Below are positions 1 through 64,000 of a stretch of DNA of 64,000 bases, in pieces. The stretch covers positions 1 to 64,000 of the forward strand of contig JAGQGU010000010.1 of the NCBI GenBank assembly GCA_020432165.1. The letters run 5' to 3'. Under the pieces are notes generated by a model, which saw only the letters and a program-made list of their open reading frames with translations, was not told where the DNA came from and made no database searches. The translations under genes were made by a program, and so were the position numbers. This DNA is from Thermomicrobiales bacterium. Its GTDB lineage: Bacteria > Chloroflexota > Chloroflexia > Thermomicrobiales > UBA6265. Numbering within the stretch: position 1 is the first letter of the stretch; each line of letters starts with the position of its first letter.

Positions 1-666
1 CCGGGCGACGTCTTCTACCTGCACAGCCGCCTGCTGGAGCGCGCCTCCCGCATGAGCGATGCATTGGGTGGTGGTTCGCTCACCTCGCTGCCGATCATTG
101 AGACGCAGGCTGGTGACATCTCTGCCTACATCCCGACCAACGTCATCTCCATCACCGATGGCCAGATTTACCTGGAAAGCGACCTCTTCTACGCCGGTGT
201 TCGCCCGGCCATCAACACCGGTCTCTCCGTGAGCCGCGTGGGTGGTGCTGCTCAGGTGAAGGGCATGAAGAAGGTGGCTGGTTCGCTCCGTCTTGACATG
301 GCGAACTACCGCTCGCTCGCAGCCTTCGCGCAGTTCGGTACGAGCGATCTCGATGCCAGCACGCGCAAGCAGATCGAGCGCGGTCGCGTGATGACCGAGG
401 TGCTGAAGCAGCCGCAGTACAGTCCGCTTCCGGTGAGCGAGCAGATCGCCATCCTGTGGGCTGGTTCCGAAGGTCACATCGATGATGTGCCGGTGGAGCG
501 CGTGCGTGAGTTCGAGGCCAAGTTCCTCGATACCCTGCGCACCAGCTACAGCGACCTGCTTGGCAAACTCCAGAATGAGAAGGCCCTCAGCGATGAAATC
601 GTTGAAGGTCTGACCAAGGCCGTGAAGGAATTCAAGGCTACCAACTCGTTCGCGGCTGAAGCCTAG
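1..666 (+). CDS. atpA: ATP synthase F1 subunit alpha, C-terminal part (5' end outside window)
   Basis: This is the last 221 codons of the F1 alpha subunit, the regulatory nucleotide-binding partner of beta in the catalytic hexamer on the cytoplasmic face of the membrane. The frame is open from base 1 and stops at 664-666. Conserved alpha-subunit stretches are visible: [15 protein letters not shown] at the very start, [11 protein letters not shown], and [18 protein letters not shown], which contains the SVSR arginine that reaches into the neighbouring catalytic site. The helical C-terminal domain follows and looks complete. atpG follows after 17 bp, so this is the end of a normal atp operon. 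The upstream Fo and delta genes cannot be seen here. Confidence 0.97.
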
Positions 667-683
667 AAAGAGGATGGAGGCAT

Positions 684-1565
684 ATGCCAAGCCCACGTGA
701 AGTAAAACGACGCATGAACAGCGTCAAGAACATGTCGCAGATTACCCGGGCCATGGAAATGGTGGCCGCGAGTAAGATGCGCCGTGCTCAGGAGCGCGTG
801 GCTGCCGGCCGACCGTATGCTGATCGCCTGCGTGACGTGTTGAGCGATCTCGCCTCCCTGCAGCTCGATGCCGATGAACTCAAGCAGTTTCCGCTGCTTG
901 AGCGGCGTGAGGTGAAGACCAGCACGCTCATCGTCATGACACCGGATCGTGGTTTGAGTGGTCCGTTGAACAGCAATCTCTTCCGCCGCACCGCGCAGTA
1001 TCTGCGTAGTGAATCGGTGGATGCGCATCCGCACACGATTGCGGTGGGCAAGAAGGGTCGCGATTTCCTGAACAAGACCGGCCAGAACGTCGTCGCCGAG
1101 TTCATTCAGTTGGGCGATCGCCCGAGTCTGGATGACATCCGCCCGATTGTGGATGTGGCGATGCAGGAGTTTCTGAGCGGTGAGAGCGACGCGGTATACA
1201 TGCTGTACCCGAAGTTCATCAATACGCTCAGCCAGGTGCCGACAGTGATCCAGCTGCTGCCGCTTGAGCGGCCAGAGGGTACGGATTCCAGCAACGATGA
1301 TGTGGATTATATCTTCGAGCCGGATGCCAAAACCGTGCTGCAGGAGATCCTGCCACGCTACCTGGAGACGATTGTCTATCAGGCCGTGTTGGAAACCGTC
1401 GCCAGCTTCTATAGCAGCCAGATGGTAGCCATGCGCAATGCTACTGATAACGCCAAGGAATTGGTGGACGACCTGAACCTGAGCTACAACAAGGCTCGCC
1501 AGGCACAGATCACGAACGAGGTTGCCGAGATTTCGGCCGGCGCCAACGCTTTCCGCGTGGATTAG
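684..1565 (+). CDS. atpG: ATP synthase F1 subunit gamma
   Basis: This encodes the 293-residue central-stalk subunit that rotates inside the alpha3beta3 hexamer and couples proton flow to ATP synthesis. The two conserved terminal helices that form the shaft are clear: an N-terminal stretch with RRMNSVKNMSQITRAMEMVA and a C-terminal stretch with MRNATDNAKELVDDLNLSYN. Length matches the family (about 285-300). The ATG at 684 is preceded by a strong GGAGG ribosome-binding site. The gene sits between atpA and atpD in the standard order. Confidence 0.97.
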   Translation: MPSPREVKRRMNSVKNMSQITRAMEMVAASKMRRAQERVAAGRPYADRLRDVLSDLASLQLDADELKQFPLLERREVKTSTLIVMTPDRGLSGPLNSNLFRRTAQYLRSESVDAHPHTIAVGKKGRDFLNKTGQNVVAEFIQLGDRPSLDDIRPIVDVAMQEFLSGESDAVYMLYPKFINTLSQVPTVIQLLPLERPEGTDSSNDDVDYIFEPDAKTVLQEILPRYLETIVYQAVLETVASFYSSQMVAMRNATDNAKELVDDLNLSYNKARQAQITNEVAEISAGANAFRVD

Positions 1566-3092
<1,527 letters not shown>

Positions 3093-3096
3093 ATTC

Positions 3097-3376
3097 GTGG
3101 CCCCCGGGGGTTAGCCCCCGGCGAATCGTAGGGGCGGACCGCCGCAAGTGTGTCCGCCCGCAGATGGACCAATCGTAGCCCCGGGTTTTATACCCGGGGG
3201 ATCGTAGGGGCGGACCGCCGCAGGTGTGTCCGCCCGCATATGAACCAATCGTAGACCCGGGCTTTACGCCCGGGAAACCGTAGGGGCGGACCGCCGAAGG
3301 TGTGTCCACCCGCATATGGATTCGGTAGCGTCGACCCTTGTGGTCGACAATGTAGCCCCGGGCTTTATGCCCGGGG
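3097..3376. repeat. 3.5 tandem copies of a two-hairpin palindromic repeat between atpD and atpC
   Basis: Units start at 3097, 3175 and 3251, with lengths of 78, 76 and 74 bp. Each holds a hairpin of type GTAGCCCCGGG-TTTA-CCCGGGG followed by a hairpin of type GTAGGGGCGGACC...GTCCGCCC and an ATATGGACCAATC-like tail. A different hairpin (GTCGACCCTTGTGGTCGAC, 3329-3347) and a final half unit (3352-3376) follow. The arms stay complementary where the copies differ, for example CCCGGGTTTTATACCCGGG against CCCGGGCTTTACGCCCGGG. No gene is visible in this 314-bp gap. The elements lie inside the operon, so they would be transcribed with atpD-atpC. An effect on mRNA processing or on the amount of epsilon subunit is inference. 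Confidence 0.85.
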
Positions 3377-3406
3377 AACATCCACGCCAATCAGGAGAGC
3401 ACGAAC

Positions 3407-3838
3407 GTGGCAACACTCACTGTCGAAGTCATTACGGGCGAGCGCTCACTCTTCTCCGAGAGTGGAGTGGAGATGGTGTCCGCGCCGGGTGCGGAAGGCA
3501 CGATGGGCATTCTGCCGAACCACGCCGCGCTCATCTCGTTGCTGGATGCTGGCGAGCTCGTTATCCGCAAGGGCGGCCGCGAAGATCGCATGGTTGTTTT
3601 CGGTGGCTTCATCGAAGTACTGAACAACAAGGTTGTGGTGCTGGCCGATTCCGCCGAGCGTGTTGAGGAGATCGATATCGATCGTGCCGAGCGCGCCAAG
3701 GATCGTGCCCAGCAGAGCCTCGCCAACCGCGGTGCTCTGCGCGATATCGCTGCCGAGGAAGCCGCGCTCAAGCGTGCTGCCGTCCGCCTTCGCGTCGGCA
3801 AGCGCCGCAGCGGCCACCGCGCTACGCCTGCGGGATAG
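3407..3838 (+). CDS. atpC: ATP synthase F1 subunit epsilon
   Basis: This 143-residue stalk subunit regulates ATP hydrolysis. The N-terminal beta-sandwich carries family features: LTVEVITGERSLFS, then the stretch around PGAEGTMGILPNHAALIS. The C-terminal two-helix region starts near residue 88 (ERVEEIDIDRAERAKDRAQQ). I chose the GTG at 3407 because the protein then begins directly with the first beta strand and AGGAGA lies 9-14 bases upstream. The last 15 residues are Arg/Gly-rich and look like a lineage-specific tail. The gene is separated from atpD by the repeat array and is followed by a strong terminator, so it ends the operon. Confidence 0.95.
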   Translation: MATLTVEVITGERSLFSESGVEMVSAPGAEGTMGILPNHAALISLLDAGELVIRKGGREDRMVVFGGFIEVLNNKVVVLADSAERVEEIDIDRAERAKDRAQQSLANRGALRDIAAEEAALKRAAVRLRVGKRRSGHRATPAG

Positions 3839-3909
3839 TCCTGAGGCGAAGCCGAAGGACCCCCCCGGCCGGAGGCCGGTCCAAAATGTTCACAACCAGG
3901 GAAGAGGGG

Positions 3910-3947
3910 AGAAGAGGCGAGCCACAAAGCTCGCCTCTTCTGGTTTT
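3910..3947 (+). terminator. Rho-independent terminator of the atp operon
   Basis: A perfect 13-bp stem (AGAAGAGGCGAGC, 3910-3922, with GCTCGCCTCTTCT, 3929-3941) and a 6-nt loop are followed by GGTTTTC. It lies 70 bp after the atpC stop. Confidence 0.85.
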
Positions 3948-3966
3948 CACAGCTATCCAATATCAC

Positions 3967-3997
3967 GTAGGGGCGGATCTCGAAGAGTATCCGCCCG
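3967..3997. repeat. Dispersed GTAGGGGCGGA palindrome (type 2), with adjoining ATGCGGC hairpin
   Basis: This is a single copy of the second hairpin type of the atpD-atpC array: GGGGCGGAT at 3970-3978 pairs with ATCCGCCC about ten bases later. It is followed by a small AATGCGGCATAGCCGCATT hairpin. It sits between atpC and a convergent gene. Confidence 0.7.
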
Positions 3998-4073
3998 ACA
4001 ATGCGGCATAGCCGCATTGGTCCGATGACCTTGATGCCAACATGGTCGAAAGGCCGCGCTCCGTTTCTGGCCG

Positions 4074-5033
4074 TTATGGTATCGGTGTGACTTCGGATAC
4101 GAACCGCACATCCATCACCCATGTCGCGGTGGATTCGCCAGCGGTGATCGTGAACTCCCAGCAGCCTTCACTCGGGATCATCAGAGCCACAGGGACAAAG
4201 CCAGAATCTCCGTAGTATTCGTCGACGGATGTATCGTTTACCGCTTGCTGATCCGAATCCTGGTCAAGTCGCTGCCCGGTAACGGTCACATTGCCGTGCG
4301 CGTTCTCACCCCGATAAACATGGAGCTTGAAGCCAGCCCAGCCTGCATACGCAGGATTCTCCGGGTGGCCATAGATCGCGGGATCGTACGTCCAGGTTCC
4401 GTCCGCAGGAATCGCCAACCAGAGATCATCCTGGTGATAAACCATACCGTTGCCAAGGTAACCCGGTAAACCATGGAGATCAGAGGTATTGGGATGGGTT
4501 ACTGGACAGGTGAAACCAGCAGATGGTGTCCCCGCATCATCGGTCCAGCGTATATCCATCACCCAAGTCACCGAATGCCCACCGACCGTCGCGGTCACCT
4601 CCCAACAACCACCGCTGGGGAAGGCGATACCTGTCTTCGCATAACCAACCTTCACATACTGCCGCTCGGGGGAGAGTGGTGTTTGCGGCGAGAGATCGGA
4701 TGCCTCGTCCAGTCGTTTGCCGCTGACGATGATCCAGCCCTCCACGCCATCCGCCCGCATCCAGGTGTGAGTGGATGAGCGCCAGCCCTGGAGCTTGCTT
4801 ACCAGTACCTCATCGGTGTGTGTCAGCGTCAGCATGCCATCGGCGGGAATCGTTACCCAGATACCATCCTCGTAGTATGTCGTCTGATCGGTCGCGAAGG
4901 GATTCTCCTCGGCGCTCGGTTTGACGTCACTCGGTGCGGTGACTGGGCAGACGAATGCTGTCGGTGTTGCGTGAATGTCAGCCGTTGTGAAGAACGGCAG
5001 TATCAGCAGGGCAGTAAGAAATATCATCATCAT
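4074..5033 (-). CDS. Predicted secreted protein with two tandem homologous domains
   Basis: The protein has 319 residues and I do not recognise a named family. Residues 1-22 form a signal peptide (hydrophobic run IFLTALLILPFF, small residues before the cleavage region), so export is likely. The mature part is an internal duplication of about 145 residues. Each half has CPVT near its start, then a W..IPADG stretch, a VTG/VSG-RLD-SD segment, a [IL]PS.GCWE.T segment and TWVMD[IV]R near its end. Each half therefore has two conserved cysteines (CPVT and GCWE) that could form a disulfide. The gene is monocistronic and convergent with atpC. The repeated layout suggests a beta-sandwich surface module, which is inference. 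Confidence 0.8.
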   Translation of the reverse strand: MMMIFLTALLILPFFTTADIHATPTAFVCPVTAPSDVKPSAEENPFATDQTTYYEDGIWVTIPADGMLTLTHTDEVLVSKLQGWRSSTHTWMRADGVEGWIIVSGKRLDEASDLSPQTPLSPERQYVKVGYAKTGIAFPSGGCWEVTATVGGHSVTWVMDIRWTDDAGTPSAGFTCPVTHPNTSDLHGLPGYLGNGMVYHQDDLWLAIPADGTWTYDPAIYGHPENPAYAGWAGFKLHVYRGENAHGNVTVTGQRLDQDSDQQAVNDTSVDEYYGDSGFVPVALMIPSEGCWEFTITAGESTATWVMDVRFVSEVTPIP

Positions 5034-5091
5034 TTCTTTGGCCGATCTTCTTCAATCTCTCCGTGATCGTGTACGAACACCCGACCTCGCG

Positions 5092-5097
5092 TATACT
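5092..5097 (+). promoter_or_regulatory. Candidate -10 element for murA
   Basis: TATACT lies 78 bp before the murA start, in the divergent gap with the secreted protein. I see no good -35 at 16-18 bp, so this is tentative. Confidence 0.3.
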
Positions 5098-5174
5098 GTC
5101 AGAGCAATCGATGTCCTCCCCAACCCCGCCGCAAGCCTCCGACATCGTCACGCTGAAAGGATCGTTCGCATCTT

Positions 5175-6509
5175 ATGATGACCGTACCAGATATGATTTT
5201 GCCTGCAACCGACGAGCGCATTCTCCGCATCCAGGGTGGCAACCGCCTCAGCGGAAATGTTCGCATTAGTGGCGCGAAAAACGCCGCACTCAAGGCGTTT
5301 GCCGCCAGTCTTCTCACCAAAGAGGAGGTGGTGCTGAACAATGTCCCGATGATCGCGGATGTGCTCAGTATGGCCGATTTGCTGCGTGCCTTTGGTGCCG
5401 AGGTCGAGATCGATCGTCCAAACGAGCGCGTTACCATTCATGCTCGCGAGATTACCACGACCGATGCCCCGCCGAGCCTCTTCAAAGCCACGCGCGCAAG
5501 CGTGGTGGTGACTGGTCCGATGCTGGCGCGCGCAGGAGAGATCAGCTTTGCATTGCCCGGTGGCGATCAGATTGGGCGTCGTCCGATCGATATGCACTTG
5601 CGTGGTTTCGAGCGCATGGGCACGGAGATTGAGCGCGGTCACGATATCGTGCATGCGCGCGTGGCCAAGCTGAAGGGCTCACGCATTTATATGGACTACC
5701 CCAGCCATACGGGCACCGAGGCACTGATGATGGCTGCTACCCGCGCTGCCGGGACGACTATCATCATGAACGCCAGTTATGAACCCGAAATCATATGGCT
5801 CGGTAATCTGCTGAACCGTATGGGTGCCCGTATTTCCGGCCTTGGCACGCCATTCATCACCATTGATGGCGTCGAGCGGTTACGGGGTGTCAGCGATATC
5901 GTTATTCCGGATCGACTGGAAGCTGCAACGTTCGCTGTGGCTGCGGTCATGACTGGTGGCGAGATTACGCTGGAGGATATCGAGGAGAGCCACCTGGTAC
6001 CGATCACCGAGAAGTTGGTCGAGGCCGGTGCCGAGATCTGGAAATACGATAACAAGATGCTGATCAAGGCAGGTAAGGAACTACGCAGCGTCGATATCCA
6101 GACACTGCCGTATCCAGGCTTCCCCACTGACAGCCAAAGCACCTTCATGCCGCTACTCACCCAGGCCACCGGCGTGGCCCACGTGCACGAGCGTGTCTAT
6201 GAGGATCGGTTGCGCTATACCGATGAGCTCATCAAGATGGGTGCCGATATCCGTGTCCAGCGTTTCGGGGAGAATGGCGAGTTCCTTGCCACCGCTGCCG
6301 AGGTCCATGGTCCCACCAGGCTCCACGGTGCGCGGGTGCAGAGCCTGGATATTCGTAGTGCCGTCAGTGTGGTGCTGGCTGGCCTTGTGGCCGAGGGCGA
6401 GACGCAGGTCACCGACGTCTACCACATCGACCGTGGCTACCAGGATTTCGTGCAGAAGCTGCAGTTGGTAGGAGCCGATATCGTCGATACGGCTCCGCCA
6501 GCGGAGTAG
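5175..6509 (+). CDS. murA: UDP-N-acetylglucosamine 1-carboxyvinyltransferase, Asp-type active site
   Basis: MurA transfers enolpyruvate from PEP to UDP-GlcNAc, the first committed step of peptidoglycan synthesis in the cytoplasm. The 444-residue protein shows the family start (LRIQGGNRLSGNVRISGAKNAALKAFAAS) with the catalytic-lysine KNAAL motif, and the active-site loop LPGGDQIGRRPIDMH. In Escherichia coli that loop has Cys115; here it is Asp131 (codon 5565-5567). Asp-type MurA enzymes (Mycobacterium, Chlamydia, Borrelia) are active but not alkylated by fosfomycin, so intrinsic resistance is predicted. The start is uncertain: ATG codons occur at 5175, 5178 and 5193, with AAAGGA at 5156-5161. 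Confidence 0.95.
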   Translation: MMTVPDMILPATDERILRIQGGNRLSGNVRISGAKNAALKAFAASLLTKEEVVLNNVPMIADVLSMADLLRAFGAEVEIDRPNERVTIHAREITTTDAPPSLFKATRASVVVTGPMLARAGEISFALPGGDQIGRRPIDMHLRGFERMGTEIERGHDIVHARVAKLKGSRIYMDYPSHTGTEALMMAATRAAGTTIIMNASYEPEIIWLGNLLNRMGARISGLGTPFITIDGVERLRGVSDIVIPDRLEAATFAVAAVMTGGEITLEDIEESHLVPITEKLVEAGAEIWKYDNKMLIKAGKELRSVDIQTLPYPGFPTDSQSTFMPLLTQATGVAHVHERVYEDRLRYTDELIKMGADIRVQRFGENGEFLATAAEVHGPTRLHGARVQSLDIRSAVSVVLAGLVAEGETQVTDVYHIDRGYQDFVQKLQLVGADIVDTAPPAE

Positions 6510-6539
6510 GCATCCCTGTATCGGTATCTGGCTCTGGAT

Positions 6540-6761
6540 TTATCCGAACGGCAGTCGATCCACCAGACGGCGCAGCGTACCTGACTCTGATTGCGCGGGC
6601 TGAGAAGGTTCGGCGTTCATGGCTTCTTGCTCGAGCCGGTCACGCTCGCGTTCATCCACATCGGCCACCGGATCTTCAGGGTGTTTGCGATAGATCGCGA
6701 CCGCGGAGGCAACCGCAACATTGCGGAGGGTGTCGCCAGGGCCTTGAGGCATCTTTAACAT
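6540..6761 (-). CDS. Small hypothetical protein
   Basis: This is a 73-residue protein that I do not recognise. The start at 6761 is supported by a strong AGGAAAGGAG ribosome-binding site; an upstream in-frame ATG pair (6791) lacks one. The N-terminal half (PQGPGDTLRNVAVASAVAIYRKH) looks like one amphipathic or short hydrophobic helix. The C-terminal half is acidic and polar (DVDERERDRLEQEAMNAE) and the end is basic. It has no clear signal peptide. It is convergent with murA, with a 30-bp gap. Confidence 0.6.
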   Translation of the reverse strand: MLKMPQGPGDTLRNVAVASAVAIYRKHPEDPVADVDERERDRLEQEAMNAEPSQPAQSESGTLRRLVDRLPFG

Positions 6762-6940
6762 CGTTACACTCCTTTCCTGTATTTTCATCATACAAAAGCT
6801 GTTTCCGATATTGTTACGAAAGAGTCACAGGATGAGGGTAAGGATGATTTCAAATGTGGTTCTCGAAAGGTAGACCTGAGCCTCGGAGTGCCGAAGGCAC
6901 GGAGAGTTGCCCGGGTTCACGTGGCTATCGATCGCATAAT
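6762..6940. other. Gene-free stretch upstream of the small hypothetical gene
   Basis: No coding sequence is supported here. It contains the untranslated leader of the small minus-strand gene and an irregular hairpin CGGAGTGCCGAAGGCACGGAG. With the 70-bp repeat that follows it makes up a 353-bp gap before the ABC permease gene. Confidence 0.5.
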
Positions 6941-7010
6941 CCTGGAACAGGTGGCGGAGTTGACCGCATTCGCCGGGTATAAAACCCGGCGCTACCAACC
7001 CGGGCAATTC
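6941..7010 (+). repeat. 70-bp dispersed repeat, copy A
   Basis: It is identical at 68 of 70 positions to 30351-30420. The core is a hairpin, GCCGGGTATAAAACCCGGC, followed by GCTACCAACCCGGGCAA. The core is the reverse complement of the GTAGC-CCGGG-TTTTATA-CCCGG palindrome found in the atp operon, so it belongs to the same family in inverted orientation. Similarity continues loosely to about 7040 (GCGAGGCCC..GTCT). Confidence 0.85.
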
Positions 7011-7114
7011 GCAGGCGCAAGCGCCTTGCGAGGCCCAGGTCTACGTCTCCATAGCACCACCATTACGCGATACTTTCTCAAGGCAAGCTGTTGGAATGAC
7101 AGGGAGGGGGGACG

Positions 7115-7873
7115 CTATACGTCCTCCCTGCTCAACCGCCAGGACGCAGCAATCACCGCCACGATACCGAGTACCAGCAGTAGGGCCACACCGACGGCTC
7201 CCGATCGAAATCCGGTCAAAAAGCAGGCTCGAATCGTGATCACCATCCAGGAGAGTGGGTTAATCACCGAGATCCATTGCAGCACCTTGGGCATGCTCTC
7301 GAACGAATAGAACGACGGACTGCTGAACAGAAGCACCGGTGCGGCGATATTGATGACGATCATGAAGCGTTGTGGATCGCGGAGATAGGTAGCCGCCAGT
7401 AGATAGAGACCCGTGCTGGCGACAGAGATGCATGCGATTGCAGCCAGAATGGATGCCCATTGCCACAATTGCCAGGTGGTGGGTGAGAGTATCTGCCCCA
7501 TAATCAGCATCACCAGACATTGCCCAACTACCATCGCGACACTGAAGCCGGTCTTCCCAATCACATAGTCACGGCGGGTGATCGGATAAGACCATATCTC
7601 CAATAGCAGCCGATTCATGCGTTCCTGATTGATGGTATTGGCGGATGTCGTGCCAGCGGATAGCAGTGTCGAAGCGATAATGCCCGGCATCACGAAATCG
7701 AAGTAGTCGACGGATTGACCGCCGAACTCTACCAATCCCACCACCGCGCGCATAGAGGTTGAGAAGAGCAGGAGATAGAGCAAGTTCGGTACGATGGAGA
7801 GGAGGAAGTTAATGCGATCGTTGGTGAAAACGGTTAATTCACGTGCAAACATCGGCCGAATGCCACTGGTCAT
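7115..7873 (-). CDS. ABC-2 type transporter permease
   Basis: This 252-residue integral membrane protein has about six hydrophobic segments, with the ABC-2 layout: a cytosolic start (RPMFARELTVFTNDRINFL), a first TM, a conserved middle around VMPGIIASTLLSAGTTSANT, and a periplasmic loop before the last TM. It overlaps the ATPase gene by 4 bp (ATGA), so the two are translated together and form one exporter. The substrate is unknown. ABC-2 pairs like this export drugs, lipids or polysaccharides. Confidence 0.88.
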   Translation of the reverse strand: MTSGIRPMFARELTVFTNDRINFLLSIVPNLLYLLLFSTSMRAVVGLVEFGGQSVDYFDFVMPGIIASTLLSAGTTSANTINQERMNRLLLEIWSYPITRRDYVIGKTGFSVAMVVGQCLVMLIMGQILSPTTWQLWQWASILAAIACISVASTGLYLLAATYLRDPQRFMIVINIAAPVLLFSSPSFYSFESMPKVLQWISVINPLSWMVITIRACFLTGFRSGAVGVALLLVLGIVAVIAASWRLSREDV

Positions 7874-8814
7874 GCTTGCCCACCTCTCGTCGTGATCGCA
7901 GCATACGCTTGCTCAAGATTGGGTGGGAGGACGATGACATCGCTGATCGTGATGCCTTCGCCGGACAGTTGCGCCAGTGCATCGACAGGGTTGATTGCCT
8001 GCCCGACCCAGAACTGAATCTGATCGGGAGCGATTGTGATTGCGGTAACTCCGATGCGGGCGAGTGCATCCGTGGCGATATCGACATCGCTGGCCGTTCC
8101 GAAAGTGAGCACAACCGACCGCTCGCCGTGAGATTGCACCAGATTGCGGGTGTGATCGTGCGCCACAATGTGGCCATCCTGCAGCAGCAAGACATCCTCG
8201 CAAAGCGATTCCACCTCGCTGAGGATGTGACTCGAGAGCAGGAGGGATGTGCCGTTCTCCTGAACAATCTGGTTGAGCACGCCGGTCAACTGCAACTTGG
8301 AGGCCAGATCGAGTCCGACTGTCGGTTCATCGAGGATGAGGATGGATGAGGGGCTCTGTAGCGCCCGTGTGATCTGCAGTTTGCGGAGTTGGCCATCCGA
8401 AAGCATGAACGTGGGTTTGTGCATATGCTCTGCCAGACTGAAGCGTTCGAGTAACTCGGAAACCCATGGATTCCTGGCGGGATCCGGTGCGCCGAAGAAT
8501 CTGGCGGCGATCTTTAGCGCGGCCATACCATCCAGAAACATATCGAACGCTGTGGATTGCTGCACCAGGCGGACCGCGCGTTTTGCTGCCATTGGCTCTT
8601 TGACAATGTCATGGCCATGAATGAAAACGCTACCTTGCGTTGGCAGGATCACGCCGGCGAGGATTTTCATGAGCGTCGATTTGCCGGCACCGTTGGGGCC
8701 GATCAATCCAATTTTGGTACCCGATTCGATGGCGAAACTCACATCGTCCAACACATATGGTGCATCGTTTCCATAGCGCTTGCTGAGGTTGGTTACATCG
8801 ATGGCGAGTTCCAT
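7870..8814 (-). CDS. ABC transporter ATP-binding protein (ABC-2 exporter partner)
   Basis: This is a 314-residue cytosolic ATPase. Walker A is GPNGAGKST near residue 40, the Q-loop is LVQQST, the signature reads LSDGQLRK instead of LSGGQ, and Walker B is ILILDEPTVGLD, followed by the H-loop LSSHIL. The C-terminal 90 residues form the extra alpha/beta domain usual in DrrA/CcmA-like ATPases. It is the first gene of a two-gene operon with the overlapping permease. The Gly-to-Asp change in the signature motif occurs in some active ABC ATPases, so I do not infer loss of function. Confidence 0.92.
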   Translation of the reverse strand: MELAIDVTNLSKRYGNDAPYVLDDVSFAIESGTKIGLIGPNGAGKSTLMKILAGVILPTQGSVFIHGHDIVKEPMAAKRAVRLVQQSTAFDMFLDGMAALKIAARFFGAPDPARNPWVSELLERFSLAEHMHKPTFMLSDGQLRKLQITRALQSPSSILILDEPTVGLDLASKLQLTGVLNQIVQENGTSLLLSSHILSEVESLCEDVLLLQDGHIVAHDHTRNLVQSHGERSVVLTFGTASDVDIATDALARIGVTAITIAPDQIQFWVGQAINPVDALAQLSGEGITISDVIVLPPNLEQAYAAITTRGGQA

Positions 8815-9117
8815 TGTCTGCCTCGCGAATGCCTGATGTACATCACACGGGTCGTGGCATGATCTGGATCGCTGGTTCTCTCGTGGAACGGGAACAACTG
8901 CGCGCTCATCTCTTGCTCTCTATCAGGATACCGCCATTATGCATGGCGATTCCTGATTTATTTACGACGATGAACATTCGCAATCGAGATATGCAAGGAC
9001 AATAACCTACATCGCATCAATACATGTGAGGGAATCCATCATGACAGAAGGGCGGATTGATCATAGCGAAGCTGGAAGCCGATGATGAGACAGACACAGG
9101 TCGATTCATGATTGAGC
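8815..9117. other. Gene-free divergent region
   Basis: No convincing gene is seen. A 14-codon ATG frame at 9042 after GAGGGA is too short to support. The ABC ATPase leader must start within the left end of this stretch. Confidence 0.4.
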
Positions 9118-9252
9118 TTATTGCCGTGCCATCCAGTCTGGTCGCGCGGTCTGCCGGGTCTCTTCTTCAATCTGCTCCGCAGTGCGTGGCGGATCGTTGC
9201 GCGAGAATATCGCGGCGATCAGTTCGCAGATGGCGGCAAGAATTTCGAACAT
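9118..9252 (-). CDS. Possible 44-residue small protein
   Basis: The short frame starts with ATG at 9252, preceded by AGAGGAAAC, and ends with TAA at 9118-9120. The product begins with a hydrophobic helix (MFEILAAICELIAAIFSR) and ends with a charged helix (TAEQIEEETRQTARPDW). The amphipathic start, good ribosome-binding site and lack of a competing gene support translation, but length and lack of known homologues leave doubt. A small membrane-associated protein is one possibility. Confidence 0.4.
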   Translation of the reverse strand: MFEILAAICELIAAIFSRNDPPRTAEQIEEETRQTARPDWMARQ

Positions 9253-9334
9253 TGTTTCCTCTTCTTCGTCGACTATCCCTCTTTCACATAACGATGCGGT
9301 CGCGATTTTGGCTCCGCACGCTCCGTTCGTACGG

Positions 9335-9340
9335 TATACT
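9335..9340 (+). promoter_or_regulatory. Candidate -10 element before the receiver gene
   Basis: TATACT lies 47 bp upstream of the GTG start at 9387. The best -35-like sequence (TTGGCT) is about 21 bp away, which is too far for a standard promoter. Confidence 0.25.
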
Positions 9341-9386
9341 CACGAAAGTACGCGTCGCGTGTCGTTGAGTCAAAGGAACTGATCGC

Positions 9387-9782
9387 GTGTCTGCTCGCAT
9401 CCTTGTTGTCGAAGATCAGGAAGATGTCGCCCAGCTCATCGATGTGGTGTTGGAGGGTGAGGGGTACACCGTCGCCATCGCGCGCGATGGCGCCAATGGC
9501 CTCATGCTCAGCCGCGAATGGAACCCCGATCTTATCCTGATGGATATCATGCTGCCGGGTGTCGATGGTGGCACGCTTATCTCCCGTTTACGACGGGAGC
9601 CGGAAACCAAAGATCTCCCGATCATTGCCATGAGTGCCAGCCGCACATTGCGTGATCGTAGCAACGAGCTCGAAGCCGATGCCTTGCTCCCCAAGCCGTT
9701 CAATATCGATGCCCTCCTCGTGCAGGTGCAATTTCTGCTCGATCGCGGTCGCACCGATGACGAGGGCGTAACCGACGCATGA
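9387..9782 (+). CDS. Single-domain response regulator (CheY-like receiver)
   Basis: The 131-residue protein is a lone receiver domain. The acidic pair lies in VVEDQED (residues 7-13), the phospho-acceptor Asp is D53 in LMDIMLPG, the conserved Ser/Thr is in IAMSAS and the lysine is in PKPF. No output domain is present, so it acts by protein contact or as a phosphorelay step. GTG at 9387 is used with AAAGGA upstream. No histidine kinase is nearby. It overlaps the polyprenol-phosphate-mannose synthase gene by 4 bp, so the two are co-translated and a control link to surface mannosylation is possible. Confidence 0.92.
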   Translation: MSARILVVEDQEDVAQLIDVVLEGEGYTVAIARDGANGLMLSREWNPDLILMDIMLPGVDGGTLISRLRREPETKDLPIIAMSASRTLRDRSNELEADALLPKPFNIDALLVQVQFLLDRGRTDDEGVTDA

Positions 9783-10504
9783 GTCCTCTCTCCACGTCGG
9801 TTGTCGTGGTGATTCCCACCTATAACGAAGCCGAGAACATCGTCAGCCTGGTTGAGGAAGTGCTGGCACTGCCTTGTGCTCCGCAGCTACTCATCGTGGA
9901 TGATGATTCCCCCGATGGTACCGGCCAGATTGCCGATGATCTTGTCGTGCTGCATCCCGGTCGGGTGCACGTGAAGCACCGGACGCAGAAGCAGGGGCTT
10001 GGTCGCGCCTATGTCGATGGCTTCGCGACCGCGTTGGCGCTGGGCACCGATCTGATTGTGCAGATGGATGCCGACCACAGTCATCGCCCCCAGGATCTGC
10101 AGGTGATGATCAATACAGCCATCGCCACCGATGCCGATCTCGTGCTGGGCAGTCGCTACATCCCGGGTGGCAGCACTGTCGGCTGGCCACGACAACGCCG
10201 CTGGATCAGTCGCTTCGGTAGTTGGTATTCCGGTGCGGTGCTGCGCGTGCATATTCGCGATCTCACCGGCGGTTTCAAAGTGTGGAAACGAGGATTGCTG
10301 GAGCGGATTGATCTGCCCTCGATTACCTCCGACGGCTACAGTTTTCAGATCGAAACCACCTGGCGCGCCCACCAACAGGGTGCCCACATCGAGCAGGTGC
10401 CAATCGTCTTCCACGATCGTGTGGCCGGGGCCAGCAAACTCAGCCGCGCTGTCGTCTTCGAAGCTGCCGCAGTCGTGTGGAAGCTGAGGTTCTCTTCTCG
10501 CTAG
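9779..10504 (+). CDS. Polyprenol monophosphomannose synthase (DPM1/Ppm1 type, GT2)
   Basis: The 241-residue soluble GT2 enzyme probably transfers mannose from GDP-mannose to polyprenyl phosphate, giving the lipid donor for extracytoplasmic mannosyltransferases. Visible motifs are VVIPTYNEAENI, DDDSPDGT (residues 41-48), the metal-binding QMDADHSHRP, GSRYIPGG and the C-terminal FHDRVAGASKLS. It lacks the C-terminal membrane anchor of some DPM enzymes, as does the Ppm1 catalytic domain. The PIG-V-like mannosyltransferase at 52673-54088 is a plausible user of its product. The exact sugar cannot be read from sequence alone. Confidence 0.87.
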   Translation: MSPLSTSVVVVIPTYNEAENIVSLVEEVLALPCAPQLLIVDDDSPDGTGQIADDLVVLHPGRVHVKHRTQKQGLGRAYVDGFATALALGTDLIVQMDADHSHRPQDLQVMINTAIATDADLVLGSRYIPGGSTVGWPRQRRWISRFGSWYSGAVLRVHIRDLTGGFKVWKRGLLERIDLPSITSDGYSFQIETTWRAHQQGAHIEQVPIVFHDRVAGASKLSRAVVFEAAAVVWKLRFSSR

Positions 10505-10615
10505 CACCACCACCCGTATCCAATCGAATAATCGAGGAATAATCCTGTCGAAATTGGCTGTGAATTGCGGAATTCACCCGGTAGTCGGCGACGATCCAGA
10601 TGCTACCATCGCAGT

Positions 10616-10637
10616 ATATTGGAAACGTTTCCAATAT
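10616..10637. promoter_or_regulatory. Perfect 22-bp palindrome, probable LacI-family operator
   Basis: The centre TTGGAAACGTTTCCAA extends to a 22-bp perfect palindrome with a central CG, the form bound by LacI/GalR proteins. It lies 28 bp before the lyase start, where it would overlap the promoter or the transcript start. The LacI-family gene at 13679 in the same cluster is the obvious ligand-responsive repressor. Confidence 0.8.
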
Positions 10638-10665
10638 GGGGATTGCATCGGGAAGGGTAGTCGTT

Positions 10666-12081
10666 ATGAACGTCGCAGCACCGTTTTCACTCCTGTGGCA
10701 GAACGCCGGGAATGCCGATCAGGAGGCTGTCTTCTCCGCCGACTCCACCATCGAGTCCTACCTCGCAGCGGAGCGCGCCCTCGCGCTCGCCCAGGGCAGC
10801 CTTGGTGTGATCCCGCAAGACTACGCCGACCAAATTGTGAAAGTCGCCGTTCTGGAGAATATCGATCGCGAGCAGCTTTGGAAAGATGCTCGTAATGTCG
10901 GTTACCCGATCCTTGGCCTGGTTCGCCAAATCTCTGCTCATCTGCCGGAGGGGCCCAATGGTCGCGTGCACTATGGTGCGACCACGCAGGATATTATGGA
11001 TACGGGCCTTGCATTGCAGATGGCGCGCTCCCTGGAACTGCTGGATGTCCAGCTCGATCGCCTCGGTGCCGCTCTGGCGGCGCGCATTGCCGAGTATCGG
11101 ACGACAGTTATGCCGGGGCGTACACATGCCCAGCAGGCCGTGCCAACGACTTTCGGGGCCACGCTATCGACATTGTTGGATCAGTTGCGACGTCAACGTG
11201 AGCGTCTGCAGGCGGCTCACGCCCGTATCTCCGTCATCTCGCTCTACGGTGCCGGCGGCACCAACGCCGCCGAAGGTCCGCAAAGCAGCCAGATTCGTGC
11301 GCGCATGGCAGAGATCCTGGGTGTTTCCGATGCTGTCGTCCCCTGGCATGTCGATCGTGATCTGCTGAGTGAATATGGTTGGGTTTGCGCCCAAATTTGC
11401 GGCACCATCGCCAAGTTCGGGCGTAATATCGTCGATCTTTCCCGGACGGAAGTGGGCGAGGTCTTCGAACCTTTCAATAGTCACCGCGGTGCATCCTCCA
11501 CGATGCCGCAGAAGGTCAATCCCATCAGCTCGGAGCTAATGATCGGTATCGCTGTCGTGACCGGATCGCTCACATCGGCATTGGTACGCATTCAGGAGGC
11601 CGGACACGAGCGTGCTGCCGGTGAGTGGCAGGCCGAATGGTTCCTGGTGCCACAGTTTGGTTGTTTGGCTGGGGCCTCGATCGATTGCGCGATCGAGGTG
11701 GCCGAGGGTATGCGAGTCGATCAGGACCGCATGCGCAAGAATCTGGAGCTCGATGGCGGCTTGATTATGGCCGAGGCCATGATGATTCAGCTTGCTCCGG
11801 CGATGGGTCGTGAACATGCGCACGATGTGGTGTACGAGGCTTGCGAGCGCGCCCGCAGCACCCATCGGGTGCTGCAGGATGTCATGCACGAGGTTGCCCA
11901 GGAAAAGGGTATTGCCGATCTGATGCCAAAGCATCTGCTCACTGCGGACGAATACGTCGGCGAGGCGTTGGCGATCGCGGATACAGCCACAGCCGCATGG
12001 AATGCCAATCTGCCGTTGTCGCCATCTGTCGCTCTGGACAAGCTGGCCGTGGTATCCGTCGCCGTCAGTGCGGAGAGGTAG
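10666..12081 (+). CDS. Aspartase/fumarase-superfamily lyase (PcaB/adenylosuccinate-lyase-like)
   Basis: The 471-residue enzyme of the fumarase/aspartase superfamily has its signature GASSTMPQKVNPISSE, which carries the catalytic serine loop, and also VHYGATTQDIMDT and PGRTHAQQAVPTTFG. Members form tetramers and split C-N or C-O bonds, usually releasing fumarate, or act as cycloisomerases. It resembles 3-carboxy-cis,cis-muconate cycloisomerase and adenylosuccinate lyase, but a purine or aromatic role is not supported by the neighbours. A LacI operator precedes it, and a dicarboxylate-type transporter and a LacI regulator follow, so a catabolic lyase for an imported anionic substrate is the better guess. 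ATG 10666 follows GGAAGGG. Confidence 0.85.
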   Translation: MNVAAPFSLLWQNAGNADQEAVFSADSTIESYLAAERALALAQGSLGVIPQDYADQIVKVAVLENIDREQLWKDARNVGYPILGLVRQISAHLPEGPNGRVHYGATTQDIMDTGLALQMARSLELLDVQLDRLGAALAARIAEYRTTVMPGRTHAQQAVPTTFGATLSTLLDQLRRQRERLQAAHARISVISLYGAGGTNAAEGPQSSQIRARMAEILGVSDAVVPWHVDRDLLSEYGWVCAQICGTIAKFGRNIVDLSRTEVGEVFEPFNSHRGASSTMPQKVNPISSELMIGIAVVTGSLTSALVRIQEAGHERAAGEWQAEWFLVPQFGCLAGASIDCAIEVAEGMRVDQDRMRKNLELDGGLIMAEAMMIQLAPAMGREHAHDVVYEACERARSTHRVLQDVMHEVAQEKGIADLMPKHLLTADEYVGEALAIADTATAAWNANLPLSPSVALDKLAVVSVAVSAER

Positions 12082-12086
12082 CGATC

Positions 12087-13574
12087 ATGTCGACATCTGC
12101 TGAACCCCTGGAGCAGGAGCGCCCCAGAACCCTTCCACCGATTCCTTGGGTGCAGTACGCCATACCGGTTGGTATTGGTCTGCTCATCTGGTTCTTGCCG
12201 CATCCCGCGGCGGTCTCGCAGATTGCCTGGCACATGCTGGCGATTTTCGTAGCGACGATTGTGGCAATCATCACGCGACCACTGCCGATGGGTGCAGTCA
12301 CACTGATTGGTCTGCTCGTTTGTATCCTTACGGATACGGTGCCATTGGTCGCAGTGGTCGATCCGGAGACGGGTAAAGCCGGTCCGACCGCACTGATGGG
12401 GTTCTCCAATACCACGATTTGGCTGATCGTGATGGCCTTCATGATCTCGGCCGGCTTCCAGAAGACTGGTCTTGGTCGTCGCATAGCTCTCTGGTTTGTC
12501 TCCAAAGTAGGCAAGAAGATGCTCGGGGTTTCATACGGATTGGCGCTGGCTGATTTGGTGATGGCTCCGGCGATTCCCTCGGCTACAGCTCGAGGCGGTG
12601 GCATCATGGCTCCGATCATGAAGTCGGTGGCGGAGACCTACGATTCGAAGCCTGGTCCGACGGCACGGCGCGCGGGAGCCTTCCTCTCGATCAATGTCGG
12701 ACAGGTGAACGCGATCACCCGCGCCATGTTCGTGACGGCTATGGCCGGCAATCCGCTTATTGTCTCGCTGGCGAGCGATCAGGGTGTCGAGCTTTCCTGG
12801 CTCAAATGGGCCGCGGCTGCGATCGTCCCGGGCCTGGTCGCACTTCTGGTTGTTCCGTGGGTGGTCTACATGGTCTATCCGCCGGAACTGAAGGACACAC
12901 CCGAGATTGTGGAGATGGCGAAGGACGAGCTGCGCGTACTCGGACCTCTCACCGGCGCCGAGAAGATGATGACGTTCACCTTCGTCCTGCTTCTCTTCTT
13001 CTGGACCGTAGGCGATATTGTGATGGATATCAGTGCCACGACCACCGGTATCATCGGTTTGGTGGTCTTGCTCATCAGCGGTGTGCTGACCTGGCAGGAT
13101 GTGCTGGATCAGAAAGCTGGCTGGGATACCATGGTCTGGTTCGCGGTGTTGTTCATGATGGCATCGGCGCTCAACACCTACGGACTCATCACCTGGGCCT
13201 CTGGGAAGGTTGCCAGTTCCCTTGGTGACTATAGCTGGCCGGTAGCGCTGTTGATTCTCATCCTGGTCTATTTCTTCAGTCACTACCTCTTTGCTTCGGC
13301 CACCGCGCACATCTCGGCGATGTATCCGGCATTTCTGGCTGCCGCCATCGCGCTTGGTGCGCCGCCGGTTATGTCAGCGTTGGTATTCGGATATCTGTCG
13401 AACCTCTTCACCTCGCTTACCCAGTATGCCGGTGGCGCCAGCCCGGCGCTCTTCGGTACCGGGTACAACACGACCGGACAGTGGTGGCGCACCAGTGCCA
13501 TCGCGGGGCTCGCCTCGCTTACCATCTGGATCGTGGTCGGAGGTTCCTGGATGAAGCTCATCGGCTTCTGGTAA
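12087..13574 (+). CDS. DASS (SLC13-type) anion symporter, probable dicarboxylate transporter
   Basis: This 495-residue membrane protein has around 12 hydrophobic segments. It matches the divalent anion:sodium symporter family, in particular the 2-oxoglutarate/malate translocator branch: GFSNTTIWLIVMAF early and GYNTTGQWWRT late supply the two Asn-Thr substrate/sodium-site motifs. It starts 5 bp after the lyase stop with GGAGAGG as ribosome-binding site, so it is in the same operon. It probably imports the substrate of the lyase or exports the resulting dicarboxylate. A hairpin follows the stop. Confidence 0.9.
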   Translation: MSTSAEPLEQERPRTLPPIPWVQYAIPVGIGLLIWFLPHPAAVSQIAWHMLAIFVATIVAIITRPLPMGAVTLIGLLVCILTDTVPLVAVVDPETGKAGPTALMGFSNTTIWLIVMAFMISAGFQKTGLGRRIALWFVSKVGKKMLGVSYGLALADLVMAPAIPSATARGGGIMAPIMKSVAETYDSKPGPTARRAGAFLSINVGQVNAITRAMFVTAMAGNPLIVSLASDQGVELSWLKWAAAAIVPGLVALLVVPWVVYMVYPPELKDTPEIVEMAKDELRVLGPLTGAEKMMTFTFVLLLFFWTVGDIVMDISATTTGIIGLVVLLISGVLTWQDVLDQKAGWDTMVWFAVLFMMASALNTYGLITWASGKVASSLGDYSWPVALLILILVYFFSHYLFASATAHISAMYPAFLAAAIALGAPPVMSALVFGYLSNLFTSLTQYAGGASPALFGTGYNTTGQWWRTSAIAGLASLTIWIVVGGSWMKLIGFW

Positions 13575-13601
13575 CGGACGATTACGGCAGGACGAGAGAT
13601 T

Positions 13602-13629
13602 GGAGGGGGAGCTGGTCTCCTCCTCCTTT
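13602..13629 (+). terminator. Probable terminator after the DASS gene
   Basis: GGAGGGGGAG (13602-13611) pairs with CTCCTCCTCC (13617-13626), with one G-U pair and a 5-nt loop, followed by TTT. The U-tract is short, so read-through into the regulator gene is possible. Confidence 0.5.
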
Positions 13630-13678
13630 CGTTCAGGGGTACAATCTCGGCAATACCGCCTAGTCCGTGAGGATCGAG

Positions 13679-14665
13679 ATGCCTGAAAGAAAGCGTGATG
13701 TGAGCCTGCACGATGTTGCCCGTCTGGCGGGTGTCGGCATCGGTACCGCCTCGCGAGTCATCAGTGGTCGCGGCTCTGTCTCGGAAGCGACACGGCGCAA
13801 GGTGGAAGAGGCGGTTAGCGCGCTGAACTACCGCCCCAACTCTCTCGCCCGGGCCATGCGCTCCGATCAGTCGCACATTATCGCCTTCATGCAGCCAGAT
13901 CTGCTCAATGAGTTCTACGATGTCAGCGCCGATGTCATTCATCGCGCTTGTGTGGCCGCCGGCTACCAAATGGTGATTACGTCGTCGCTGACCGCGGAAG
14001 AGGAGTGGGAATCGTTTCGGTGGCTGGCGGACTATCGCATCGATGGCATCATTCATGTGCCCCTTTCGCCGACATTGCCGCTGCCGGTAACCATGCCCAT
14101 CGTGCAACTCAACCGTGTCTCCGCTCATCGCCCCATCAACGCCGTACTTGCAGATGAGCGAGGCGGATTCGACGAGCTAACAACTTACTTGCTTCAACAG
14201 GGGCACCGTGACGTGCTCGTCATCATTGGTGAGGAACATCACTCGTCGACACAATTCCGATTGCAGGGCGTGCGCGATGCTGTTGCCCGATATCAGGATG
14301 TGCGTTTACGTGTCTCCGCCGGAGAGTTCACGCGGGAATGGGGCTACCAGGCTATGAATGTGGCGGTAGAAGAGCTGCCGCACGCCGTTATCGCATCGAG
14401 CCCGCGTATCGCCAGTGGTGTGATACAGGCTCTGAACGAGATGGAGCTGCGTGTACCGGAAGATATCTCGGTGGTGAGCTTCGATGATCCCGACTGGTTT
14501 TCGTTTTGGGGGCCAGGTATGACCACGCTGGTTCCGCCATTGCACGATATGTCTGCCCGCGCTGTCGATTGGCTCACGCGGTTGATTGACGGCGAAGAGA
14601 TTGCCAGTGACATCGTGCATCTACCATGCACGCTCCGGATACGAGGATCCGTGGGGAATCGCTAA
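13679..14665 (+). CDS. LacI-family transcriptional regulator
   Basis: The 328-residue repressor has an N-terminal LacI helix-turn-helix (VSLHDVARLAGVGIGTASRVIS, hinge helix at RPNSLARAMRS) and a periplasmic-binding-protein-like effector domain with the closing PEDISVVSFDD segment. I use ATG 13679, which has GAGG six bases upstream; a GTG at 13667 is an alternative. It lies downstream of the lyase and transporter genes and probably binds the palindrome at 10616-10637. Its effector is unknown but is likely a substrate of this pathway. The 3' end overlaps the convergent glycosyltransferase gene by 4 bp. Confidence 0.93.
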   Translation: MPERKRDVSLHDVARLAGVGIGTASRVISGRGSVSEATRRKVEEAVSALNYRPNSLARAMRSDQSHIIAFMQPDLLNEFYDVSADVIHRACVAAGYQMVITSSLTAEEEWESFRWLADYRIDGIIHVPLSPTLPLPVTMPIVQLNRVSAHRPINAVLADERGGFDELTTYLLQQGHRDVLVIIGEEHHSSTQFRLQGVRDAVARYQDVRLRVSAGEFTREWGYQAMNVAVEELPHAVIASSPRIASGVIQALNEMELRVPEDISVVSFDDPDWFSFWGPGMTTLVPPLHDMSARAVDWLTRLIDGEEIASDIVHLPCTLRIRGSVGNR

Positions 14666-15759
14666 CGCGTGCTCACCACGCGATTGATCAGTGCGTCCAT
14701 CTTCGTTTCGAACTTCTCCTGACTGAACCCGGCGGCATGACTCTGAATGCGATTCGTGTCCCAGATATCGTTGCGCCGCAAGAGTGCTATCAGCTCCTCG
14801 TCATTCTCGATACCGAAGTGCCAGCCGGTTTCGCCATCAATCACTGTCTCTAGCGCCCCGCCGCCGCGTGCCGCCAGCACAGGTCGGCCGGCTGCCTGGG
14901 TTTCGACGGCGGTCATACCGAAGTCTTCGATACCTGGCAATATCAATGCTTTCGACCGCTGCATATGCCAAACCACCTCGGTATCCGGGAGTTCGCCAAG
15001 GAACTCCACACCTGATCCGGCCATTGCCCGCAGCTCAGCTTCGGATCGACCGGAGCCGATCACTTTCAAAGGGACGTTTGCTTTTGTGGCTGCGCGCACC
15101 GCGCGATCGATCCACTTGTGTGGCACCAGTCGGCTCACCACCAGATACCAGTCCTCGGGCACAACCCCGTCGTCGGGGCGGAATCGCTCGATATCGATCG
15201 GGGGGTAGATCACCTCGGCATCACGATCGTAGACATCGCGAATGCGATCACGCACAGCATTGGAGTTGGCAACAAACTGTGTCACCCTCCTTGCTGCCTT
15301 TTGATCCTGCGCGCGCATCAGCCCGAATACGCTATTCGCCACCGGACGCAGAATACCGAGCTTGCTTGCACCCAGATAGTCGCGATCGCCATAGAGGAAT
15401 CGTGCTGGGCTGTGGCAATAGGAGATCAGAGGTATGTCCGGGGATTTCGGCGCTGCCTGATGGCTGAACGCGGATGAATCCGCAATCACCACATCGAGAT
15501 CTTCTGGCAGGCTTCTTCCTATCTGGCGGAAGATCAGCGGATAGAGCGGTGTCCACAGGCGATGGGTCATGCTGGCGCCTGGGATCCTGGCAATCGGACT
15601 GGTGTGAATCTCCCAATCCTGCAATGCCGGTGGGAGGTGATTTGGTTCGTACAAGCTGGAATAGACGGGAGCATCCGGGTACATGCTGTGCAGTACCTCC
15701 AGCACGCGTTCGGCACCGCCGTATTGGGTGAGATAGTCGTGAATCAGCGCGACTCGCAC
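14662..15759 (-). CDS. GT4-family glycosyltransferase
   Basis: This 365-residue GT-B enzyme has the N-terminal acceptor fold beginning VRVALIHDYLTQYGGAERVL, and the C-terminal nucleotide-sugar domain with VVSRLVPHKWIDRAV and the EX7E motif in GIEDFGMTAVETQAAGRPV. The GTG at 15759 puts the first beta strand at the start and has GGGAG upstream. Such proteins add mannose, glucose or similar sugars to lipids or exopolysaccharides at the cytoplasmic membrane face. It stands alone, convergent with the LacI gene and divergent from the glycosylase gene. Donor and acceptor are unknown. Confidence 0.92.
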   Translation of the reverse strand: MRVALIHDYLTQYGGAERVLEVLHSMYPDAPVYSSLYEPNHLPPALQDWEIHTSPIARIPGASMTHRLWTPLYPLIFRQIGRSLPEDLDVVIADSSAFSHQAAPKSPDIPLISYCHSPARFLYGDRDYLGASKLGILRPVANSVFGLMRAQDQKAARRVTQFVANSNAVRDRIRDVYDRDAEVIYPPIDIERFRPDDGVVPEDWYLVVSRLVPHKWIDRAVRAATKANVPLKVIGSGRSEAELRAMAGSGVEFLGELPDTEVVWHMQRSKALILPGIEDFGMTAVETQAAGRPVLAARGGGALETVIDGETGWHFGIENDEELIALLRRNDIWDTNRIQSHAAGFSQEKFETKMDALINRVVSTR

Positions 15760-15839
15760 CAGATACGCTCCCGTCGAGAAAAATGCGGAAGGCAAACGTC
15801 CGCTTCAGCCTCTATTATGCCCGCAGGAGGAGAAGGAAC

Positions 15840-17078
15840 GTGGAGATCAGCAAACGAGAAGCTCAGGCTCTGGCGGTTATCGCCAGCCGACTCGACCGCA
15901 AACGTATCAAGCGCACCGTGCAGCCAGCGGACATTCTGGAAGTGTTCAATCATCTGAACATGATCCAGCTGGATACGATCAGCGTGGTCAGTCGTAGTCA
16001 CGAGACGGCGCTCTTTAGCCGATTGGGTAACTACAACACCGATCATCTCACCACGCTTTTTCAGGACAGGCAGCTAACCGAGTACGTCGTTCACGCCGCC
16101 GCGATTACGCCAACCGCCAATGTCCCGCTCGTGCGGGAGATGATGGAGCGTTACGCCCGCAATCACTCGGATTGGACAGAGGAGCGTCTTGATGTTCGCG
16201 CGCGGGTGCTGGATCGCATTTATGCCGAAGGAGCACTTTCATCGCGCGATTTCGAGCCCCCGGCCGATGCCAAACAGCTTGGTCAGTGGGAGAGCTGGTA
16301 TGGCAACAAACCGGAGCGCGAGATCCTCTTCTCGCTTTGGGCCGAGGGCGATCTGCTGGTGAGTCTGCGGGATCGCGCCTTTGGCCGTTGGTATGATCTG
16401 CCCGATCGTGTTGCCCCACATCACTGGCATCTGCCCGCAGTAACTGGGGAAGAACTCCAACTCACGCTGCTGGGGGAGGCTATGCGACCTTTGGGTGTAG
16501 CTACGGCTCCATGGTTGACCGACTACTGGCGTACCGGCGGACGGGCTTATGTCCCCAATGCCGATGTCCGGAAGCACATGCCTGTTCTTGCTGATCAGGG
16601 ACAGGTGGTGCCGGTGAAGATCGAAGGCATCAAGGAGGAAGGTTGGCTCGATGCTTCCTTGCTACCGATACTGGAGGAGCTTCGTGCAGGTTCTGGCTGG
16701 CCCAGCCGTACTACCTTCCTTTCGCCTTTCGATAACCTTATCTGGTGTCGACCTCGTATGGAACAGCTGTGGGAGATGTTCTACCGGCTGGAAATCTATA
16801 CACCCGCACCGAAACGCAAATATGGCTATTACAATATGCCGATTCTGCACCGCGGCAGGTTGGTGGGGTTGATAGATCCCTCCATGAATCGCAAGGAGGG
16901 CGTGCTCACCGTGCGTTCGCTTCACCTTTGGCCGAATGTGAAGCCGACCCCTGCGCTGGCTCGTGCGATTGCAAAGAGCCTGGACGAATTCACGGCATTC
17001 CTCGGGGGCACGGACTGGTATATTCTCCAGTCCGATCCGCAGGATTTCGCGCAAATGGTGATGCAGGCACCTGCCTAG
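15840..17078 (+). CDS. Winged-helix DNA glycosylase-like protein (YcaQ/AlkX family, DUF1006)
   Basis: The 412-residue protein belongs to the HTH_42 family that includes Streptomyces AlkZ and E. coli YcaQ (AlkX), glycosylases that unhook alkylation crosslinks. The catalytic Q-hydrophobic-Q/D motif is present as Q43-L44-D45 in MIQLDTISVV, the QxD form of YcaQ, at the same residue numbers as in E. coli. Other family features are the SRSHETALFSRLGNY stretch and the C-terminal FLSPFDNLIWCRPR. I chose GTG 15840 because of AGGAGGAGAAGG upstream. It is divergent from the glycosyltransferase and convergent with the NYN gene. A role in repair of alkylated or crosslinked DNA is likely. Confidence 0.85.
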   Translation: MEISKREAQALAVIASRLDRKRIKRTVQPADILEVFNHLNMIQLDTISVVSRSHETALFSRLGNYNTDHLTTLFQDRQLTEYVVHAAAITPTANVPLVREMMERYARNHSDWTEERLDVRARVLDRIYAEGALSSRDFEPPADAKQLGQWESWYGNKPEREILFSLWAEGDLLVSLRDRAFGRWYDLPDRVAPHHWHLPAVTGEELQLTLLGEAMRPLGVATAPWLTDYWRTGGRAYVPNADVRKHMPVLADQGQVVPVKIEGIKEEGWLDASLLPILEELRAGSGWPSRTTFLSPFDNLIWCRPRMEQLWEMFYRLEIYTPAPKRKYGYYNMPILHRGRLVGLIDPSMNRKEGVLTVRSLHLWPNVKPTPALARAIAKSLDEFTAFLGGTDWYILQSDPQDFAQMVMQAPA

Positions 17079-17100
17079 ACGCTGGCCAACTCGATAGCTA

Positions 17101-18276
17101 TTACTCCGACGCTTCAAACAATTCGCGGTTTGGCGTCAATGTGAAAGCGCTGAAGGAATAGGCAGGTCCATTTGGCGTTCGGCCTTGCCGTATTTGTCGT
17201 ATCAGGATCGGTGGTTGGCGACTGGCGAGATCGTTCAGCAGACTGCGGATCTGCGATTCGTTCAGGCGGGGAAGAGCACTCTCCTGCAACAGCTTGTTGA
17301 GTACCTTGCGGAAAGTGAAGTAGTGCAAGCGAGGATCATCGTTCAGCTCTCTTAGCACGGCGAAGAGCGCCGTTCTTTCCTCTGGCTGCAGGCTTTCCAG
17401 CCTCACAGCTCCAGTTGGCTGCTGCGAGGTATCTTCATCGTCGTCGATATCGTCATCAACATCAGCGCCGCTATTGGGGAGCCCCGCGAAACTATTACCG
17501 CCGGATTGCGTCAGCGTGACCACTCCGGCTTGCTGCGCATTCTCCATATAGACGCCGAAGGGGACACCGAAGGCCGCACGCGGTCGCAAGTTGTGATCCG
17601 TCCCCAGCCAGTGGCCGATCTCTTGATAGAGCATCGGTTCACCATCGCCGTGGTGCGCCAATACCTTGCGCAGGGGTTCGAAGGCGGAAACAGGAATCGT
17701 GCTGCGGCTTGAGGAGGATGGCTGCTGGCTGACTGGCTGCGAACGCACACGTACCGACCGCTCCCGCACAGAGGGATCGAGATCGCGCTCGTAAATCAAC
17801 ACCGCATCAGCGGCGGAGCTGAGCATGCGACTCATGGCCGCATCGACGCCAATGACCACCACATGTGCACCTGCCTGTCGCAGGTAGTTCAGCGGGTGAA
17901 TAAGGTCGCCATCGCCGGTGACAAAGATGATCGTGCCGAGGTTACTCATACGCTGTGTCAAATCGACAGCGTCCACGGCCATGCGCACATCGGCGCTGTT
18001 CTTTCCTGCCGGTGTATAGATGAGATCGATTCCCTGCCGGTAGAGGTTCTCTGCATCAATGCTGAGCTCGGGATTGGTCCACGGAGCATAGGCACGGCTC
18101 AGCACCAGGCGGCCATGATCGAGTGCTTCCTGGATGATCAGGCTCATCTTTGGCGTGGTCAGATTGAAGTGATTGCGCAGGCTAACCTGCAGATTTTCGT
18201 AATCGATGAGCAGGGCAACATCGCCCGGTTCGATGCCGGTCTCAGTTCGTCTGCGAGAGTGTTGGTGATTGGTCAT
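17101..18276 (-). CDS. NYN-domain (LabA/DUF88-like) putative RNase with C-terminal LOTUS-like region
   Basis: Residues about 15-165 form an NYN (PIN-like) domain. Metal-binding acidic residues appear in VALLIDYENLQ, in GKNSADVRMAVDAVD and in FVTGDGDL. A Gln/Ser-rich linker follows, then a region around FEPLRKVLAHHGDGEPMLYQ that resembles an OST-HTH/LOTUS RNA-binding fold, an acidic linker (DVDDDIDDDED) and a helical C-terminus that may be a second such domain. The total is 391 residues. The start at 18276 has AAGGA upstream. Proteins of this class are thought to cut or bind structured RNA. Confidence 0.85.
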   Translation of the reverse strand: MTNHQHSRRRTETGIEPGDVALLIDYENLQVSLRNHFNLTTPKMSLIIQEALDHGRLVLSRAYAPWTNPELSIDAENLYRQGIDLIYTPAGKNSADVRMAVDAVDLTQRMSNLGTIIFVTGDGDLIHPLNYLRQAGAHVVVIGVDAAMSRMLSSAADAVLIYERDLDPSVRERSVRVRSQPVSQQPSSSSRSTIPVSAFEPLRKVLAHHGDGEPMLYQEIGHWLGTDHNLRPRAAFGVPFGVYMENAQQAGVVTLTQSGGNSFAGLPNSGADVDDDIDDDEDTSQQPTGAVRLESLQPEERTALFAVLRELNDDPRLHYFTFRKVLNKLLQESALPRLNESQIRSLLNDLASRQPPILIRQIRQGRTPNGPAYSFSAFTLTPNRELFEASE

Positions 18277-18404
18277 AGATGTCCTTGTGGGCTGTGGAAA
18301 ATGGTGATGCATTCATTGTACGAGGTGATGAGTCACCATGCATTCGCATTGTTTCATATTGGCGTACGTACGCACATTCGCGTGAGAGAGGCGAAATGGT
18401 GTCA

Positions 18405-18434
18405 TTGACCCGGTGACCTTTCGGAACGTATCCT
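18405..18434 (+). promoter_or_regulatory. Probable promoter of rny
   Basis: TTGACC (18405-18410), an 18-bp spacer and TATCCT (18429-18434). The leader that follows is about 130 nt and contains a CTCATC-GCAA-GATGAG tetraloop hairpin at 18534-18549, just before the ribosome-binding site. Confidence 0.45.
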
Positions 18435-18571
18435 TGTGATTGTATCCGTCCGTGGTGGGCGTGCGAAACGGCGTGAGCTTATTGGGGGCATCGCCGCTTC
18501 CTGTTACGGACTGTCACACCTTAACAACAGAGACCTCATCGCAAGATGAGGACACGAGCGAGGAGCTACAG

Positions 18572-20203
18572 ATGGGTGATCTGATGATCGTCATCCTGGT
18601 TGCCGTGCTCGTTGCTGGAATCACCTTTTTCTTGACCTATTTCATGCTCCAACAGCGTGCTGATTCAAAGATGAATCAGGCGCAACGTGAAGCGGATCGT
18701 GTGATTGAAGAAGCCGAATCCCATCAACGGGCAGTAAAAGTTGCGGCCCAGGAAGAAAAACTTCGACTCAGCGCGGAACTCGATAAGGAGCTGACTCAAC
18801 GTCGGATCGAAATCGAGCGCATTGAGCATCGAATTGAGAAAAAAGAAGAGAGCATCGACGATAAGTCCCGGAAGCTGGAACAACGCGACCAGGCTATTCG
18901 TAAGGGTGAACAACGGCTTCAAAGCATGCGTGACTCGTGGGACAGCGAGAAGGTACGCAAGGATGCGGAGCTGGAAGAGACCAGGCAAGCTGTTCTCAAG
19001 GATCTTGAGGATCAGCGAGCCCAGCAGATGCAGGAAGTGGAGCTTTCCCGTCAGCGCTATCATGAGGAGCTTGAGCGTGTGGCCGGGCTCACCGCCCAGG
19101 AAGCGCGCGATCAGCTGATCGCTGATATCGAAGCCGATGCCCGGCACATGGCGCAGCGTCACGTGCACGAGATCGAGCAGGAAGCCAAGGAAGAAGCGGA
19201 CAAACGAGCCCGCAAGATTCTGGCGACCACGATTCAGCGCATCGCCTCGGACTACGTTTCCGAATCTACCGTGAGCGTTGTTCCGCTGCCGAGTGACGAA
19301 ATGAAGGGCCGTATTATCGGTCGCGAAGGTCGCAATATCCGGGCGCTGGAGACAGCGACTGGTGTCGATCTGATCGTGGATGATACCCCGGAAGCCGTGA
19401 CCGTGAGCGGATTCGATCCGGTTCGGCGTGAGGTTGCACGGCGGTCTCTGCAGAAGCTGCTGCAGGATGGTCGCATACATCCGGCGCGGATTGAGGAAGT
19501 TGTCAACAAGACCCAGATGGAGCTCGATGAGATCATGCGGGAGGAGGGCGAGCGCGTTGCCTACGACGCGAACGTACCTGGCCTGCACCCTGATCTGATC
19601 AAGCTATTGGGTCGGCTTAAGTTCCGCACCAGCTATGGGCAGAATGTATTGGCTCACAGTTTGGAAACCAGTCTCATCTCGGCCAACCTGGCCGCTGAGC
19701 TGGGTGCTGATGTGAACGTGGCGAAGACAGCTGGTCTGTTGCACGACATCGGTAAGGCGGTCGACCACGAAGTGGAAGGTCCGCACGCGCTGATCGGTGC
19801 CGATATTGCCCGCCGATTGGGTCGATCCTCCAAGATTGTGCACGCTATTGCTGCACATCATAACGAGGAAGAGCCGCAAACAATCGAGGCGTTTATCGTG
19901 CAGACGGCTGATGCCATCTCCGGTGCCCGACCGGGTGCGCGCCGGGAGATGGTGGAGACGTATATCAAACGGCTTGAAGCGCTGGAAGGCGTGGCGAATT
20001 CGTTTGAAGGTGTGGAGAAATCGTTCGCTATTCAGGCTGGTCGCGAGGTGAGAATCCTGGTGCAGCCGAATACGATCAATGATGCTGGCGCGACGCGCCT
20101 GGCACAGGACGTGGTTAAGAAAATCGAGGAGACTCTCGAGTACCCCGGCCAGATCAAGGTGACCGTTATTCGCGAAACGCGTGCCGTCGATTACGCACGC
20201 TAA
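18572..20203 (+). CDS. rny: Ribonuclease Y
   Basis: This is the membrane-anchored endoribonuclease that starts mRNA decay in many Gram-positive-type bacteria. The 543-residue protein has an N-terminal transmembrane helix (residues 2-27), a long charged coiled coil (about 30-225), a KH domain with [15 protein letters not shown] (from about residue 243) and an HD domain with [13 protein letters not shown] (His-Asp near 391). An upstream frame is open to 18440, but ATG 18572 has GAGGAG at 18560-18565 and puts the TM helix at the N-terminus. A strong terminator follows. The next gene is a SpoVS protein; rny and spoVS are also near neighbours in Bacillus. Confidence 0.96.
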
Positions 20204-20264
20204 TCCACCCAAAGCTCGCATGCCTGGCAGCTGCCAGTGCACGCCCGTTGTCTCTCACAAACCA

Positions 20265-20319
20265 GAGGCGCATGTGTTCGGATTCTGACGACAGAATTCG
20301 GATGCATGTGCCTCTTTTT
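20265..20319 (+). terminator. Rho-independent terminator of rny
   Basis: A long stem from GAGGCGCATGTG (20265) to CATGTGCCTC (ending 20314) encloses a second stem GGATTCTG-ACGA-CAGAATTC and is followed by TTTTTGGTTTTC. Confidence 0.85.
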
Positions 20320-20547
20320 GGTTTTCATGCGAACTCCTGAATGCAATTCGCCCGGTAAACAAAGTAAACTTGATGCATACCTCAATGGGGGAGGTGAGAT
20401 TTCTGCACCGTCTGGTGTGGAAACTGTTTATTCCGGATACAGATGTAGCATGCCCGCACTCGCTGGCCGCGAGCCGTGCACCCGTTTCATGTGTCCGCAT
20501 CGTAGCACCCGCACTTCGGGTTATTTGGGGAAAGAGGGCTGGTCATC
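20320..20547. other. Leader/promoter region of the SpoVS-type gene
   Basis: No gene is supported between the rny terminator and 20548. A 33-codon frame ending at 20551 overlaps the next start but has no ribosome-binding site that I trust. No consensus promoter stands out. With the terminator and the rny 3' flank, the gap is 344 bp. Confidence 0.4.
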
Positions 20548-21120
20548 ATGAATCGTTTCTTTAGCAAGTTGAACCTTGCCGATATCAAGATCAAGGCGGA
20601 GGGCAACAGCTTCCCGCCGGATGCTGACGAGCAGGTTGAGGAAGAGCCCGTAGTCGAAGTGGCATCCGAGTCTGAAATCGAAGAGCAGCCGGTGGCTGTG
20701 ATCGATGAATACGAGGCTGTTGCTGAGCCGGTGATTATCGCTGAGGTGGAAGAGACCACTATCGTCAGCAATGGTTACGATACCTATGTGGCCGAGACCA
20801 CCTATGAGTACACTGCCAGCGATGGTCGCATTACGTCCGACGAGATCACGATCGGTCTGGGTGAGGTGCTAAAGGTATCCGCTCGCTCTCGCCCGAGTGC
20901 AGTAGCTGGCGCTATTGCCGGTGTTGTGCGCGAGGCTGGCAAGGCCGAGGTGCAGGCTATCGGTGCCGGCGCCACCAATCAGGCGATCAAGGCGGTCGCG
21001 ATTGCGCGCGATTATCTGCGCGAATCCGGTATCGAGGCGATTTGCATTCCCGCCTTTATCGATGTCACTATCGAGAACGAGGATCGCACCGCCATCCGCC
21101 TGGTTGTTGAACCTCGTTAG
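20548..21120 (+). CDS. SpoVS-domain protein with long acidic N-terminal extension
   Basis: Residues 106-190 are a complete SpoVS (Alba-like) domain: EVLKVSARSRPSAVAGAIAG, then AEVQAIGAGATNQAIKAVAI and ICIPAFIDVTI, ending DRTAIRLVVEPR. Ordinary SpoVS proteins are about 86 residues long and nothing else. Here about 105 residues precede the domain, first a short basic segment (MNRFFSKLNLADIKIK), then a Glu/Val-rich acidic stretch (EQVEEEPVVEVASESEIEEQ). SpoVS is an Alba-fold protein that may bind nucleic acid and affects septation and sporulation in Bacillus. Its position after rny fits an RNA-related role. No sporulation gene is seen in the window. Confidence 0.9.
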   Translation: MNRFFSKLNLADIKIKAEGNSFPPDADEQVEEEPVVEVASESEIEEQPVAVIDEYEAVAEPVIIAEVEETTIVSNGYDTYVAETTYEYTASDGRITSDEITIGLGEVLKVSARSRPSAVAGAIAGVVREAGKAEVQAIGAGATNQAIKAVAIARDYLRESGIEAICIPAFIDVTIENEDRTAIRLVVEPR

Positions 21121-21131
21121 TGGTCTGACAC

Positions 21132-21162
21132 GTAGGGGCCGATCCCGTAGGGTATCGGCCCG
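21132..21162. repeat. Dispersed GTAGGGGC palindrome (type 2)
   Basis: GTAGGGGCCGATCCC pairs imperfectly with GGGTATCGGCCCG. It is the same family as the second hairpin of the atpD-atpC array and is followed by a CGGCGGCGTAGCCGTCG hairpin, just as the copy at 3967 is followed by AATGCGGCATAGCCGCATT. Confidence 0.6.
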
Positions 21163-21233
21163 AATCGGCGGCGTAGCCGTCGATAACTGATGACCGGCAT
21201 TGTGATCCATGCGCGATCGATGCCGGGGCGTCT

Positions 21234-22094
21234 ATGCAAGCTATATCCATGAACACTGATTCCTCCAACAAAATCGATCTTCACACGCACACCACCGCCA
21301 GCGATGGTGTCGATACCCCGGCGCAGCTCGTCAATTTCGCGGTCGAGCAGGGCGTTTCCATTTTGGGTGTGACCGATCACGACACCATTGCTGCTCTTCC
21401 GGAGCTTCATGAACTCACCAGAGCCGTAGGCATCACGCTCGTTCCTGGCGTCGAACTCAGCACCACCGTCGATCGTGCTGAGGTGCACATACTCGGCTAC
21501 TTTGTCGATGTGCACGACGATGGCCTCACGACCGCCCTCAACGATCTGGCAATGAGCCGTGTCCGGCGCATCGAACAGATGATTACCAAACTTCAGGATC
21601 TCGGCTACGACATTGATGGGGAGAGCATTCTGGCACAAGCCGCATTCGGCAGTATCGGTCGCCCTCATGTCGCCCGTGCGCTGATCGACATCGGTGCCGC
21701 GACGGATGTATCCGATGCGTTCGAACGCTATCTCAAGGCAGGACGTCCTGGTTACGTTCCGCGCGATCCCTTTATGCCGGAGGATGCCGTGCGGCTTCTG
21801 GTCGATCACAATGTCATTCCGGTACTGGCGCATCCCTATACGACCAAAGATATCGAGGGTACGCTTCAGCGCCTAGTACCGATGGGTCTGAAGGGCTTCG
21901 AAACCTACTACGCCGAATATGGACCAGAGCAACACGCCGAGTTGCGGGCCATCGCTGATGCCTGGGGGCTCATCCCCACCGGTGGCAGCGACTATCACGG
22001 GGTGAACTTCAAAGAAGGACGCATCCTCGGATCGGCTCCAGTACCTCAGGAAGTTGCCGAACGACTCTTTGCCGCGCACGAGGATATGGCATGA
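21234..22094 (+). CDS. PHP-domain phosphoesterase (TrpH/YciV, RNase AM-like)
   Basis: This is a 286-residue PHP-fold metal enzyme. The metal ligands are visible: DLHTHTTASDG (motif I), GVTDHDTI (motif II), GVELSTT (motif III), then IPVLAHPYT and GGSDYHG near the C-terminus. Relatives include 3',5'-nucleoside bisphosphate phosphatase and E. coli RNase AM (YciV), which trims rRNA 5' ends. The start could be 21234 (GGGGCG upstream) or ATG 21249. It overlaps ispD by 4 bp and starts the chain PHP-ispD-ispF-dtd. Which of the two activities applies cannot be decided here. Confidence 0.9.
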   Translation: MQAISMNTDSSNKIDLHTHTTASDGVDTPAQLVNFAVEQGVSILGVTDHDTIAALPELHELTRAVGITLVPGVELSTTVDRAEVHILGYFVDVHDDGLTTALNDLAMSRVRRIEQMITKLQDLGYDIDGESILAQAAFGSIGRPHVARALIDIGAATDVSDAFERYLKAGRPGYVPRDPFMPEDAVRLLVDHNVIPVLAHPYTTKDIEGTLQRLVPMGLKGFETYYAEYGPEQHAELRAIADAWGLIPTGGSDYHGVNFKEGRILGSAPVPQEVAERLFAAHEDMA

Positions 22095-22783
22095 TCGCTG
22101 TCGCTGTGATCGTGGCCGCCGGCAAGAGCGTGCGCTTCGGTGATGCCATCAAGGTGCTGACCCCGCTTCTGGATCGACCGGCGCTTGCCTGGACACTGGA
22201 TGCATTCCAGCAGTCCGAACGTGTAGATGAAATCGTGGTTGTGGTCGGTGAGCATTCGCAGGTGCCGATCGCGGAGCTGATCGAACTCGGTCAGTGGACC
22301 AGGGTTACCAAGGTGGTGCTCGGTGGTGCTACCCGGCAGCATTCCATGGCAAATGGTGTGGACGCCGTACGTGCCGACGCTGATGTCATCCTCGTGCACG
22401 ATGCTGCTCGCCCACTCGTAACGCCCGCGCAGATTGACGCGACAATTGTTGCAGCTCTGGTATCAGGTGGCGCTATTCTGGCAGCACCAGTCATCGATAC
22501 GATCAAGCGCGTTACCGACGGCGTGATCACCGAGACAATCGATCGCTCGACGTTGTGGCAGGCGCAGACTCCGCAGACCTTCACTGCAATACACCTGCGG
22601 GAGATGGCTGCTCTGGCGGTATCCGGTGAGGTGCAAATGACCGACGAAGCCTCGCTGGCCGAGCACCTTGGCTATCCGGTGACGATTGTGCCTTGTGACG
22701 CTACCAATCTCAAAGTCACGCATCCGCACGATGTCATAGTTGCCACGGCGATACTGCAGGCGAGAAAGGAGAGCGACGAGTGA
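22091..22783 (+). CDS. ispD: 2-C-methyl-D-erythritol 4-phosphate cytidylyltransferase
   Basis: The 230-residue enzyme makes CDP-methylerythritol from MEP and CTP, the third step of the non-mevalonate isoprenoid pathway. The family start VIVAAGKSVRFG with a downstream lysine (DAIKVLTPLLDRPALAW), the LVHDAARPLVTP motif and the C-terminal stretch NLKVTHPHDVIVA are all present. It overlaps the PHP gene upstream and ispF downstream by 4 bp each, so translation is coupled. The adjacent ispD-ispF arrangement is common and supports the assignment. Confidence 0.95.
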   Translation: MIAVAVIVAAGKSVRFGDAIKVLTPLLDRPALAWTLDAFQQSERVDEIVVVVGEHSQVPIAELIELGQWTRVTKVVLGGATRQHSMANGVDAVRADADVILVHDAARPLVTPAQIDATIVAALVSGGAILAAPVIDTIKRVTDGVITETIDRSTLWQAQTPQTFTAIHLREMAALAVSGEVQMTDEASLAEHLGYPVTIVPCDATNLKVTHPHDVIVATAILQARKESDE

Positions 22784-23262
22784 TTTGGCCCCGCAGCGGT
22801 ATCGGCTACGATGTCCACCAGTTCGCGGAGGGGCGTCGACTCGTCCTTGGCGGTATCGAGATTCCTCACGATCGCGGCCTCCTTGGTCACAGCGACGCCG
22901 ATGTGCTCCTGCATGCCATTGCCGATGCCTTGCTCGGCGCGGCTGCGTTGGGAGATATCGGTGTGCACTTCCCCCCATCGGATGAACGATATCGCGATAT
23001 CGATAGCCTCGAAATTCTGCGCCACGCCGGTGCCTTGCTGCACGAGGCTGGCTGGCAGCCGGTGAATATCGATGCGACGGTCATTGCCGAGGCCCCAAAG
23101 ATCAATCCGCATGTGCCCGCGATGCGGGCGCGTATTGCATCGGCGTTGGGCTTGGCGATCGACGCCATCAGTATTAAGGCCACGACGAATGAGACGATGG
23201 GTTTTGTTGGCCGTGGTGAAGGCATTGCCGCTATCGCGACTGCCATGATCGCGCCGCAATGA
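22780..23262 (+). CDS. ispF: 2-C-methyl-D-erythritol 2,4-cyclodiphosphate synthase
   Basis: The 160-residue trimeric enzyme cyclises CDP-ME 2-phosphate to MEcPP. The metal-binding D-x-H in GYDVHQF (residues 9-15), the [19 protein letters not shown] motif and the [11 protein letters not shown] segment are all there, followed by [24 protein letters not shown] at 22780 is the start, with AAAGGAG upstream, and overlaps the ispD stop. Length is normal for the family. Confidence 0.96.
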
Positions 23263-23732
23263 GAGTCTGTCTGCAACGCGTGAGTCGTGCGCAGGTCTCG
23301 GTGGATGGCGACGTTGTCGGTGCCATCAATGCCGGCTACCTGCTGTTGCTGGGTGTGAGCCATGACGACTCCGCCGCCGAAATCGACCTCCTGGTGAGTA
23401 AGATCGTCAATCTGCGTGTGCTTGAGGACGAGCAGGGCGTAATGAATCTTTCCGCGCTTGATCTTGGTTCGGAGCGTGTCGAGATGCTGGTTGTCTCGCA
23501 GTTCACGCTCTATGCCGATGTGCGGAAAGGGCGGAGACCCAGTTGGGCACATGCCGCCTCGCCGGATATAGCCGCGCCGATGGTTGATGCCTTCTGCGAT
23601 GCACTGCGCACACAGGGATTCCGCGTGGCTACTGGCGTATTTGGCGCGGAGATGGCAGTAGAATTAGTGAACGATGGACCAGTAACCATCTGGTTGGACA
23701 CTGAGGATCTGCGTGCACCACGACGGGGCTAA
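23259..23732 (+). CDS. dtd: D-aminoacyl-tRNA deacylase
   Basis: The 157-residue DTD hydrolyses D-amino acids (and Gly from tRNA-Ala) off mischarged tRNAs. Both active-site motifs are intact: [16 protein letters not shown] and the cis-Gly-Pro motif [11 protein letters not shown]. The N-terminus [17 protein letters not shown] is typical. It overlaps ispF by 4 bp (ATGA) and is followed after 3 bp by a one-TM protein gene. No functional link with the isoprenoid genes is known; this looks like a housekeeping operon. Confidence 0.96.
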
Positions 23733-23735
23733 GGC

Positions 23736-24239
23736 ATGAGCGAACCCAAACAACCGGAGAGCATGCGCCCGATCCCTGATGGCGGCCTGCAGGATGCCAT
23801 GCCCAGTTGGCTGAAGCGTCCCCCGGCATGGCGAAACATGCCGACAGCGGAGGAGCGTTTCGAACGCACATTGCCCGAACCCGACACCAGCGAGATCGAC
23901 CCGAAATCACTGGTGGATATCACCGATTTGCCCCAGTGGTTGCAGATGATCGCTGCCCGCGAGGCTGTGCCTGCTCCCGAACCCGCCATTGAGCATGCCG
24001 TCGAACAGATTCTGCAAACGCAACCTGAACCTGATGCGGTTGAGATTGAGGTCGATAATCCCGATCCAGAACCGGTACCGATTCCCGAAGCAGAGGAATC
24101 GGTACCGGTGACTGAACCTGTCTTGACTCCACCGGAGATGCTTCCGGAACCCTCTCACGCCAACACCGGACTCCTGTGGTCGGTTATCGCCCTCCTGGTA
24201 ATCACGGTGCTCGTATTGGGTGTGATGCAGTTTATCTAG
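23736..24239 (+). CDS. Hypothetical C-tail-anchored membrane protein
   Basis: The 167-residue protein is of unknown function. Residues 1-142 are hydrophilic and rich in Pro and Glu, with PMPSWLKRPPAWRNMP near the start, WLQMIAAREA in the middle and a long PEPVPIPEAEESVPVTEPV-type stretch. The last 25 residues hold a single transmembrane helix (WSVIALLVITVLVLGVMQFI) ending at the C-terminus, so most of the chain faces the cytoplasm. It starts 3 bp after dtd and is probably in that operon. The 3' end overlaps the convergent MBL-fold gene by 4 bp. Confidence 0.75.
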   Translation: MSEPKQPESMRPIPDGGLQDAMPSWLKRPPAWRNMPTAEERFERTLPEPDTSEIDPKSLVDITDLPQWLQMIAAREAVPAPEPAIEHAVEQILQTQPEPDAVEIEVDNPDPEPVPIPEAEESVPVTEPVLTPPEMLPEPSHANTGLLWSVIALLVITVLVLGVMQFI

Positions 24240-25057
24240 GTCAGGTGATCGTTCTTGCCCGAGACCCAATCGATATGGCGCTGGGCCGAACGCATGAATC
24301 CTGCTTTGGCATCGTGCAGTATGGGGAAGGGTGCGAAGTTGCCATAGAGGCGGTCGAACTCCAGGTCCTGCACACTATTGACGATGCGCTCTACCGTTCC
24401 CGCCGAGAGGGGGATTCGATTCGGATAACTCCATAGAAACGTGACCGTACCAATATCGGGATTCGGCGCAAACGTATCGCTGGCGAGCATCACTCCCTTG
24501 TTGTCAGCACCGGCCCAGTGGGCGATCGCGCTTCCTGCAAAATGCCCACCCAGCCGATGGAGTGATAGCCCAGGGGCGAGTTCCAGAACTCCATCCCACA
24601 GCCGGATCGCATCGCCCTGGCGAGCAATCCATCCAGCATCCTTCTCCGAGACAAGCACCTCGGCATCAAAGGCGTTGGCCCATTCCAGCTGTACGCCGAA
24701 CATGTGGGGATGGCTGGCGGCAATCCAGGCGATCCCTCCCAGATCTCGCACTCGCTGGATGGCATCCTCACTGATGAATCCCGGTGGATCCCAAAGGAGA
24801 TTGCCGCGGTCAGTCTGCACCAGGAGTGGGCGATGGCCGATACCAACCGGAGGTTGGACGATGAACGCATGCAGCCCGGGCTCGATTTCTTCGATGTCAA
24901 TCGTTCGACCATCCTCTAGATCGGGTAGTGTGGTCCATCTCTGCACACCGTCAAGCGGAAGGTACTGACGTTCGTCGGCGCAGATCGCGCAGACAGGAGG
25001 AAGTGGGTAGCTATGCTCAACGCCGCAGGTAGCGCATATCGCAAATGTTGTTGTCAT
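24236..25057 (-). CDS. MBL-fold protein with N-terminal zinc ribbon and altered metal site
   Basis: The 273-residue protein starts with a zinc-ribbon-like pair, CATC (residues 8-11) and CAIC (23-26), followed by a metallo-beta-lactamase-type fold (LLVQTDRGNLLWDPPG, IAASHPHMFGVQ, LHRLGGHFAGSAIAHW, VMLASDTF). In the place of the usual HxHxDH it has HPHMFG, so the Asp and His of the second metal site are missing, while the later His and Asp are kept. It may bind one metal or be non-hydrolytic. A well-formed sigma-A-type promoter lies upstream and is divergent from the MarR gene, which may control it. Confidence 0.75.
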   Translation of the reverse strand: MTTTFAICATCGVEHSYPLPPVCAICADERQYLPLDGVQRWTTLPDLEDGRTIDIEEIEPGLHAFIVQPPVGIGHRPLLVQTDRGNLLWDPPGFISEDAIQRVRDLGGIAWIAASHPHMFGVQLEWANAFDAEVLVSEKDAGWIARQGDAIRLWDGVLELAPGLSLHRLGGHFAGSAIAHWAGADNKGVMLASDTFAPNPDIGTVTFLWSYPNRIPLSAGTVERIVNSVQDLEFDRLYGNFAPFPILHDAKAGFMRSAQRHIDWVSGKNDHLT

Positions 25058-25095
25058 CGGTCACCTCGCTGGTGCATTCAACTGATCGTGCGCGT

Positions 25096-25124
25096 ATACT
25101 AGCCAATAGAAGATTCAATGTCAA
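25096..25124 (-). promoter_or_regulatory. Promoter of the MBL-fold gene
   Basis: On the minus strand, TTGACA (25119-25124), a 17-bp spacer and TAGTAT (25096-25101) fit the sigma-70 consensus closely. It lies in the 88-bp gap shared with the divergent MarR gene. CAAT-GTCAA-ATTG (25116-25128) overlaps the -35 and is a candidate MarR half-site. Confidence 0.75.
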
Positions 25125-25145
25125 ATTGTTTAATGGTGAAATGAT

Positions 25146-25631
25146 ATGGATGATATCGATGTGATTCTGGATCAGTGGGCCAGAGAGCGCCCTGATCTCG
25201 ACTGCAGTAGCATGGCAATCTTTGGCAGATTGTCGCGGATATATGAGCATATTCAGAGTCGATATCGGCAAGGTGTTATGCCATACGATCTGAATCCCGG
25301 GGAGTTCGATGTATTGGCGACCCTGCGCCGCGCGGGTGATTCGTACACGCTCACAGCTGGCGAATTAACCCAAAGCTTGATGGTGACCGGCGGTGCTGTG
25401 ACGAATCGTATCGACCGGTTGGTCGCAAAAGGCCTGGTAGATCGGCGCGAGGATCCCGCGAATCGCCGGTCGGTCTTGATCTCGCTGACCGCGGATGGTC
25501 TCGCTCTGATCGATACGTTGGTCGTTGAACACGTAAACCGGCAGCAAGATATGTTGCACGAACTATCCCTTGCCGAGCGCCAACAGCTCGCAGACTTGCT
25601 GCGCAAGCTATTGCACCGATTCGAACCCTGA
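25146..25631 (+). CDS. MarR-family transcriptional regulator
   Basis: This is a 161-residue winged-helix regulator. The MarR core is clear: LNPGEFDVLATLRRAG, the recognition region LTQSLMVTGGAVTNRIDRL, and the wing GLVDRREDPANRRSVLISLT, followed by the C-terminal dimerisation helices. The sequence DPANRRSVLISLT is close to the HTH MarR signature. It is divergent from the MBL-fold gene and 72 bp upstream of an AXE1-type esterase, so either or both could be its targets. Its ligand cannot be predicted. Confidence 0.93.
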   Translation: MDDIDVILDQWARERPDLDCSSMAIFGRLSRIYEHIQSRYRQGVMPYDLNPGEFDVLATLRRAGDSYTLTAGELTQSLMVTGGAVTNRIDRLVAKGLVDRREDPANRRSVLISLTADGLALIDTLVVEHVNRQQDMLHELSLAERQQLADLLRKLLHRFEP

Positions 25632-25703
25632 TAGTCTCCCGTTCTGCATTCTGTCATGCTACCTTGATGCGCAGATGATTCGACCTCATACAGGAGCATA
25701 GCC

Positions 25704-26669
25704 GTGGCCTTTTTCGATTACCCTCTGGATATTCTGGAGCAGTACCGACCTGATCGGAACAAGCCAGCCGATTTCGATACGTTCTGGGCGGATACATTGG
25801 CCGATGCCCGCCGTCATGACCTGGCCGTTACCTTCGCACCCGTCGATGTCGGCATTACCGCCCACGATGTCTACGATGTCACCTTCCCCGGTTTTGCCGG
25901 GCAACCGATCCGGGGCTGGATGCTGGTGCCGAAACATCGCGATGGTACCGTCCCCTGCGTTATGGAGTATCTCGGCTATGGCGGCGGCCGTGGTTTCCCG
26001 CACAGTTACACGCTCATCGCCTCGGCGGGATTCGCTCACTTCGTGATGGATACGCGTGGCCAGGGAAGCGCCTGGCAGCGTGGTGATACACCGGATGCCG
26101 GAGCCAGCGGCGAACCACAATATCCCGGGTTCCTCACCCGTGGCCTCAGTTCACCTTCCGAGCACTACTACCGCCGTGTTTTCACGGATGCTGTGCGTGC
26201 GGTGGAGGCAGCGCGTAGCCACCCGGATATCGATGGCCGGATTGTGGTGAGTGGAGGCAGTCAGGGTGGCGGAATTTCTCTCGCGGTCGCGGGTCTGGTG
26301 GATGATCTTAGTGGTGTCTATACGTCGCAGCCGTTCTTGTGCCACTATCGCCGCGCCGCTACGTGTACCGACGCCGCACCCTATAGCGAGCTCAAGAGCT
26401 ACTTTGCCCAGCATGTGGATCGGGTAGAGCAGTCGTTCGCGACGCTGGACTACATGGATGGCATGAACTTCTCGGCCCGCGCAAACGCCCCGGCGCGCTT
26501 CAATGTCGGGCTGATGGATATGGTCTGCCCGCCAAGTACCGTTTACGCGGCATACAATCACTACGCCGGTCCGAAATCGATGGATATCTACCAGTTCAAT
26601 GGTCACGATGGTGGTGCCTCATTCGGTAACCGTGCTCGCGTCGATTTTTTGCATAAGGTGTTGGGATAG
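25704..26669 (+). CDS. AXE1-family acetyl esterase (acetylxylan esterase/cephalosporin-C deacetylase type)
   Basis: This 321-residue alpha/beta hydrolase has the usual length of the family. The start FDYPLDILEQYRP and the stretch FDTFWADTL are typical of carbohydrate esterase family 7. The nucleophile lies in VVSGGSQGGGISL, the oxyanion region in VMEYLGYGGGRG, the acidic residue in GLMDMVCPPSTVYAAYN and the histidine near FNGHDGG. CE7 enzymes remove acetyl groups from sugars or small molecules in the cytoplasm. No signal peptide is present. The GTG start at 25704 has AGGAG upstream. Confidence 0.9.
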   Translation: MAFFDYPLDILEQYRPDRNKPADFDTFWADTLADARRHDLAVTFAPVDVGITAHDVYDVTFPGFAGQPIRGWMLVPKHRDGTVPCVMEYLGYGGGRGFPHSYTLIASAGFAHFVMDTRGQGSAWQRGDTPDAGASGEPQYPGFLTRGLSSPSEHYYRRVFTDAVRAVEAARSHPDIDGRIVVSGGSQGGGISLAVAGLVDDLSGVYTSQPFLCHYRRAATCTDAAPYSELKSYFAQHVDRVEQSFATLDYMDGMNFSARANAPARFNVGLMDMVCPPSTVYAAYNHYAGPKSMDIYQFNGHDGGASFGNRARVDFLHKVLG

Positions 26670-26753
26670 GCATTTGATCTGGCGTCATTCCGATGCCGTA
26701 GGCGAGGAATCAGCCGAACAATCGGTAGCCTGGAGTATGGCGGGATATCGCTC

Positions 26754-26780
26754 CGGACCCCGGGTGTAAAGCCCGGGGTC
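26754..26780. repeat. Dispersed CCCCGGG palindrome, possible bidirectional terminator
   Basis: GGACCCCGGG-TGTAAAG-CCCGGGGTCC lies between two convergent genes. It is a 10-bp-arm member of the GTAGCCCCGGG palindrome family and may act as a terminator, although it has no U-tract. Confidence 0.6.
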
Positions 26781-26791
26781 CCAATGGGCGT

Positions 26792-28810
26792 CTATCCCAG
26801 CAACTCTCGCAACGCTTCCGCGCTATGCACCGGTGCCTGACAGACGTAATCACTGCACCAATACGCGGCTGGTTGATCAGCCACCGGTTTATCTTCGAGA
26901 AAAGCCCAATCGCCAATATCAGTATGTACGTAACCACGTATAGTGATGGGATTGATGTTCTCGTTGGCCACCGTTCGCATATTGGCGATATCGTTCCCGC
27001 CCAGAATCAACTCCTGTGTCGGCAGGATCATTCGTTCCGCGGCGACGGTCAGCATACCGGTATGCATCGGATAGCGTGGCAGCACCACTGCCATTGATTC
27101 CACGATGCTCCTGGCTTCGGTAACGAGCGCTTCGTCCCGACGCATTGCTCCGAGCATGCTGAGCACTTCGGCCATCACCGCGTTGCCGCCGGGAAGCGCG
27201 GAGTCGGTTAGCTCTCGTGGTCGGGTGAAGAGATCGGTATCCGCAGGTGTGTCATAGAAGCCGATACCGCTTTCGTGGGCGAAGTGAGCACATGTGTATT
27301 CGGTCAAATTCCAGCTGGTCTCAAGCCAGGTCAGCTCACCGGTAACGCTATAGAGCGTCATCAACCCACGAATCACATTCGCGTAATCTTCCAGCACACC
27401 ATCGGCCACAAGTACGCCATTCGTCCAGGTACGGACCAGCGAGCCATCTGCTCTTACCATGGTGGAAGCGATGAATCTGGCGGCATCCCGCGCGAGATCG
27501 ATCCAGTGATCGTTTCCCAACGCCGCGCCGGCATAGGCGAGTGCATGGATAAGCAGTCCGTTCCAGCTCGCGATCACCTTGTCATCGCGACCCGGCGCCA
27601 CGCGCTTCTTGCGGGCGGCCAGCATGATCTGCCTGCCACGCGCCAGACGATCCCGCACCTCGGTAATCGGCAGACCCACATCCTCCGCGAGATCCTCGTC
27701 GCTCTTCACGATACGCAATACCGTGGCGCCTTCAAAACTGCCCGGATCGGCGATACCGAAGTGAAGTTTGATGAGATCGGCATCCTCGGCCTCCAACAAC
27801 CGGTCGACCTCGGCCGCTGTCCAGATGAAGTACTTGCCTTCCACGCCCTCACTATCGGCATCGGTCGCGGCGGCGAAACCTCCGCCTTTGAGACGCATCT
27901 CGCTTTCCAACCATCTGACAATACCCTCGGCGGTATGGAGATAGAGAGGCTCCTCGGTGAGACGCCAGGTATCGACGAAGAGGGGCAGAAGCATGGCGTT
28001 GGTGTAGAGCATCTTCTCGAAGTGAGGAACGTGCCATTCAGCATCGACCGAATAGCGCGCGAATCCGCCGCCCAGCTGATCGTGGATACCACCCTCGGCC
28101 ATCGCCCCCAGTGTCAGTTCCACCATGCTTAGCGCGGCAACATCACCGGTGCGGCGGTAATATCGAAGCAGGAACTCGAGATTCGTCTCATGCGGAAACT
28201 TCGGAGCCGTGCCGAAACCGCCATACTGTTTGTCGAACTTGTCATAGAGAGCGCGCAGGCAACGCTGCAGGAGTTCGGCGCTGATCGCATCTGCACTGCC
28301 CTCGAACTTTGTTGCCTGGATAACGTGCTTTGCTACCTTCTGGCCACCATTGATCACCTTGGCGCGATCCCGTTGCCACAGATCGCGAATCGTCAAGATC
28401 GCCTGCGTGAAGCTTGGCATCCCCTCGGTTGGCATTGTTGGAAAATACGTACCACCGTAGAATGGCAATCCATCGGGAGTCAGCCAGACATTGAGCGGCC
28501 AGCCCGTGCTATAGCCAAGCATCTGCATCGATTGCAGATAGACTGCATCGATATCCGGCCGCTCCTCGCGATCGACCTTAATGCTGACGAAGTTATCGTT
28601 CAGCAGTTGAGCAACCCGCGGATCCTCGAACGATTCGTGCGCCATGACATGGCACCAATGGCAGGTGGAATAGCCGATGCTGACAAAGATCGGTACACCG
28701 CGCGCCTTCGCTGCCCGAAAGGCTTCATCGCCCCACGGGAACCAGTCGACAGGATTATCCTGATGCTGCCGCAGATATGGGCTGGATTCGTTCGTAAGTT
28801 TGTTCGGCAT
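26792..28810 (-). CDS. DUF255 thioredoxin-domain protein (YyaL/SSP411 family)
   Basis: This is a 672-residue protein. Residues 1-165 are the thioredoxin-like DUF255 domain with [21 protein letters not shown] and the CHWC motif (C50-C53) in [18 protein letters not shown]. The rest is an alpha/alpha-barrel related to N-acylglucosamine 2-epimerases, with [20 protein letters not shown] and the [17 protein letters not shown] region. Length and domain order match the YyaL family. The biochemical role of the family is not settled. The gene is monocistronic and divergent from proC. Confidence 0.93.
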
Positions 28811-28921
28811 GATTGCTCCATCTGTACCGGGTGCGCTTTATCAGGCAATTATGCCGTATGCTGTCGAACCTGCCCGGGGTACACTTGATGCACGGATTTT
28901 GGCGTGGTTTCGGGGCAATCT

Positions 28922-29752
28922 ATGACATCAACAACACTTGCGGATACGCGTATTGCCATGGTGGGCGCGGGAGTCATGGCGGAAGCGATGGTAGCGGGAC
29001 TTCTTAGCCGAGAGATGCTTCCCGCACAGCATATCGTGGCCAGTCACCCTCGCGAGGATCGACGGGTGCGGCTGGAAGCTCGGTTCGGTATTCGTGTGGT
29101 AGAGCACAATGCCGATGCTGTGCAGGATGCCGATTTGGTTCTGCTCACGGTCAAGCCACAGGTGATGCACACCGTGACCGCGGAACTGGCCGAGGTGCTG
29201 CGACCGGAGCAGACCGTGATCTCTATTGCGGCTGGTACCTCGGTATCGCAGTTGCAGACTGGTCTGAACCACCAGGCGATTGTGCGCGTGATGCCGAACA
29301 CACCAGCTCAAATCGGAGAGGGTATGGCGGTGTGGTACGCGGTGCCGGAGGTTGGGGACGAGGCCCGACAGCGCGTGCGGCTCGCCCTTGGTGCCCTGGG
29401 TATGGAACTGGAGGTCGAGGACGAGAAGTATGTCGATATGGCCACAGCGCTGAGCGGTACGGGACCAACCTACGTCTTCCTGATGATGGAGGCACTCGTC
29501 GATGCTGGTGTTCATATGGGCTTCCCGCGTCGTATCGCCGAGCAGATTGTCATGCAAACGGTTGGTGGCTCGGTGAGCTACGCGCGTGAGAGTGGCAAGC
29601 ACCTGGCGGAACTGCGCAACATGGTCACCTCGCCCGGCGGTACCAGTGCCGAGGCTATCTACCAAATGGAGAAGGGTGGCTTGCGCACGATTCTTAGTAA
29701 ATCCGTATACGCCGCTTACAAGCGTACGCAGTCGCTCGCGAAAGAGAAATAG
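28922..29752 (+). CDS. proC: Pyrroline-5-carboxylate reductase
   Basis: The 276-residue enzyme carries out the last step of proline synthesis, NAD(P)H-dependent reduction of P5C. It has an N-terminal Rossmann motif (IAMVGAGVMAEAMVAGLL), VKPQVM, the RVMPNTPAQIGEGM segment and the C-terminal P5CR signature ALSGTGPTYVFLMMEALVDAG with TSPGGTSAEAI. The ATG at 28922 fits the length of homologues; a GTG at 28904 is possible. Its stop codon touches the start region of the phosphoribosyltransferase gene, indicating one transcript. Confidence 0.96.
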   Translation: MTSTTLADTRIAMVGAGVMAEAMVAGLLSREMLPAQHIVASHPREDRRVRLEARFGIRVVEHNADAVQDADLVLLTVKPQVMHTVTAELAEVLRPEQTVISIAAGTSVSQLQTGLNHQAIVRVMPNTPAQIGEGMAVWYAVPEVGDEARQRVRLALGALGMELEVEDEKYVDMATALSGTGPTYVFLMMEALVDAGVHMGFPRRIAEQIVMQTVGGSVSYARESGKHLAELRNMVTSPGGTSAEAIYQMEKGGLRTILSKSVYAAYKRTQSLAKEK

Positions 29753-29754
29753 TG

Positions 29755-30219
29755 ATGCCAGATACCGAGATGCTCACCTGGGAGATGTTTGGCGATGCTA
29801 CCCAGAACCTGGCACGCACAGTGCTGGATGATGGCTACAAGCCGGATTTCATTCTCGCGATCGCCCGTGGAGGTTTGTTCACAGCCGGAGCGTTGGGATA
29901 CGCGCTCGGGGTCAAGTTGCTTCACGTCGTCAATATCGAGTTCTACACCGGACGCGAAGAGACGATGGAGATGCCGGTGATGCTCCCACCGATTCCTGAT
30001 CCTGGGCTCTTCCAGGGACTCAAGGTGCTCATTTGCGATGACGTCGCTGATTCTGGCAAGACATTGCAAACCACGCACGAGTTTGTGCAACAGCACGTCG
30101 CCGAAGTGCGTAGTCTGGTCATCTATCAGAAATCGCGTTCGCTGATCAAACCCGAATATGTCTGGAAACATACGGAAGACTGGATCCATTTCGCGTGGGA
30201 TGAGCGGGTGGATATTTGA
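29755..30219 (+). CDS. Purine (hypoxanthine/xanthine-type) phosphoribosyltransferase
   Basis: This is a 154-residue type I PRTase. The PRPP-binding motif is VLICDDVADSGKTLQT, the pyrophosphate loop is IARGGLFTAG and the substrate hood region is near the C-terminus (WIHFAWDE). It resembles Gpt/archaeal Hpt enzymes used in purine salvage. ATG 29755 starts two bases after the proC stop; a GTG overlapping that stop is an alternative start. Which base it uses is not determined. Confidence 0.88.
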   Translation: MPDTEMLTWEMFGDATQNLARTVLDDGYKPDFILAIARGGLFTAGALGYALGVKLLHVVNIEFYTGREETMEMPVMLPPIPDPGLFQGLKVLICDDVADSGKTLQTTHEFVQQHVAEVRSLVIYQKSRSLIKPEYVWKHTEDWIHFAWDERVDI

Positions 30220-30282
30220 CGCCGGTCCGAATCGGTTTTGGTGGAAACTGGCTTGGAGGATATCGGGGCCCATAAAGCGTAG

Positions 30283-30326
30283 ACCCGTCCCTCGCCGCGA
30301 CGTTCCGCCGCTGGCGAGGGACGGGT
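30283..30326. repeat. 14-bp-stem palindrome (ACCCGTCCCTCGCC), REP-like
   Basis: ACCCGTCCCTCGCC (30283-30296) and its exact complement (30313-30326) are separated by 16 nt. The element follows GTAG, as in the other palindromes, and precedes copy B of the 70-bp repeat. It may also end the proC transcript. Confidence 0.65.
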
Positions 30327-30350
30327 TCAAGTAGCTGTCAAGACTGAGAG

Positions 30351-30420
30351 CCTGGAACAGGTGACGGAGTTGACCGCATTCGCCGGGTATAAAACCCGGC
30401 GCTACCAACCCGGGCAACTC
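30351..30420 (+). repeat. 70-bp dispersed repeat, copy B
   Basis: It matches 6941-7010 at 68 of 70 positions, in the same orientation. The differences are at the 13th and 68th positions. It sits between convergent genes and codes for nothing plausible. Confidence 0.85.
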
Positions 30421-30473
30421 GCGCTGCTGCGAGGCCCGAGTCTGCACCCCCGGATCACCGTTATCTTCGATCC

Positions 30474-31217
30474 CTATGCGTTCTTCAGCAGCGGCAGTCG
30501 ATGCCCGTAGGTCTCGATCAATCCCTGAATCTTCTCATCACCGCCAGGGAGGTTCATTGTCGGGATCACGGGTGGGTCAATACCTTTATCGAGTAAACGT
30601 TGTGTTGTTTCCACGACCACGGCTGTGATCAGGGCGAGACCAGCAACACTGCTAATGCCGCCAACTGGTTGCTCCACACCCGGCAGATTCACCAGCGCAT
30701 CGCCCCACGGCACGCAGGTATCGAGCGTGATATCGGCCACGTCGGCGAGTCGCTTGCCGCTCTCGTGTCGACTCGGTGCCTCGGTGTAGTGTCGATCGCT
30801 GGTGATCGCGACCGTTCTTGCGCCGCGCGCTCGCGTTTCCAGCACCGCTTCAATCGGCACAGGGTTCACACCTGAGTTGCTGATAACGATCACAATCTCA
30901 CCCTCGCGGATATCGTGTGATCCAATCACGACACGGGCGTAGCCGGGATTTCGCTCCAGGAGTGTGGCATTGACACTGCCGAGGAAGGTGAGATTCACGT
31001 CCAGCAGCGGATTCAGCGCCATCAAACTGCCGGCGCGGTGAAAAACCTCTTCTGCCACCAGATGACTGTGTCCGCTGCCGAAGAGGTGGACCACACCGCC
31101 CGCAGCGATCGATTCGGCCATCCATTCGGCCACCGTTTCGATCTTCTCACCCTGTGTCTCGAACATATCTTCGAGCACGTCATACATGCGTCGGGAATAC
31201 TCACGATAGGCTGACAT
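30474..31217 (-). CDS. SIS-domain sugar-isomerase-like protein (UPF0309 type)
   Basis: The 247-residue cytosolic protein has a SIS fold. The phosphosugar-binding serine loop is visible as FGSGHSHLVAEEVFHRAGS near residue 42, and the second loop as VIVISNSGVNPVPIEAV. The N-terminal helices (YREYSRRMYDVLEDMFETQ) match the UPF0309 family. These proteins bind or isomerise phosphosugars or sense them. It starts 15 bp after the second ABC exporter gene and is therefore probably the last gene of the sigma-ABC-ABC operon. Confidence 0.88.
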   Translation of the reverse strand: MSAYREYSRRMYDVLEDMFETQGEKIETVAEWMAESIAAGGVVHLFGSGHSHLVAEEVFHRAGSLMALNPLLDVNLTFLGSVNATLLERNPGYARVVIGSHDIREGEIVIVISNSGVNPVPIEAVLETRARGARTVAITSDRHYTEAPSRHESGKRLADVADITLDTCVPWGDALVNLPGVEQPVGGISSVAGLALITAVVVETTQRLLDKGIDPPVIPTMNLPGGDEKIQGLIETYGHRLPLLKNA

Positions 31218-31232
31218 TTGTGGCTCCTGTGG

Positions 31233-33023
31233 TCACTCACGTTCCATACTGGAATGGTTGTACCATTCTTGCTGTGATCGGAACATGGCTGCATACAGAC
31301 CGTCTTGTGCCATGAGTGTATCGTGGGTACCATCCTCGACAATTTGTCCTTGATCCATCACCAGAATGCGATCAGCCGATCGCGCTGGGCCAATGCGATG
31401 GCTGATTGTGATCGCCGTTTTGCCATCAGCCAGCTCGCGGAAGCGCTCGAAGAGTCGTTGCTCTGCCAGTGGATCGAGCGCAGCAGTCGGTTCGTCCAGA
31501 ATCAGCAGTCGCGCATCGCGGAAGAAGGCGCGAGCGATAGCGAGTCGTTGCCATTGGCCACCGCTAAGATCACGTTCACCAAATTCTCGACCGAGCCATG
31601 TATCGAGTCCCTCCGCCAGCTGGTCCGGCAAATCCCTGAGATCCGATTTCGATAGCGCAACCAGAATCGCTTCTTCGTCGGTGATAGCGGTGATACAACC
31701 AAATTCAACATTGTCTCGCAGGGGGAGTTGCCAGCGGACAAAATCCTGAAAGACAGCAGCAATGTCGGTCCGTGCATCCGTTGCAAGACAATTATCCTGG
31801 TAGACCTTGCCTGAAGTAGGTGCGTACAATCCGGCGATAAGGCGCACCAATGTGCTCTTGCCCGCCCCATTCTCGCCGAGCAGCGCGATATGCTCACCCG
31901 GGGCGATCTCCAAATTGAGGTTGTGTACCACGTCTCGATCGGTTTCAGGATAGCGGAAGCTCGCGTCACACAGGTTGATCGTCATTGCCGCGGTCGATGG
32001 CGATATCTGATGTATTGGCTCACGCTTGAACCGGGATGCCTCCCGCTCGAATGTGAAGATATCGCTAAGGAATACGCTATTTTCTCGTACCCCCCTTATG
32101 ACACTTGCCGATCCGCCAACCATGCCCACGCCCCAGACAATCGCGAATGCGACCGCTATCAATGATCCCAATGGTGCTGCACCGTTGATCATGTTGTGCA
32201 CGAGTAGGGCAATTGCGGAAGCCATACTGGCAGCCGTGAAGATCTCACCCGTCAATTGTGCTCGTGAAATCTTACCAACGGCCTGCACACTATCCTGCGC
32301 GATACGATTGCGCGCTCCCAACCAGCGCCGCACCAACTCTGGCCCGGTGCCGAAGAGTCGAATCTCGGCAGCGGCATCGCGTTGAAGCACAAGATCGCTG
32401 AGTTTGGTCGCATAGAGTTCGTTGATAGCATTCCGGGTCTTCACATCGTGAAATGCGCGGGCGGTACGCCAGGTTGTAGAGAAGACAGGGATGCAGCCGA
32501 GTAGGATGATCCACACGATACGGGCATCGATGAACCACACCGGTGCGAGGATGCTGACAAACATGACCAACACCTGGAGGAGATCGAATCCAGAAGAGAT
32601 GATTGCGGCCGCACGTTCCCCGAGATTGTCATTGGCGCGGGTCAGTGTTGTGAAGAATGGCCCATATTCATAGTGCTCCAGCGGTACTTTCGCAGTGTTT
32701 CTCAGAACGCGCTTCTGTAGATATACGCCTGCGTCATCCTCCACGATAGAGCGGAGATGATTGCGGAAGGGCCAGTAGAGTTGTTCGAGGAGCCCTGCGC
32801 CGAGCGAGACAGCGGCCCAAGCTATGGCCTGGTTGCGATTCTGGTCGATCAGTGCCTGGGTTATACTGCCCAGTGTCAGTACATAGAGTCCGGTACGCGT
32901 ATTCGCCACGATGGTCAGCAAGGTCAGCGCCAGCAATGGCCACGGATTTCGTCGGCCAATACCGCTCAGCAGGCGAATTAGCTCATGCCACTCACTGTTG
33001 CTAGGGGAAGCTATCGATACCAT
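31233..33023 (-). CDS. ABC exporter, fused permease-ATPase (second of pair)
   Basis: This half transporter has about 596 residues: five or six TM helices (residues 20-300) and a C-terminal ATPase with Walker A LLGENGAGKST, signature DLSGGQWQRLAIA and Walker B LLILDEPTAALDP, then the H-loop ISHR. I prefer the ATG at 33023, which has GGGAGA upstream; ATG 33041 in the same frame is possible. Either way it overlaps the preceding ABC gene, so the two probably form a heterodimer. Such pairs export peptides, lipids or drugs. The substrate is unknown. Confidence 0.92.
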   Translation of the reverse strand: MVSIASPSNSEWHELIRLLSGIGRRNPWPLLALTLLTIVANTRTGLYVLTLGSITQALIDQNRNQAIAWAAVSLGAGLLEQLYWPFRNHLRSIVEDDAGVYLQKRVLRNTAKVPLEHYEYGPFFTTLTRANDNLGERAAAIISSGFDLLQVLVMFVSILAPVWFIDARIVWIILLGCIPVFSTTWRTARAFHDVKTRNAINELYATKLSDLVLQRDAAAEIRLFGTGPELVRRWLGARNRIAQDSVQAVGKISRAQLTGEIFTAASMASAIALLVHNMINGAAPLGSLIAVAFAIVWGVGMVGGSASVIRGVRENSVFLSDIFTFEREASRFKREPIHQISPSTAAMTINLCDASFRYPETDRDVVHNLNLEIAPGEHIALLGENGAGKSTLVRLIAGLYAPTSGKVYQDNCLATDARTDIAAVFQDFVRWQLPLRDNVEFGCITAITDEEAILVALSKSDLRDLPDQLAEGLDTWLGREFGERDLSGGQWQRLAIARAFFRDARLLILDEPTAALDPLAEQRLFERFRELADGKTAITISHRIGPARSADRILVMDQGQIVEDGTHDTLMAQDGLYAAMFRSQQEWYNHSSMERE

Positions 33024-34831
33024 CGGCTTTGCATCTCCCATAGTTCGGCATAATGCGCAGTGTTGCGCATGAGCTCGTTGTGTGATCCATCCTCGGTGAT
33101 CTTGCCGTGTTCGAGCACGACAATGCGATCCGCCAGTCGCGTCATGCCGAGTCGATGGCTGATGAGGATGGTGGTGCGATCGCTACTGATCTGCGCGAAA
33201 CGTTTGAAGATATCGACCTCCGCCAACGGATCCAGTGCAGCCGTAGGTTCATCCAGAGCGAGGATCGTGGCATTGCGATATCCTGCTCGGGCGATTGCAA
33301 TCCGCTGCCATTGTCCGCCACTGAGGTCGATACCACCGAGATCGGGACTGAGGATAGTTTTTAGTCCTTCTGGCGCGTCTTCTACCATGTGCCCCAGATC
33401 GGCTTCCTGAATTACACGATTCAGCTCGACATCGTCTCTATTCCTTGGCATGGTGATGTTTTCGATCATGCTCTCCGGATAGCGTGAGAATGTCTGGAAC
33501 ACCGCGGCCATCAACGCCTGCCGTTCTGCCACCGGAATATCCTGGATGTCACGATCACCCAACAGAATCCGACCAGAGTCAGGGCGGTACAGCCCGAGGA
33601 TAAGCTTGAGCAACGTGGTTTTACCGGCACCGTTCTCGCCCACGATTGCTAGGGTCTGCCCGGGTGGGATAGTGAGGCTCAAATCGTCGATAACTTTCGT
33701 GGTCGTGCCGGGATAGGTGAAGTTGACATGTTCCAGAACGATTGGTGTCAGCAGACGCTCCGAGAGACTCGTCACTTTGTCTGTCGCAAATACTGCTGGT
33801 AATGCGAGGAACATCCGCACATCGCTGGCGAATCCGCTGTATTTTCCGATGTCCAATATGGCCTGTTGGAGGTTGAAGCTTAGATTGCCAATCGTCATAA
33901 AAGCACCCATCAGCACGGTAATATCGGCGGCGTTGGTTTCGACGAATCCACTGGTAATCACCCAGATGAGCACGCCATAGCTGAAAATATCGGAAAAGGT
34001 GCCGCCGAGCTGCAACCGTAATGAAGCGCGGGTGACCTTGCCACGCATCTCCTTACGAGTGGCCATGAAGTGCGTTTCCCACCGACCGATGAGCTCGTCA
34101 GCCAGGCCAAAGAGTCGTATTTCCTTGGCACTCTGACGATCGCTGAAACGCGAGGCAATGTAATGAGCGATGCGACGATCTCGCGTCTGCTGATGCAGTG
34201 CTTCCCAAACAAAGCCGCCCTGTCGCAACGCTTCCGCAAGTAGAGGCAATAGCGGTAGGAAGAGTGCCAGCACAAGTAGCCAATCGATGTGCGCGATGAT
34301 GAGTACTGCTCCGAGTAGCGGAATACTGTTCCCGATGAGTTCGTTAAATGCCTTGAGGACGCCCTTGAGGCTTTGGTCTGCCTGTTCGGCAATGCGACGT
34401 GTAACCTCATAGAATGCCTGATACTCCAGCAGCGCGAGATCGACCTCTGTCGCCCGTGCCAGAAGCCGTCCCTCCACCGCCGGTAATCCACGTTCGTAGA
34501 TAGCAGCCTCGCTCCAATTCTTCATTGGAGCCAGCAGTCGTCCTCCAGCCAGTGCGCTGGCCATCGCCAGTGCCCACCACCAGGGATTTGCGTCCTGACC
34601 ATCCATTCTTGTCTGAACGGCATTGACAAGATGAGAACTTGCCCAGAGCTGAAATGGCACCATCAGGCCCTGCAACACACCGACACCCAGCCAACAGGTA
34701 AACGGTAACGGAGTTGCACTTCTCAGTTGCAAGATGAGCCAAGAGTAGGCACGGATCCTTGACGGTAGCGGTCTCCGCTCCTCCTCGAGGAGAGGTTGAA
34801 TTCGATCGAGAGTATATGGCGCACTACTCAC
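33011..34831 (-). CDS. ABC exporter, fused permease-ATPase (first of pair)
   Basis: The 606-residue half transporter has a TM domain in residues 40-320 (LPLLPLLAEALRQGG and neighbouring hydrophobic runs), then an ATPase with Walker A IVGENGAGKTT, signature DLSGGQWQRIAIARA, Walker B ILALDEPTAALDP and the H-loop ISHR. It overlaps the sigma-factor gene upstream by 4 bp and the second ABC gene downstream. Both nucleotide sites look intact, so this is not one of the asymmetric exporters with a dead site. Confidence 0.93.
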   Translation of the reverse strand: MSSAPYTLDRIQPLLEEERRPLPSRIRAYSWLILQLRSATPLPFTCWLGVGVLQGLMVPFQLWASSHLVNAVQTRMDGQDANPWWWALAMASALAGGRLLAPMKNWSEAAIYERGLPAVEGRLLARATEVDLALLEYQAFYEVTRRIAEQADQSLKGVLKAFNELIGNSIPLLGAVLIIAHIDWLLVLALFLPLLPLLAEALRQGGFVWEALHQQTRDRRIAHYIASRFSDRQSAKEIRLFGLADELIGRWETHFMATRKEMRGKVTRASLRLQLGGTFSDIFSYGVLIWVITSGFVETNAADITVLMGAFMTIGNLSFNLQQAILDIGKYSGFASDVRMFLALPAVFATDKVTSLSERLLTPIVLEHVNFTYPGTTTKVIDDLSLTIPPGQTLAIVGENGAGKTTLLKLILGLYRPDSGRILLGDRDIQDIPVAERQALMAAVFQTFSRYPESMIENITMPRNRDDVELNRVIQEADLGHMVEDAPEGLKTILSPDLGGIDLSGGQWQRIAIARAGYRNATILALDEPTAALDPLAEVDIFKRFAQISSDRTTILISHRLGMTRLADRIVVLEHGKITEDGSHNELMRNTAHYAELWEMQSRWYR

Positions 34832-35985
34832 TGCAATTCGCCATCAATCATGATATCCAGCAGGGTGAATGTTTCGGTATCGACCCAGCAAGTAAATTCG
34901 CCAGGGTCGTTGAGGCTCATCCATGTGGTGCGGATTGCTGGACGGCTTTGCCATTCAGCGGCTACAGGCTTCAACATCTGCACTTGCGGATGCTTGGCCG
35001 TGAAAGCATTGCCCTGCTTGGTCCAGATTCCATTCCCAGGCAGATAGGCGAACTTCAGCACTGATGTGCAGTGCTGACATGTATAGATAACATCAAGTTG
35101 TATCTCTGGTTCGATCGGTCCGGAATAACTCTCAGGCGGCGACCAATGGATTGGTTGAATCATCCGACCGCAGTGGGGGCACTCCGTTCCTTCGGGGCCA
35201 CTATGGTGAAGAACGAGACCTGATCGCTCGGATATGACTTCGTGCAGTCGTGCAAATGATGGCGGGCTTTGCGGGATCCCACTTAGGAAATGATGTGAGG
35301 TCTGTATTGTGCGCTCGCCCGGTAGGTACCAGTCATTGTGACAGGCCGGGCAATCATATCGAAGTGTCCCATCCTCAAACCAGCGAGCCTCTAACCGTTC
35401 GCGGCCGCAGGTGAAACACCAGATATTGGTCTTATGCCAGGTCTTGGTATCAGTAACCAATCCCAGCTCGATTGCAGTATCTGGTCGATATATGAGGATA
35501 TGATCACGGAGCTTGCGCTTTCCTCTCAAAAGGCGACTTTCGAGTGCTTTCACGCCGAATCCGAGACGGTCTGCCACCTCAGCTTGTGGCAGGTTGTCGA
35601 TGTATTTCATCAGCAGTACTTGTCGTGTGTCTTCCGGCAGCTCATCCAACATGTCGCTCAGAAACGAGACGATCTCTCGCTGATCGAACTTGGGGTCGTC
35701 AACAGATGCCCAAAATACCTCGTCGGACTCCGGCATCGCGATGGTGCGTTGTAAATCCCGTGCAAGTTCGCGTCGCCACCGATAGAAGACATTACGGGCG
35801 ATACCGAAGAGCCATGGTCGCCATTCCCGATCCTCTGGTTGGCGATCACTCTTCCATGCTTCGATCATTGTTTGTTGCACCAGGTCGTCGGCAATCGTTG
35901 GATTCCGCGTCCAGGCGATGAACGAGCGCAGGAGATCGGCTCGTTCGTTTGCCGTAGGTATGCGCTTGGTTGATGTATCGGTCAT
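34828..35985 (-). CDS. ECF-like sigma factor with C-terminal double zinc-ribbon domain
   Basis: Residues 10-175 are a sigma-70-family region 2 (FIAWTRNPTIADDLVQQTMI, EWRPWLFGIARNVFYRW) and region 4 (ELPEDTRQVLLMKYIDNL, AEVADRLGFGVKALESRL). The other 210 residues are unusual. They hold two CxxC...CxxC zinc-ribbon-like modules (CFTC about 188 with CPAC about 210; CPHC about 268 with CQHC about 303), then a beta-rich tail. The total is 385 residues, about twice a normal ECF factor. ATG 35985 has GGAGG six bases upstream. It overlaps the ABC exporter gene by 4 bp and no anti-sigma gene is adjacent, so the extension may be a built-in sensor. Confidence 0.85.
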   Translation of the reverse strand: MTDTSTKRIPTANERADLLRSFIAWTRNPTIADDLVQQTMIEAWKSDRQPEDREWRPWLFGIARNVFYRWRRELARDLQRTIAMPESDEVFWASVDDPKFDQREIVSFLSDMLDELPEDTRQVLLMKYIDNLPQAEVADRLGFGVKALESRLLRGKRKLRDHILIYRPDTAIELGLVTDTKTWHKTNIWCFTCGRERLEARWFEDGTLRYDCPACHNDWYLPGERTIQTSHHFLSGIPQSPPSFARLHEVISERSGLVLHHSGPEGTECPHCGRMIQPIHWSPPESYSGPIEPEIQLDVIYTCQHCTSVLKFAYLPGNGIWTKQGNAFTAKHPQVQMLKPVAAEWQSRPAIRTTWMSLNDPGEFTCWVDTETFTLLDIMIDGELQ

Positions 35986-36044
35986 GCGGTGCCTCCAGGA
36001 AACCCTTCTACCTTTACATCGCATCTCACGCCGAAAATCCTGCG

Positions 36045-36830
36045 CTAGCCTTCGGGAGTTGCTCCCTCCGGAGTCGCAGCAGCAGGTGTACCCTCCAGCG
36101 GTGCGGCAATGTTCACATCGAGATCAAAGAGGTAGGTGGTTATCACCTGATAGTCGCCAGCGCTCTGCACGACCTGGCAAGGTAGGCCATCGCTATCGAC
36201 TGAGATCTCGTAGCGAATCTCATCACCCGTACCTTCTTCGTCCCCGAAGGTGTAGAGGTGACAGGTGCGGTCTCCAACGACGGTTTCACCGCCATCCTGT
36301 ACCGGTCGGCTGAGGAGATCCTGGCTTATCTCGCCATAGGCATTATTCTGCGGTCGGATCAGATATTGAAGCTGCACGCCTACTGAGGAATCAGCATCGT
36401 AGGCGCCCTCCTCAACATTCACCCAGGTATTCACATCCAGCCCCGGGGCGATGGCGGCACTCACGAAGACCCCACGGACATAGATCACACCATCCGCGTA
36501 AATCTGCTCGTTGGTAGCAATGCCATTTTCAAACTCGATAATGTGACGATTGCCATTGCTGGTCCAGTCCTCTACTGTGCCGGTGAACGCTGCATCGTCA
36601 ATCTCGGTACTGGCTGAGCTGCTTTTGGTCGTAACACGCATGCTGGTGACCGTTGGCCAGGTTGTATCGGCCAGGGCAATGACATCACCCACCGATAGCT
36701 CATCCGCCGATGCCGTCGGCGGAGCGGTTGGTTCAGTCGGGGAGGAATTGCCGCTGCTTCCGCACGCGGTGATGAGAAGCATCACGACGATAAGGGTGGC
36801 AGACAGGTGTAGGGATTTTCGGAAATGCAT
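36045..36830 (-). CDS. Lipoprotein, possible LprG/LppX-like
   Basis: This is a 261-residue secreted lipoprotein. The signal peptide MHFRKSLHLSATLIVVMLLI ends in the lipobox ITAC, after which a Ser/Thr/Pro-rich linker leads to a beta-rich domain with VTSMRVTTKSSS, IYADGVIYVRG and GDRTCHLYTF. The pattern is like the LppX/LprAFG or LolA-type fold that binds lipids, but similarity is by eye only. The start at 36830 has GGGAG upstream. It ends with a short ATPEGATPEG repeat. It lies 20 bp downstream of the sigma-gene leader but has its own promoter region. Confidence 0.8.
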   Translation of the reverse strand: MHFRKSLHLSATLIVVMLLITACGSSGNSSPTEPTAPPTASADELSVGDVIALADTTWPTVTSMRVTTKSSSASTEIDDAAFTGTVEDWTSNGNRHIIEFENGIATNEQIYADGVIYVRGVFVSAAIAPGLDVNTWVNVEEGAYDADSSVGVQLQYLIRPQNNAYGEISQDLLSRPVQDGGETVVGDRTCHLYTFGDEEGTGDEIRYEISVDSDGLPCQVVQSAGDYQVITTYLFDLDVNIAAPLEGTPAAATPEGATPEG

Positions 36831-36858
36831 GTGTGGATTGGCTCCCGATCCGGATTTG

Positions 36859-36891
36859 GCGATATGCGTCAACGGGTATTGCGCATATCGC
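36859..36891. promoter_or_regulatory. Inverted repeat GCGATATGCG..CGCATATCGC between divergent genes
   Basis: Two 10-bp arms (36859-36868 and 36882-36891) are separated by 13 bp, between the lipoprotein gene and the tiny ORF. A 16-base block starting at 36883 (GCATATCGCGATAAGG) recurs with two changes at 39633, upstream of another small operon. A regulator-binding site is possible. Confidence 0.4.
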
Positions 36892-36946
36892 GATAAGGTG
36901 ATATAGTAGCCACAGTTACTGATCGATACAACGCCGTTCGATATTC

Positions 36947-36975
36947 GTTCCCGCACCACGATGGTGCATGGGAAC
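36947..36975 (+). promoter_or_regulatory. Leader stem-loop before the 36-residue ORF
   Basis: GTTCCC-G-CACCA-CGA-TGGTG-CAT-GGGAAC forms a stable stem-loop 23 bases before the small ORF. Confidence 0.4.
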
Positions 36976-36998
36976 GCAGCAATCAGGGGAGAATGAAC

Positions 36999-37109
36999 AT
37001 GGAACTGTTGATTGTCGTTTCTCTTGTCGCCGCGCTCATGCTGCTCGATGTCCTGGCTGTGCGCTTCGGTGCCGATAGCCGCATCAATCGTACCCAGCCG
37101 GAGATCTAG
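36999..37109 (+). CDS. Tiny one-helix membrane protein (36 residues)
   Basis: ATG 36999 is preceded by AGGGGAG with 7-bp spacing and the frame ends at TAG 37107-37109. The product has an N-terminal hydrophobic helix (MELLIVVSLVAALMLLDVLAV), then the short polar tail RFGADSRINRTQPEI. A leader hairpin lies before it and a strong terminator 23 bp after it, so it is a complete transcription unit. The combination supports a real gene in spite of its length. I do not recognise the family. Confidence 0.65.
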   Translation: MELLIVVSLVAALMLLDVLAVRFGADSRINRTQPEI

Positions 37110-37132
37110 TCCGACTCCCTGATCCTGCGATC

Positions 37133-37168
37133 CCGCCCTGCACACCGGTGTGCAGGGCGGTTTGCTTT
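37133..37168 (+). terminator. Terminator after the tiny ORF (shared with parB 3' end)
   Basis: The 28-base sequence CCGCCCTGCACACC/GGTGTGCAGGGCGG is a perfect self-complementary hairpin (37133-37160), followed by TTTGCTTT. It overlaps the parB stop codon on the other strand. Confidence 0.85.
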
Positions 37169-38162
37169 AATCCTCATCTTGCAGTATTGCATCCAGCGCA
37201 TCACGCAGTGCGATCAGCGTTTCCCGCGAGTCGCTGCTCAGCGTCTCTGTTCGCGTCAGCGATTTTGCCAGCGCCGAGACCTCTTTCGTCAAGCGCTGGT
37301 CATCCACTCTCGGCACGCTCAGCAGTTTCGCCAACTCGCTTGCCTGCCGCGCCTGCACTGCTTGCAGCAATGTTCGTGTCTGTGATGACAGTGCCGCCAA
37401 ATCGGCCGGTTCCAGCAGCTCGTAAAGCCGTTGAACATCCTCCTGCGCATCGGTGTGGCTATGGCTCTCGGAGTAGGTCTTCAACGCCTGCGCTATCTTC
37501 ATCGCTGTCGCGGCCTGTATGCCGCGCTCCACCATCAGCGCCCGTAACGCCTCCTGCTGTGCAGCAGGTAGTCCCTGTAACGCTCGACTCTGTTTCTCGC
37601 TCAACTTGCCGCTCTGGATATCCTCCTGCGCGGCCTCTGGTAGCTTCTCTGTGCCCAGAAGTTGGAAGAGGCGACTACGCTTGATCCCAACCGCCGCCGC
37701 AACCTCTTCCCAGGGTGCATCATCCATCTGCTCTCGCAGGGCGCGGAGCGCCGCCGCCCGATCGATCGCATTGAGATCATCGCGAACGATGTTTTCCATC
37801 AGTTGCTGCACAAGTCGCCGCTGCGCTGGAACATCGCGGATGATAGCCGGAATTTCGGCCTTGCCCGCAAGCTTGCTGGCACGGAAACGGCGCTCGCCGT
37901 GCACGATCACATAGATATCGCGATCGGCATCGTATCGCACCACAATCGGCTGCAGCACTCCTTCGGCCTTGATCGCATCGGCCAGCTCCATGAGACGGTC
38001 AGCGTCGAAATGTCGGCGAGGTTGCTCTGGATCGGGTTCGATCCTCACCAGCTCGATCACTTTGGCCTCGGCCAGATCACTGACACCGGTCGCCTGTGGG
38101 CGCGTATCCGTAAAGAGGTCATCCACGCTGAAGCGGCGATTTCGTCTTGGTTTATCGGTCAT
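37167..38162 (-). CDS. parB: ParB/Spo0J chromosome partition protein
   Basis: This is a 331-residue DNA-binding CTPase-type clamp that loads at parS. The N-terminal domain shows VRIEPDPEQPRRHFD, the box with GERRFRASKLAGKAEIPA and the ENIVRDDLNAIDRAAAL motif. The helix-turn-helix follows near residue 150 (WEEVAAAVGIKRSRLFQLLG) and a C-terminal dimer domain closes the chain. ATG 38162 lies inside the parA end (11-bp overlap); a longer open frame to 38270 has no family similarity. I found no obvious 16-bp parS palindrome in the window by eye. Confidence 0.92.
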   Translation of the reverse strand: MTDKPRRNRRFSVDDLFTDTRPQATGVSDLAEAKVIELVRIEPDPEQPRRHFDADRLMELADAIKAEGVLQPIVVRYDADRDIYVIVHGERRFRASKLAGKAEIPAIIRDVPAQRRLVQQLMENIVRDDLNAIDRAAALRALREQMDDAPWEEVAAAVGIKRSRLFQLLGTEKLPEAAQEDIQSGKLSEKQSRALQGLPAAQQEALRALMVERGIQAATAMKIAQALKTYSESHSHTDAQEDVQRLYELLEPADLAALSSQTRTLLQAVQARQASELAKLLSVPRVDDQRLTKEVSALAKSLTRTETLSSDSRETLIALRDALDAILQDED

Positions 38163-38925
38163 CGTTGCGCTCTTCCAGCCAGGCACCAACATCGCGATAG
38201 GCAGCCGCGACATTCGATTTCGGCATGTATTGCAGCACACTCGTGCGTTCGGCAGTGCTCTCGGCACCACGGACGCTCAGCGGGATACTCGGCAGCAATG
38301 GTAACTGCGGGAACTGCTCTTCCAGTTGCACCAGCATATCCTGTGCCAGGCGACTGCTGTGGTGCACCTTGGTTGGCAGGAAACCAACAACCTTAAGATC
38401 GGGATTAAGGCGGCTGATCTTGCGGATCGTCTCGAAGAGTCGCTTCAGCACCATGAGGGATAGTGGATGTGGTTCGATAGGGATCACCAGCTCGTCGATG
38501 GCGACAAGGATATTGATACTGATGATATTCAGCGCCGGCGGGGAATCGATGAGCACATAGTCGTACGCGCCAAGATCAGCCGATTTCAGGCGATGATCAA
38601 GCTGCCGTTCGCGCTCCAGCACATTCAGCAATTCCAGCTCTGCCGCCGCCAGATCGGGATGACTGGGGACGATATCGATACCCGCTATTGTGGTTGGCTG
38701 GATCACATCGGCGATGGTCACATCCTCATCCAGAAGCAGATCGTAGACGGATTGCTGCAGGTGGGCGACATCGGTACCGATGGCCATACTCAGGCTCGCC
38801 TGTGGATCGAGATCGATCGTGAGCACACGCTGACCTCGTTCTGCCAATGCCGCTGCCACATTCAGCGTACTGGTGGTTTTGGCAGTGCCACCTTTTTGGT
38901 TGAAGAAGGCGATGATGCGGGTCAT
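38152..38925 (-). CDS. parA: ParA/Soj partition ATPase (with parB)
   Basis: The 257-residue MinD/ParA-type ATPase drives segregation of ParB-bound origins over the nucleoid. The deviant Walker A is KGGTAKTTSTLN, with Ala where most ParA proteins have Gly (KGGTGKTT). The DLDPQASLSMA motif, the Walker B region YVLIDSPPALN and the FLPTKVHHSSR segment are typical. It precedes parB with an 11-bp overlap. The start at 38925 puts the Walker A at residue 11, as usual. Confidence 0.94.
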   Translation of the reverse strand: MTRIIAFFNQKGGTAKTTSTLNVAAALAERGQRVLTIDLDPQASLSMAIGTDVAHLQQSVYDLLLDEDVTIADVIQPTTIAGIDIVPSHPDLAAAELELLNVLERERQLDHRLKSADLGAYDYVLIDSPPALNIISINILVAIDELVIPIEPHPLSLMVLKRLFETIRKISRLNPDLKVVGFLPTKVHHSSRLAQDMLVQLEEQFPQLPLLPSIPLSVRGAESTAERTSVLQYMPKSNVAAAYRDVGAWLEERNDDR

Positions 38926-38990
38926 GAGCGGGCGAAAGTCCTCGGGTGGCGCGAACGGTCCATAACCCTGTAATGATACCGAAGACAGAA

Positions 38991-39017
38991 ACGGGAGGCC
39001 CGATACGGACCTCCCGT
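38991..39017 (-). terminator. Terminator of the small paralogue operon
   Basis: Read on the minus strand, ACGGGAGG pairs with CCTCCCGT around an 11-nt loop and is followed by TTCTGTCTTC. It lies 24 bp after the last small gene and could also end readings from the other side. Confidence 0.7.
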
Positions 39018-39041
39018 CTTCTATCTCAACTCTCGGTGCAG

Positions 39042-39296
39042 CTATGCGCTGTGCACGCGCTCGCCTGCAGAAATCAACAGATTGCCGATACTATCGCGGA
39101 GCGTGTTCAGTGTGCGAACCATCATTGGTTCTGAGGTTTTCTTGATAGCGAGGCTCTTGCCGGAGACCATACCGTGAATCATTGCCTCGCGATCAGCGAT
39201 TCTGGCGCGACTCATCATCTCCATGCGGCGAAGTTCCGGGCTCGTCTCTGTTTCGATCTGTGTGTTAAAGATTGTGCCAAACTGCACTGGAATCAT
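39042..39296 (-). CDS. Small protein of unknown family, paralogue 2 (84 residues)
   Basis: I do not recognise this family. The first 40 residues align with the upstream neighbour (39329-39496): both start MIP.VF..., both have a Q..ET-S--RRMEM-SRA core, and both have a polar helix after it. Here the core is ETSPELRRMEMMSRARIADR. A longer C-terminal helix follows (SEPMMVRTLNTLRDSIGNLL). The ATG at 39296 has an AGGAT-type site, 32 bp after the stop of the paralogue. It is probably cytosolic, with no signal peptide or TM helix. A hairpin terminator ends the unit. Confidence 0.7.
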   Translation of the reverse strand: MIPVQFGTIFNTQIETETSPELRRMEMMSRARIADREAMIHGMVSGKSLAIKKTSEPMMVRTLNTLRDSIGNLLISAGERVHSA

Positions 39297-39328
39297 GGTT
39301 ATCCTGGATTTTCTAGCCGACTTTATCG

Positions 39329-39496
39329 TTATCGGGAGACACGATTCTTGCGAAAGATTCGTGGCGTCAGCGAAACGATAACGGCGTTCAGTTCATCCCG
39401 GTGGGCGCGGCTGAACATTTCCATGCGGCGAACATCGGAACGGGTTTCTGGCTGAGCCTGGGCGTCAATGGAGAAGGTGAATACGGTTGGAATCAT
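39329..39496 (-). CDS. Small protein of unknown family, paralogue 1 (55 residues)
   Basis: This 55-residue protein starts MIPTVFTFSIDAQAQ and shares ETRSDVRRMEMFSRAHRDE with its neighbour. The tail SLTPRIFRKNRVSR is basic. ATG 39496 has a strong GGAAAGAGG ribosome-binding site; the longer open frame to 39604 runs through the leader hairpins and is not coding. It is the first gene of a two-gene operon with a consensus promoter, and its leader forms three hairpins. The function is unknown. Confidence 0.75.
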   Translation of the reverse strand: MIPTVFTFSIDAQAQPETRSDVRRMEMFSRAHRDELNAVIVSLTPRIFRKNRVSR

Positions 39497-39521
39497 GATG
39501 GACCTCTTTCCTTTTTCGTGA

Positions 39522-39590
39522 TCGCACTTCGTTGTGCGACAGGTATATGGATTCATATACCTGTGGTGATGAGTACTGCCTATCACCACA
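39522..39590 (-). ncRNA. Structured 5' leader with three consecutive hairpins
   Basis: Going with transcription: TGTGGTGAT pairs with ATCACCACA around 11 nt (39562-39590); CAGGTATATG-(4)-CATATACCTG forms a perfect 10-bp stem (39540-39563); TCGCAC-(6)-GTGCGA follows (39522-39539). The predicted transcript start (about 39589) falls at the foot of the first stem, and the ribosome-binding site follows the third. The first two stems overlap by two bases at 39562-39563, so they could switch. A cis-regulatory element is likely; the class is not one I know. Confidence 0.55.
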
Positions 39591-39595
39591 CCCAC

Positions 39596-39624
39596 ATAGT
39601 ACACCTATAGATATCTCGTGTCAA
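39596..39624 (-). promoter_or_regulatory. Consensus promoter of the small paralogue operon
   Basis: On the minus strand, TTGACA (39619-39624), a 17-bp spacer and TACTAT (39596-39601). Directly upstream of the -35 are two tandem GCATATCG octamers (39625-39640 on the plus strand). Confidence 0.8.
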
Positions 39625-39801
39625 GCATATCGGCATATCGTGATAATGGTTTAACAATTGACCGGTGAGTGGGGAGAATCGGACGTGCATCCGTCGTACG
39701 GACACATACCTTAACGTCGGCAATTGGGAATTGGTTACGGCGGTAGTGACGCATTTGCCGTTGATATCAAAAACCTGGGAGGATGTCGTGTGGCCTGGGT
39801 C

Positions 39802-40605
39802 TTATGAGACCGCTCGTTTGATCAGGGGATAGGGGATGATGCGATTCACCGCAATTGCGGCACCGATGAACATCCATCCAATCAGAGCGTCCAGCCAATA
39901 ATGGTTGCCGGTGATGATCACCACATAAGTGATGAGTGATGCCATAAAGAGGACGAAGAGAATCCGCCATCGCACTGATGGCATAAGCATGCTCACGCAG
40001 ATTGCGACGTAGGTTGTCCACCCGACATGCATGCTTGGCATCGCGGCGTAGCGATTCGCCTGTACCAGGCCACTTTCACTGAAGTAGTTCGGACCATACA
40101 CGCGCATGGTGTCCACGAAATCCCAGCCGTAGTCGGCCAGAAATCGCGGTGGTGCCAACGGATAGATGAGGTACATCGGTGTCACCAGCAGCATGCTGAT
40201 GAAGAAGCCCCGCCGGAGGTAGCGGAATCGCACAGGCGCAAAGAACGCCAGCACGCTGAATCCGCCGATGACCCACCACATGTAGTAGGCGTAAAGGTAG
40301 TTGAAAGAGCGGATGTACCAATCACCGTGGTCCAGCGCCCAGGCTTGCCAGTCCAGTTCGAAGAAGAGATGGAGTCGTTCTTCGAACTGGATCACATCTT
40401 TGGCGTGATCGAAGGCGATAGCCGGATCGTCTGGAATGCCAAAGCGACGCACGGTCTTATAGATCTGAAACGCGATGAAGACTAGCGCACCCTGACTGGA
40501 TGCCCACAGGAACCTCTTCAGCGCGGTCGTTCGATCGCGAGGAATGGATGGCAGCTCATCGATAGCTGGTGTCAGCCAGCCATTCCCGCTTTCGCGGTGA
40601 ATCAT
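39802..40605 (-). CDS. PAP2-superfamily membrane phosphatase/phosphotransferase (AUR1/Ipt1-like)
   Basis: The 267-residue protein has about six TM segments. The PAP2 motifs are in AAMPSMHVGWTTY (C2) and ITGNHYWLDALIGW (C3), preceded by the AUR1-like stretch YLIYPLAPPRFL. Members dephosphorylate lipid phosphates or transfer phospho-headgroups outside the membrane, for example phosphoinositol transfer. It overlaps the upstream PNPOx-like gene by 1 bp (TAATG) and thus lies in the guaB operon. A role in lipid or polyprenyl-phosphate turnover is likely. The 196 bp between it and the small-operon promoter contain no gene that I can support. Confidence 0.88.
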   Translation of the reverse strand: MIHRESGNGWLTPAIDELPSIPRDRTTALKRFLWASSQGALVFIAFQIYKTVRRFGIPDDPAIAFDHAKDVIQFEERLHLFFELDWQAWALDHGDWYIRSFNYLYAYYMWWVIGGFSVLAFFAPVRFRYLRRGFFISMLLVTPMYLIYPLAPPRFLADYGWDFVDTMRVYGPNYFSESGLVQANRYAAMPSMHVGWTTYVAICVSMLMPSVRWRILFVLFMASLITYVVIITGNHYWLDALIGWMFIGAAIAVNRIIPYPLIKRAVS

Positions 40606-41024
40606 TACCAGCCCCGGAGGTTCTCGGGATGAACGCGCAATACGACCGGGAAATCGGCTGACATCTTCTCGTTACTCCAGCCGAGCGCCTTTATGCCCTC
40701 GGCGTACTTCTCGAGATAGGCGGGATTGTCGATGACCTTGGGAAATGCATCATCCCAGTGAATGCGACCGGTAATAACGGTGACATCCTCGCCGTCTGGT
40801 GCTGTGTTGAAATTGAGCGAGACGCGATTGTTCTCCACAATATTCTTCAGGCGCTTCGCATCGGCTGGCGTGTAGATGAAGATGTCGCCATCCACATACT
40901 GGAACCAGACTGGATTCGGTTGCGGTGTGCCAGAACGCGCTACCGTTGTCAGCCAGATAACCTGCTCATTCTCGAGCTGCTGTAATACTCGCTGACCATG
41001 ATCCGTGCTGAAATCGATCGCCAT
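40605..41024 (-). CDS. PNPOx-like flavin/F420-dependent oxidoreductase (TIGR03667-like)
   Basis: This 139-residue split-barrel protein has the start GQRVLQQLENEQVIWLTTVA and the core RSGTPQPNPVWFQYVDGDI, which match pyridoxamine-phosphate-oxidase-like proteins of the type that bind F420 or FMN. YTPADAKRLKNIVENNRVS is the cofactor-binding strand-helix part. Length is normal for the group. It lies 10 bp downstream of guaB and overlaps the PAP2 gene. The substrate is unknown; assignment to F420 rather than FMN is inference. Confidence 0.87.
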   Translation of the reverse strand: MAIDFSTDHGQRVLQQLENEQVIWLTTVARSGTPQPNPVWFQYVDGDIFIYTPADAKRLKNIVENNRVSLNFNTAPDGEDVTVITGRIHWDDAFPKVIDNPAYLEKYAEGIKALGWSNEKMSADFPVVLRVHPENLRGW

Positions 41025-41034
41025 GTACTTCTCC

Positions 41035-43355
<2,321 letters not shown>

Positions 43356-43493
43356 TGGTGATCCGGTAACTACTGCGGAGTGCCGAACGCTGTGACTGCG
43401 GCACCGGTTCCGCATATTCTACAGCAAGATTCGCCAGGGTCAATCACCGAACGAGGGCAATCTTCGCGTAATTATCGGACCGGATACCTGTTG

Positions 43494-44738
43494 TTACTCG
43501 TACACCGTCACGGGTGTGCCCAACGGTGCAAAATCGAACATGAAGGCAGCCACATCCAGCGGCTGATTGACACAGCCATGGCTCATTGGCTGACCGAAGT
43601 TGTTGTGCCAATAGGCACCATGAAGTGCTTCAGCTTCATAGTCGAAGTACATGATATCGGGCACGTCTTTGACGCTGTAATGCTCACCTTCACCCTCCGA
43701 ACCGAGGCTAATGACCTCACCTGATCCGTTGGTGAATCCTTCCATCGTCTGGCTCTTGTACTTGATGCGGACGTGGAAGAAGCCGATTTCGGTGTGATTC
43801 GGCTCGATGCCGGTGCTCACCAGAGATTCCAACACAAGTGTGTCTCCCTGATAGACGCGCATGGTTTGCTCACTGATGCTGACTTCGATGCGCTTCGGGC
43901 CATCAATCGTGGTGGGATCGACACCATAGGGATTGGGATTGCTATAGAAAAGGGACTCGGAGTATTCGGGCATATCACCCTGATCGATCGGTGTTGTATC
44001 GATGCCGTACTTCTCTGGATGCTCGGCTGGTAGAGGCGCTACCTGAACCTGGTCTTCCTGCAGCAGCAGGATACCGTTCTCGAACATCTGGCCCTCTACA
44101 CCGCGGATAGTCATCGGTTCGCTCACGGGTGCACCCAGATAGAACCACCCCTCGTGGTTGTCATACCACTGCCCGAATGCACCGGAGATGCTGTAGCCGG
44201 TGGTTTGGCTGAGTCGGCCGCCCTCTGCTGCTACCTCGTTGGCGCGGTCCGCATCCGATGCTGCAGGCACAGCCCGACGATCAGCGCCGTCACGGCGTCC
44301 ATCCGAACGTGTTTCGGAGCGACTGGCGGTAATAGCCTCCTGGACGATCGGTTGCAGCCGTACCGCGGCATCATCGGAATAGAGCCAGACCTCGGAATAC
44401 TGGAAAACACCCCGCTCGAACGCCTGGCTATAGAGTTGGTTGCTGGCGGCATAGGGTTGAGAGATCGGATTGCCATAGACCGAAGCGGCACCATTTGCAC
44501 GCCAGTAGTCCAGCATATACCCGGTTACCGAATGTCCGCTTGCCGGCACATACGCTTCAATCGAGCTTGCGCCGAACTCACGCGGCATCGCTTCCTCGGG
44601 TAGCCCCAACTCCGCCGCAGTTGGTTGCGACGCGGATGCGGCGATTGGTGAAGAAATGTTCACCAATGGTGTGGCGACCATAAGGGCAGTGACCAGCGAG
44701 AGTGACGAGCGCAAGAGTTTCTGCAGCATCAATGACAT
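43494..44738 (-). CDS. Secreted L,D-transpeptidase (YkuD) with two YWR/LGFP-like modules
   Basis: The 414-residue exported enzyme has a signal peptide at residues 1-37 (SLSLVTALMVATPLVN, then ASAS). Two modules of the type YWRANGAASVYGNPISQPY and WYDNHEGWFYLGAPVSEP follow, common in Chloroflexi and actinobacterial surface proteins, with a charged Arg/Asp-rich linker between them. The C-terminal YkuD domain (about 275-414) has the catalytic MSHGCVNQPLD with Cys near residue 391. It makes 3-3 or lipoprotein-type crosslinks in peptidoglycan. The upstream modules probably bind wall polymer. Confidence 0.92.
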   Translation of the reverse strand: MSLMLQKLLRSSLSLVTALMVATPLVNISSPIAASASQPTAAELGLPEEAMPREFGASSIEAYVPASGHSVTGYMLDYWRANGAASVYGNPISQPYAASNQLYSQAFERGVFQYSEVWLYSDDAAVRLQPIVQEAITASRSETRSDGRRDGADRRAVPAASDADRANEVAAEGGRLSQTTGYSISGAFGQWYDNHEGWFYLGAPVSEPMTIRGVEGQMFENGILLLQEDQVQVAPLPAEHPEKYGIDTTPIDQGDMPEYSESLFYSNPNPYGVDPTTIDGPKRIEVSISEQTMRVYQGDTLVLESLVSTGIEPNHTEIGFFHVRIKYKSQTMEGFTNGSGEVISLGSEGEGEHYSVKDVPDIMYFDYEAEALHGAYWHNNFGQPMSHGCVNQPLDVAAFMFDFAPLGTPVTVYE

Positions 44739-44795
44739 CCTGAGTGAGGGCAGAGCTACCCGTTCCTTAATACGAAGCAGCGACAGACTGCGGAT

Positions 44796-45641
44796 TCATG
44801 CCCGTGCAGGCTGATGGCGATGCAGGTTGATTTCATCACGCAGCTTCATTGCTTCGGTTCGTGCCGCCTCGGCAAAATCACTCTCGCTGCTGGCGTACAT
44901 GATCGAGCGACTGGAGGAGCAGAGGAGTGCCCCGCCATTGGCGTCAACTCCGGCGGTAACCGATGCCTGCACATCCCCCCCTTGTGCTCCCAACCCGGGC
45001 AGGAGGATGAACGCATCGGGGCAGAGCGCGCGGACCGCGGTCAACTGCTCAGGATAGGTCGCACCGACGACCATGCCGATATCCGCAGAGTATCGCTCGT
45101 TCCAGACATTCGTCTGTGCCGCGATGTGCATGTAGAGCGACTGGCCATTGGCCAGGATCAGATCCTGAACATCGCCCGATCCTGGATTGCTCGTCTTCGC
45201 GAGCACAATCACACCCTTGTCACCATAGTTGAAGTAGGGGGCCAGGGCATCCTCACCCATGTATGGATTCACCACCACTGCATCTGCCTCGATATAGTCG
45301 AAGGCGGTTTGTGCCCAGGCGCGAGCGGTATCACCCAGATCGTTGACCTTGCAGTCCAACACCATCGGAATGTCCGCGGGAATCGCCTCGCGCACGCGTC
45401 GCAAGACTCGGTTGCCCTCGTCACCAAGCGCGAGATAGAAAGGCAGATTGGGCTTGTAGCTACTGACGATGTCTCTGGTCGCTTCGATAAGTGCGACAAG
45501 ATAGTCCCCTACACCGGTTGCTGTATGTGGGAATGAAACGGGCAGCTTCTCTATGACAGGATCGAGTCCGACGCACAGAAGCGAATCCACTGCCGACTCT
45601 CTGGCCGCGAGGAGATGGTGAAAGGGTTTGATTGTCGACAT
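44796..45641 (-). CDS. pyrF: Orotidine-5'-phosphate decarboxylase (type 2)
   Basis: The 281-residue enzyme catalyses the last step of UMP synthesis. The type 2 layout is visible: LLCVGLDPVIEKLP near the start, then VLDCKVNDLGDTARAWAQTA with the catalytic Asp-Lys-Asp set, and the phosphate-binding loop near the end around GGALLCSSSRSIMYAS. I chose ATG 45641 because the frame to 45680 adds only basic residues unlike the family. No other pyrimidine gene is adjacent. Confidence 0.94.
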   Translation of the reverse strand: MSTIKPFHHLLAARESAVDSLLCVGLDPVIEKLPVSFPHTATGVGDYLVALIEATRDIVSSYKPNLPFYLALGDEGNRVLRRVREAIPADIPMVLDCKVNDLGDTARAWAQTAFDYIEADAVVVNPYMGEDALAPYFNYGDKGVIVLAKTSNPGSGDVQDLILANGQSLYMHIAAQTNVWNERYSADIGMVVGATYPEQLTAVRALCPDAFILLPGLGAQGGDVQASVTAGVDANGGALLCSSSRSIMYASSESDFAEAARTEAMKLRDEINLHRHQPARA

Positions 45642-45897
45642 GGGTGACCTCAAGGTTCGCCGATTACGCTTTTCTACCATACCAGAATGAGGCCATTCTT
45701 GCAGTCATTCCCTGACTTTCGGGCACATATAGGCGGGCCGTATACGGCGTGGTACACTCCGACCATGGTATGTACAGAGTGAACGTACATGCTATACAGA
45801 TATGGCAGAATAGAAGCAAGACACATCGCGTCAGGGATGGGATGTGTACGCAGCCACTGGCTGATATGGCGCGTACACCGGGCAAGGAGCAAGCCTC
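45642..45897. promoter_or_regulatory. Divergent promoter region with ATGTAC-N9-GTACAT inverted repeat
   Basis: This 256-bp gap has no gene. An inverted repeat ATGTAC..GTACAT spans 45770-45790. The right part, AGTGAACGTACAT (45778-45790), recurs as its exact reverse complement at 48056-48068, before the next gene. TATACA follows at 45793 as a possible -10. Confidence 0.45.
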
Positions 45898-48030
45898 GTG
45901 AGTAGTTGGATTGAGAAACTGGCCAATAAGGGACGTAAGGGTGGCAACGGCGTTCTGGTGCAGATTTCCCGTGAAGTTGTGGGTCGCAAGCGATCCATTA
46001 ATGGTGCCATCAGTGAGGTTCGACACCCTGCGGTGCTCGATGCCCTTTCCGATGATGATTTCTCTATCCTCAGTGATCTGATCGATGAGCGTATCGATTC
46101 CGATCGCGAGTTCGCGCAGGTACTGGCACGGCTCACGCATGCCGCTGCCCATGCCAAAGGCTTTGATCGTCAAACGGTCGATGCTGCTCTCCAACTCGAT
46201 GCATTGCTCCCCGCCGAAGATCCCGCCCGCGAGCGCGAGAAGCTCCTCCGCGATGCCTATAAGGCTGCCCAGCGCTCTGGTTATGTGCAGGGCGGACGCC
46301 GCGCCCTCGGTCGGCTCGGTCACCGTGAACTCGCCGCTGGTGAAGCGGAGAAGGCGCGCGTGCTCTTCCAGCAACAGCTTGACCTTGGTCCAGCCAATAG
46401 CGATTCTCGCGATGAAGTCGAGAGCGCTATCATGCTCGGCGATATTGTTTTGCGTGATGGCGATGCCGCCACAGCACTGCAGCTCTATGCGCGTGCTGAG
46501 GAGTCTGCCCGCAGACTGCGGTACTCTCGCGGACTTGCCGATGCTCTGGTGCGCCGGTTGGATATCGATGGCGAGAAGATTGATCTGGCCACCCGTGCCC
46601 AGCTTGAGGAGGATTTGCTCCGTCTCTCCACCGAGCTTCACGACGATATTGTGCTCACTCAGCTGATTGGTCGCCACGCGAACACGCTGATGTCCCTCCA
46701 TCGTTACGAGGACGTCGTTGCCCATCTGGAAGACGGGCTGGAAGTCGCTCGTGAGATGCAGGATCTCGAGCTTGAGAATGCCTGCCTTGCCATGCTCAGC
46801 GATGTTGAGCAGAAGATCGGTCGTTTCGATAACGCGGTTGATCGCCAGCGTGATCTGATCAATGTGGAAGAAAAGCTCGGTAACATGCCGGCTGCCGCCG
46901 CTGATGCCGTGCATTACGGCTCGACCTTGCTCACGCTTGGTCGCTATGATGACGCTTGCCAGGTCTTCGAGCGCGCCATCAAGCTCGCTGAGGAATCCGG
47001 TGACGACTACGTTGCCCAACGTGCGTATGGCGGCCTCGGTGTGACCCTGAGTGCGATGAATCATCCGGTCGACGCACTGGATAATCTCATGCAGGCCCTC
47101 GAGATCGCGCGCGACACCCAGGATATCGCGCACGAAGCGCAATGGCTGGGCAGTATCGGCGAGGCACTTTGGAAGTACGATCAGCGCGACGATGCCCTCC
47201 GTTCGGTCCATCAGGCGATCGAAGCGGCCAAGAAGGTGGACGATGTCGATCTCCAGGCCGGCATGTACAGCCTGCTTGGTCAGATCGCCCTCGCCGATAA
47301 GGACATCCGCAAGTCGGTAGGGTATTACCACCAGGCGCTTGATCTCTATCAGGAACTCGGCCGCAAGGATGAGGAAGTGAATGTCCTCAGCCAGCTTGGC
47401 ACCATGGCGATGGATGTCGGCCAGGTGCGCGATGCCATGACGCTCTACCAGGATGCGCTGGATATCGCCGCCGAAAGCGGACAGCGTGGCGCTGCCGTGC
47501 GTCTCTATGGTCGTCTCGGCCGCCTGGCGCAACGCGTGGGTGATACGCGCGCGTCGTTGCTGGCTCTGGAGCAGGCAGTCGATCTCGCTGAAGGTATCGA
47601 TCAGCCATTGCTGCTGAATCAGGCGCTACAGCATCTCGCTGTCGCTCGCGATACGGCCAACGATCCGAACTATATGGAAACGTACGAGCAGGCATTGCGC
47701 GCCGCCCGGACTGTGGGCGACGAATATGGCGAAGCCATGCTGCTCACGAATGTTGGTGCACGTCTGCTTGCCGATGGCGCCCGTCGCGATTCCGTAGAGG
47801 TCCTGGAGCACGCGATTCATCTCGCCGATGCCCAGGGCGTTGCTGGCGAACGCATTGCCAATCGGGCGCGATCGCTGGTACGCGAGGCTCGTGGTGGACG
47901 TCGCAAGGAGCAGCCAACCCGGCAGCCAGCCGCTCGGGAACGCCAACCACAGCGTGAACAGCAGCGCCAATCCGAGCGCACCGCCTATGCCTATCAGGCC
48001 GAATCCGAGTTGCAAGACAGCGTAATGTAA
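45898..48030 (+). CDS. Large TPR-repeat protein
   Basis: The 710-residue soluble protein is built mostly of tetratricopeptide repeats from about residue 110 to 660. Examples are AARQAQSG-type helix pairs around LTLGRYDDACQVFERAIKLA, YHQALDLYQELGRKDEEVNV and AMTLYQDALDIAAESGQRGA. Residues 1-100 are a separate charged domain (SSWIEKLANKGRKGGNGVLV). The last 50 residues are a Gln/Arg-rich tail. GTG 45898 has AAGGAG upstream. It probably serves as a scaffold. The next gene is in the same direction and shares an upstream motif with it, so they may be one functional pair. Confidence 0.85.
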   Translation: MSSWIEKLANKGRKGGNGVLVQISREVVGRKRSINGAISEVRHPAVLDALSDDDFSILSDLIDERIDSDREFAQVLARLTHAAAHAKGFDRQTVDAALQLDALLPAEDPAREREKLLRDAYKAAQRSGYVQGGRRALGRLGHRELAAGEAEKARVLFQQQLDLGPANSDSRDEVESAIMLGDIVLRDGDAATALQLYARAEESARRLRYSRGLADALVRRLDIDGEKIDLATRAQLEEDLLRLSTELHDDIVLTQLIGRHANTLMSLHRYEDVVAHLEDGLEVAREMQDLELENACLAMLSDVEQKIGRFDNAVDRQRDLINVEEKLGNMPAAAADAVHYGSTLLTLGRYDDACQVFERAIKLAEESGDDYVAQRAYGGLGVTLSAMNHPVDALDNLMQALEIARDTQDIAHEAQWLGSIGEALWKYDQRDDALRSVHQAIEAAKKVDDVDLQAGMYSLLGQIALADKDIRKSVGYYHQALDLYQELGRKDEEVNVLSQLGTMAMDVGQVRDAMTLYQDALDIAAESGQRGAAVRLYGRLGRLAQRVGDTRASLLALEQAVDLAEGIDQPLLLNQALQHLAVARDTANDPNYMETYEQALRAARTVGDEYGEAMLLTNVGARLLADGARRDSVEVLEHAIHLADAQGVAGERIANRARSLVREARGGRRKEQPTRQPAARERQPQREQQRQSERTAYAYQAESELQDSVM

Positions 48031-48055
48031 CGAGAGGGCGATATACTCCTCCTTG

Positions 48056-48078
48056 ATGTACGTTCACTGGAACGTAAC
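48056..48078. promoter_or_regulatory. ATGTACGTTCACT motif with TACGTTC-N4-GAACGTA inverted repeat
   Basis: The motif ATGTACGTTCACT (48056-48068) is the exact reverse complement of 45778-45790. Here it forms part of a perfect 7-bp inverted repeat (TACGTTC-ACTG-GAACGTA, 48059-48076). It lies just before the start codon of the next gene. Confidence 0.5.
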
Positions 48079-48090
48079 GATTGGAGATGC

Positions 48091-50397
48091 ATGGCTCTTC
48101 CGCAACCAACTGCCGTTGCCGCCGCCGTTGCCGGCGGGGTGCCAACCGATGTCCGTGAATGGATCGTTGTCGATATTGTCGGCTCGCCCTCCGCACATCG
48201 GCGTGGGTATGCGGTGCTTGTTGAACCACTGCAGGACGATGGGCGTGGTCGTGAACTCGCCATGCAGGTGCGGGACGTGCTCTTGCACGAACTTCGCCTC
48301 CACGCCAAACAGGCACCAGATGCTGCACTCGTTCACGCCTTTGGGGTAGCAAACAGCCTCCTCTTCGAAGATGCTCGCCATAACCCGGGGGCAGCCCGAC
48401 AGATTGGTGCCACGGCCATCATTTTCCAGGATCATGACGCCATCATTGCGCATGTGCCTCCGGGCCAGATCGTGCTGGTGCAGGATCATCTCGTTTACAG
48501 CGTTCCCGATCTCGATTCCCGTCTTCCTCACTGGGCTATTGGAAATGATCCCAATCCATCTGCAGAACCGCTGGGATTCGCAAACTGGGTAGCACCCGTG
48601 TTGGTGCAAACCGAGCTGTTGCCCGGGGATGCGATTGTGCTTTGCGATGCCACTACGGCCGTCGCGATTGCGGGGGTGCAGCAGACATCGCCACTGCGCC
48701 GATATTTCGCGCAAAATCCGGATGACATTCTGGACGATATTCGCGATCTTGCACTCGATGCGGGGGAGCTATTTGCGGCGATTGCGGTCATCTCCTTCCC
48801 GCCCAATCCGGTAACATCCGAAATCGAAACCATGGCTGATATCGGGCGCAATGCCCGCGAGCAGGCGCGCCATGCCCGTGCCGCCATGCGCGCGGTTGTG
48901 CCTACGGTGCCGCAACTCCGTCGGGCGCAGCCAGAAACCGAGCAACCTGTCGACGAAGAAGTCGCTGAATCCGAGCAACCAGCACTGGTGATGCCCAAAC
49001 TCGGTTTTCAGGAACGCTTACTGCGTATCACCGAAGGTCGACCGACTGAAGGCGGCGGTACCTGGCAGCCGCGATCACCTGAAGCACAGTTTGGGGCCCC
49101 TGGTGCACATGGAGTTCGGCGGCACAAGCGCGTGACCGGTTTGCGTGATGGTGTGAGTTGGAAATCTGGTGTGCCACGCGCGCCCTTTATTTCCAGTCCG
49201 ATCTTTATCGGGGTGGTGCTTGTTGCGATTTTTCTCCTGGGTGCGCTCCTTTGGAGCCAGCGCGATATCTTCCTGCCGGATGCGACCGTCTATGAACCTG
49301 TCTTGGCTCAGGTCGATCAGAGGCTGCATGCAGCCTCTGTACAGACGGAGGAGTCCGCTATCCTCACCGAGTTGGATGCAGCTCAGACTGATCTGGAACG
49401 GGCCGAAGCTCTCGGCGCTCCGGATGACGAGATCAGCGATCGTCAGCTTGCAATCACGCTCCAACGTGATGAGATTACTGGTACCTATCGAGTTAGTGGT
49501 GTAACCCGTATCGGTAGCCTGCCGACCGAACTCCAGAACGGTGGGACCTCGGCATTTTGGACTGCTGGGGGTATCTTCCTGGCCAATGGCGATCTTTACC
49601 GTCTCAATCCGGAAACCGCCGAAATCCAGAAGATGTTGGTTCAGGGGAACGAGATCGAAGGTATTCGCATCGGACATCTCTTTGCCGTCACCTACGATGG
49701 TACCTACCTCACGGTAACTGATGGCAAGGCTGTCTTCTTCGCCAGCAGTACCGATGGTGCTATCTGGCAGGCGATGACGTTGGACGACATCAACAATCAG
49801 GGTGACTGGCCAGAATCACAGATCGCCTCGTTTGGCGAAAGCATGTACATGCTCGTTCCGGAATATCGCAATGTCTATGAGTTCCCGCTGGATGCCAACC
49901 AGCAGATCGTAGCGCCCTACGATTGGGTTAGCGTCGGCGATCGCGTCAATCTCAATATTGGGGTCGATTTTGCTATCGATGGCAATATCTATGTCTTGCT
50001 GGGGGATGGCCGCGTAGTGACCTATCGTGGTGGCCTGGAGACCAGCCGCTTTGATATACCGGGTTTTGATCCGGAACACGACACCGCGGTGGCACTCGTC
50101 AATGGTGCCGCAACCGGGTATCTCTATATCGCGGTGAAGGATGATACAGGTGGGGGTCGGGTAATCGCGACAGACAAGCAGGGCGAGCACGCCGTGATTA
50201 TGGAACTACCGATCGGTTTCACCAATGATTACGACGATGCCAAAGATCCCTTCGCTGGATTGCAGGATATGGTGGTGGATGAGAATACGGGTCGACTCTA
50301 TCTCATCAATGCGGATGCTGTGTGGAGCTTCAACTACACGCTCCCGCCGCTGGCAGATACCGATGCCACCCCTGAAGCCACTGATACCGGCGAATAA
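48091..50397 (+). CDS. Membrane protein with degenerate PP2C-like cytosolic domain and large extracytoplasmic domain
   Basis: This is a 768-residue protein of unknown function. Residues 10-260 follow the PP2C pattern: EWIVVDIVGSP, GATAIIFQDHDAIIAHVPPG in place of GST-AVA--GDSR, and LLPGDAIVLCDATTAV in place of PGD-LLCSDGL. The metal-binding Asp residues are changed, so catalysis is doubtful. A Glu-rich linker leads to one TM helix (FIGVVLVAIFLLGALLW, about 370-390). The rest, outside the membrane, is beta-rich with repeated YLTVTDGKAVFF- or YILLGDGRVVTY-like blades and could be a beta-propeller. It follows the TPR gene by 60 bp. Confidence 0.75.
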   Translation: MALPQPTAVAAAVAGGVPTDVREWIVVDIVGSPSAHRRGYAVLVEPLQDDGRGRELAMQVRDVLLHELRLHAKQAPDAALVHAFGVANSLLFEDARHNPGAARQIGATAIIFQDHDAIIAHVPPGQIVLVQDHLVYSVPDLDSRLPHWAIGNDPNPSAEPLGFANWVAPVLVQTELLPGDAIVLCDATTAVAIAGVQQTSPLRRYFAQNPDDILDDIRDLALDAGELFAAIAVISFPPNPVTSEIETMADIGRNAREQARHARAAMRAVVPTVPQLRRAQPETEQPVDEEVAESEQPALVMPKLGFQERLLRITEGRPTEGGGTWQPRSPEAQFGAPGAHGVRRHKRVTGLRDGVSWKSGVPRAPFISSPIFIGVVLVAIFLLGALLWSQRDIFLPDATVYEPVLAQVDQRLHAASVQTEESAILTELDAAQTDLERAEALGAPDDEISDRQLAITLQRDEITGTYRVSGVTRIGSLPTELQNGGTSAFWTAGGIFLANGDLYRLNPETAEIQKMLVQGNEIEGIRIGHLFAVTYDGTYLTVTDGKAVFFASSTDGAIWQAMTLDDINNQGDWPESQIASFGESMYMLVPEYRNVYEFPLDANQQIVAPYDWVSVGDRVNLNIGVDFAIDGNIYVLLGDGRVVTYRGGLETSRFDIPGFDPEHDTAVALVNGAATGYLYIAVKDDTGGGRVIATDKQGEHAVIMELPIGFTNDYDDAKDPFAGLQDMVVDENTGRLYLINADAVWSFNYTLPPLADTDATPEATDTGE

Positions 50398-50425
50398 GGA
50401 TCCGGTTTACTGGCCTACAAACGTA

Positions 50426-50456
50426 AAGAGTCCGGATCGCAATGATCCGGACTCTT
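50426..50456. terminator. Bidirectional terminator between convergent genes
   Basis: AAGAGTCCGGATC and GATCCGGACTCTT form a perfect 13-bp stem around GCAAT. On the minus strand it is followed by TACGTTTGT, on the plus strand by CTGCT, so it serves the ferredoxin and the membrane-protein gene. Confidence 0.75.
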
Positions 50457-50474
50457 CTGCTGATGTGAACTCGA

Positions 50475-50714
50475 TTAGGAGTAATACGAGGCGTTGCGTG
50501 CCTTGAATTGCGCCCACTGCTCCGGCAAATCATCTTCGAAGAAGATCGCCTCAACCGGGCAGACTTCGGCGCAAACACCGCAATCGATGCATTCCGACGG
50601 ATTGATAAAGTACTGTTCCTGATCATCATCCGAGTGGATGCAATCGACCGGGCACACTTCTACGCAGCTCGCGTCTTTGGTGCCAATACATGGCTGTGCA
50701 ATCACATATGCCAT
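50475..50714 (-). CDS. fdxA: 7Fe ferredoxin ([3Fe-4S][4Fe-4S])
   Basis: This is a 79-residue electron carrier. The first cluster region has C9-x7-C17-x3-C21-x3-C25 and the second C42-x2-C45-x2-C48-x3-C52 (ECIDCGVCAEVCPVEAI). The wide first spacing, with no Cys two residues after C9, is that of 7Fe ferredoxins such as FdxA of mycobacteria and Azotobacter ferredoxin I. The C-terminal tail WAQFKARNASYYS also fits. AAAGGAG precedes the ATG. Its redox partner is not obvious; it stands alone between two terminators. Confidence 0.93.
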   Translation of the reverse strand: MAYVIAQPCIGTKDASCVEVCPVDCIHSDDDQEQYFINPSECIDCGVCAEVCPVEAIFFEDDLPEQWAQFKARNASYYS

Positions 50715-50746
50715 TTTGCAGACTCCTTTGCCTCAGCGGCAGTAGG

Positions 50747-50775
50747 ATTATCTTGCCCTGGGCCCACTGATGCAA
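50747..50775 (-). promoter_or_regulatory. Candidate promoter of fdxA
   Basis: On the minus strand, TTGCAT (50770-50775), a 17-bp spacer and GATAAT (50747-50752). The -35 is weak and the -10 is good. Confidence 0.35.
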
Positions 50776-50836
50776 ATCGGCGTTCGTCCTCGACGAACTC
50801 GCAGGCTACTATCGAGTATACGCCTGCAGAAAATGC

Positions 50837-50876
50837 GCGCAAATGTGAGAGAATCGGTCGGATTTGGCATTTGCGC
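50837..50876 (-). terminator. Possible terminator after the ThDP enzyme gene
   Basis: GCGCAAATG (50837-50845) and CATTTGCGC (50868-50876) form a 9-bp stem with a 22-nt loop, starting 14 bp after the stop. GCATTTTCTG follows on the minus strand. Confidence 0.35.
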
Positions 50877-50889
50877 ACAAGATGGCTGG

Positions 50890-52545
50890 TTATCTCAGCC
50901 CCAATTGCTTCCAGGGATTCGGCATCGAGGGCACCTTGATCTCGATCAGGGTAGGTTCGTTTGCCTTGATGGCTTCATCGAGATGCTGAGCAAGACCCGC
51001 AGGTGAATCCGTACGCCGACCGGTGACACCGAACGCTTCCGCCAGCATCACGTAATCTGGATTCTTCAGATCGCTGGCAATCGTGCGACCATTCAGCTGT
51101 TCCTGCTGGATACGTTTTACATTCCCGAATGCGCCATCGTTGAAGACCAGCGTGATGCTGGCGATACCATGCTGCGCCTGCGTGGCGAGCTCGTTCAGGC
51201 AGAAGCCGAAGCCGCCATCGCCATTGATGCTGAAGACCACCTTGTCTGGCGCACCAACCTTGACACCCAACGATGTCGGGAAACCCCAACCGAGTGTGCC
51301 CTGATAGCCGGGCGTGAAATAGGTGCGGGGCTGATAGACCGGCATGGTCATATTGCTGTAGTAGCCGAGCTGCGTCATTTCACCGACGAAGATGCCGTCG
51401 TCTGGTAGTGCAGCGCGGATGACCTTGCCATAGCCAGCTTGTGGCTCAACACTGAACATGGCCTTGTTCGCGATCTCCTTGCGTGTGAGCATCTCCTCCT
51501 CGCGCGAAGGTCGAGAGATATTGCGCGCTGGAATTGCATCAATTAGCGCCGCCAGTCCGAGTTTGGCATCGCCCACCAGTCCGACTGTAGTTGGATATGT
51601 TTTACCAACCATATCGGCATCGATATCGAGCTGAATAAAGGTGCGGCCGGGTGCTTTCAGCCCCCAATCGAAGGTGGTGGCATCGGAGAAGCGTGTGCCG
51701 ATGGCAAAAACGACATCTGCTTCGGCCAGGAGGTCTTTACCGGCGTACTGCGATTGCGCCAGATAGTGGCGATCGCTCAGGGCACCTTTGCCATTCTGGG
51801 TCGGGATCACAGGGGCTTGCAGGAGTTCCGCAATCTCGCGAAGTTCATCCCACGCTTCGGCGGCGATGATTCCACCACCGCTGAAGATGACCGGTGTCTT
51901 CGCTTGCCCCAGGATTTTGGCGGCTTGCTCAATGGTGTCGGGATCGACTTCGGCCCGAATCTTGCCACCCACCGGTTCACCAATCTCCACTTCGCCAGTG
52001 GCGAAGAAGGTATCCGGTGGCACCTCGACCTCAACCGGTCGTACACGACCCTCCCACATGGCGGTAATGGCGTTGTGAATCGCTCCCGGAATTGCATCCG
52101 GTGTGATGGCGCGTTCAGCGTACTTGGTGACACTACGTACCATTCCGAGCTGATTCGGAATCTCGTGGAGGAGTCCGTAGCCCTGCTCGATCGCATCGCT
52201 ACGGATCTGGCCGGTTACGCATAGTACCGGTACATTGCAGGCATAGGCGGTGGAGAGCGCAGCCGATGCATTCAGCAGACCAGGGCCGGGCACGATCATG
52301 CAGACACCCATACCACCGGTAACGCGGGCGAAACCATCGGCCATATAGGCTGCACCCTGCTCATGGCGGGTGTGGACGATGCGGATATCGCCTGCCTTCT
52401 GCGCGTCGTAGAGCGCATCGAAGGCACCATCCAACTGCACACCAGGCAACGCGAAGATGGTGTGAACACCCTGATCCAGCAAGGTGCGCACCAGCGCCTG
52501 GCCACCCGTCATCGTCTGTTTATCTACTTCCACCTGTGCGCTCAC
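50890..52545 (-). CDS. Thiamine-diphosphate-dependent enzyme, acetolactate synthase-like
   Basis: The 551-residue protein has the three-domain ThDP fold. The catalytic glutamate is E62 in RHEQGAAYMADGFARVTG, a central domain carries FSGGGIIAAEAWDEL, and the ThDP-Mg motif is NGDGGFGFCLNEL ending about 26 residues on in VFNDGAFGN (from about residue 438). I chose GTG 52545 because of AAGGGAG upstream; the open frame continues to 52749 through a palindromic repeat and is not coding there. No regulatory small subunit (ilvN) is adjacent, so it may be catabolic acetolactate synthase or another ThDP decarboxylase/ligase. Confidence 0.87.
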   Translation of the reverse strand: MSAQVEVDKQTMTGGQALVRTLLDQGVHTIFALPGVQLDGAFDALYDAQKAGDIRIVHTRHEQGAAYMADGFARVTGGMGVCMIVPGPGLLNASAALSTAYACNVPVLCVTGQIRSDAIEQGYGLLHEIPNQLGMVRSVTKYAERAITPDAIPGAIHNAITAMWEGRVRPVEVEVPPDTFFATGEVEIGEPVGGKIRAEVDPDTIEQAAKILGQAKTPVIFSGGGIIAAEAWDELREIAELLQAPVIPTQNGKGALSDRHYLAQSQYAGKDLLAEADVVFAIGTRFSDATTFDWGLKAPGRTFIQLDIDADMVGKTYPTTVGLVGDAKLGLAALIDAIPARNISRPSREEEMLTRKEIANKAMFSVEPQAGYGKVIRAALPDDGIFVGEMTQLGYYSNMTMPVYQPRTYFTPGYQGTLGWGFPTSLGVKVGAPDKVVFSINGDGGFGFCLNELATQAQHGIASITLVFNDGAFGNVKRIQQEQLNGRTIASDLKNPDYVMLAEAFGVTGRRTDSPAGLAQHLDEAIKANEPTLIEIKVPSMPNPWKQLGLR

Positions 52546-52624
52546 GTTTAGTTCTCCCTTGAATGCATCGTTGGGCTTCTTCCGGCATTGTAGAGGTAGT
52601 TTGACGGGGTGGGTAGGGCAATCT

Positions 52625-52649
52625 GTAGCACCGGATTTCACATCCGGTG
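52625..52649. repeat. Dispersed GTAGCACCGGAT palindrome (type 1)
   Basis: GTAG is followed by CACCGGAT-TTCAC-ATCCGGTG, a member of the same GTAG-hairpin family, between the ThDP gene and the mannosyltransferase gene. A short GCCGCC-GAA-GGCGGGC hairpin follows. Confidence 0.65.
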
Positions 52650-52672
52650 GCCGCCGAAGGCGGGCGATGGAA

Positions 52673-54088
52673 TCATGCCACCCAATACCACAGGGCGAAC
52701 TGGCTGGTATAGAGCATGAGTAATGCTGCGGAGATTCCTGCCAGCGCAATACCCAGACGCTTCCGCGGATAGATCAGTACTACCGCCATTACAAACAGCG
52801 GCACCAGCGGGAGCACGAAACGTGGCATGCTCATCAGCGGGAAGACGCTGCTCGGTGCCAGCAATGGCACGATCATCGGCACAATTGTCCAGGCCGTGTA
52901 GTAGAGCGGCAGTTTCTTGATGCCAATGATGATCAGCGCAAACGCGAGGATGGTGACCAGCACATCCGTTACCTGACTTTGCCCAACGAGATAGCGGAAC
53001 TCTGAGCTGGTGAGATAGCTCCAGCGGAAGTTGTTCTCCCAGGCACTACGCATCCACTCAAAACTCACAGGATGCACAACGGCGTCGTATGTTCCCCCGT
53101 TCGGGCTGCGTACTTCGGCCTCACAGCCTTGCAAAACGCATTGGAATGTTCGCCATGGGGTGGCTGTGAAGCGGTTCCATTGCCATTGCTGGTGCTGCCA
53201 ATCGAAGAAGCCCAGGTTGGCGTTTCGAAGCGTCATTCCGAATACAACCAACCCCATTGGTGGAATCAGACCGAGAAATACTTTGGGGAACCAGGACCGG
53301 ATGTTACGACCATGTTGCTGCACAAAGAGCACCGCCAGGGGAATCCCCAGCATGATGCCAGCCGAGCGTGTCAGTACGGCGAGGAAGCATAGAAGCACTG
53401 CCAACAGCCAGTCGTTCTTGCGCGCTGCCCAGAGCGTGCTCACTGCCAGGAGCAGGAAAAGCGACTCCGTATAGATGGCACCGAAGAAGAATGCGGTGGG
53501 GAAGACAGCGATTGCCACGATTGTCCAACGAGCGATCTGGATGTTGAAATCCTTGCTCACCAACAGGCTGACGAAGAAGAGTGCCCCCAGGAATGCCAAT
53601 CGCGAGACAATCCAGCCAACTGTCTCGACTGGCAGTCCGGTGAGGTTGTGCCCCCAGCGCATCAACCAGGGATAGAGTGGAAAGAATGCTGCCAATGCAG
53701 GATAGCGATCGGAGTATCCCTGATCCGCGATCCAGCTATACCAGGTGCCATCCCAGTTACGGAATGGTTCAACGATCCAGTGCTGCCAGCCTTCAAGTGG
53801 AGGTCTCACCACGCCGTATGCGCTGGATTCGTTACCGACACTTGCTTCAAACTTCGACCAACTGAAATCAAAAGCTACCGAACGCATCTCACCATAGCGA
53901 TAGGAAACGTAGGCCACGACCTGCGTGACCATGAGATGCGCCCACCACACGACAAAGACGAAGGGGAGATGCTCCCGCAGGGCATCCCACGCGCTCGCCT
54001 TGCGCGGACCCGAACGGGTAGTAACGGCATCAATCGGGACGGTGTTTGTACTACTCAATGGCGCAATCCATTTGGTTGGACGTACCAC
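52673..54088 (-). CDS. PIG-V-like membrane mannosyltransferase
   Basis: The 471-residue multi-pass membrane protein has about ten hydrophobic segments. The first extracytoplasmic loop carries WDGTWYSWIADQGYSDRYPA and AFFPLYPWLMRW, the hallmark of the PIG-V/GPI-mannosyltransferase II family (GT76) and its bacterial relatives. These use polyprenyl-phosphate mannose as donor, which fits the synthase at 9779. The start at GTG 54088 lacks a clear ribosome-binding site and may lie a few codons further in. The acceptor (protein, glycolipid or wall polymer) is not known. Confidence 0.82.
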   Translation of the reverse strand: MVRPTKWIAPLSSTNTVPIDAVTTRSGPRKASAWDALREHLPFVFVVWWAHLMVTQVVAYVSYRYGEMRSVAFDFSWSKFEASVGNESSAYGVVRPPLEGWQHWIVEPFRNWDGTWYSWIADQGYSDRYPALAAFFPLYPWLMRWGHNLTGLPVETVGWIVSRLAFLGALFFVSLLVSKDFNIQIARWTIVAIAVFPTAFFFGAIYTESLFLLLAVSTLWAARKNDWLLAVLLCFLAVLTRSAGIMLGIPLAVLFVQQHGRNIRSWFPKVFLGLIPPMGLVVFGMTLRNANLGFFDWQHQQWQWNRFTATPWRTFQCVLQGCEAEVRSPNGGTYDAVVHPVSFEWMRSAWENNFRWSYLTSSEFRYLVGQSQVTDVLVTILAFALIIIGIKKLPLYYTAWTIVPMIVPLLAPSSVFPLMSMPRFVLPLVPLFVMAVVLIYPRKRLGIALAGISAALLMLYTSQFALWYWVA

Positions 54089-54167
54089 CGCGCAATATGT
54101 GCGGTGACTGCCGAAGGCAGAAGATGGTCATGGACAACTACTAATGAACGAAGCTTCGCTTCGTGGT

Positions 54168-54398
54168 CGCCCACTAGGGGCGACGCTACCGTGATTCTCC
54201 CAAGGCGTAGCCCCGGGGTTTATCCCCGGGGATCGGGTCACGATGATTCCATCCCAGGCGTAGCCCCAGGGTTTATCCCTGGGGATCGGGCCGTGATGAT
54301 TCCATCCCGGGCGTAGCCCCGGGGATCCTGGTCGCCCACAAGGGGCGACGCAACCGTGACTCTCCCAATGCGTAGCCCCGGGGTTTATCCCCGGGGTG
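54168..54398. repeat. Cluster of palindromic repeats: four GTAGCCCCGGGG hairpins and two GTCGCCC hairpins
   Basis: Type 1 hairpins lie at 54209-54233, 54262-54286, 54315-54330 (truncated) and 54374-54398; the second has a compensating pair (CCCCAGGG/CCCTGGGG). GTCGCCCACTAGGGGCGAC (54168-54186) and GTCGCCCACAAGGGGCGAC (54333-54351) are near-copies. Spacers such as GATGATTCCATCCC repeat too, so the array grew by tandem duplication. The 410-bp gap between the mannosyltransferase and rad50-like genes holds no gene. Confidence 0.85.
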
Positions 54399-54498
54399 GG
54401 TTGGGCCTTGTCGCCCTCACCAGATAATGCCACAACCACCACCGTCATGCTTCGGTCGCGCCTGTCGCCGTTTCCTCAGGATGACGCAGGGTCATCCG

Positions 54499-57303
54499 TC
54501 ATATCTCCCCGATATCCGTGCCGACGCCAACGGTCTCCAATCGGCTGATCCCGTCTGCGGTCTCCTTCACTTGCCAGATCTCGTCCAGAATAGGTGAGGT
54601 CCGAATGTCATCGACATGACTGATGATGAAGACCTGTTGGAACTGATCGTTCGCATTCGTGATCGTGCCCAACATCTCCAGCAAACGTTGACGCCGTTCC
54701 AGATCGAGCGAGCCGAAAACCTCATCGAGTACCAGGAATCCTGGCGGTGTCGCGCTCGCACCCCCAATAACCCGACTCAGCGCAATCCGCGAGCAGAGCG
54801 CAATCGCATCGCGTTCGCCGCCAGAAAATGTCTCATACGGATACTTCTCATCATCACCGTCATATACCTGAATCGAGAAGTTGTTGTCGAACTCCACCCG
54901 ATCATATTTGCCATCGGTAACCTGACTGACCAGATCGCTCGTGATTTCGCTCAGCTTTGGTGCATACCAGGCGGCTGCATATTTCTCGAACTCGCTGAAC
55001 TCGCGGTACATCTGATCGAGGTCGTCGGCTTCCCGCCGCTTCGCCTCCGCCGTCTTCGCCAGTTCTTCGAGGCGTGTCTTGTCTTCCTGAATGCGATTAC
55101 GCATGTGTTCGACTTCACGCAAGCTAGTCTGCTGGGCATAGTGCTGCTGGGTGGCAATGCGTTCCTGCTCCAATGCGGCCGCGTTGGCTGATTGCGCTGC
55201 GAGCAATGTGGAGGGATCGTACCCAAGTTGCTGCCGTTGTGCCTGCAATACCTGCATCTGCTGCGACGTCTCGGCGGCGATCTGGGCGGATTGCGCGCGT
55301 GCGCGCTCGGTGGCGTCTCTCGTTGCCAGATCGCGATCGATTTGCAGGATGGTTGTCCTTGCGGCCTGCGCTTCCTGCAGTTGCGCGATGACCGTGTGAT
55401 GCTCGGCCTCGTTGTACGTGGCATCGGCCAGCGTTTGCAGCTCAGCGTCCAGAGAGGCGCGCTCTGCCGCGATTTGAGCGAGTTTCTGCTGTTCTCGCGC
55501 GACGATGGCACTGGCATCGACAATCTTGCGCCATGCAACCAGTGTGCGCTGGGCAGATTCTCGTTGCTGTAGAGTGGGAACCTCGCGCAGTCCGGTGGCT
55601 TTCAGCGTCTCCTGCAGTTCATTCTCCACAGTGCGGACCGTTGCCTGCTGATCCTCGACATAGCGATGTCCGGTTTCCAGCGAGTTCACGATCTGCGCGA
55701 TCTTCTGGGCAGCTTCAGCAAGTTGCGTGCGCTGCCGTTGCAGATCGGTCACGTCCCGGTTATTGGCTTGCAGCTGAACATCGATCGCCTGAATATGTTG
55801 CTTGTGATCGGCAATTTCGCGACGGAAGACCTCCGTGACATGGGCAGTATCGGCGGCCGTGAAAGGTCGCTGACACGTCGGACAGACTTCGCCCTCGTGC
55901 TGATGCTCAAGGTTCTGGAGGATGCGCTCACTGCGCTGAAGATCGCTGGCATAACGTTTGCGAGTACTCTCGGCGGCGGCCGTACTTGCTTGCAGTTCGG
56001 AGATACGCGTATCAATGGCGACCAACTGCTCGGTTGGATCCCCATTCGCGACAGCCTGCGAGTATTGTTGTTGAAGCTCTTCCACCCGTTTCAGAAAGGC
56101 GTTCAGCCGCGACTGTTCGGACTTCGTCTTCTCACCAAAATCAATCGTGGCGTCGATCGCAGCGACTTGTGCCTCGTGCGCGGCCAGATCAATGCTCTGC
56201 GTCCAGGTGATAGCGGCATTGATATCCGTTGCGGACCAGACTGGATTGCCATCTGGCGCCGGGGAAGTGTCGATAGCCTGTTGTATTGATGCCTGCGCAT
56301 CCCGCTCACGCAGATTGAGTCCGTGAATGTGCTGATCAAGTTCGCGTTTCCGTTGCGCCGCCTGGCGCTGGGCAGTGAACGCCTTGTCTCGTTCTACCAA
56401 ATCCGGTGTCTTCTCCGCGACGAACATGAGTTGATCGCGTTGACGCTCGGCGTTGGTAAGGCGGGCTAACTCCTGAGTGGCATTGGCCTCGCGTTGTACA
56501 GCGAGATCATGCTCACGCTGCTTCTGCATCAGTTGTTGGTTCAGCACCGCATCCTGATCGCGCAGCTGTTCGATAGCGGATAGCGCTGCCTGCGCTGATT
56601 GCACACCGTTTTTGGCGTGAAGCACCGCCTCGTTTGACATTGCCATCGCCCGACCGGCCTCGGCAATCGTTGTCTCGGCTACCTTTAACTCTTCGCTGAA
56701 ATCCCGGTCCCGAGCTTGCTCTTCGCTGAGATTGAGATAGCTGCGAGCATCCGACTGCGCGCGCTTGCGTTCCTCGGCGATGAGCTCTTGGGCCTGGCGG
56801 ATCGTCTCCAGGCCGAGCAGCTTGCCGACCTCGCGCCGCCGTGTTGTGGGCGAGCCGTTGAAGAAACCCAACTCTTTCTGACGGGTGAAGAAGGTGGCGA
56901 CGAATGCAGTGTGATCGAGTCCGATGAGATTGTTCGCGACGTACTGGGTGACTTGCGGCGCGCCATCGACGATCTTCTCCTCGTCGCCGTTGGCATCGCG
57001 CCGATAGATCCGTGCCTTGGCGGCACCCTTCCCGAGTTCGCGTTCGACGGTGTACTGGATACCCGTTGCCGGATCGTTGATCGTTACCGCCACCATCGTA
57101 TTGCCACGCCAGGTACGCGGACGCACGTCGGCAGCCTTGATGGTCGATGGCGAGTAGAGCGCCCACTCGATAGCCTCAAAGAGCGTGGTTTTGCCGACGC
57201 CGTTGGTGCCGATCACTCCAATCGTGCCCGCCTGGGGTATCTCTATCTCCTGGCTGCCGCCATATTGCTTGTAGTTGATGATCTGCACCTTGCTGAGGAT
57301 CAT
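54499..57303 (-). CDS. Rad50/SbcC-type SMC ATPase
   Basis: The 934-residue SMC-like ATPase pairs with Mre11 in DNA-end processing. Walker A is GTNGVGKTT (residues 32-40), a coiled coil covers about 180-790 with a zinc-hook CPTC near residue 473 at its tip, the signature is TFSGGERDAIALCSR (about 822) and Walker B is FLVLDEVFGSLD (about 853). Length is near that of archaeal Rad50 (about 880-900) and shorter than E. coli SbcC (1048). Its start overlaps the mre11-like stop by 4 bp, and it is the last gene of the nurA-herA-mre11-rad50 operon. Confidence 0.93.
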   Translation of the reverse strand: MILSKVQIINYKQYGGSQEIEIPQAGTIGVIGTNGVGKTTLFEAIEWALYSPSTIKAADVRPRTWRGNTMVAVTINDPATGIQYTVERELGKGAAKARIYRRDANGDEEKIVDGAPQVTQYVANNLIGLDHTAFVATFFTRQKELGFFNGSPTTRRREVGKLLGLETIRQAQELIAEERKRAQSDARSYLNLSEEQARDRDFSEELKVAETTIAEAGRAMAMSNEAVLHAKNGVQSAQAALSAIEQLRDQDAVLNQQLMQKQREHDLAVQREANATQELARLTNAERQRDQLMFVAEKTPDLVERDKAFTAQRQAAQRKRELDQHIHGLNLRERDAQASIQQAIDTSPAPDGNPVWSATDINAAITWTQSIDLAAHEAQVAAIDATIDFGEKTKSEQSRLNAFLKRVEELQQQYSQAVANGDPTEQLVAIDTRISELQASTAAAESTRKRYASDLQRSERILQNLEHQHEGEVCPTCQRPFTAADTAHVTEVFRREIADHKQHIQAIDVQLQANNRDVTDLQRQRTQLAEAAQKIAQIVNSLETGHRYVEDQQATVRTVENELQETLKATGLREVPTLQQRESAQRTLVAWRKIVDASAIVAREQQKLAQIAAERASLDAELQTLADATYNEAEHHTVIAQLQEAQAARTTILQIDRDLATRDATERARAQSAQIAAETSQQMQVLQAQRQQLGYDPSTLLAAQSANAAALEQERIATQQHYAQQTSLREVEHMRNRIQEDKTRLEELAKTAEAKRREADDLDQMYREFSEFEKYAAAWYAPKLSEITSDLVSQVTDGKYDRVEFDNNFSIQVYDGDDEKYPYETFSGGERDAIALCSRIALSRVIGGASATPPGFLVLDEVFGSLDLERRQRLLEMLGTITNANDQFQQVFIISHVDDIRTSPILDEIWQVKETADGISRLETVGVGTDIGEI

Positions 57304-58520
57304 CCTTCATCCTCCGGTGCGATTGTGGCAGCTGCGGCGATCGCTTCCTGCAGCGCGAGATCGCCTCGTTTCAGGAAGACTTCCGCGAAGCGATCATTGA
57401 AGGCATCACCCTTGCGATGCTCCACAAATTGGGCGAAGAGTTCGCGGAGATCGGGGAACTCCAGATCAACATCGACCTTCTCGCCCGGTAACGGTTGCTG
57501 TTTTTGCTCAGCCGGAATCGTTAGATGCCAGATGGTGTCAGTGAGTTCCCGCCGCAGAATGGATTCCGCTTCGCGCTTGTCGCCACGCTCGGCATTGAAG
57601 ATGCGTGCCCGTACCATGGCTTGCTGTTTTGTGGCGGCATCCTCCGGGAGTCGTTCGATCTTGCGGAGGACTTCATCCGCGATCTCACGCCCACGCATGT
57701 TTTCTGCATAGGTAATCTTCAGGTCGAGCATGGGGCGAGCGTGTGGATAGAGCACCGGCTCGACAGATGGCGCTTCCCCCATACCAGGGAGAGTCACCAT
57801 CATGTAACCTGGTTCTGCCTCGAAATCCCCCCAGCCGTTGCGTTCGGTGCTACCGGCATACCAACCATTGGTGATACCCGGCGGCTGCATGCGCAGGTGG
57901 TAGTGGCCGAGTGCGATGTAGTCGAATCCGGTATCCAGCAGACTCCGGTCCAGTTCCTCCTCGCCGGGTTCGGCGTGTTTGCCGGGGTCGAGAATGCCCT
58001 TCACCATGCCGTGAATCACCATGATGTTCAACTTGTTCGGGTAGATCGAGGGAAAGGCGGGATTCTCCGGATTCGTCAGCGCTCCGTGCGGCACTGCCTG
58101 TATATGCAGGTTCAGATGCGAGAAGGTAGTGATGTCGTGTGCTTCATCATAGCCCGCGTAGAACGTCGTGCGTGGGAGCGCCAGATCGAGTACGGAGTAG
58201 GCACTGCCACCAGTGCGTAGTCGCGGCGTATCGTGGTTACCCGCGATCACCAGGCTCGGGATGCCAGCGTCCTCAATCCGTCGCCACTGTTGGATGAAAT
58301 GGCGCAACGTATGCCAGGTAGGACGGGCGTAGTGGAAGACATCGCCCGCGTGTATCACCGCATCAGGCTGCTGCCTGATGATATCGTCCACGGCCCACTC
58401 GAACGCGCGCTCGAAATCGACTGTGCGCTGGTTACGTCCCGTTTCCGGGTCCTGCTTGTTCAGAGCCCGGTAGCCGAGATGTGTATCTGCGATGTGGGCG
58501 ATGCGAACTGGCTTGCTCAT
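57300..58520 (-). CDS. Mre11/SbcD-type nuclease
   Basis: This is a 406-residue Mn-dependent calcineurin-like nuclease. The phosphoesterase motifs are complete: D12 and H14 in IADTHLGYRAL, D60 in HAGDVFHYARP, N95-H96-D97 in AGNHDTPRL, then HGMVKG and GHYHLRMQPPG. A capping domain and a helical tail for Rad50 binding follow. I chose ATG 58520, which overlaps the herA stop (ATGA) and directly precedes the first beta strand; the frame to 58574 lies inside herA. It works with the downstream Rad50-like protein on DNA ends and hairpins. Confidence 0.93.
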   Translation of the reverse strand: MSKPVRIAHIADTHLGYRALNKQDPETGRNQRTVDFERAFEWAVDDIIRQQPDAVIHAGDVFHYARPTWHTLRHFIQQWRRIEDAGIPSLVIAGNHDTPRLRTGGSAYSVLDLALPRTTFYAGYDEAHDITTFSHLNLHIQAVPHGALTNPENPAFPSIYPNKLNIMVIHGMVKGILDPGKHAEPGEEELDRSLLDTGFDYIALGHYHLRMQPPGITNGWYAGSTERNGWGDFEAEPGYMMVTLPGMGEAPSVEPVLYPHARPMLDLKITYAENMRGREIADEVLRKIERLPEDAATKQQAMVRARIFNAERGDKREAESILRRELTDTIWHLTIPAEQKQQPLPGEKVDVDLEFPDLRELFAQFVEHRKGDAFNDRFAEVFLKRGDLALQEAIAAAATIAPEDEG

Positions 58521-60649
58521 GCGTATCCTTGCGCTGCCTTGTGGGTAGCGATCACGTTCTTCGCATACTCCCATGGCCGTGAGCGTGAGGTGAGATTGCC
58601 CTTGAGGCGCGTGGTGATGGTATCGCAGATGGTCGTTTCATCGGCAAGCTTCAGACCCTCTATTTCTTGCAGGACGCTTGCCTTCGATGGAGCACCATCG
58701 CCCATCAAATCTTTCATGACACGATAGAGCATATCGCCGAGGCGACTCGTTGACGTCGTCTCCGCACCGAAGACGCGCTGCCCCACGATGCCGGGCAGCG
58801 TGGGCGGGAGAGGGAAGGTGCCGAAGAGGGGAGAGCGATAGTGCGCATGGCGAATAAGCAGGCGTCCCTTCGGTAGTCCCAGCAACTCTTGTTTTTGGGT
58901 CTCCGAGATACTGCGGTAGGCAGCGTTGATGATTTCCTCATCGCCAATACGCCCATAGAGGCTCGTGCCGCAGTTCCCCAGCACTTCACCATCGACCTTG
59001 CTGCGGAACTGCTGCGCACCCATCAGCACCACATTCAGGTGGCGACCGCGTGCGGCGATATCGACGAGTGTATCTCTCAGCCCACCTTCGCCACCGGCAG
59101 GGGCGTACTTGTTCAACTCATCGACAAAAATGATGAGCTTGTCTACACCCATATCGGATCCTTCGGCCAGATCCCAGATGCGATTGATAGTGGCAGTAAC
59201 GATCAACTCCTTCGCCACTGAGTTCACTGCACTGATATCCACCACCCGGATTTCGTTGGGCGTGAAACGATTGTCCACCTGGGGCAGGTGTCCGAAATTC
59301 GGTACACCTTCTGTGAGGAGTCCACCGAGCTTGCGCGTTAACCCCTTGAAGCGATTCTCCGCTTTGCGGATCGTGGCACGGTGGTGACCATTCCAGGTGT
59401 CTTCACCAGTGCTGTCGAGTTCGGTGTAGATCTGGTTGAAGAGTTTGTTGAGATCTTCAATCGAGTCGACTCTGCGTTCGCGGAGTTCGTAGATGAAGCC
59501 GAAGAACTTGTCATCCAGATCGGCGAAGCCGAAGACCTTGTGGGGATAGTCGATCGCATCGCGCAGACTCCACGCGATCGGGAAGACGCGATCTGCCTGA
59601 CCATGCTGATGGCGATCCGTATTGAGTGCGGATTTATCGATACGACCGGAGAGATCGACAACGCCATTTGCAGGCGCTGGTGCCATGTTGGGCCGGAACG
59701 GCGCGAAGATATTCACATTGGTGAAGGGTAGGGGTTCCAGACCCAGCGCACGATACGCGGACTGCTGATCGTCGTTGAGCCCCTTCCAGTTAACTGCTTC
59801 ATACGCGGCCGCCGTATCTGGTTCAGGAATCGCTGGTTTATCCAGCCAAAGTAGATCCGGGCCCTTTACATTGAACATCAATGCCGCGACGGTTTTGTCC
59901 TCCTTCGCCAGTGTCTGAAAAATGCTGCTGGTGAGGAAGAGCGCATGGCTCGTTTTGGTGGCGAGACCGCTCTGACCCGTCCAGTTGGCATGGCCAGCCT
60001 CGGGGCCGAGCAAATAATCCTCATCCAGATAGAGTGGCGTCTTCTGGAATTTCTCATGCCCGTACACGTCGAGTTCGATGTTCCCCTCGGCATCACGGAC
60101 GTAGTTACCATTGGTATGCATCAACGCCGGAATGGTGCTGCCGGAAAAGCTATGGACGCCCAGCGCATAGTTGATTGCCTCCGGCGTCGCGAAGTAAACC
60201 GGACCGTTAACCGCCGGACGATTGCTCTGCACATCGTCGCGTAAATGTTTGGTGGCGAGCACATTCACCGTGAAGACGAGGATCTCTGGCCGCTTCGTTG
60301 GTCCGTCCTCCGGTAGCGCGATCTCCAGGCGACGATCGAAGTAGTCGTCGAGAAAGCTGCGCATATCGCTGAACCGGCGTGGTTCATCGACCACACCGAT
60401 CACGGCCGCTTCTTCGCTGAAGGCGACGACGATATGCCCGATATCGAGGGTGAGTGCATCATCAGCTGCCCAGAAATGAAACTGATGGCTACCGGCTGGT
60501 TCTTTCTCGCTGCTAACCACCCGGCCGATTGCGCCAGCATGATGATCGACCAGATCGGTGAAGCGTGGCAGGTTCCAGTTGCTGGTGTTGCGCGGTGTTT
60601 CATCTGCTTGTGATGCGGAGAATATGTCGTCTTCCCAGGTACTTACCAT
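58517..60649 (-). CDS. HerA-like hexameric DNA-translocating ATPase
   Basis: This is a 710-residue FtsK/HerA-superfamily ATPase. The N-terminus (about 30-100) fits a HAS barrel. The P-loop region is atypical, GQSGLATKTSHALFL (about 222-236), having Thr where the last Gly of GxxxxGK[ST] is expected, but keeping Lys-Thr-Ser. Walker B is clear: LIIFVDELNKYAP (about 503-512), followed by DIAARGRHLNVVLMGAQQFRS, the HerA sensor/arginine region. A long insert lies between the two. HerA pumps DNA for the NurA nuclease, which is encoded 9 bp upstream here. It overlaps the mre11-like gene by 4 bp. Confidence 0.88.
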   Translation of the reverse strand: MVSTWEDDIFSASQADETPRNTSNWNLPRFTDLVDHHAGAIGRVVSSEKEPAGSHQFHFWAADDALTLDIGHIVVAFSEEAAVIGVVDEPRRFSDMRSFLDDYFDRRLEIALPEDGPTKRPEILVFTVNVLATKHLRDDVQSNRPAVNGPVYFATPEAINYALGVHSFSGSTIPALMHTNGNYVRDAEGNIELDVYGHEKFQKTPLYLDEDYLLGPEAGHANWTGQSGLATKTSHALFLTSSIFQTLAKEDKTVAALMFNVKGPDLLWLDKPAIPEPDTAAAYEAVNWKGLNDDQQSAYRALGLEPLPFTNVNIFAPFRPNMAPAPANGVVDLSGRIDKSALNTDRHQHGQADRVFPIAWSLRDAIDYPHKVFGFADLDDKFFGFIYELRERRVDSIEDLNKLFNQIYTELDSTGEDTWNGHHRATIRKAENRFKGLTRKLGGLLTEGVPNFGHLPQVDNRFTPNEIRVVDISAVNSVAKELIVTATINRIWDLAEGSDMGVDKLIIFVDELNKYAPAGGEGGLRDTLVDIAARGRHLNVVLMGAQQFRSKVDGEVLGNCGTSLYGRIGDEEIINAAYRSISETQKQELLGLPKGRLLIRHAHYRSPLFGTFPLPPTLPGIVGQRVFGAETTSTSRLGDMLYRVMKDLMGDGAPSKASVLQEIEGLKLADETTICDTITTRLKGNLTSRSRPWEYAKNVIATHKAAQGYA

Positions 60650-60658
60650 TATTTTCTC

Positions 60659-61711
60659 CTACACTGGCCAGCCGGCAGTGATTGCATTGATGCGTTGTTT
60701 CAGCATGCGTTCCAGCAAATGTACGGGATAGAGGAGTGTTGGCCAGCGACTGTCGGCCTTCGGTGTTGGTACGCGCTCTGCCATCAGCCAACTCGCGATC
60801 TCATCGAACTGCTCGGTATCACGATCATCGCCATTGAGTTCGATCCGGATCAAGGCCCGTCGCGCGTCCAGTCCCTCCGATGGCCACATGCGCTGATAGA
60901 AATGTGTGCGGGCACTCGCGCGGCTGGTGGTGCGATAGGCGGTCGTGCGGTGGCCAGCAGGCAGATTGAGGAGCGTTACGGCATCCAGCCCGGCAAGATG
61001 TTGGCCTTGCGGATTCTTGATGAGTCCGATGGCACGAGCCGTATCGATGGCCAGTCGACCATCAATCACGAGCCAATCGTTGCCGGAATCGTGCCGATGA
61101 GCTTCCTCCCACGCGCGCGCGATGGCGAACTCCGCCAGCTCTCGCTGCTTGCCTGCCGTTTCATTGGCGTAGAAGAGTACCTGGTCGTAGATACCTGCGA
61201 TGCGGTGATATTCATCTTCACCGTGGAGGGGATCAATGACTTCCTGTCCGAGATCTTCGAGGATGTCTACGAGTGCGCGAATGTCGCCATTGTTCGTTTG
61301 CTGGGGTACGATCCAGATGAGCGATTCTCGCAGCGATCCCGGTACCAGGTAGCATTCGCCCTGAGCATTCCTCTCCAGCAAGCCAGCGACAGCAATGCTG
61401 ACGACAATCGGTACTACACCGATACGCCAGACCGGCATCGTCTTCTGGCTGCCATCAATGAACCAGCGGAAATGGGTGGCATTCTGACGTGGAATGGATC
61501 GTTGTTCAATGTGGTCGTGTGTGCCCTCGAGATACTCGATCTCTGGCGTATCCGCCAGCTGCTCACCGCCTATTTGCGGCAGCAGGACATCGCTCTCCAA
61601 TGTGCCGGCACGACGCATATCTATCGCCTGCACGCCACTGCGTCGCAAGGCATTCTCAATCCGCTGAACGCGGCTGGAGAGTGTTTCGAATCGGCGCGCA
61701 GTATCGGTCAA
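60659..61711 (-). CDS. NurA-like nuclease
   Basis: This is a 350-residue protein with the NurA pattern: an early Asp-Gly-Ser motif FRWFIDGSQK (D86) followed by a beta strand, and a later LVIDGRL (D217) with AIGLIKNP, then a conserved region around FYQRMWPSEGLDARRALIRI. NurA is a ring-shaped nuclease that works inside the HerA translocase to make 3' single strands. The N-terminal 25 residues form a helix. The start is a TTG at 61711 with AAAGGACG upstream. It is the first gene of the operon, behind a -10 and a GAAC-N4-GTTC palindrome. Confidence 0.8.
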   Translation of the reverse strand: MTDTARRFETLSSRVQRIENALRRSGVQAIDMRRAGTLESDVLLPQIGGEQLADTPEIEYLEGTHDHIEQRSIPRQNATHFRWFIDGSQKTMPVWRIGVVPIVVSIAVAGLLERNAQGECYLVPGSLRESLIWIVPQQTNNGDIRALVDILEDLGQEVIDPLHGEDEYHRIAGIYDQVLFYANETAGKQRELAEFAIARAWEEAHRHDSGNDWLVIDGRLAIDTARAIGLIKNPQGQHLAGLDAVTLLNLPAGHRTTAYRTTSRASARTHFYQRMWPSEGLDARRALIRIELNGDDRDTEQFDEIASWLMAERVPTPKADSRWPTLLYPVHLLERMLKQRINAITAGWPV

Positions 61712-61729
61712 CGGAAAGACGTCCTTTCA

Positions 61730-61741
61730 GAACACGTGTTC
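61730..61741. promoter_or_regulatory. GAACACGTGTTC palindrome, candidate LexA (SOS) box
   Basis: On the minus strand the site reads C-GAAC-ACGT-GTTC-T. It matches the Gram-positive LexA consensus CGAACRNRYGTTYG at 13 of 14 positions. It lies just after the predicted transcript start of the nurA operon, where bound LexA would block transcription. No lexA gene is in the window. Confidence 0.65.
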
Positions 61742-61749
61742 GATAGACA

Positions 61750-61755
61750 AGTATA
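61750..61755 (-). promoter_or_regulatory. -10 element of the nurA operon
   Basis: TATACT on the minus strand, 38 bp before the TTG start. No clear -35 lies at 16-18 bp (TATTGG at 17 bp is the nearest). Confidence 0.5.
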
Positions 61756-61840
61756 GTGGAAAGTCCGAACACCAATACAGCCCGAAATTGCGCTACGCTA
61801 CACGAGGTAGATTTGGTTGGCAGCGGAGATGAGGCGTTAT

Positions 61841-63289
61841 ATGGCTGATACCATCGGCAGTCGCAAGGCATGGGGCGGACGTTTTTCGGAGAATCCGGAT
61901 ACGCGGCTGGAAGCATTCAATGCTTCAGTCGGCTTTGATATCCGTATGGTGCGGGAGGATATTCGCGCCTCCATCGCGCATGCCCGGATGTTGGGCACGC
62001 AGCAGATTATCGATACCGCTGATGCCGAGACCATCATCGATGCGCTCTGGAGCATTCTCGGTGAGGTCGAAGCTGGCACGTTCATGCTTACCATCGCCGA
62101 TGAGGATGTTCATACCGGTGTCGAGCGCCGCTTGCGAGAGCTCATTGGTGCCACCGCTGGCCGACTCCACACGGGACGTAGCCGCAACGATCAGGTTGCC
62201 AACGATTTCCGGTTCTGGACCAAGCGCCAGCTGATTGAGGTCGCGAGTGGCTTGATCGATCTTATTAATGGCCTGCTGGAGATCTCCGGCAAGTACGCTG
62301 ATGTCGTCATGCCCGGCTACACGCATGTTCAGCGCGCGCAGCCGGTGCTCTTCTCCCATCACATGCATGCCTATTGCGAGATGTTTCTGCGCGATCTCGA
62401 GCGGGTCCGCCAGGCATATGATCGTACCGATGTGCTTGCGCTTGGTAGCGCTGCCCTCGCCGGTGCCACCTATCCGCTCGATCGCGAGATGGTCGCCGCT
62501 GAGCTTCACTTCGCGCGCATTAGTCGCAACTCAATGGATGCCGTTGGCGATCGCGATTTCGTCCTCGATGCGCTCTACGCTTGCTCCGTCATTGCCATGC
62601 ACATCAGTCGCCTCAGCGAGGAACTCGTGTACTGGAGTTCTGGCGAGTTCGGCTACATCACCATTGCCGATCGCTTCAGCACTGGCAGCAGCATCATGCC
62701 GCAGAAGAAGAACGCCGATATCGCCGAGCTTGGCCGCGGCAAAAGCGGACGTGTCTTCGGTAATCTCATCGGTATGCTGGTGACGATGAAGGGCCAGCCG
62801 ATGACCTACAACAAGGACAGTCAGGAAGATAAAGAGGGCTTGATCGATAGTATCGATACGATCCTGGCTGTGCTCGATGTCTTCCCACCCATGATCAGTA
62901 GTATTACCGTCCACGGTGATCGTACCGCCGCCGCTTCGGTGAAGGACTTTACATTGGCAACCGATGCTGCCGATGTGCTCGCCAAGGCGGGGATCCCTTT
63001 CCGCGAAGCACACGAGATCGTCGGCACCCTGGTCGGCGATTGCATTCGCGCAGGCAAGACCTTTGCGGATCTCACGGACGACGAGTGGGCCGCAGTGCAT
63101 CCTGTTTTCGCAGAGCAGCGTCCGCCTCTGGATGGTCTCGGTAGCACGCGTTTACGCGATCTTCCCGGTGGTACCGCTCCAAATCGCGTCAATGCTGCCC
63201 GGGACGAGATGCGAGCGCTGTTGTCCGATGAGAACGCCTGGGTGACGAGTCGCCGGGCTGAACAGGACGATATCTTCACCCGCGGTTGA
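61841..63289 (+). CDS. argH: Argininosuccinate lyase
   Basis: The 482-residue enzyme catalyses the last step of arginine synthesis, splitting argininosuccinate into arginine and fumarate. The family start KAWGGRFSENPDTRLEAF, the HTGRSRNDQVANDFRFW motif, PGYTHVQRAQPVLFSHH and the signature GSSIMPQKKNADIAE are present; most homologues have Pro where this signature has Ala (KKNPD). Catalytic residues around the serine loop are intact. I use ATG 61841, with GAGG six bases upstream. It is divergent from nurA and followed by a palindromic hairpin. No other arg gene is close. Confidence 0.95.
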   Translation: MADTIGSRKAWGGRFSENPDTRLEAFNASVGFDIRMVREDIRASIAHARMLGTQQIIDTADAETIIDALWSILGEVEAGTFMLTIADEDVHTGVERRLRELIGATAGRLHTGRSRNDQVANDFRFWTKRQLIEVASGLIDLINGLLEISGKYADVVMPGYTHVQRAQPVLFSHHMHAYCEMFLRDLERVRQAYDRTDVLALGSAALAGATYPLDREMVAAELHFARISRNSMDAVGDRDFVLDALYACSVIAMHISRLSEELVYWSSGEFGYITIADRFSTGSSIMPQKKNADIAELGRGKSGRVFGNLIGMLVTMKGQPMTYNKDSQEDKEGLIDSIDTILAVLDVFPPMISSITVHGDRTAAASVKDFTLATDAADVLAKAGIPFREAHEIVGTLVGDCIRAGKTFADLTDDEWAAVHPVFAEQRPPLDGLGSTRLRDLPGGTAPNRVNAARDEMRALLSDENAWVTSRRAEQDDIFTRG

Positions 63290-63303
63290 CGCATATATGA
63301 AAG

Positions 63304-63341
63304 GGGCGGATCCTGGAGCCGAAGGCATAAGGTATCCGCCC
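63304..63341. terminator. GGGCGGAT palindrome after argH, repeat-type terminator
   Basis: GGGCGGAT (63304-63311) pairs with ATCCGCCC (63334-63341). It is the type 2 palindrome (GGGGCGGA..TCCGCCC), here located directly after argH, followed by TGATCTTCTT. Confidence 0.55.
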
Positions 63342-63362
63342 TGATCTTCTTAGGTGGCTGCT

Positions 63363-64000
63363 ATGATGCTGGGCGCGAATATCACCGATGCCGGTGTTGA
63401 ATACCGGGTTTGGGCACCGCAGCATGTGCATTGTCGCGTCATCATTGCGGATGCACACGGCGAACGTACATTGGCCATGACTACCGATACCGAAGGTGTC
63501 TGGAGCGTTACAGATCCGCTCTCGTCAGCGGGAAGTCGCTACGCCTTCCTCCCTGGAGACGAAGCGGAGACACCCGATTTCTGGAGTCGGTATCAGCCGG
63601 ATGGTGTGCATGCGCGCTCGGAGGTTGTCGATCCTTCCCGTTTTGTCTGGACGGATACAGCCTGGCGCGGAATCACCGCGGACAAAGCCATCGTCTATGA
63701 ACTCCACGTTGGTGCCTACACCTCCGCCGGTACCTGGGATGCGCTGATCGGTCAACTCCAGGCATTGCAGGATTTGGGCGCGACTGTGCTCGAGATCATG
63801 CCGGTAGCCCAGTGTCCGGGCACGCGCAACTGGGGCTACGACGGCGTCTATCATTTTGCTCCGGCCAACTACTACGGCACCCCGGATGATATGCGGCGCT
63901 TTGTCGATGCTGCGCATGAGCACAACCTTGCCGTGATTCTCGATGTTGTCTATAACCACTTTGGCCCGGAAGGGAACTATAGCGGTCGTTACAGCCCCTG
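63363..64000 (+). CDS. treZ: Malto-oligosyltrehalose trehalohydrolase, N-terminal part (3' end outside window)
   Basis: The first 212 codons of a GH13 enzyme are visible. An N-terminal E-set domain (ITDAGVEYRVWAPQHVHCRV, about 1-95) is followed by the start of the alpha-amylase barrel: IVYELHVGAYTSAGTWDAL, LGATVLEIMPVAQCPGTRNW, GYDGVYHFAPANYYGTP and LAVILDVVYNHFGPEGNY. These match TreZ, which releases trehalose from maltooligosyl-trehalose, better than GlgB. The catalytic residues lie beyond the window. The ATG at 63363 (or 63366) follows AGGTGG. treY and treX would be expected nearby. Confidence 0.85.
   Translation, partial: MMLGANITDAGVEYRVWAPQHVHCRVIIADAHGERTLAMTTDTEGVWSVTDPLSSAGSRYAFLPGDEAETPDFWSRYQPDGVHARSEVVDPSRFVWTDTAWRGITADKAIVYELHVGAYTSAGTWDALIGQLQALQDLGATVLEIMPVAQCPGTRNWGYDGVYHFAPANYYGTPDDMRRFVDAAHEHNLAVILDVVYNHFGPEGNYSGRYSP

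Follow-up and report, generated by a model that had tools for sequence, protein, structure and literature searches.

The window analysed here, a stretch of 64,000 nucleotides from a contig of an uncultured member of the Chloroflexota (order Thermomicrobiales), carries beside parAB a separately controlled short run of genes for small arginine-rich helical proteins. An earlier note on this DNA had described a complete unit next to parAB, made of a promoter, a hairpin-rich leader, two genes and a terminator, and all of these parts were found on the minus strand, with parA and then parB beyond them (Table 1). The two genes, ORF1 and ORF2, are separated by a gap of 32 bases and each is preceded by a Shine-Dalgarno-like sequence. 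The ORF1 frame is open across the entire leader (39497-39604), with an in-frame ATG within the second hairpin; the later start at 39496 is favoured because a strong Shine-Dalgarno precedes it. The hairpin past ORF2 has equivalents after the array in both congeners that carry it (z = -8.18 in G003 and -5.30 in G001), in line with the terminator proposed earlier; a consensus terminator scan of the unit returned none by the scan's own rule. On the plus strand, two weak promoter-like sites (39618-39647 and 39651-39679, each 9/12) bear on the question of an antisense RNA, the scan having yielded three promoter-like sites in all against 1.2 ± 1.2 expected. A search of the leader region against Rfam gave three matches, all of them under the gathering scores.

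Table 1. Features of the array and of the genes that flank it, in window coordinates
Feature	Positions	Strand	Remark
PAP2_3 family phosphatase (PF14378), upstream neighbour outside the unit	39802..40605	-	Pfam match
Promoter/operator block over the -35 box	39610..39645	-	direct repeat CGATATGC-CGATATGC and inverted repeat GATAT-N12-ATATC
Sigma-70-type promoter TTGACA-17-TACTAT	39596..39624	-	10/12 consensus matches; TTGACA 39624-39619, 17-base spacer, TACTAT 39601-39596
Leader, three consecutive hairpins	39521..39589	-	39589-39563, 39562-39541, 39540-39521; last hexaloop AACGAA
ORF1, 55 aa	39329..39496	-	arginine 16.4%; N-terminal core only (RRMEM..SRAHRDE)
ORF2, 84 aa	39042..39296	-	N-terminal core and C-terminal module LRDSIGNLLISAGERVHSA
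Terminator-like hairpin	38986..39023	-	z = -5.41; ~20 bases past the ORF2 stop
parA, downstream neighbour outside the unit	38152..38925	-
parB, outside the unit	37167..38162	-	named from sequence; start picked by eye

The paralogy of the two proteins is borne out by a local alignment score of 73, which none of 5000 shuffles reached (23.8 ± 4.5). The likeness is confined to the N-terminal 40-50 residues, and ORF1 is best read as being, in effect, the N-terminal half of ORF2 with the C-terminal half absent. Both proteins are basic (pI 9.7 and 11.5), arginine makes up 9.5% of ORF2, and neither sequence, judged by eye, has a long hydrophobic stretch. Neither ORF1 nor ORF2 matches Pfam or NCBIfam, and PADLOC and PHROGs gave no match of note.

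Conservation of the array in the genus

Relatives of ORF2 were sought in 61 genomes, including three congeners (genus UBA6265; G001, G002 and G003), and were found in G001 (E = 1.0e-11) and G003 (E = 2.5e-11). In both of them the array has kept its neighbours, in the order guaB-PPOX-PAP2-[array]-parA-parB, so that this synteny holds in two of the three congeners searched. Only two array loci were found in the named genome collection, DJVD01000015.1 (Chloroflexi bacterium UBA6265) and JAMLHR010000001.1 (Thermomicrobiales bacterium ACE_NR_CHLO14). The array thus encodes conserved proteins, at the same locus in three of the four genomes of the genus and in one to three copies. The description of a fixed pair did not hold: against the two copies of the window, G003 has three in tandem (two short and one long), G001 a single long one, and the fourth genome, G002 (72% complete), has no array at parA, which is preceded there by 439 bases. 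A profile search found no full array protein elsewhere in G002, and a match in G003 (C50, E = 0.009) looks spurious when read. In G025, from another genus, guaB, PPOX, PAP2 and parA are arranged alike and some 100 bases separate PAP2 from parA, with no array, which implies that the array was either gained in the genus UBA6265 or lost elsewhere; its absence from the locus in G002 and G025 also indicates that it is not essential.

In G003 a transposase-like insertion separates the array from parA. This transposase-like element (L022:8552-10223) has on either side a perfect 46-base copy of the terminator hairpin, as if it had inserted at the terminator and duplicated the hairpin.

Conservation of the reading frames in related genomes, the point on which the earlier note had set its own refuting test beforehand, is seen in the identities at codon positions 1, 2 and 3 of the three long-protein pairs (0.54/0.61/0.35, 0.59/0.67/0.43 and 0.56/0.59/0.39). 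At the level of sequence, this pattern is that of a protein under selection. It tells against a local, near-neutral cluster of small proteins with no selected function beyond the genus, a reading to which a copy number of 0-3 within the genus and a fast divergence, with the long proteins about 41% identical between species, would lend themselves. As the conserved promoter block, the kept synteny and a module that is common across the order speak against it as well, we regard such a cluster as quite improbable.

Of the 36 bases in the block over the -35 box, 34 are the same in G003, and 30 in G001, as in the window, which exceeds the conservation of the coding sequence and points to a regulator shared by these loci. 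The exact 13-mer GATATGCTTGACA, taken from this block, occurs once each in the window genome (G000), G001 and G003, always at the array, and not in G002. A genome-wide regulon under this block was considered and rejected, since exact copies are found only at the array and the one-mismatch matches are scattered and do not lie at other members of the family described below; one near-match, in G002 (L131), is a promoter-like site ahead of an unrelated gene.

The leader, about 100 bases long, is indeed rich in hairpins in the window, where its folding energy of -38 kcal/mol compares with -22.7 ± 3.3 for 200 dinucleotide shuffles (z = -4.63), but this does not extend to the genus as a whole: taken as a whole, the leaders of the congeners do not fold better than shuffles (z = -0.03 and +0.83), and the one hairpin predicted in each of the three species is that nearest to the start codon, with an AACGNN loop and a different stem in G003 and G001. 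In the G001 hairpin, several stem pairs are altered on both sides, as judged by eye. Such a hairpin ahead of the start codon, together with the arginine content and the high pI of the proteins, would suit RNA-binding regulators whose basic helices bind RNA, their own leader hairpin included, and RNA binding is reported for CcaF1, a DUF1127 protein, in the accessible part of one account (PMC12501420). The comparison is nevertheless confined to three leaders, two of which fold no better than shuffles, and the CACAACGNNGTG hairpin is not enriched genome-wide (38 matches in four genomes against 33 for the reversed pattern), so that we consider such RNA-binding regulators unlikely. One of the CACAACGNNGTG matches lies just ahead of another family gene (G003 C18).

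A wider family of arginine-rich small proteins

The earlier note had recognised no family for the two proteins. This stands as regards Pfam and NCBIfam, but the C-terminal helix of ORF2 defines a large family of arginine-rich proteins of 60-90 residues, with the signature R-x3-G-x2-L-[IVM]-x2-G. A profile of the six array proteins (A2) matched, through its C-terminal half, six small ORFs outside the array (E = 0.0015-0.041), one of them in the genome of the window, another in G002 and the remaining four in other genera; three further matches, with E up to 0.09, look spurious. The iterated profile reached 29 of the 61 genomes of the order at E <= 0.01. An alignment of 31 rows picked by eye (A4), from which several spurious-looking rows but also the likely-looking members L072, L077, L081, L088, L091, L105 and L111 were left out, shows an invariant R, G and G within, roughly, R-x3-G-x2-L-[IVM]-x2-G-x-R-[IL]-x-G. 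ORF2, aligned among these rows, carries R-x3-G-x2-[LF]-[IVM]-x2-G near its C-terminus; ORF1 does not, and its placement in the family therefore rests on its likeness to ORF2. Arginine averages 14.2% over the 31 rows, and a Shine-Dalgarno-like sequence stands ahead of nearly all of the 30 rows checked.

The independent test of membership is a jackknife, in which a profile of the 28 non-array rows was run against the 903 ORFs of at least 40 aa in the window: the ORF2 frame came first (E = 8.5e-7), with the runner-up at E = 0.15. With A4 as the query, 46 of the 61 Thermomicrobiales genomes, and 24 of the 28 of good quality, match at E <= 0.001, a count that is in part circular because the training rows are bound to match a profile built from them. 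There are up to 13 matches per genome; the family is strongly expanded in some genera, with 13 matches in G012 and 7 in G020. At the same threshold, the phylum as a whole gives matches in 14 of 151 genomes, an upper figure because several of these matches (e.g., L146, L147 and L149) look spurious when read; to judge by these profile matches, the family probably extends to other classes of Chloroflexota.

No family of Pfam, NCBIfam, PHROGs or PADLOC was matched by more than one of the 31 rows, scanned singly, and a profile search of the PDB gave nothing credible (best E = 0.35). The family was not found among the papers listed by literature searches on small proteins and small ORFs of Chloroflexota (Chloroflexi) and of Thermomicrobia or Thermomicrobiales, nor among those listed for UBA6265. 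In the case of the sORFdb work, which clusters only proteins of up to 50 aa, the accessible part of the paper makes no mention of 'Chloroflex' (PMC11796252). A phage or plasmid origin was also considered and rejected, with no relative among viral contigs, phages or plasmids. What lies at the locus is a genus-specific, promoter-conserved array within an undescribed Thermomicrobiales family of small proteins; the initial observation is borne out and proves broader than first described.

Seven clusters outside the genus, to judge by their coordinates, bring two or three members together within some 600 bases (G020 C24, G046 C131, G060 C426, G048 C309, G022 C219 with three members, G013 C121 and G013 C77). 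In the window's genus, the members of a second set (G000 C104, G003 C18 and G001 C273) come after penicillin-binding protein genes, with GNAT genes next in the two members scanned; each is preceded by an ORF of 39-41 codons that begins exactly at -97 and extends 23-29 bases into the member gene. In genus g6, an ORF of 61-65 codons starting at -161/-173 likewise runs into the 5' end of the family gene beside parA in two species (L037 and L038). The recurrence of clusters and of overlapping ORFs suggests that the family tends to form two-gene small-protein units like that of the window. A third set comes after DUF4097 genes, identified by Pfam, in three congeners, with an MFS gene next in the one scanned; the neighbourhood of the G002 member of this set looks alike by sequence.

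For one lineage of the family, there is some substance to the remark that the unit adjoins parAB. A member lies within 10 kb of a ParA orthologue on the same contig in 6 of 11 non-congeneric genomes, against a chance expectation of 0.23 of 11, which would give a Poisson P of ~2e-7 if the genomes were independent and overstates the significance because they are related. The 11 genomes are those, among 16 non-congeneric ones, with a full-length ParA orthologue; G006 and G017 (no match), G004 and G022 (distant ParA relatives only) and G011 (a truncated copy) were left out. In the two g6 genomes (G008 and G024) the member immediately precedes parA and is read in the same direction, as in the genus of the window, while in G012, G020, G021 and G014 it is 2.7-7.2 kb away.

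Short positively charged partner peptides, the N-terminus of ParB and the like, bind ParA, and the array shares with them a basic helix encoded beside parA. The small proteins might in this way bind the neighbouring ParA and tune chromosome partition. Unlike such peptides, however, the array is a separate transcription unit with a promoter and a terminator of its own; in G025, G013 and G002, parA has no family neighbour directly upstream; and most members are not near parA but elsewhere, by the DUF4097/MFS or penicillin-binding protein/GNAT genes. A ParA-linked regulator is thus distinctly unlikely in our view. A second ParA-family gene is found in the window at 42528-43415, just upstream of guaB and about 3.6 kb from parA, and the same pair of ParA-family genes lies on one contig in G003.

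Predicted structure and possible roles

AlphaFold2 models of the six array proteins predict two helices, at 20-48 and 58-83 in ORF2, with block pLDDT values of about 80 and 85; the ends and the linker are loose, and the confidence overall is modest (mean pLDDT 69, pTM 0.29). The R/E-rich core ahead of the module is visible in the 31-row alignment, and the N-terminal half aligns poorly across the family. On the helix, the residues conserved in the module gather on a single face (conservation moment p = 0.004), a value that is biased upward because the segments were picked by the motif itself. In its hydrophobic moment, the C-terminal helix does not exceed shuffles (median percentile 0.56, with 0 of 31 rows at or above 0.95), and a simple membrane-binding amphipathic helix is therefore unsupported and was rejected.

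The same result, together with the basic character of the proteins and the lack of any long hydrophobic stretch, argues against a module that is type I toxin-antitoxin-like or made up of membrane-active peptides and has a structured leader mRNA. The small size of the proteins, the highly structured leader of the window and the tandem duplication are reminiscent of such a module. Unlike the toxins of type I systems, the array, judged by eye, includes no hydrophobic membrane-spanning small protein; the structure of the leader as a whole is not conserved; and no notable PADLOC or PHROG match and no viral, phage or plasmid relative was found. We therefore hold such a module to be very improbable.

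The explanation that we put forward, tentatively and at somewhat less than an even chance, is that of a duplicated small-protein array encoding two-helix adaptors that would work like DUF1127 proteins, with which they are not homologous by profile; the function is one that we infer. A long protein would consist of a basic N-terminal helix, a loose linker and the conserved C-terminal helix, whose conserved face (R, G, L/I, G, I/L) may dock onto a partner protein, while the basic N-terminal helix may contact an acidic surface on a protein, a phospholipid or an RNA. Having the N-terminal helix only, short copies (ORF1 among them) might tune the long protein or compete with it, and the conserved block over the -35 box would be the target of a regulator that switches expression.

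DUF1127 proteins (PF06568; YjiS, CcaF1 and the Agrobacterium SDPs) are, like those of the present family, very small and arginine-rich, with two predicted helices and several paralogues per genome. According to the accessible part of PMC12501420, they are small proteins with ~14% arginine and two predicted helices, thought to bind sensor kinases or RNA. The excerpted text of PMC12218461 describes a Sinorhizobium DUF1127 gene that is controlled via an upstream ORF in its leader, and some genes of the family follow an overlapping small ORF in a similar manner. In contrast, the conserved motif and the phylum are different, and neither ORF1, ORF2 nor any of the 31 rows matches the PF06568 model: the likeness is an analogy only, and not membership. 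As no DUF1127 protein was found over the cut-off in 41 genomes either, the family could be a functional stand-in. The sensor-kinase modulators MgrB and SafA, as presented in the accessible part of PMC12501420, are small adaptors that work through contacts between proteins, a role that is putative here; unlike them, the array proteins have no long hydrophobic segment.

More broadly, the array may be a branch of a family of two-helix arginine-rich adaptors that spans the order and probably the phylum, has many paralogues per genome, recurs in mini-operons of tandem or overlapping genes and has one lineage associated with the chromosome-partition locus. The family would then be a Chloroflexota counterpart of DUF1127; we give this proposal a nearly even chance. 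In any case, an odd gene pair has proved to be the entry to a family that is matched in most of the searched Thermomicrobiales genomes and is in neither Pfam nor NCBIfam. Its members lie by parAB, penicillin-binding protein and transporter genes, and the family may thus matter for the envelope or the chromosome in a phylum with few genetic tools, for which the conserved module offers a ready annotation profile and a short list of residues to test. A small protein of G010 (L152:362-658), encoded after a PAP2 gene behind a long leader, has the IEELRRDAQVCRLA core without the two glycines and is a possible outlying relative.

Follow-up and report, generated by a model that had tools for sequence, protein, structure and literature searches.

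A nurA-herA-mre11-rad50 cluster preceded by a predicted LexA/SOS box in a family of Chloroflexota

Four intact genes, in the order nurA, herA, mre11 and rad50, occupy positions 54499-61711 on the minus strand of the window, by which we mean the whole 64-kb stretch of DNA that was analysed. A predicted LexA/SOS box lies ahead of the first gene. The features are:

61730..61741, unstranded: predicted LexA/SOS box GAACACGTGTTC, 18 bp ahead of the nurA start codon
60659..61711, minus strand: nurA, divergent D. radiodurans-type NurA nuclease of 350 aa, with TTG as its start codon
58517..60649, minus strand: herA, D. radiodurans-type HerA, a hexameric DNA translocase of 710 aa
57300..58520, minus strand: mre11, Mre11/SbcD nuclease; the longest ORF extends to 58574
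54499..57303, minus strand: rad50, Rad50/SbcC ATPase, 934 aa, with a CPTC zinc hook

The ORF coordinates confirm the first-pass annotation of this DNA in placing all four genes on one strand with gaps of 9 bp (nurA-herA), -4 bp (herA/mre11) and -4 bp (mre11/rad50). The mre11/rad50 overlap covers 57300-57303, and the herA/mre11 overlap (58517-58520) holds provided that translation of mre11 begins at the ATG at 58520, which lies 54 bp inside its longest ORF. The same annotation had read the close spacing as a sign of one stoichiometric machine, which goes too far; tight spacing suggests co-expression at best. Scans of the locus for sigma-70 promoters and terminators gave no excess over shuffled sequences.

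The identities first assigned to the four products (NurA, HerA, Mre11 and Rad50) were all correct, as judged from profiles, D. radiodurans homologues and motifs. For NurA, the general model was of no help: PF09376 from Pfam matched neither the 60659-61711 protein nor anything else in its genome. The protein alone was identified by none of Pfam, NCBIfam and PADLOC, and a single-sequence search of the PDB returned no match. The identity was borne out through a profile of the family (A3), which found D. radiodurans NurA (7f6d_H, E=7.5e-28) and TM1739 (1zup, E=1.8e-13). A profile of the 25 closest NurAs aligned to Pfam NurA with an hhalign probability of 78%, and the addition of phylum-wide intermediates raised this value to 96.5% against the PF09376 NurAs of Chloroflexota, with unrelated controls at or below 0.5%. 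PF09376 itself matches two of the 25 members of the wider NurA alignment (best E=0.0004). Residues D86, K232 and R322 are invariant in the 25-row alignment and are aligned with D53, K201 and R309, respectively, of D. radiodurans NurA, which mutation showed to be required for nuclease activity (PMC9960219). An AlphaFold2 model built from two sequences only, intended to show the RNase H-like fold of NurA, had a pLDDT of 31, too low for use. Judged by profile and alignment, the 60659-61711 product is homologous to structurally solved NurA, with the catalytic residues kept. Pfam overlooks this branch of NurA, and surveys therefore undercount it.

HerA likewise had no Pfam match and was identified from D. 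radiodurans HerA (7f6d_B, E=2.8e-35). Its Walker A (GQSGLATKTS, K232/T233), conserved D265 and Walker B (DELNKYAP, D510/E511) match K175/T176, D220 and D487/E488 of the D. radiodurans protein (Walker A, ASCE acid and Walker B, respectively). Mre11 matches the Metallophos family (PF00149, 9.1e-13) and contains the phosphoesterase motifs DTH, GDVFH, GNHD and GHYH, and Rad50 contains a Walker A motif, the CPTC zinc hook, an SGGER signature and VLDE. Both matched the SbcD/Rad50 models, with the archaeal ones scoring better (5.6e-24 for archaeal Mre11 versus 2.8e-16 for sbcd; 2e-39 for the NCBIfam archaeal Rad50 versus 5.7e-14 for sbcc). The product of this mre11 is the sole Mre11 detected in its genome.

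The order of the four genes is not a chance arrangement, since it is kept in relatives. Within the family it is intact in 18 of 21 loci, that is, in every locus of sufficient length, the remaining three ending at contig edges. Of 23 readable loci elsewhere in Chloroflexota, 16 have it too. The nurA gene was detected almost throughout the family, in 26 of 32 genomes and in nine of the 10 high-quality ones among them; the six genomes with no match are mostly incomplete MAGs, although one of them (G016) is 92% complete. A horizontally acquired anti-phage cassette, composed of HerA, a nuclease and an SMC-like ATPase, could be proposed from the existence of HerA-nuclease defence systems (PMC12977600) and from weak PADLOC cross-matches of HerA (mad8, 4.6e-06) and Rad50 (LmuB, mad3). 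Beyond these domain-level cross-matches, however, the operon matched no known defence-system model in PADLOC, with NurA unmatched and HerA lacking a convincing match, and relatives of the locus were sought on viral contigs with none found. Near-universality in the family also argues against such a cassette, as do an argininosuccinate lyase gene conserved alongside the locus in many members and pairwise distances of NurA, HerA, Mre11 and Rad50 that correlate with one another and with those of RecA and LexA, as would be expected for a vertically inherited core function. We consider acquired defence the least probable of the explanations discussed here.

New here is a GAAC-N4-GTTC box before nurA in all 24 family members examined. 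At a threshold of at least seven of eight matches, such a box was present upstream of nurA in 24 of 24 members, compared with 20% of random 430-bp segments. When scored with a weight matrix trained on lexA and recA sites only, 21 of the 24 nurA upstream regions exceeded the 95% background level. Boxes of the same kind precede lexA (24 of 24 loci) and recA (19 of 19 loci) in the family. The host genome contains a lexA gene, and its 29 matches to the box pattern (three for the reversed control) include uvrC, a Y-family polymerase, ruvB, lexA and recA. The sequence GAACACGTGTTC is the only exact GAACN4GTTC within the window; the LexA-type box at 61730-61741 was absent from the first-pass annotation. 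Conservation of this box suggests that DNA damage turns the operon on, a prediction that concerns the family: SOS control outside it was also tested and was generally unsupported, the box being generally absent upstream of nurA there (four of 26 regions above the 99% background level of the lexA/recA matrix).

In the window, the box sits between the divergent nurA and argH genes, so the palindrome could instead serve argH or another regulator, with a constitutive operon. This seems highly improbable to us, because the box keeps its place close to nurA (-30 to -174) even where argH is more distant (e.g., loci L036, L038, L043, and L044) or not found nearby, and because it belongs to the same class of site as the lexA and recA boxes.

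Genome-wide questions about the host were addressed through family searches. The search for addAB/recBCD in the same genome, proposed when the locus was first described, detected no RecB/AddA-type helicase-nuclease (a UvrD helicase-PDDEXK fusion) in this 98%-complete MAG, a level of completeness at which absence is not absolute. The UvrD-type proteins of the genome are a PcrA/UvrD and a 694-aa UvrD-like helicase, and its PDDEXK domain is confined to a single stand-alone frame of 416 aa. The search is able to detect such fusions, as shown by the two found in a relative (G022). Frames of 1,150-1,500 aa with PDDEXK in relatives were considered as AddAB candidates; the one scanned (G001) was rejected, its nuclease being fused to an IGHMBP2-like helicase. 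From these searches, which covered UvrD-nuclease fusions, the host genus appears to be without RecBCD/AddAB/AdnAB, and most family members seem to lack RecBCD/AddAB. RecJ is encoded in the genome, so another resection route exists.

We favor, at a probability of roughly two in three, a LexA/SOS-controlled operon that processes double-strand breaks, with regulation predicted from the box and a mechanism that we infer because end resection by HerA-NurA in vivo is disputed. Mre11-Rad50 would bind a broken end and open it, then hand it over to HerA-NurA, where a hexamer of HerA carrying a dimer of NurA would feed duplex DNA to the nuclease. NurA would degrade the 5' strand and leave a 3' tail for RecA, such that HerA-NurA with Mre11-Rad50 may be the main processive end-resection machine of the genus, alongside RecJ. 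Several observations were counted against this reading: the RecJ route, the family genomes without a nurA match, the general absence of the box outside the family, a D. radiodurans nurA-herA knockout whose resistance to UV and mitomycin C was raised instead of lowered (PMC9960219), and a 2026 Thermococcus study in which HerA-NurA may be antiviral and not a resection enzyme (PMC12977600). The knockout and RecJ would also fit a damage-regulated operon in which NurA-HerA degrades both strands of linear or foreign DNA without producing recombinogenic 3' tails and RecJ performs the productive resection, as would the cutting of both strands by the Thermococcus enzyme (PMC12977600). We regard this as unlikely given that Mre11-Rad50 is encoded in the same operon, that the SOS-type box is common to recA, lexA and uvrC, and that no RecBCD/AddAB-type enzyme was found in the genome. 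Extending the favored break-processing reading to a whole Chloroflexota family, mostly seemingly without RecBCD/AddAB, in which NurA-HerA-Mre11-Rad50 under LexA control would be an SOS-inducible end-resection machine, is a step that we take with less assurance, on a balance that tips only somewhat in its favor. If true, an archaeal-type resection module has been wired into the bacterial SOS response.

The role of HerA-NurA in resection in vivo is openly disputed, with the pair essential in Sulfolobus islandicus (PMC4351679), a knockout with a paradoxical outcome in Deinococcus (PMC9960219) and the antiviral proposal from Thermococcus (PMC12977600). A pair locked to Mre11-Rad50, with LexA-type operators common to recA and lexA and seemingly no RecBCD/AddAB, provides independent evidence for a role in DNA damage, and this Chloroflexota lineage offers a clean setting in which to test it. 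It also extends bacterial NurA-HerA into Chloroflexota, beyond the "a few bacteria" such as Deinococcus-Thermus named previously (PMC9960219).

Among known systems, sequence searches gave D. radiodurans NurA-HerA (7f6d; PMC9960219) as the best relative of solved structure for both proteins, and this pair shares the HerA Walker A/B type (GxSGxATKTS, DELNKYAP) and the NurA catalytic D/K/R. It is described as a herA-nurA pair in an organism said to be without Mre11-Rad50 (PMC12977600), whereas the pair described here is followed by mre11-rad50 and preceded by a LexA-type box. The archaeal nurA-herA-mre11-rad50 operons (e.g., Sulfolobus, Pyrococcus) combine the same four functions in one operon, and Mre11 and Rad50 score higher with archaeal than with SbcCD models; NurA, which the general model misses, belongs with HerA to the bacterial (D. 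radiodurans) type. The initial label "archaeal-style" is thus half right, apt for gene content and the Mre11/Rad50 scores but not for NurA and HerA. Bacterial SbcDC has the Mre11-Rad50 pair and overlapping genes; the pair in the window is coupled to nurA-herA and is closer to the archaeal Mre11/Rad50 models. Other Chloroflexota encode PF09376-type NurA near a classical HerA, several with mre11-rad50 nearby, but in these the Walker B of HerA is of the EEAH type, and Pfam recognises the NurA; this separate lineage and the D. radiodurans type can occur together in a single genome (e.g., G181, G103, G318, and G179). The complete, coupled four-gene form, initially put forward as the novelty, is widespread in Chloroflexota and has a published bacterial precedent in Oceanithermus profundus nurA-hepA, where, according to the portion of PMC5448004 that describes it, sbcD/sbcC lie downstream of the HerA gene. 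That portion mentions no SOS box, and the likeness, to a member of another phylum, is one of published description.

The nurA, herA, mre11 and rad50 ORFs are all intact, and their tight spacing begins with a 9 bp gap between nurA and herA, where AGGAG, a ribosome-site-like sequence, precedes herA. The mre11/rad50 pair overlaps by 4 bp, as does herA/mre11 if mre11 starts at the ATG at 58520 (its longest ORF begins at 58574). The relevant features are:

54499-61711, minus strand: nurA, herA, mre11 and rad50, four ORFs in that order
61730-61741: predicted LexA/SOS-type box GAACACGTGTTC, 18 bp ahead of the nurA start codon

Separately, the interval between rad50 and the next gene (54161-54417) carries three direct repeats of ~53 nt (72-89% identity) and a 71-nt repeat pair (93%); the repeat core, GGCGTAGCCCCGGGGTTTATCCCCGGGG, occurs nowhere else in the window.

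The first-pass annotation had made its operon depend on the first protein being a NurA. The Pfam model PF09376, whose threshold is reached in 185 of 301 Chloroflexota genomes, matched neither this protein nor anything else in its own genome, and a single-sequence PDB search for NurA found nothing. We therefore relied on an alignment of NurA homologues from the family and then the phylum (A3, 25 sequences). Its profile matched Deinococcus radiodurans NurA (7f6d_H, 7.5e-28) and Thermotoga TM1739 (1zup, 1.8e-13), and profile-profile comparison with Pfam-type NurAs gave a probability of 96.5%, against at most 0.5% for the HerA, Mre11 and Rad50 controls. Mutation of D53, K201 or R309 abolishes nuclease activity in the D. 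radiodurans protein (PMC9960219); counted along the A3-7f6d alignment, in which the 7f6d NurA chain is numbered as in that paper plus 20, these residues correspond to D86, K232 and R322; no more than nine alignment columns are the same in 25/25 sequences, and these three are among them. Structure prediction from two sequences only reached a pLDDT of 31. Because of the profile matches and the invariant catalytic residues, we assign the protein to the D. radiodurans branch of NurA, and the earlier identification is thus borne out.

HerA had no Pfam match but aligned with D. radiodurans HerA (PDB 7f6d, E=2.8e-35). Its unusual Walker A, GQSGLATKTS, aligns with GISGVATKTS, and the two proteins have the Walker B DELNKYAP in common, whereas the Walker B of classical HerAs from other Chloroflexota is of the EEAH type. 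The D. radiodurans residues K175/T176, K217, D220 and D487/E488 (PMC9960219) correspond to K232/T233, K262, D265 and D510/E511, all kept across the family. Mre11 has all of its phosphoesterase motifs (DTH, GDVFH, GNHD, GHYH), and Rad50 has both Walker motifs (A and B), the SGGER signature and a zinc hook of sequence CPTC. For both proteins, archaeal Mre11/Rad50 models outscored SbcD/SbcC models. This Mre11 is the sole copy detected in the genome.

NurA was found in 26 of 32 family genomes (9 of the 10 of high quality). The four genes stand in order at 18 of 21 family loci, the remaining three ending at a contig edge. D. radiodurans-type HerA (E<1e-90) occurred in 30 of 400 sampled Chloroflexota genomes. 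Outside the family, 28 genomes with this HerA had the complete nurA-herA-mre11-rad50 order in 16 cases (12 tool-labelled families), nurA-herA alone in six, herA-nurA in one and a locus cut by a contig end in five. Pairwise distances of the four proteins correlated with one another (rho 0.43-0.72), with RecA (0.58-0.74) and with LexA (0.37-0.53), a pattern more in keeping with a vertically inherited core function than with a mobile defence cassette. In one genome of the same taxonomic order (G400, locus L303) the gene order is reversed, herA-nurA, and mre11-rad50 was not found nearby. Classical PF09376 NurA and D. radiodurans-type NurA-HerA coexist in some Chloroflexota genomes: G181 (L139, L089), G103 (L140) and G318 (L149, L090).

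Other resection enzymes were sought in the host genome (3.2 Mb, 98%-complete; the window is its contig C51). We found RecJ, PcrA/UvrD (813-aa frame), a 694-aa UvrD-like protein and a single PDDEXK_1 instance (416-aa frame), and no RecB/AddA/AdnAB-like fusion; the case for absence is strong but not absolute, because this is a MAG. The family member G022 has two ~1030-aa UvrD-PDDEXK proteins (AdnAB/AddA-like; L163:3941-7033, L164:2413-5508) besides the four-gene operon. The 694-aa helicase (L162:1195-3276, contig C82), which has no nuclease domain, lies ~27 bp downstream of an SOS-type box (C82:40259-40271). Another family member encodes a ~1500-aa protein (G001 C179, L165:4786-9291) that joins a PDDEXK/TM0106-like nuclease at its N-terminus to an IGHMBP2-like helicase at its C-terminus, and a frame of similar size in G006 (L166) is perhaps of the same kind.

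The 64 kb of the window contain no exact GAAC-N4-GTTC other than the box ahead of nurA; by itself this site proves nothing, because about one chance match per 100 kb is expected there. Within the family, a site with at least 7/8 matches lies upstream of nurA in 24/24 distinct genomes (L001 and L003 being one genome), compared with 20% of random 430-bp segments; because these genomes are related and not independent samples, the counts measure conservation and are not a p-value. The family's lexA (24/24 loci) and recA (19/19 loci) genes have boxes of this type ahead of them too. Under a weight matrix trained on lexA/recA sites only, 21 of 24 nurA sites exceeded the 95% background level, and the window site scored 20.4 bits (99% level, 13.0). 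Outside the family only a minority, 4/26, exceeded the 99% level. The box could instead serve the divergent argH gene beside nurA, an explanation that is not sufficient, since in several relatives the box stays near nurA though argH is more distant or was not found nearby. In the host genome a tighter pattern gave 29 matches versus 3 for a reversed control, and the genes behind these sites include lexA, recA, uvrC, a Y-family polymerase, ruvB, a DNA polymerase III beta clamp and the UvrD-like helicase. Two adjoining boxes precede the beta-clamp gene (L254:1721-2857, contig C92). A perfect box lies upstream of an SPP1-type phage portal match (6.4e-09; L242:24-1463, contig C67), perhaps marking a damage-inducible prophage.

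The best-supported model is resection by LexA-derepressed Mre11-Rad50 and HerA-NurA. DNA damage would inactivate LexA and derepress the operon, Mre11-Rad50 would engage the break, and HerA-NurA would translocate and degrade the 5' strand, leaving a 3' tail for RecA. The gene identities, residues, gene order and box are observed; for induction of the operon, assembly of the complex and polarity of strand degradation, the model extrapolates from studies of D. radiodurans and archaea. Published views of HerA-NurA function are divided: a D. radiodurans nurA-herA double knockout had raised resistance to UV and mitomycin C (PMC9960219), PMC5448004 and PMC12977600 also cite reports of reduced intermolecular recombination, and a Thermococcus study proposed an antiviral role (PMC12977600). 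Our literature search, which brought up mainly work on HerA-NurA alone, found no paper plainly linking HerA-NurA to LexA control; one Staphylococcus SOS review mentions all three terms.

What is new is the predicted control by the SOS response, a NurA branch that Pfam does not detect, and the spread of that branch in Chloroflexota. The four-gene form, in which the first-pass annotation had placed the novelty, is not new, because bacterial NurA-HerA is known and a like arrangement with sbcD/sbcC downstream is noted in another bacterium, Oceanithermus profundus (PMC5448004).
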